This document shows positions 1 through 12,641 of a stretch of DNA of 12,641 bases, piece after piece (the stretch's first letter is position 1; each line of letters begins with the position of its first letter). Position numbers and translations under genes: made by a program. The stretch is taken from positions 1 through 12,641 of the forward strand of contig CANTGP010000042.1 of NCBI GenBank assembly GCA_947653315.1. The letters are read 5' to 3'. A model generated the notes under the pieces. The model did not search any database. It worked only from the letters and a program-made list of their open reading frames with translations, and was not told the origin of the DNA. This stretch comes from an uncultured Lachnospiraceae bacterium (lineage in GTDB: Bacteria > Bacillota > Clostridia > Lachnospirales > Lachnospiraceae).

Positions 1-2
1 TT

Positions 3-95
3 GTATCTGTACCTCAAAGTGTGAATCAGATATCGTATAATAAATTTGAGGATACGAAGAAGTATTTGGAGGAAAGTAAGGGTATTTATACATAA
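3..95 (+). CDS. C-terminal tail of an unidentified protein (partial)
   Basis: An open frame enters from the left edge of the window and reads 30 residues before a TAA at 93-95. The visible residues are polar and lysine-rich and end in KKYLEESKGIYT, which looks like an ordinary protein C-terminus rather than random translation. The other two plus-strand frames stop within the first 41 bases. No family can be assigned from so short a piece, and there is no motif. It could be chance, because the sequence is AT-rich and short; the sequence to the left would decide. Confidence 0.35.
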   Translation, partial: VSVPQSVNQISYNKFEDTKKYLEESKGIYT

Positions 96-464
96 GGTTA
101 AGAATATTATAAAGTAAATCACGGAATTTTACAATAATTTTGTGAAGGATGAAGGAACGGTCCGGTCTCTTTGCCGAAGGAAAACCTGGAACAGACCGGA
201 TTTCATAACTAGGAGGCCGAAGGCTGAATGGTTGGCGTTGCTGGACACGGGGCGGACAGCGGCGGATGAATCAAAGAATATGTAGTATGCCGCAGGACAA
301 TTATCCACGGTATGTGCACCGGCTGGCACATCGGAGGGGATGTATTTAATAATAACAGGAAAGTTTTGAACTTAAACATGTGGCCGGGTCTTTCGTAGGA
401 TAGATGTGCTGCGTCATTACATTACATATTGATAAAAAAAACATATTGTCAAATTCAGAAGGAA
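96..464. other. Gene-poor stretch with no convincing coding sequence
   Basis: No convincing gene was found in these 369 bases. Visible structures are an 8-bp inverted repeat (TCCGGTCT at 161-168 with AGACCGGA at 193-200) lacking a T-run, and a direct repeat ACATATTG at 424-431 and 441-448 flanking an A-run. A minus-strand frame of 66 codons at 129-329 resembles no family I know. The stretch may be a degraded gene remnant or a regulatory region. I cannot name a function. Confidence 0.4.
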
Positions 465-507
465 GTGTGTAATCTGCATTAGGGGTAATGCAGGGGCACG
501 CTTTTTT
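465..507 (+). terminator. Two-tier hairpin terminator
   Basis: The inner perfect hairpin is TGCATTA (475-481), loop GGGG, TAATGCA (486-492). An outer stem pairs GTGTGT (465-470) with GCACGC (496-501), using two G-U pairs. Six T residues follow directly (502-507). This fits a Rho-independent terminator for a plus-strand transcript arriving from the left. Its right arm and T-run resemble those of the terminator at 7215-7273. Confidence 0.65.
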
Positions 508-534
508 CTTGTCCGTTACAGACTCATTTAGGAT

Positions 535-561
535 AAAATGCCGTTGAAGCGGCGCATTTTT
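535..561. terminator. Candidate bidirectional terminator hairpin
   Basis: AAAATGCCG (535-543) can pair with CGGCGCATTTT (550-560) around a TTGAAG loop, with a two-base CG bulge in the right arm. The stem is flanked by A residues on the left and T residues on the right, so it could act on either strand. It lies between the terminator at 465-507 and the XRE-permease gene and may insulate that gene. The bulge makes it weaker than a textbook terminator. Confidence 0.4.
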
Positions 562-689
562 GCGGATTCTACTTTCCGTAGATTGTTCTTGGCGGGACGT
601 ATATGATAGGATGGACGGGACGGGGATAAGATTTAGGCAGGGAGCAATGGGGCAAGACGCGGACGTAAGGGAAAGGATGCGGTTTCGAT

Positions 690-2450
690 ATGGATAATGT
701 GAAGTTCGGGAAGTTTATCAAGGAGTCCAGGCACGAATGCGGAATGACGCAGAAGCAGCTTGCGGAGCAGCTTCATGTGTCCGATAAGGCGGTTTCCAAA
801 TGGGAGAACGGGATTGGCTTTCCGGATATCAAACTTTTGGAACCGCTTGCGGAATGTCTTGGAGTGAGCCTGCTGGAGCTGATGCAGGGGGAAAAAAGCA
901 GGACGGAGCAAATAGGGACGGAGGAAGCCGGCCAGGTGTTGGCGGATACGGTTTCACAGTCAGGGAAAATGGAGGAGAAACGGATTTGGATGGGAAAGAT
1001 CAAACTCCTGCTGGCGGTCAGTGTGTTGGGGATGTTGTATTTGGGGTTTGCCGGGATTTCCTGCATTTTAGGATTGGACGGAAAGCGGGGAGGAGAGGAA
1101 AGTGCGGTATGGCAGGCAGAAGGATGGTATGGGAATCCGGTGGTTTTTTACGTATGGGTGGGGATTTTTGTCACAGGCTGTATGGCTGCGGCGTTTTTTC
1201 TCCTGTGGAAAGCACAGCAACTTCCGGTTTTCGGGGTGCGGATCGGAAGGCACAGGCTGAAAGGGTTTTTAACGGTTCTTATGGATATTTTGGTGGTGGT
1301 GCTGCTGCATACCTATATGGCGAATATTGCCAATAACAGGCAACAGTTGGAACGGCTGCCGGAAGCCATTCCCGTAACGGCATATTTGTCCAACCATAAC
1401 GGGAGTATGCGGGCGCAGATTGATATTAAGGAAGAAGTGGTACATAAACTGGAAAATTCGGCGTATGTGGAGGAACTGGATTTGACGGTGCGTCTGAAAG
1501 CGGGGATTGACAGGGTTGAGCCGGATAACTGGAATACGCTGGATTTGTTTTTGTGCGGTATAAACAGGATGGAAGCGGCCGGTGGTTTGGAAGAAGATTC
1601 CGTTGTCTGGAATGCGGGAAGGGATGCTTCCGTTTTTGAAGGAAAGGAGAATCTGTGTGTGGTGTCCAAACAGTTGATGGAGGAAAAGGGATGGAAATTG
1701 GGAGAAAAAATCAATCTGTGCCTGTATTATTACTACCGTGGCGGGCGGAAGAACCAGGAGTTGTTTATGGAGCCGTTGGAGGATGCGGAGTATGAAATCG
1801 TGGGATATGCGGATTTTTTGACGGACATGCAGGAGAAGAACGGACTGACCCCGCCGGATATCCTGGTGCCTTTCGGGGCGGTCAGGGAGTCCCATCATAG
1901 ACAGGGAATCCGGTTTGTGGCGCATTCCGCATGTTTTACGGTGGGGGATTCCCTGCATTTGAATGATTTCAAGCAGGAAATGAAAGATTTGGGGCTGCGC
2001 AGTATTGCGCCGCTTTCCACGGAGGAGTCTTATGAGGGGGATACGCTGAATGTCAATGATTCCGTATTTATCAGTACCGCAAGCCGTTTAAGGCAGTTAA
2101 TCGGTACGGCGCTGGCGTTTTATCCGGTTCTGCTGGTGCTGATTGTCTGTGCAGGGTATTTGGTGGCGCTTTTGCTGCTGCAAAGCCGCAGGAAGGAAAT
2201 GGCGCTATTGCGTTCCATCGGTATTGGCAGGGCAAGGTGTTTTTTCCTTTTTTTCAGGGAGCAGTTTTTACTGACACTTAGCGGCGTTTTGGCGGGAAGC
2301 CTGATTGCGGTGCTGCTCCATGGGAATTACGGGGGGAATTCGGCGTTTACGGGATGCATGGTGGGAATCTGCTATCTCTTAGGGAACAGTTTTGCGCTTT
2401 GGCGGCTGCTGAAGGTGGGTGTAATGGAAGCGTTGGCAAAGGCGCAATGA
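690..2450 (+). CDS. XRE-domain/FtsX (MacB-type) ABC permease fusion
   Basis: This 586-residue protein joins a DNA-binding domain to an ABC permease. Residues 6-65 are an XRE/Cro helix-turn-helix, with the recognition region around MTQKQLAEQLHVSDKAVSKW and the following WENG. Two hydrophobic segments follow (about 104-128 and 150-173). A MacB-like permease then begins: a membrane segment at about 192-212, a large external domain (about 215-465), and three membrane segments at about 475-498, 519-543 and 555-573, with the FtsX-like sequence RRKEMALLRSIGIGRAR after the first of these. The family exports or extracts lipids, peptides or antibiotics using energy from a partner ATPase. The start has an AAGGGAAAGG stretch upstream at 667-676. 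The ATPase gene follows directly, so the two are co-expressed. I infer a membrane-tethered regulator that may sense the transporter's substrate; its DNA target is unknown, most simply its own promoter. Confidence 0.85.
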   Translation: MDNVKFGKFIKESRHECGMTQKQLAEQLHVSDKAVSKWENGIGFPDIKLLEPLAECLGVSLLELMQGEKSRTEQIGTEEAGQVLADTVSQSGKMEEKRIWMGKIKLLLAVSVLGMLYLGFAGISCILGLDGKRGGEESAVWQAEGWYGNPVVFYVWVGIFVTGCMAAAFFLLWKAQQLPVFGVRIGRHRLKGFLTVLMDILVVVLLHTYMANIANNRQQLERLPEAIPVTAYLSNHNGSMRAQIDIKEEVVHKLENSAYVEELDLTVRLKAGIDRVEPDNWNTLDLFLCGINRMEAAGGLEEDSVVWNAGRDASVFEGKENLCVVSKQLMEEKGWKLGEKINLCLYYYYRGGRKNQELFMEPLEDAEYEIVGYADFLTDMQEKNGLTPPDILVPFGAVRESHHRQGIRFVAHSACFTVGDSLHLNDFKQEMKDLGLRSIAPLSTEESYEGDTLNVNDSVFISTASRLRQLIGTALAFYPVLLVLIVCAGYLVALLLLQSRRKEMALLRSIGIGRARCFFLFFREQFLLTLSGVLAGSLIAVLLHGNYGGNSAFTGCMVGICYLLGNSFALWRLLKVGVMEALAKAQ

Positions 2451-2509
2451 GGAAGGAACAGGATGAATGGTTTCAGGGAAACCGGGATTGGGAAAGGATG
2501 GGAAGCGGA

Positions 2510-3181
2510 ATGGAGATTTTACGGGCGGAAAAAGTCAGTTACAGTTACCGGACAAAATATCAGAAGGTGGATGCGGTGCGGGATGTGAGCTGTGCCTTCG
2601 ACACGGGGACGGTATATGCCATTGTGGGAAAATCAGGCAGCGGCAAAAGTACGCTTTTGTCCTTGTTTGCAGGGCTGGACCTACCGGATGAGGGCGGGAT
2701 TTATGTTCAGGGACAGCCGCTAAAGGAAATGGACAGGGATGCGTACCGGTTAAGGCAGGCTTCGGTGGTGTACCAGTCTTTCCATCTCTTTCCTTTGTTG
2801 AATGCCTTGGAAAACGTTATGCTTCCCATGGAGTTCCAACGGATTCCGAAGAAAGAGGCAGGAAGGAGGGCGCGGGAAATCCTCCGCAGGGTAGGACTTA
2901 CGGATAAGGTATACCGTCAGTTCCCAAAAATGATGAGTGGCGGCGAGCAGCAGCGGGTGGCAATCGCCCGGGCGGTAGCGGCGGGCGGTGAGATTATCCT
3001 GGCGGACGAACCTACCGGCAATCTGGATTCGGAGAATGAGGAAAAAATTGTCGGATTGCTGAAATCGTTGGCGCATGAGGACGGCTATACGGTCATTGTC
3101 ATTACCCATAACCCGAAAGTGGAAGAAGCGGCGGACCATGTATTCCGGATGGAAGACGGGATGCTTTGGCATGTGCGGTGA
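2510..3181 (+). CDS. ABC transporter ATP-binding protein (MacB/LolD type)
   Basis: This is a 223-residue cytoplasmic ATPase expected to drive the two flanking FtsX-type permeases. Visible motifs, numbered from this start, are Walker A GKSGSGKST (40-48), Q-loop Gln89, signature MSGGEQQRVAIARA (142-155), Walker B IILADEPTGNLD (162-173) and the switch histidine in VITHNP (His200). All catalytic residues are intact. The start at 2510 gives the usual family length and begins MEILRAEKV, as such proteins normally do. An in-frame ATG at 2447 overlaps the upstream stop as ATGA and would add 21 polar residues, so translational coupling from there is possible. A second permease follows after a 112-bp gap, consistent with an ATPase plus two-permease cassette like those for antimicrobial peptide resistance. 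The substrate is not determined. Confidence 0.93.
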   Translation: MEILRAEKVSYSYRTKYQKVDAVRDVSCAFDTGTVYAIVGKSGSGKSTLLSLFAGLDLPDEGGIYVQGQPLKEMDRDAYRLRQASVVYQSFHLFPLLNALENVMLPMEFQRIPKKEAGRRAREILRRVGLTDKVYRQFPKMMSGGEQQRVAIARAVAAGGEIILADEPTGNLDSENEEKIVGLLKSLAHEDGYTVIVITHNPKVEEAADHVFRMEDGMLWHVR

Positions 3182-3293
3182 GACGGACATCGGTCCGCAG
3201 GGGAAAACGGTATCTTGGCGGAGCGGTTTGGCAGGGTGATTTCCGGCGGCGGGCGGAAGGCATAGGACATACAGGGAAAGGCAGGGTGATTGG

Positions 3294-5123
3294 ATGGTGG
3301 TAAAGAACAGTATCCGCCAGTTATGGAGGATGAAGGGGCATACGGCGTTATTTTTGGTTCTGTTGTTTCTTGCTTCCGGCATGTTCAGCGTGGGAATGGG
3401 ATTTTGGGCGCTGAACCAGCGGAATATGGAGGCATACGAGGACTCGTTCATGACCGTCGGGACGGTGGAACAAAGTGCGAACGCCGTACAGGAAATCGAA
3501 AAATGGGACGCGGAGACAAAGAGTTATCATTTATACAGCAGAAATGTCTATGATTCTTACGTACCGGAATCGGTACTTTTTTTTGAAGGGGCGGATTATC
3601 TGTCAGGACCGGAAAAGCGTGTGACCTACACGGCATATCATCCGGGATTGAAACCTTATGACGGGATTGCCCAATCCGTGGTATTGGAACTTACCCCTGT
3701 GGAGGATGCGGTACCGGACCATCCGGTGAAAATGGAAATCAAACGGATTCTGTACGGACCGGGACTGCTGGAAGGCAGCGTCATCCGTTTCTGCGACCAT
3801 AACAATCCCGCGCCAAAGATACTGTACCGGGACAAGACCTATGTGATGTCATTAATCAGCCGTCCCGGCCATGAGAGTGAGAAACAATTCCCGGAAGACC
3901 AGGTACGGGAATACTGTCCGGTACCGTTATTGGGCGCGGAGCAGTATACGCCGGACGGGACAAGGATGGAAGATACGGTGGAAGAAGGGCATTTCTGTGA
4001 TGAGGTCACGGAGGGATTTTATGGGACGGAGCGCGGGAAGCGCTGGCTCCGCTATGTGGAAACCGTGGATTACTGTGAATCGTTATTTCCCGTGGTCGGA
4101 ACGGATGACATTTACCTGATGATGCCTTTTTACAGTGGGGAGGCTTACATCAGTTCCGGCAGGGAATTTACGGAGGAAGAATATCTGGAAGGGCGGAAAG
4201 TCTGTTTGGTCCCGGAGCGTTTTGCTTCCCAAAACGGTCTTTCGGTCGGGGATTCGCTGCGCCTGACGCTGCTTACCGCCAACCATTACAGGAGCGCCGG
4301 ACAGCTTTTTTATATGAACTGGATGCGTTCGTATTCCCTTTTTAATGCAAAAGGGGAGATTTATGCCCCGTTTGAGGACAGTGAATATGAGATTACCGGG
4401 ATTTACGGGGGAAATACCGGTTTGGGCAATGAGTATGGCATGGGTTACTGCGAGGTGGTTATCCCGGCAGCTTCCGTAAAAAACAGTGATGCGGGAAATA
4501 TCGTGGAATACGGTCCGATGACGGGCAGTACCACTTCTTTTTGCATTGCGAACGGAACCATAGAGGAATATATGGAGAAATGGGGAAAACAGGGTGTAAA
4601 GAATGTGGAAATTACTTTCTATGACCGGGGCTATACGAAACTTTCCGCCGGCATTGAAAATATGAACAGTCTCGCACGTATTTTATCGGTGGTTGGGGCG
4701 GTCATGGTTCTTTTGGTGCTCGGTTATTTCCTATGGCTGTTTATTTTGCGTCAGGGGGAAAGGATTGCCGTGGAGCGTTCGCTGGGATTGACAAAAAGGC
4801 AGTGCTTTTTTTCCCTGTTTGGCGGGATTTTCCTGATTCTCCTTTTAGGCGGCGCGGGAGGCAGTATAACGGGGGGAATGCTGTCCGTGCGGTTGTCGGA
4901 CGGTATCGGGGAGACGGTTTATTATGATACGGCTTTCGGAAACAGCGCGGCGGTGGAGACGGAGGAAGGAAACCGGGCAGAAGATGACGGCTGGTATCCC
5001 GTAAATACGGCGGTTTGGTCAATGACGGCGGTGATTTTGGCGGGAAGCCTGATGGCGGTTGTGGGAATCGGCATTGTTCTTGCAAAGGAGCCGATGAAGA
5101 TGCTCGGAGGGAGGCAGGAATAA
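3294..5123 (+). CDS. FtsX-like (MacB-type) ABC transporter permease
   Basis: This is a 609-residue membrane protein with the MacB/FtsX layout: one N-terminal membrane segment (about 17-40), a very large external domain (about 41-460), and three C-terminal segments (about 465-486, 507-528 and 575-596). The loop after the second segment reads RQGERIAVERSLGLTKRQ, the cytoplasmic region expected to touch the ATPase in FtsX permeases. Unlike the first permease it has no DNA-binding domain. The start is supported by AGGGTGAT just upstream (3283-3290). A 12-bp direct repeat, GGCAGGGTGATT, occurs at 3230-3241 and 3280-3291, the second copy overlapping this ribosome binding site. Together with the XRE-permease fusion it probably forms a heterodimeric exporter. 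The external domain gives no clear substrate clue. Confidence 0.88.
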   Translation: MVVKNSIRQLWRMKGHTALFLVLLFLASGMFSVGMGFWALNQRNMEAYEDSFMTVGTVEQSANAVQEIEKWDAETKSYHLYSRNVYDSYVPESVLFFEGADYLSGPEKRVTYTAYHPGLKPYDGIAQSVVLELTPVEDAVPDHPVKMEIKRILYGPGLLEGSVIRFCDHNNPAPKILYRDKTYVMSLISRPGHESEKQFPEDQVREYCPVPLLGAEQYTPDGTRMEDTVEEGHFCDEVTEGFYGTERGKRWLRYVETVDYCESLFPVVGTDDIYLMMPFYSGEAYISSGREFTEEEYLEGRKVCLVPERFASQNGLSVGDSLRLTLLTANHYRSAGQLFYMNWMRSYSLFNAKGEIYAPFEDSEYEITGIYGGNTGLGNEYGMGYCEVVIPAASVKNSDAGNIVEYGPMTGSTTSFCIANGTIEEYMEKWGKQGVKNVEITFYDRGYTKLSAGIENMNSLARILSVVGAVMVLLVLGYFLWLFILRQGERIAVERSLGLTKRQCFFSLFGGIFLILLLGGAGGSITGGMLSVRLSDGIGETVYYDTAFGNSAAVETEEGNRAEDDGWYPVNTAVWSMTAVILAGSLMAVVGIGIVLAKEPMKMLGGRQE

Positions 5124-5211
5124 GTTTTTTAAAATAATTGAAGATTATTCTTTACAGCCTGCGTTTTAGTAAGTGTAGGAAGAAAAAGAAAGGGGTGAGG
5201 GTGTTTATCAT

Positions 5212-5745
5212 ATGATTGTGGGACAGGATGGGAAAAGGACAAAAGAAGAACGGTTATCGGCGATGATTGACACCTATCAGGGCCTTATCTTTTCGGTATG
5301 CTACAAAGTGGTGGGTGATTATTTTGCTGCGGAAGACCTGACACAGGAAACTTTTTTATCCGCTTTTAAAAATCTGGATACCTTCGAAGGGACGAATGAA
5401 AAAGCATGGCTGTGCCGGATTGCCACCAATAAGGGAATCGATTACCTGCGCGGAGCGGGCAGGCGGGCGGTGCCCACAGAAGATGTGTTTTTTGAGCAGC
5501 AGGCGGAAAACCGCGGGTCGCCGGAGGAAATCTGCCTGGAGGAGGAAGTAAGGGAGAGACTGTTAAGCTACTGCGGCAGGCTGCGTCCGCCTTATAATGA
5601 AATTGCAAAAGCCGTTTATTACGAGGAGAAGAAGGCGGATGAAATAGCAAGGGAGCGCGGGGAAAACATAAAAACCGTGCAGACGCAGATTTACAGGGCA
5701 AGGGACATGCTGAGGAAGCTGTATGGAAAGGAGAGGAGCGCATGA
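5212..5745 (+). CDS. ECF-type RNA polymerase sigma factor
   Basis: This 177-residue sigma-70 factor has the two-domain ECF layout. Region 2 spans about residues 19-83, with the characteristic DYFAAEDLTQETFLSAFKNL (36-55) and KAWLCRIATNKGIDYLR. Region 4 spans about 115-172, with its helix-turn-helix around EIARERGENIKTVQTQIYRARDMLRK. ECF factors redirect RNA polymerase to a small regulon, often its own operon, when an anti-sigma factor is inactivated. The start follows the purine-rich GAAAGGGGTGAGGG. The stop overlaps the next gene as ATGA, indicating translational coupling with its probable anti-sigma partner. The 88-bp upstream gap should contain the promoter, but I could not pick ECF -35 and -10 elements with confidence. 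Confidence 0.93.
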   Translation: MIVGQDGKRTKEERLSAMIDTYQGLIFSVCYKVVGDYFAAEDLTQETFLSAFKNLDTFEGTNEKAWLCRIATNKGIDYLRGAGRRAVPTEDVFFEQQAENRGSPEEICLEEEVRERLLSYCGRLRPPYNEIAKAVYYEEKKADEIARERGENIKTVQTQIYRARDMLRKLYGKERSA

Positions 5746-6263
5746 GGGAAGAAGGACGCGGGAACGGATTATACCGTTACCTGACGGATGATGAACTGGA
5801 AGCATTGGTTGCGGAAGTGGCAGACCATGGAATGCTGGCTCCGCCGACGTATTTAAAGGATTTGATTATGGAGGAAGCGGCAAAGCCCGCCATGCCGGCC
5901 GGGAACGGAAGGAAAAAGAAAATCGACCGGAAAACGGCAAAGATACAGCTTGCGGTTTACAGTCTGAAAATTGCCGGTGCGGCGGCAGCCGCGCTGTTCT
6001 GCCTGACCATGGTTCCCGTGGATATGGGAGGAAATACGGGAGATGCCGGAAACCGGAGGATGGAAAAGGAAATCGAGGAAGACATGGTACGTTACAGGGA
6101 AGAAAGCGAACGGATTCTTACGGAACCGGTGGTACAGGAGGACGGTATCGGCAGCTTTTTCGGAAATGTGCTTGGCATATTCGGGAACGGCAGGGAGGAA
6201 GATGCGTCTTCCTTATGGAACGGGATTACGGAATGGTTTGGAAACGGAGGAGCGGAAGAATGA
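5742..6263 (+). CDS. Putative membrane anti-sigma factor
   Basis: This 173-residue single-pass membrane protein lies directly behind the ECF sigma gene, overlapping it by four bases. An N-terminal cytoplasmic part (1-70) contains an acidic helical stretch LTDDELEALVAEV and APPTYLKDLIMEEA. One membrane segment is at about 71-92 and an external tail of about 80 residues follows. That topology and gene order are those of anti-sigma factors that hold the sigma factor at the membrane. It lacks the HxxxCxxC zinc motif of ZAS-type anti-sigma factors, so the role rests on context rather than a recognised domain. The external tail is rich in Gly, Asn, Glu and Phe and may sense the envelope. The stop overlaps the next start as ATGA. 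Confidence 0.7.
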   Translation: MREEGRGNGLYRYLTDDELEALVAEVADHGMLAPPTYLKDLIMEEAAKPAMPAGNGRKKKIDRKTAKIQLAVYSLKIAGAAAAALFCLTMVPVDMGGNTGDAGNRRMEKEIEEDMVRYREESERILTEPVVQEDGIGSFFGNVLGIFGNGREEDASSLWNGITEWFGNGGAEE

Positions 6264-6865
6264 ATAGGATGACAAGGAAAAAGAAAAGTGGTTTTTTAAC
6301 GTTTTGTTTTTCTTTCCTGCCCGGCGCGGGAGAGATGTATTTGGGATTCATGAAGATGGGAGCCAGTCTGATGGGGATGTTTTTTGCCCTGATTGGCGTG
6401 GCGTCTGTCCTGAATTTGCCGGTTTTGCTTTTTGCCGTAATCGTGGAATGGTTTTACAGCTTTTTCCATGTGCATAATTTGGCGGGATTGACGGATGAGG
6501 AATTTCTTGCCGTAGAAGACGGGTTCTTGTTCCGTTTGGATGCCTTTTTCGGTACGGACGGGAAAGTGGTGGAAAAATACCGGAAAACCATTGCCGTCGT
6601 TTTGGTGGTGGTGGGTGTCCTGCTTTTATGGAACGGCGTAAAAGATGCCTTTTATATTTACCTGCCGGAAGCGGTATGGCGCTTTATCCTGCGTATGGAG
6701 CGTACCGTGCCGAAAATCGTGACGGGAATCGTAATCATTGCCGGAGGCTGTTACATGATCCGGGGAAAACGTGAGGAATTGAAAGAGGTTATCGTGGATG
6801 TGGAAAGTACGGTACAGGATGTGCCGTCGGAAAGGAGCGGCTATGGAGCAGGGGAAAACCATTAG
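6260..6865 (+). CDS. TM2-like multi-pass membrane protein of the ECF operon
   Basis: This 201-residue membrane protein is predicted to have four hydrophobic segments, at about 33-50, 53-70, 110-126 and 152-168. The N-terminus, FCFSFLPGAGEMYLGFMKMG, resembles the TM2-domain signature in which a Pro-Gly turn precedes YLG and a glycine-rich helix, but it is not a full match. A polar stretch with DEEFLAVEDG lies between the two hairpins, and the tail is charged and cytoplasmic. The start overlaps the upstream stop (ATGA) with GGAGGAG at 6246-6252 in front. The end overlaps the next gene by 23 bases. Its position in the sigma operon suggests a function in envelope stress response or in modulating the anti-sigma factor. 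The biochemical role is unknown. Confidence 0.7.
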   Translation: MNRMTRKKKSGFLTFCFSFLPGAGEMYLGFMKMGASLMGMFFALIGVASVLNLPVLLFAVIVEWFYSFFHVHNLAGLTDEEFLAVEDGFLFRLDAFFGTDGKVVEKYRKTIAVVLVVVGVLLLWNGVKDAFYIYLPEAVWRFILRMERTVPKIVTGIVIIAGGCYMIRGKREELKEVIVDVESTVQDVPSERSGYGAGENH

Positions 6866-7214
6866 AATCCACAGGGTTGGGACGGTTACGTTCGGGTGTA
6901 TTTTAATCTTGTTCGGCGTATTGTTCCTTGCGCATATTTTTGTGCCGTGGCTGCGTTATGAGTATGTCCTGCGGCTTTGGCCGCTGGTATTCATCTTTCT
7001 CGGTATAGAAGTATTGGTGGGAAACCACCGGGTATCAAAAACGGATACGGCACAGTGTAAAACGGTAGGAAATGACGGGGAAGAAGGCGAAGGAATCCGG
7101 TTTGTTTATGACAAAACGGCAATTTTCCTGACCATGTGCTTAATGTTTTTTGCCATGGTGATGGCGGCGGCGGATTTCTGCGTGCGGTGTGAAGGGGGAT
7201 ACATTTGGTTTTAG
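6843..7214 (+). CDS. Small LiaI/LiaF-like transmembrane protein
   Basis: This 123-residue protein has three hydrophobic segments, at about 13-34, 43-60 and 93-112. The first two resemble the LiaI-LiaF-like transmembrane region (formerly DUF5668): a first helix ending near an aromatic turn, then RLWPLVFIFLGIEVLVG, which matches the family's LWPLxxIxxG core. Family members sit in the membrane and take part in or respond to cell-envelope stress signalling. The start was chosen because AAAGGAG (6830-6836) lies just upstream, within the end of the preceding gene, so the two are translationally coupled. It is the last gene of the four-gene ECF operon and is followed by a strong terminator. Its precise function is inferred only from family and context. 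Confidence 0.72.
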   Translation: MEQGKTIRIHRVGTVTFGCILILFGVLFLAHIFVPWLRYEYVLRLWPLVFIFLGIEVLVGNHRVSKTDTAQCKTVGNDGEEGEGIRFVYDKTAIFLTMCLMFFAMVMAAADFCVRCEGGYIWF

Positions 7215-7273
7215 GGTGTGCCGGAACGCTGTTCCGGAATGCCTTACAGGGGTAGGGACAGGCACGCCTTTTT
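7215..7273 (+). terminator. Terminator of the ECF operon
   Basis: A long stem pairs GGTGTGCC (7215-7222) with GGCACGCC (7261-7268), one pair being G-U, followed by TTTTT (7269-7273). A competing short hairpin CCGGAAC-GCT-GTTCCGG lies inside (7221-7237). It begins directly after the stop codon of the LiaI/LiaF-like gene. The right part resembles the terminator at 465-507. Confidence 0.65.
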
Positions 7274-7316
7274 AACCTCCGCCGTATAATAAACCATCAT
7301 TATGGATGGAGGTATT

Positions 7317-7817
7317 ATGAAAAATATGCCAAAAAACATTACTTACCGGACGACGAAAAGAGTCCTTGCTTTTGGGCTGTGCCTGCTCCTTCTTTGCGCC
7401 TGCTTTGCCGGCTGCGGGAAAGCAGACGGCAAGGCGGCGGACCATTCCGGCAAAAAGGCGGAAATCACCCTGAATGAAGTGGCGCATTCCATTTTTTATG
7501 CACCCATGTATGTTGCCATCGAAGAAGGTTATTTTGCGGAAGAAGGCATTGACCTGACTTTGGTTACCGGCTTCGGTGCGGACAAAACCATGACGGCAGT
7601 CCTTACCGGTGAAGCGGATATCGGTTTCATGGGAAGTGAAAGCACAATTTATACTTATGTAGGCGGTACGCAGGATTATGCGGTGAATTTCGCCCAACTG
7701 ACCCAGCGCGCCGGTAATTTCCTTGTGGCAAGGGAACCGTTGGATCATTTTTCCTGGGATATGTTAAAGGGAAAAGAAGTGTTGGGAGGACGCGCGGGCG
7801 GACGCTCACGTATTTGA
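7317..7817 (+). pseudogene. SsuA/NMT1-type substrate-binding lipoprotein, 3' end lost
   Basis: This is the first 166 residues of an ABC importer substrate-binding protein, about half the usual 320-340. A lipoprotein signal (KRVLAFGLCLLLLCACFAGC, with lipidated Cys33) is followed by a typical NMT1/THI5/SsuA domain: EITLNEVAHSIFYAPMYVAI, EEGYFAEEGIDLTLV, ADIGFMGSEST and KGKEVLGGRAGG. The family binds small ligands such as sulfonates, nitrate or thiamine precursors. The start at 7317 has GGAGG at 7308-7312, and a TATAAT box lies at 7285-7290. Homology ends after GRAGG; the frame then reads RSRI and stops, where the family normally continues with a Met-Pro-Glu segment. Another frame reads TLTYLKK (7802-7822), resembling the next family segment, so a small deletion may precede the junction. 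No permease or ATPase gene follows, consistent with interruption by the element to the right. Confidence 0.82.
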
Positions 7818-7848
7818 AAAAATGACGCTATCATGTTTGGGTAGTAAT

Positions 7849-7875
7849 AAAACAGCCATTTGGCTGTTTTTTATT
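7849..7875 (+). terminator. Terminator at the element's left edge
   Basis: AAAACAGCCA (7849-7858) pairs perfectly with TGGCTGTTTT (7861-7870), followed by further T residues (7871-7872). A-runs on the left make it plausible in both directions. It sits between the truncated lipoprotein gene and parA and would shield parA from read-through. The core ACAGCC/GGCTGT stem recurs in the terminator at 11994-12020. Confidence 0.7.
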
Positions 7876-7907
7876 ATACATCAATTTATATTATGGAGGA
7901 ATATAAA

Positions 7908-8735
7908 ATGGGAAAAATTATTGCGGTTGCAAACCAAAAAGGGGGTGTGGGTAAAACCACAACCTGTATTAGTTTGGGTGTCGGCCTTGCAAGGCAGGGC
8001 AAAAAGGTGCTGCTGGTGGATTTTGACCCGCAGGGTAATACGACGCAGTCACTTGGGTTTAATCCGGATGCCTTGGAAGTAACGGTAAGCGATGTACTGG
8101 ACAAGATGATAGGGAAGGAATATGACATTCCCCGCGACATGGCTATTTTGCACAGCCGGGAGCAGGCGGACCTCCTTCCGGCAAACATTGAACTGGCTAC
8201 CATGGAAATGAAATTGTTAGCCGTTTATATTGGCAGGGAAAAAATCCTTGCCAATTACCTGAAACTGGTAAAAGGGATGTATGATTATATTTTTATAGAC
8301 TGTAAACCAAGCCTTGACATCATTACCCTGAATGCCCTTACGGCTGCTGACAGTGTATTGATTCCCGTGCAGGCACAGTTTTACAGTGTAAAGGGACTGG
8401 AACAGCTTTTGAATACCATCTGCCAGGTGATTACGGGCGGGCTGAATGCCCGTCTGACGATCGAGGGAATCCTGCTTACCCTTGCAAACCCGCAGACAAA
8501 TAATTTTAAGGAAATAAAGAAGGTGGTGGAGCGTGCATACGGCAGGAACATAAAGATTTTTGAAAATTATATTCCAAGGGCGGTGACGGCGGAAGAAGCG
8601 CCGGCGGCAGGGACAAGCATTTACCTGTATGACGGGACGGGAAAGGTTGCCGCAGCCTATGAACGGTTTACGGAAGAATTTCTTTCCGGTAATAATGTCA
8701 GTGTCCCGGTGGAAGGCGGTGGCCGGTATGAGTAG
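7908..8735 (+). CDS. parA: ParA-family partition ATPase
   Basis: This 275-residue Soj/ParA-type ATPase segregates plasmid or element copies by forming ATP-dependent patterns on the nucleoid. The deviant Walker A motif QKGGVGKTT is at 10-18, with both signature lysines (Lys11 and Lys16). The second motif VDFDPQGN is at 37-44, and the Walker B region YIFIDCKPSL at 127-136 carries Asp131; the usual CPPSL is CKPSL here. There is no N-terminal DNA-binding extension, so it is the small type that normally relies on a separate ParB. The start at 7908 has GGAGGA at 7895-7900. An upstream in-frame ATG at 7860 would run through the terminator stem and is unlikely. The stop overlaps the next gene, which is therefore the likely partner. 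Confidence 0.93.
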   Translation: MGKIIAVANQKGGVGKTTTCISLGVGLARQGKKVLLVDFDPQGNTTQSLGFNPDALEVTVSDVLDKMIGKEYDIPRDMAILHSREQADLLPANIELATMEMKLLAVYIGREKILANYLKLVKGMYDYIFIDCKPSLDIITLNALTAADSVLIPVQAQFYSVKGLEQLLNTICQVITGGLNARLTIEGILLTLANPQTNNFKEIKKVVERAYGRNIKIFENYIPRAVTAEEAPAAGTSIYLYDGTGKVAAAYERFTEEFLSGNNVSVPVEGGGRYE

Positions 8736-9741
8736 GAATGTCCCAATAATGTCGGCAGCCAATTATACCGATATTTTCACCCAGCCGGTGTTTAAAAACC
8801 AAAACGGAAACTGGTGGAGTGACGTAAATTATGCGGATTCCTTGGATATCATAAGGGAGAATTTCCTTAAGGCAAGGGAATCCTTTGTTGCGATAGGCTA
8901 TTATTTAAAACACATAAAAGAAAAAGAACTGTATTTGGAAGGCGGATATCCGGATATATGGCAGTGCGCCCAGGCGGAATTCGGGCTGTCGCAGACGGCA
9001 GCCTTTAATTACATGAAAATGAATGACGCCTATTCCGTGGACGGGGACACACCAATCCTGGATGAAAAATATGCGGGGTTTAATAAAAGCCAGTTACAGG
9101 AAATGCTTACCTTGACGGCGGAAAAAAGGGAGGAGGTTACACCGGAACAGACGGTCAGCCAAATCAGGGAGACTGCCAGGGAAGAAAAAAAGGAAAAGGA
9201 GCCGTCAGAGCAGGCGGTCAGGGAATTTTACTGCCAATATGTAAAAGACATGGATTATGAACCCCGCGGCACGTTGAAGGAGCGGTTAAAGCAGAAGTAC
9301 AGGAATGCAGGCGGGACTCATGAAAATTTGCAATGGGACGGTTCGGCGAGGGGGATTAAACTAAACCGGGCGGATGAAATAACATGGGCGCACCTTGTAA
9401 AGCTGATCGACCGTTATTTCCCATATGTTCCGCAGGAACCGGTATGTGGACAGCCGGTATGCGGACCGCCAATGGAACCGGAAGAAGAACCGGCAGAAGA
9501 AACAGGGGAGCCACAGATTCCGGGACAGATGCAGATTGGGGATTATCCGGAAGTGCTGCCGGATAATCCCATAGATGACCAACGGGATTGTAACAGCCGT
9601 TGTGGAGGGGATTATTCCCCATGCACTCCGGGGGAGAAGCATATGGATGTACTGTGCAGGCTTTTGGAGCAGGAAAATGATGAAGATGCAGCAGAGGCTT
9701 TAAGGTGGGCGATTAGTACCCTGGAAAAAATAATGGAATAA
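8728..9741 (+). CDS. Putative ParB-like DNA-binding partner of ParA (DUF3102-like)
   Basis: This 337-residue protein is translationally coupled to parA by an 8-base overlap (start at 8728 inside the end of parA). Residues 38-105 form a helical region, SLDIIRENFLKARESFVAIG through WQCAQAEFGLSQTAAFNYMK, that resembles DUF3102-like DNA-binding proteins with a helix-turn-helix. A charged linker follows (about 130-165). A second conserved-looking block, GTLKERLKQKYRNAGGTHEN to LVKLIDRYFPY, covers about 181-233. A Pro/Glu-rich tail with a short repeat (EPVCGQPVCGPP) and a C-terminal helical segment ending LRWAISTLEKIME complete it. No canonical ParB nuclease motif is visible. The ParA-neighbour position suggests that it binds the centromere and stimulates ParA. 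I infer this; the sequence alone does not prove it. Confidence 0.65.
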   Translation: MSRNVPIMSAANYTDIFTQPVFKNQNGNWWSDVNYADSLDIIRENFLKARESFVAIGYYLKHIKEKELYLEGGYPDIWQCAQAEFGLSQTAAFNYMKMNDAYSVDGDTPILDEKYAGFNKSQLQEMLTLTAEKREEVTPEQTVSQIRETAREEKKEKEPSEQAVREFYCQYVKDMDYEPRGTLKERLKQKYRNAGGTHENLQWDGSARGIKLNRADEITWAHLVKLIDRYFPYVPQEPVCGQPVCGPPMEPEEEPAEETGEPQIPGQMQIGDYPEVLPDNPIDDQRDCNSRCGGDYSPCTPGEKHMDVLCRLLEQENDEDAAEALRWAISTLEKIME

Positions 9742-9774
9742 GCTATATATCATGCAACCGCATATTATATAGGA

Positions 9775-9808
9775 CTGTACGGGAACCTCCAACCTTAATT
9801 CCGTACAG
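9775..9808. repeat. Inverted repeat in the rep leader
   Basis: CTGTACGG (9775-9782) is followed after 18 bases by CCGTACAG (9801-9808), a perfect 8-bp inverted repeat. The loop contains AACCTCCAACC, which is complementary in part to a GGAGG-type ribosome binding site such as AAGGAGG at 9895-9901. It sits immediately before the terminator at 9811-9844 and could be part of an attenuator or a small control RNA for rep. Regulation is inferred from layout only. Confidence 0.4.
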
Positions 9809-9810
9809 CC

Positions 9811-9844
9811 GGGGCAGTGGGACAAATACCATTGCCCCTTTTTT
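9811..9844 (+). terminator. Strong terminator between the par and rep genes
   Basis: GGGGCAGTGG (9811-9820) pairs with CCATTGCCCC (9829-9838), nine Watson-Crick pairs and one G-U, around the loop GACAAATA. Six T residues follow (9839-9844). It ends par transcription, and rep lies 130 bases further on. Any rep transcript starting upstream would have to read through it, so it could also serve as an attenuator. Confidence 0.8.
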
Positions 9845-9973
9845 GGTGGAGGGAATGGGAATTTATCACGGAAATAAACAATAAGACGGTAAGAAAGGAG
9901 GCGGTGAAGGGGTAAAGTAAGAAAAATAAGAGAAAGGAAAAGGTTATGGATGAAAGAAAGGGAAGAAAATGAC

Positions 9974-10981
9974 ATGGCTTTCCGTTATTTTTTAGGGGAG
10001 GAAAGCGAACTGTTCAGTTTTGTTAAGATTCCAAAGATATTTTTTTGTGACAAACGTTTTGAGCCGTTGTCATACGGCGCAAAGATATTATACGGGCTGC
10101 TTTTGGACAGAATGGGCCTTTCAAGGAAGAACCAGTGGTATGATGACCAGGGAAGGGTTTACGTAATTTACACCATCGGGAAAATCCAGGAGGATTTTGC
10201 GGTAAGCAAAACCGTGGCAGTCCGTTTCATGAAGGAACTGGAGGATTTCGGGCTGGTTGAGAAGAAACGGCGCCCGAATGCGGCAGCCATGATATATGTA
10301 AAAAATTTTATCCTTCCGGATATGGAGGAAGAAGAAAAAATGCAGGAAAACAGCGGAATTCCATCAGATGGACTTCCGGAAGTCCAAAACCGGGAAGTCC
10401 AAAATCCAGACTTCCAAAAAAACACGGAACTGTCAGGAAGTCCAAAATCCGGACTTCCAAAACATGGACTTCCGGAAGTCCAAAAAATGGAATCTAATAA
10501 GACTGATAAGAATAAGACTAATAAGATGATATCATCTTCTTCCGGATTTGAAGCGGAAGAAGACATGGAAGGGATGATGAAGGAGAAAATAAATTATTCC
10601 GGCATCATAACGGCGGGATATGATAAAGAACTTGCGGATGCCATGCTGGAAAGCCTTGCGGAAATGTTCCGTTCCGGCAGGCAGAAAATGAAAATAAACG
10701 GCATGACCCTGCCGATGCAGCAGGCGAAGGAAAAAATATGGGACAACATGACGGAAAGAAGTTTCTGCCTGATACTGGAAAACATCAGGGGAAGCGGAGT
10801 GGAAGCCGTATATAACCTGCAGAATTACCTGGTGGCATGTTTTTACAACCTGGTCCTGCTGGATAAGGGACAGAATCCTGAAAAACGGCAGAAAGAATCC
10901 GGCGGTTTTGAGCAGAGACAGTATGATTTTAAGACACTGGAGGACAGGCTGCTGGGTATTTCAGCCGGGGAACCGGGATAA
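9974..10981 (+). CDS. repA: RepA_N replication initiator with DUF6017-like C-terminus
   Basis: This 335-residue initiator starts replication of RepA_N plasmids and related integrative elements. Residues 1-110 match the RepA_N domain: FRYFLGEESELFSFVKIPKI, then PLSYGAKILYGLLLDRMGLS and a winged-helix-like part VYVIYTIGKIQEDFAVSKT through FGLVEKKRR. Residues 115-190 are a low-complexity linker whose DNA carries the repeat cluster at 10370-10481. Residues 195-300 resemble DUF6017, and the tail FEQRQYDFKTLEDRLL is a C-terminal motif seen in such proteins. The family usually begins at this point, with GGGAAG 8 bases upstream. An in-frame ATG at 9950 is an alternative and would add eight residues. 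An 8-codon frame (9946-9972, MDERKGRK) overlaps that region and ends two bases before the chosen start, possibly coupling translation. Confidence 0.88.
   Translation: MAFRYFLGEESELFSFVKIPKIFFCDKRFEPLSYGAKILYGLLLDRMGLSRKNQWYDDQGRVYVIYTIGKIQEDFAVSKTVAVRFMKELEDFGLVEKKRRPNAAAMIYVKNFILPDMEEEEKMQENSGIPSDGLPEVQNREVQNPDFQKNTELSGSPKSGLPKHGLPEVQKMESNKTDKNKTNKMISSSSGFEAEEDMEGMMKEKINYSGIITAGYDKELADAMLESLAEMFRSGRQKMKINGMTLPMQQAKEKIWDNMTERSFCLILENIRGSGVEAVYNLQNYLVACFYNLVLLDKGQNPEKRQKESGGFEQRQYDFKTLEDRLLGISAGEPG
10370..10481. repeat. Mirror-symmetric iteron cluster inside rep (candidate oriV)
   Basis: Eight copies of an 8-bp box, GGACTTCC or its complement GGAAGTCC, occur at 10370, 10378, 10393, 10408 (one mismatch, AGACTTCC), 10436, 10451, 10466 and 10474. 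The steps between starts are 8, 15, 15, 28, 15, 15, 8. Positions and orientations are both symmetric about 10425.5. The outer pairs form two copies of the 16-bp palindrome GGACTTCCGGAAGTCC, and six boxes are followed by AAAA. In RepA_N plasmids the replication origin is known to lie in repeats within the central part of the rep gene, exactly this location. I infer that RepA binds these boxes. Confidence 0.75.
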
Positions 10982-10983
10982 TT

Positions 10984-11012
10984 TTGCCTATACGCGGAAT
11001 GGATGGTATAAT
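10984..11012 (+). promoter_or_regulatory. Sigma-A promoter of the Fic toxin-antitoxin operon
   Basis: A -35 element TTGCCT (10984-10989), a 17-base spacer and a perfect -10 TATAAT (11007-11012) preceded by an extended TGG lie in the short gap after rep. The AAAGGAGGT ribosome binding site of the antitoxin gene follows at 11031-11039. Transcription should begin near 11019. Confidence 0.7.
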
Positions 11013-11047
11013 AGTATTCAAATAAAAAACAAAGGAGGTATCCGGCC

Positions 11048-11221
11048 ATGTTATCAAAGGAGCAGGTGTGGGATTATGCGATCGGGATGAGCAGCCTCGC
11101 AGGCGGGGAACTGTCCCCTGAACTGCTTGAACTGATTGAGAAGGAAAAAAGGGGGGAAGTGACAATGGATGAAATAAATGAGTTTTTAGACCAAAAATAC
11201 CAACTCCCGAAAAGGGAATAG
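11048..11221 (+). CDS. VbhA-like antitoxin of the Fic module
   Basis: This 57-residue protein lies immediately upstream of a Fic toxin gene, the arrangement of class I Fic modules. The order of its segments follows VbhA-type antitoxins: a short helix ending IGMSSLAGGE, then SPELLELIEKEKRGEVTMDEINEFLDQKY. In the family, the N-terminal inhibitory helix carries (S/T)xxxE(G/N), whose glutamate blocks ATP in the Fic active site. Aligned through the conserved SPE and GE(V/I)T parts, this protein reads MSSLAG there, with Ala for Glu and Met for Ser. Inhibition may therefore be weak or work differently. A strong AAAGGAGGT precedes the start, and the toxin gene begins three bases after the stop. Confidence 0.72.
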   Translation: MLSKEQVWDYAIGMSSLAGGELSPELLELIEKEKRGEVTMDEINEFLDQKYQLPKRE

Positions 11222-11224
11222 GGG

Positions 11225-11961
11225 ATGAGGGATCCATATTTATATCCGCATACGGATGTTCTGCGGAACCGTGCCGGTATTCAATCCAAACCGGAACTGG
11301 AAGTGTTTGAAAGGGAGCGGACTTTGGTGCGTTTGGGAGAATGGCTGGCGGACGGTTCCGTGAAAAGCCATGATTTTCACGGCCTCTGCCAATTACACCG
11401 GCATATTTTCCAGGATGTCTATGAATGGGCAGGTGTCCCCCGGATTATCAATATCGAAAAAAGCGAGAGGGCATTGGGCGGGCTTTCCGTCGAGTATTCC
11501 GACTGTTTTGACATTGCGGGGGATGCCGGGCACGTACTGGACGACATGAACGGCTTCCGGTGGGACAGGGCGTCTTTTGATGAAGTGGTAAGGAATTACA
11601 GCCGGTTTATGGCGGATTTGTGGAAAGTCCATCCTTTCAGGGAAGGGAATACCAGGACAGTCGTTACGTTCTGTAACTGCTTTTTGATGGACAAAGGTTT
11701 TACCATGGATACCGGGCTGTACAAAGAGCATGCGGAATATGTCAGGCAGCCCTTGTGGCAGCGGATGCCATTTTCCATGATCTTGGGGATAAAAGGAAAC
11801 CGGAATATTTGGAAAGGATTGTCGCGGATTCCCTGCGGGAAGGCTGGCGGGAAAAAACATCGGTATTGGGGAAACTGAAAGAAAACCAGTCAAAACTGGA
11901 AAAGGGTAAAAAAATGCAGGATGCCGTAAAACGGCGGTCCCGTGATGACAGGGAAAAATAG
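11225..11961 (+). pseudogene. Fic-family AMP-transferase toxin, frameshifted
   Basis: Fic toxins transfer AMP to target proteins (DNA gyrase and topoisomerase IV in class I modules) and arrest growth. Residues 1-175 are a good Fic domain: DFHGLCQLHRHIFQDVYEWAG, then the active-site motif VHPFREGNTR at 135-144 with catalytic His136. The usual GNGRxxR is GNTRTVV here, so the last arginine is missing. After Gln175 (codon 11747-11749) homology leaves the frame, which runs on with unrelated residues to a stop at 11876-11878. The family continuation (ALVAADAIFHDLGDKRKPEY then LERIVADSLREGW) is in the next frame, 11749-11961. One missing G, making CAGGCCC into CAGCCC, explains it. The product would lose about 70 C-terminal residues but keep the catalytic motif. 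No slippery heptamer is evident, so programmed shifting is unlikely. Confidence 0.85.
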
Positions 11962-11993
11962 GAAACAGGAATTTACGGTAGTGGAAATTTGGT

Positions 11994-12020
11994 ACAGCCT
12001 TGATTGACGGCTGTTTTTTT
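11994..12020 (+). terminator. Terminator after the Fic gene
   Basis: ACAGCC (11994-11999) pairs with GGCTGT (12009-12014) and is followed by T residues (12015-12020). It closes the antitoxin-Fic transcript 33 bases after the shifted-frame stop and lies just upstream of the DUF6075 gene. The stem is short but GC-rich, and its core is the same as in the terminator at 7849-7875. Confidence 0.6.
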
Positions 12021-12062
12021 GTGCCTGTTTTTACCGGCACAGTGCAAGAAGGAGGTGCAGGA

Positions 12063-12509
12063 ATGACGGAAAAAACGGTGGCGGAGCAGATTGCGGGAAA
12101 CATAATGTTTAAGGATGCGGAACACAGGGAATTTTTTGTAACCCATCTTCCGAAGTGCAGGTACAGGGATGAATACCATGCGGCACTGGTGTACTGCCTG
12201 GGAATCCAGGCAGACACGAGGAAAAAGGCAGGGGAAATCTATGATTTTAAGTCGGGCTGTATCCGGACGGAATGCCTGCACGGGGGCTGGCTGACGGATG
12301 AGGGGGCAAAGACAGTCCGCCTGGCTTTCAGCCTTTACTGCAGCGGAACCCCCAGCATACATGATTATGATGACGCGAAAGAGCAGTTGACGGAATGCCG
12401 GCTGTATGCAGTGGATGAGCTGTTCGCCAGTTGCCATGCAAAATACTTTTGGCAGGCTGTGAAACTCCGTTATCCCGGATACTGCCGAAAAAATGACCAG
12501 GGAGGATGA
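12063..12509 (+). CDS. DUF6075-family protein of mobile elements
   Basis: This 148-residue protein resembles the DUF6075 family, which is found in integrative elements of Clostridia and has no known function. Recognisable parts are FKDAEHREFFVTHL near the start, DEYHAALVYCLGIQADTRKKAGEI (a plasmid-element signature around LGIxxDTR), IYDFKSGCIRTECLHGGWLT, RLAFSLYCSGTP and a C-terminal AKYFWQAVKLRYPGYC. It is soluble, with no membrane segment or signal peptide. The start at 12063 has GGAGGT six bases upstream (12051-12056). A longer reading from a TTG at 12000 would begin inside the terminator and is unlikely. The next gene starts nine bases after the stop, so they are probably co-transcribed. 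Confidence 0.75.
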   Translation: MTEKTVAEQIAGNIMFKDAEHREFFVTHLPKCRYRDEYHAALVYCLGIQADTRKKAGEIYDFKSGCIRTECLHGGWLTDEGAKTVRLAFSLYCSGTPSIHDYDDAKEQLTECRLYAVDELFASCHAKYFWQAVKLRYPGYCRKNDQGG

Positions 12510-12517
12510 GGATTCAC

Positions 12518-12641
12518 ATGAAAAAGGAAACCGGATTTTCCGTATTGATACAGAACCGCACATGGACGAGAAACGGCAACCATGAAGGAAGGAGGCTGTC
12601 CCTGCCGGTAACGGCGGGGGGGCTGGGGGGAGCCATGGGGG
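12518..12641 (+). CDS. N-terminus of a possible antirestriction-like protein (partial)
   Basis: An open frame starts at 12518, nine bases after the DUF6075 stop, and runs off the window end (41 codons). A GGGAGGATGAGG stretch (12500-12511) supplies the ribosome binding site. The first residues, FSVLIQNRTW then GRRLSLPVTAGGLGGAMG, loosely resemble ArdA-type antirestriction proteins, which in these elements begin with a short strand and an LPATxEEL-like segment. ArdA mimics DNA to block restriction enzymes and protects an incoming element. The match is weak. The last 25 bases are unusually G-rich and may contain sequencing errors, so both the name and the final residues are uncertain. Confidence 0.35.
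   Translation, partial: MKKETGFSVLIQNRTWTRNGNHEGRRLSLPVTAGGLGGAMG

Follow-up and report, generated by a model that had tools for sequence, protein, structure and literature searches.

The window (the whole 12,641-nucleotide stretch analysed here, from an uncultured Lachnospiraceae bacterium) encodes a RepA_N-family replication initiator and, upstream of it, a ParA-type ATPase that likely belongs to the same element.

7860..8735, + strand: parA-type ATPase gene (PF13614, 198.5 bits), resembling a gene near rep in genome G398
9950..10981, + strand: rep, RepA_N-family replication initiator of 343 amino acids (PF06970, 82.7 bits; cut-off 30)

The Rep protein comprises an N-terminal winged-helix domain, a likely disordered linker at about residues 117–203 and a helical C-terminal domain. 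Its N terminus carries the winged-helix fold of solved RepA_N initiators, with PDB relatives 4pt7, 5kbj (a Rep–DNA complex), 4pql and 4pta. The full-length model has a mean pLDDT of 57, with residues 117–203 below 50, and this low confidence fits disorder in the linker. A PDB search with the model of the C-terminal domain (mean pLDDT 73.4) returned no match at E ≤ 0.001, and none that was DnaD-like, so we claim no likeness to DnaD. A preliminary description of this DNA had placed an array of boxes in a linker between RepA_N and ‘DUF6017-like’ domains. The linker position is borne out; the window protein has no DUF6017 match at E ≤ 0.01, and its relative L069 (genus mate G398) does match that family (28.3 bits, cut-off 27).

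Nine half-sites in the rep linker

An 8-bp motif, GGA-NN-TCC (GGANNTCC), occurs in nine copies in the middle of rep, one of them imperfect. The copies are listed as half-sites H1 to H9, each with the number of aligned protein sequences (described below) that could encode it.

10355..10362, + strand: half-site H1, GGAATTCC; encodable in 17/25
10370..10377, + strand: half-site H2, GGACTTCC; encodable in 18/26
10378..10385, + strand: half-site H3, GGAAGTCC; encodable in 25/26
10393..10400, + strand: half-site H4, GGAAGTCC; encodable in 26/26; could belong to iterons H3–H4 and H4–H5
10408..10415, + strand: half-site H5, AGACTTCC (one mismatch); encodable in 19/26
10436..10443, + strand: half-site H6, GGAAGTCC; encodable in 14/26, the other 12 reading GSL, with one mismatch at best
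10451..10458, + strand: half-site H7, GGACTTCC; encodable in 26/26; could belong to iterons H6–H7 and H7–H8
10466..10473, + strand: half-site H8, GGACTTCC; encodable in 11/26
10474..10481, + strand: half-site H9, GGAAGTCC, the last intact half-site; encodable in 24/26

The outer GGA and TCC bases are self-complementary, so the direction of a box is set by its two central bases alone. Eight boxes of the form GGACTTCC or GGAAGTCC had been listed in the preliminary description, at 10370, 10378, 10393, 10408 (AGACTTCC, one mismatch), 10436, 10451, 10466 and 10474; these positions, their spacing of 8-15-15-28-15-15-8 and their reflection about 10425.5 all hold in the window sequence. The two palindromes noted at the ends are likewise present, each spanning 18 bp with the flanking T/A (10369–10386 and 10465–10482), as is the direct repeat of 10393–10419 at 10436–10462 (96% identity). 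Absent from that description is the ninth box, GGAATTCC at 10355, 15 bp 5′ of the first one listed. Directly 3′ of six boxes (10378, 10393, 10408, 10436, 10451 and 10474) stands AAAA, always on the + strand, and these tracts are therefore not mirrored.

Such a cluster of boxes is not a product of chance. Here 8 exact copies of GGANNTCC fall within 127 bp; when rep was dinucleotide-shuffled 2000 times, no more than 3 did so, and 20000 synonymous recodings of the linker yielded no more than 6 boxes against the 8 observed. A scan of the 3.24-Mb assembly (81% complete) finds the double box GGANNTCCGGANNTCC nowhere but at the left and right ends of the array, whereas single box pairs with 15-bp spacing turn up at three further, scattered sites. 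No relative turned up among viral contigs when these were searched with the protein and with the alignment; the 16-bp palindrome matched four viral contigs, in each of which a single double box stands alone, outside any array.

Conservation among related rep genes

The preliminary description had proposed checking whether boxes and spacing are kept in the DNA of relatives as the linker protein diverges. We aligned the window protein with P0001–P0025, 25 of 1990 matches (~47–97% identity); P0028 and P0040 were aligned and left out of the counts. Because the close relatives other than L069 are protein sequences only, boxes and box centres were inferred by codon compatibility, which is no proof of the DNA. 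By this measure the box positions are GGANNTCC-encodable in 11 to 26 of the 25–26 rows, and 170 non-box positions are so in a mean of 0.4%; the highest of these are 10345 (5/25) and 10426, inside the 28-bp gap (5/26). All 26 sequences agree in the spacing of the third through ninth boxes, and in 4/26 the left side is longer by 5 or 10 residues (15 or 30 bp).

The linker is of low complexity and its length changes in five-codon steps, as might be expected if only the protein were repetitive, so that the boxes merely followed from a repeated peptide and the DNA had no role. We find this reading scarcely credible. The boxes are read in two different frames (GxP and ExQ/DxQ), synonymous recoding loses them, and the peptide at the boxes varies (GSP, GLP, GIP; EVQ, DFQ, EFQ) while the box stays encodable. 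The low model confidence of the linker fits disorder, and the corresponding linker encoded in pSK41 can be deleted from its Rep (PMC5703833). The synonymous-recoding tests and the 25 related proteins instead support selection on the DNA of the boxes, and the linker peptide would mostly be an incidental translation of the boxes. The locus may serve as an example of DNA held by binding-site selection while the encoded peptide drifts.

Genome and contig searches yielded one close relative with DNA, L069, whose boxes are spaced 15-15-23-15-15-28-15-15-8 in rep orientation; by eye, its 23-bp step contains a half-site with one mismatch. Extra half-sites in 15-bp steps lie at the 5′ end of that array (2105–2135), and the longer linkers of P0007, P0011 and P0016 suggest likewise.

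A broader set of rep loci was drawn from genomes of the window’s family or class and from contigs, one genome search giving matches in 100 of 397 genomes, of which the best 30 were taken as loci. Eleven of 77 loci were dropped (one window duplicate and ten with cut or unreadable frames), and removal of near-duplicates then left 49, 58/73 or 55 genes. Across the 49 non-redundant loci, which include the window and contig hits mostly titled Lachnospiraceae, Oscillospiraceae or Clostridia, the core GAAGT/ACTTC has a density of 12.65 per kb in the linker versus 2.35 before it and 2.42 after it, with offsets of 7, 16 and 23 dominating. GAAGT/ACTTC pairs at these offsets number 78 in 55 genes; 300 synonymous recodings gave 3.2 on average and never more than 8. 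At least one exact pair is found in 27/55 genes; its absence from the other 28/55 counts against the array being an origin, and some pair-less genes use other boxes, such as a Monoglobus plasmid with 23-bp CACGA repeats. The 28-bp step is also present in L008, L015 and L029. Spacings of 16 and 8 (a 24-bp period) with 33 bp to the AT-rich repeats were seen in L012, L033 and L004, perhaps a second geometry class.

Iterons, AT-rich repeats and the mirror axis

Iterons of RepA_N systems have been characterised as repeats in inverted orientation that run towards a poly-A tract (PMC7145576). Since AAAA follows boxes in the window, the 15-bp pairs can be read as half-site, A-tract and inverted half-site. 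Inverted sub-repeats converging on an A-tract are found at two places, both in the middle of the rep sequence, where pSK41 also has its iterons.

10393..10415, + strand: RepA_N-type iteron, GGAAGTCC - AAAATCC - AGACTTCC, from sequence
10436..10458, + strand: RepA_N-type iteron, GGAAGTCC - AAAATCC - GGACTTCC, from sequence

On their sequence, the boxes are very likely RepA_N iteron half-sites, that is, inverted 8-mers set 15 bp apart around an A-tract. There are five 15-bp pairs in the window (H1–H2, H3–H4, H4–H5, H6–H7 and H7–H8), and AAA stands in the spacer of 35/44 such half-site pairs among the 55 genes. The H1–H2 spacer has no A-tract, which counts against an iteron origin. The earlier statement that the design was not recognised as described was too strong for the array itself, given the publication of RepA_N inverted-repeat iterons (PMC7145576) and of pSK41 Rep boxes inside rep (PMC5703833).

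Palindromic outer bases set these half-sites apart: they occur in 7/8 half-sites of the window and 7/7 GAAGT-core sites in L069 versus 4/206 half-sites elsewhere. Triples spaced 15-15 are found by core motif in the window only (55 genes), and by GGANNTCC also in L069. Self-complementarity thus appears to accompany half-sites that lie in two overlapping iterons, in one lineage. Near self-complementarity (GGA-NN-TCC) likely lets one half-site, H4 or H7, serve two overlapping iterons, and such sharing would offer a concrete handle on the number of RepA dimers that an origin needs.

Immediately downstream of the half-sites the sequence becomes rich in A+T.

10482..10541, + strand: least stable 60-mer of 9700–11100 and third of the whole window (23% G+C), beginning right after the last half-site
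10496..10525, + strand: two 15-bp AT-rich repeats, AATAAGACT(G/A)ATAAG, the predicted unwinding side (from a repeat search; like repeats occur in relatives and staphylococcal plasmids)

The repeats, which the preliminary description had not mentioned, carry ACTGA and ACTAA (ACTRA). From the GAAGT of H9 (10475) to the first ACTRA repeat (ACTGA, 10502) is 27 bp. A repeat run with an upstream GAAGT was present in 29/58 genes, and in 15/29 of these, the window and a Staphylococcus epidermidis plasmid among them, the run starts with an ACTRA exactly 27 bp from the last GAAGT; pSK41 has, by eye, a diverged GAAAT at 27 bp. Codon usage was counted in the 47/58 genes with a clear N/T/D-rich tract, the window (score 6) being left out: threonine is written ACT in 80% of cases inside the tract versus 25% elsewhere, asparagine is written AAT in 90% versus 67%, and the step between adjacent ACTRA motifs is 15 bp in 61/76 cases. 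ACTRA pairs in 55 genes number 65, versus a mean of 2.2 and a maximum of 9 in synonymous recodings; as controls, N-terminal parts gave 1 iteron pair and 0 ACTRA pairs, and C-terminal parts 0 and 2.

At least one ACTRA pair is present in 38/55 genes, and both kinds of pair, iteron and ACTRA, in 20/55. Several observations weigh against an origin here, namely the absence of ACTRA pairs from 17/55 genes, the absence of a 15-bp ACTRA run from L069 and the description of RepN/pAD1-class theta plasmids as having no AT-rich region (PMC9743546). Judged from sequence, the AT-rich repeats are the likely unwinding side. A DnaA-trio reading of the 15-bp repeats fitted poorly by eye. The literature searched, which did not extend to the original pSK41 and RepA_N papers, contained no description of the 15-bp repeats, and we do not claim that they are unpublished.

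The symmetry of the boxes had suggested a two-sided array that assembles the initiator to the left and right of 10425.5, with bidirectional firing from that axis, a mechanism that we consider unlikely. The eight-box spacing in the window is exactly symmetric, positions H2–H9 are mirrored in 22/26 sequences and the third-to-ninth distances are kept in 26/26. Orientation, however, is broken in 11/19, 6/10, 8/26 and 10/19 inferable cases of the four box pairs, with at least one pair broken in at least 14/25 relatives. The orientation rule (central AG versus CT, inferred from protein) is intact at all four pairs in 3/7 fully inferable sequences, these being the window, P0001 and P0002, and the box centres of L069 read AG in 7/10, AT in 2 and TG in 1 (rep orientation). 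Several box positions are also often lost (H8 is encodable in 11/26), it is the left side that is lengthened by 15 or 30 bp in 4/26 sequences and that bears the extra boxes of L069, the AAAA tracts all point one way, and the AT-rich minimum lies at one end, off the axis. At 10489, where symmetry would put a counterpart of the ninth box, stands GGAATCTA, and a box is encodable there in 0/26, so the nine-box array is asymmetric. The positional symmetry consists of two 15-15 triples around one 28-bp gap; since triples that share half-sites and a single gap suffice to produce it, near-mirror spacing needs no two-sided mechanism. The proposed symmetry thus survives in the positions of H2–H9 and is broken by orientation, left-only additions and one-sided AT-rich repeats: it is real in spacing and partly kept in relatives, and is probably not the mechanism.

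A candidate origin and its carrier element

It is already known that a RepA_N origin can lie inside rep; what goes beyond the textbook are the nearly self-complementary half-sites and the 15-bp ACT(A/G)A repeats, which occur in reps of Clostridia as well as staphylococci. The closest mapped case is pSK41 of Staphylococcus aureus, whose Rep binds four Rep boxes mid-rep, in its origin (PMC5703833). Like the window, pSK41 has a RepA_N initiator, A-tract repeats mid-rep with a 23-bp period and 15-bp ATACTGA repeats directly downstream. Its 23-bp repeats form a regular tandem, whereas the half-sites of the window are nearly self-complementary and stand in 15-15 triples around one 28-bp gap; and unlike the plasmid, the window rep appears to be part of an integrated element. 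The S. epidermidis plasmid NZ_CP134840 shares with the window GGAAGT/ACTTCC half-sites, alternation of 15 and 8 bp, 27 bp to the first ATACTGA and 15-bp repeats, but its alternation includes no 15-15 triples, and it carries GGAAGTTTACAAAACAAACTTCC-type repeats at 23-bp steps. RepA of the PLE satellites of Vibrio cholerae likewise combines a RepA_N-fold N-terminal domain with semi-palindromic iterons on a poly-A tract, although those iterons are noncoding, in three repeats of ~30 bp, whereas those of the window lie inside rep (PMC7145576, PMC8263062).

The same core and geometry recur in related rep linkers and in the S. epidermidis plasmid, and the mapped pSK41 origin shares the 23-bp period; very likely, therefore, the array is the origin from which an integrative and conjugative element replicates. 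With good confidence we predict that the nine half-sites are RepA-binding iterons of a RepA_N-type origin inside the rep of this likely element. The preliminary description thus stands as regards an iteron array or origin inside a RepA_N rep with boxes kept at the DNA level, and in part as regards the mirror-symmetric design. Counting against an origin, three lactobacillus plasmids and one Enterococcus RepA_N plasmid have repeats at 54 or 66 bp, unlike the window, and the three of these tested have no ACTRA run.

At such an origin, RepA dimers would bind pairs of half-sites through their N-terminal winged helices and bend the A-tracts, with H9 pairing with a degenerate site. Once assembled, the complex would melt the AT-rich 15-bp repeats lying 3′ of it, and the C-terminal domain of RepA may then recruit primase or helicase loader from the host. 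In this way the element, excised as a circle, would replicate, and its own ParA would segregate it.

An array bound by RepA could instead serve control, through incompatibility, handcuffing or repression of rep, rather than initiation. The N-terminal domain of RepA_N proteins is readily tetrameric in crystals (PMC5703833) and in other families iterons take part in copy control, but the array is part of the coding sequence and adjoins AT-rich repeats, just as the mapped origin of pSK41 does, and a role in control in place of initiation seems to us very improbable; the two roles are mutually compatible. An integrated element may leave its origin unused, which counts against an origin, and the array could then be the relic of a decayed origin in a passively replicated element. 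One box does have a mismatch, yet the rep frame is open and the geometry is kept in 25 relatives at ~47–97% identity, which argues for continued selection on the DNA; we rate decay, too, as most unlikely.

If correct, the iteron origin would be a prediction placed to the base in clostridial conjugative elements whose episomal replication is mostly inferred, and would supply a signature for sequence scans, in which half-site pairs at 15/23 bp are followed by 15-bp repeats. More speculatively, RepA_N elements from Clostridia to staphylococci might share a two-part origin in rep, in which inverted half-site iterons are followed by 15-bp ACT(A/G)A repeats in a 27-bp register for opening and helicase entry; the self-complementary half-sites shared by overlapping iterons in the window would then allow mutually exclusive placements of dimers that switch the state of the origin. 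We offer this generalization tentatively, as possible rather than likely.

The carrier of rep is probably an integrative and conjugative element. Where such elements encode RepA_N and ParA, the two have been proposed to allow episomal replication, and Tn5252-, Tn1549- and TnGBS-type elements, like the window, have both genes (PMC4701971); the main text of that paper does not use ‘iteron’ or ‘origin of replication’, whereas in the window the boxes and AT-rich repeats can be located. The homologous rep and parA of G398 have genes for a serine recombinase, a relaxase and a type IV coupling protein and a TrbL-like gene within ~54 kb. In the window’s own fragmented genome, an NMT1/THI5-like binding-protein gene (7302–7817) is cut near 7815 by the putative element, and its second half lies on contig C350 (987–3431) by a 611-aa serine recombinase. 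The parA gene and the recombinase thus flank the two halves of the cut gene; of the gene set of such an element, only parA and rep at one half and the recombinase on C350 at the other were seen in this genome.

Between parA and rep, 8629–9741 encodes a 370-aa protein with no Pfam family, as is true of its G398 counterpart; it is likely the ParB-like partner, with only a sub-threshold match to a replication/partitioning family. Just downstream of rep (11048–11878) are a VbhA-like antitoxin gene (17.7 bits, below the cut-off) and then a gene for a Fic-domain protein, likely a Fic toxin–antitoxin pair, and near the contig end (12000–12509) is a gene for a DUF6075 protein (157 bits).
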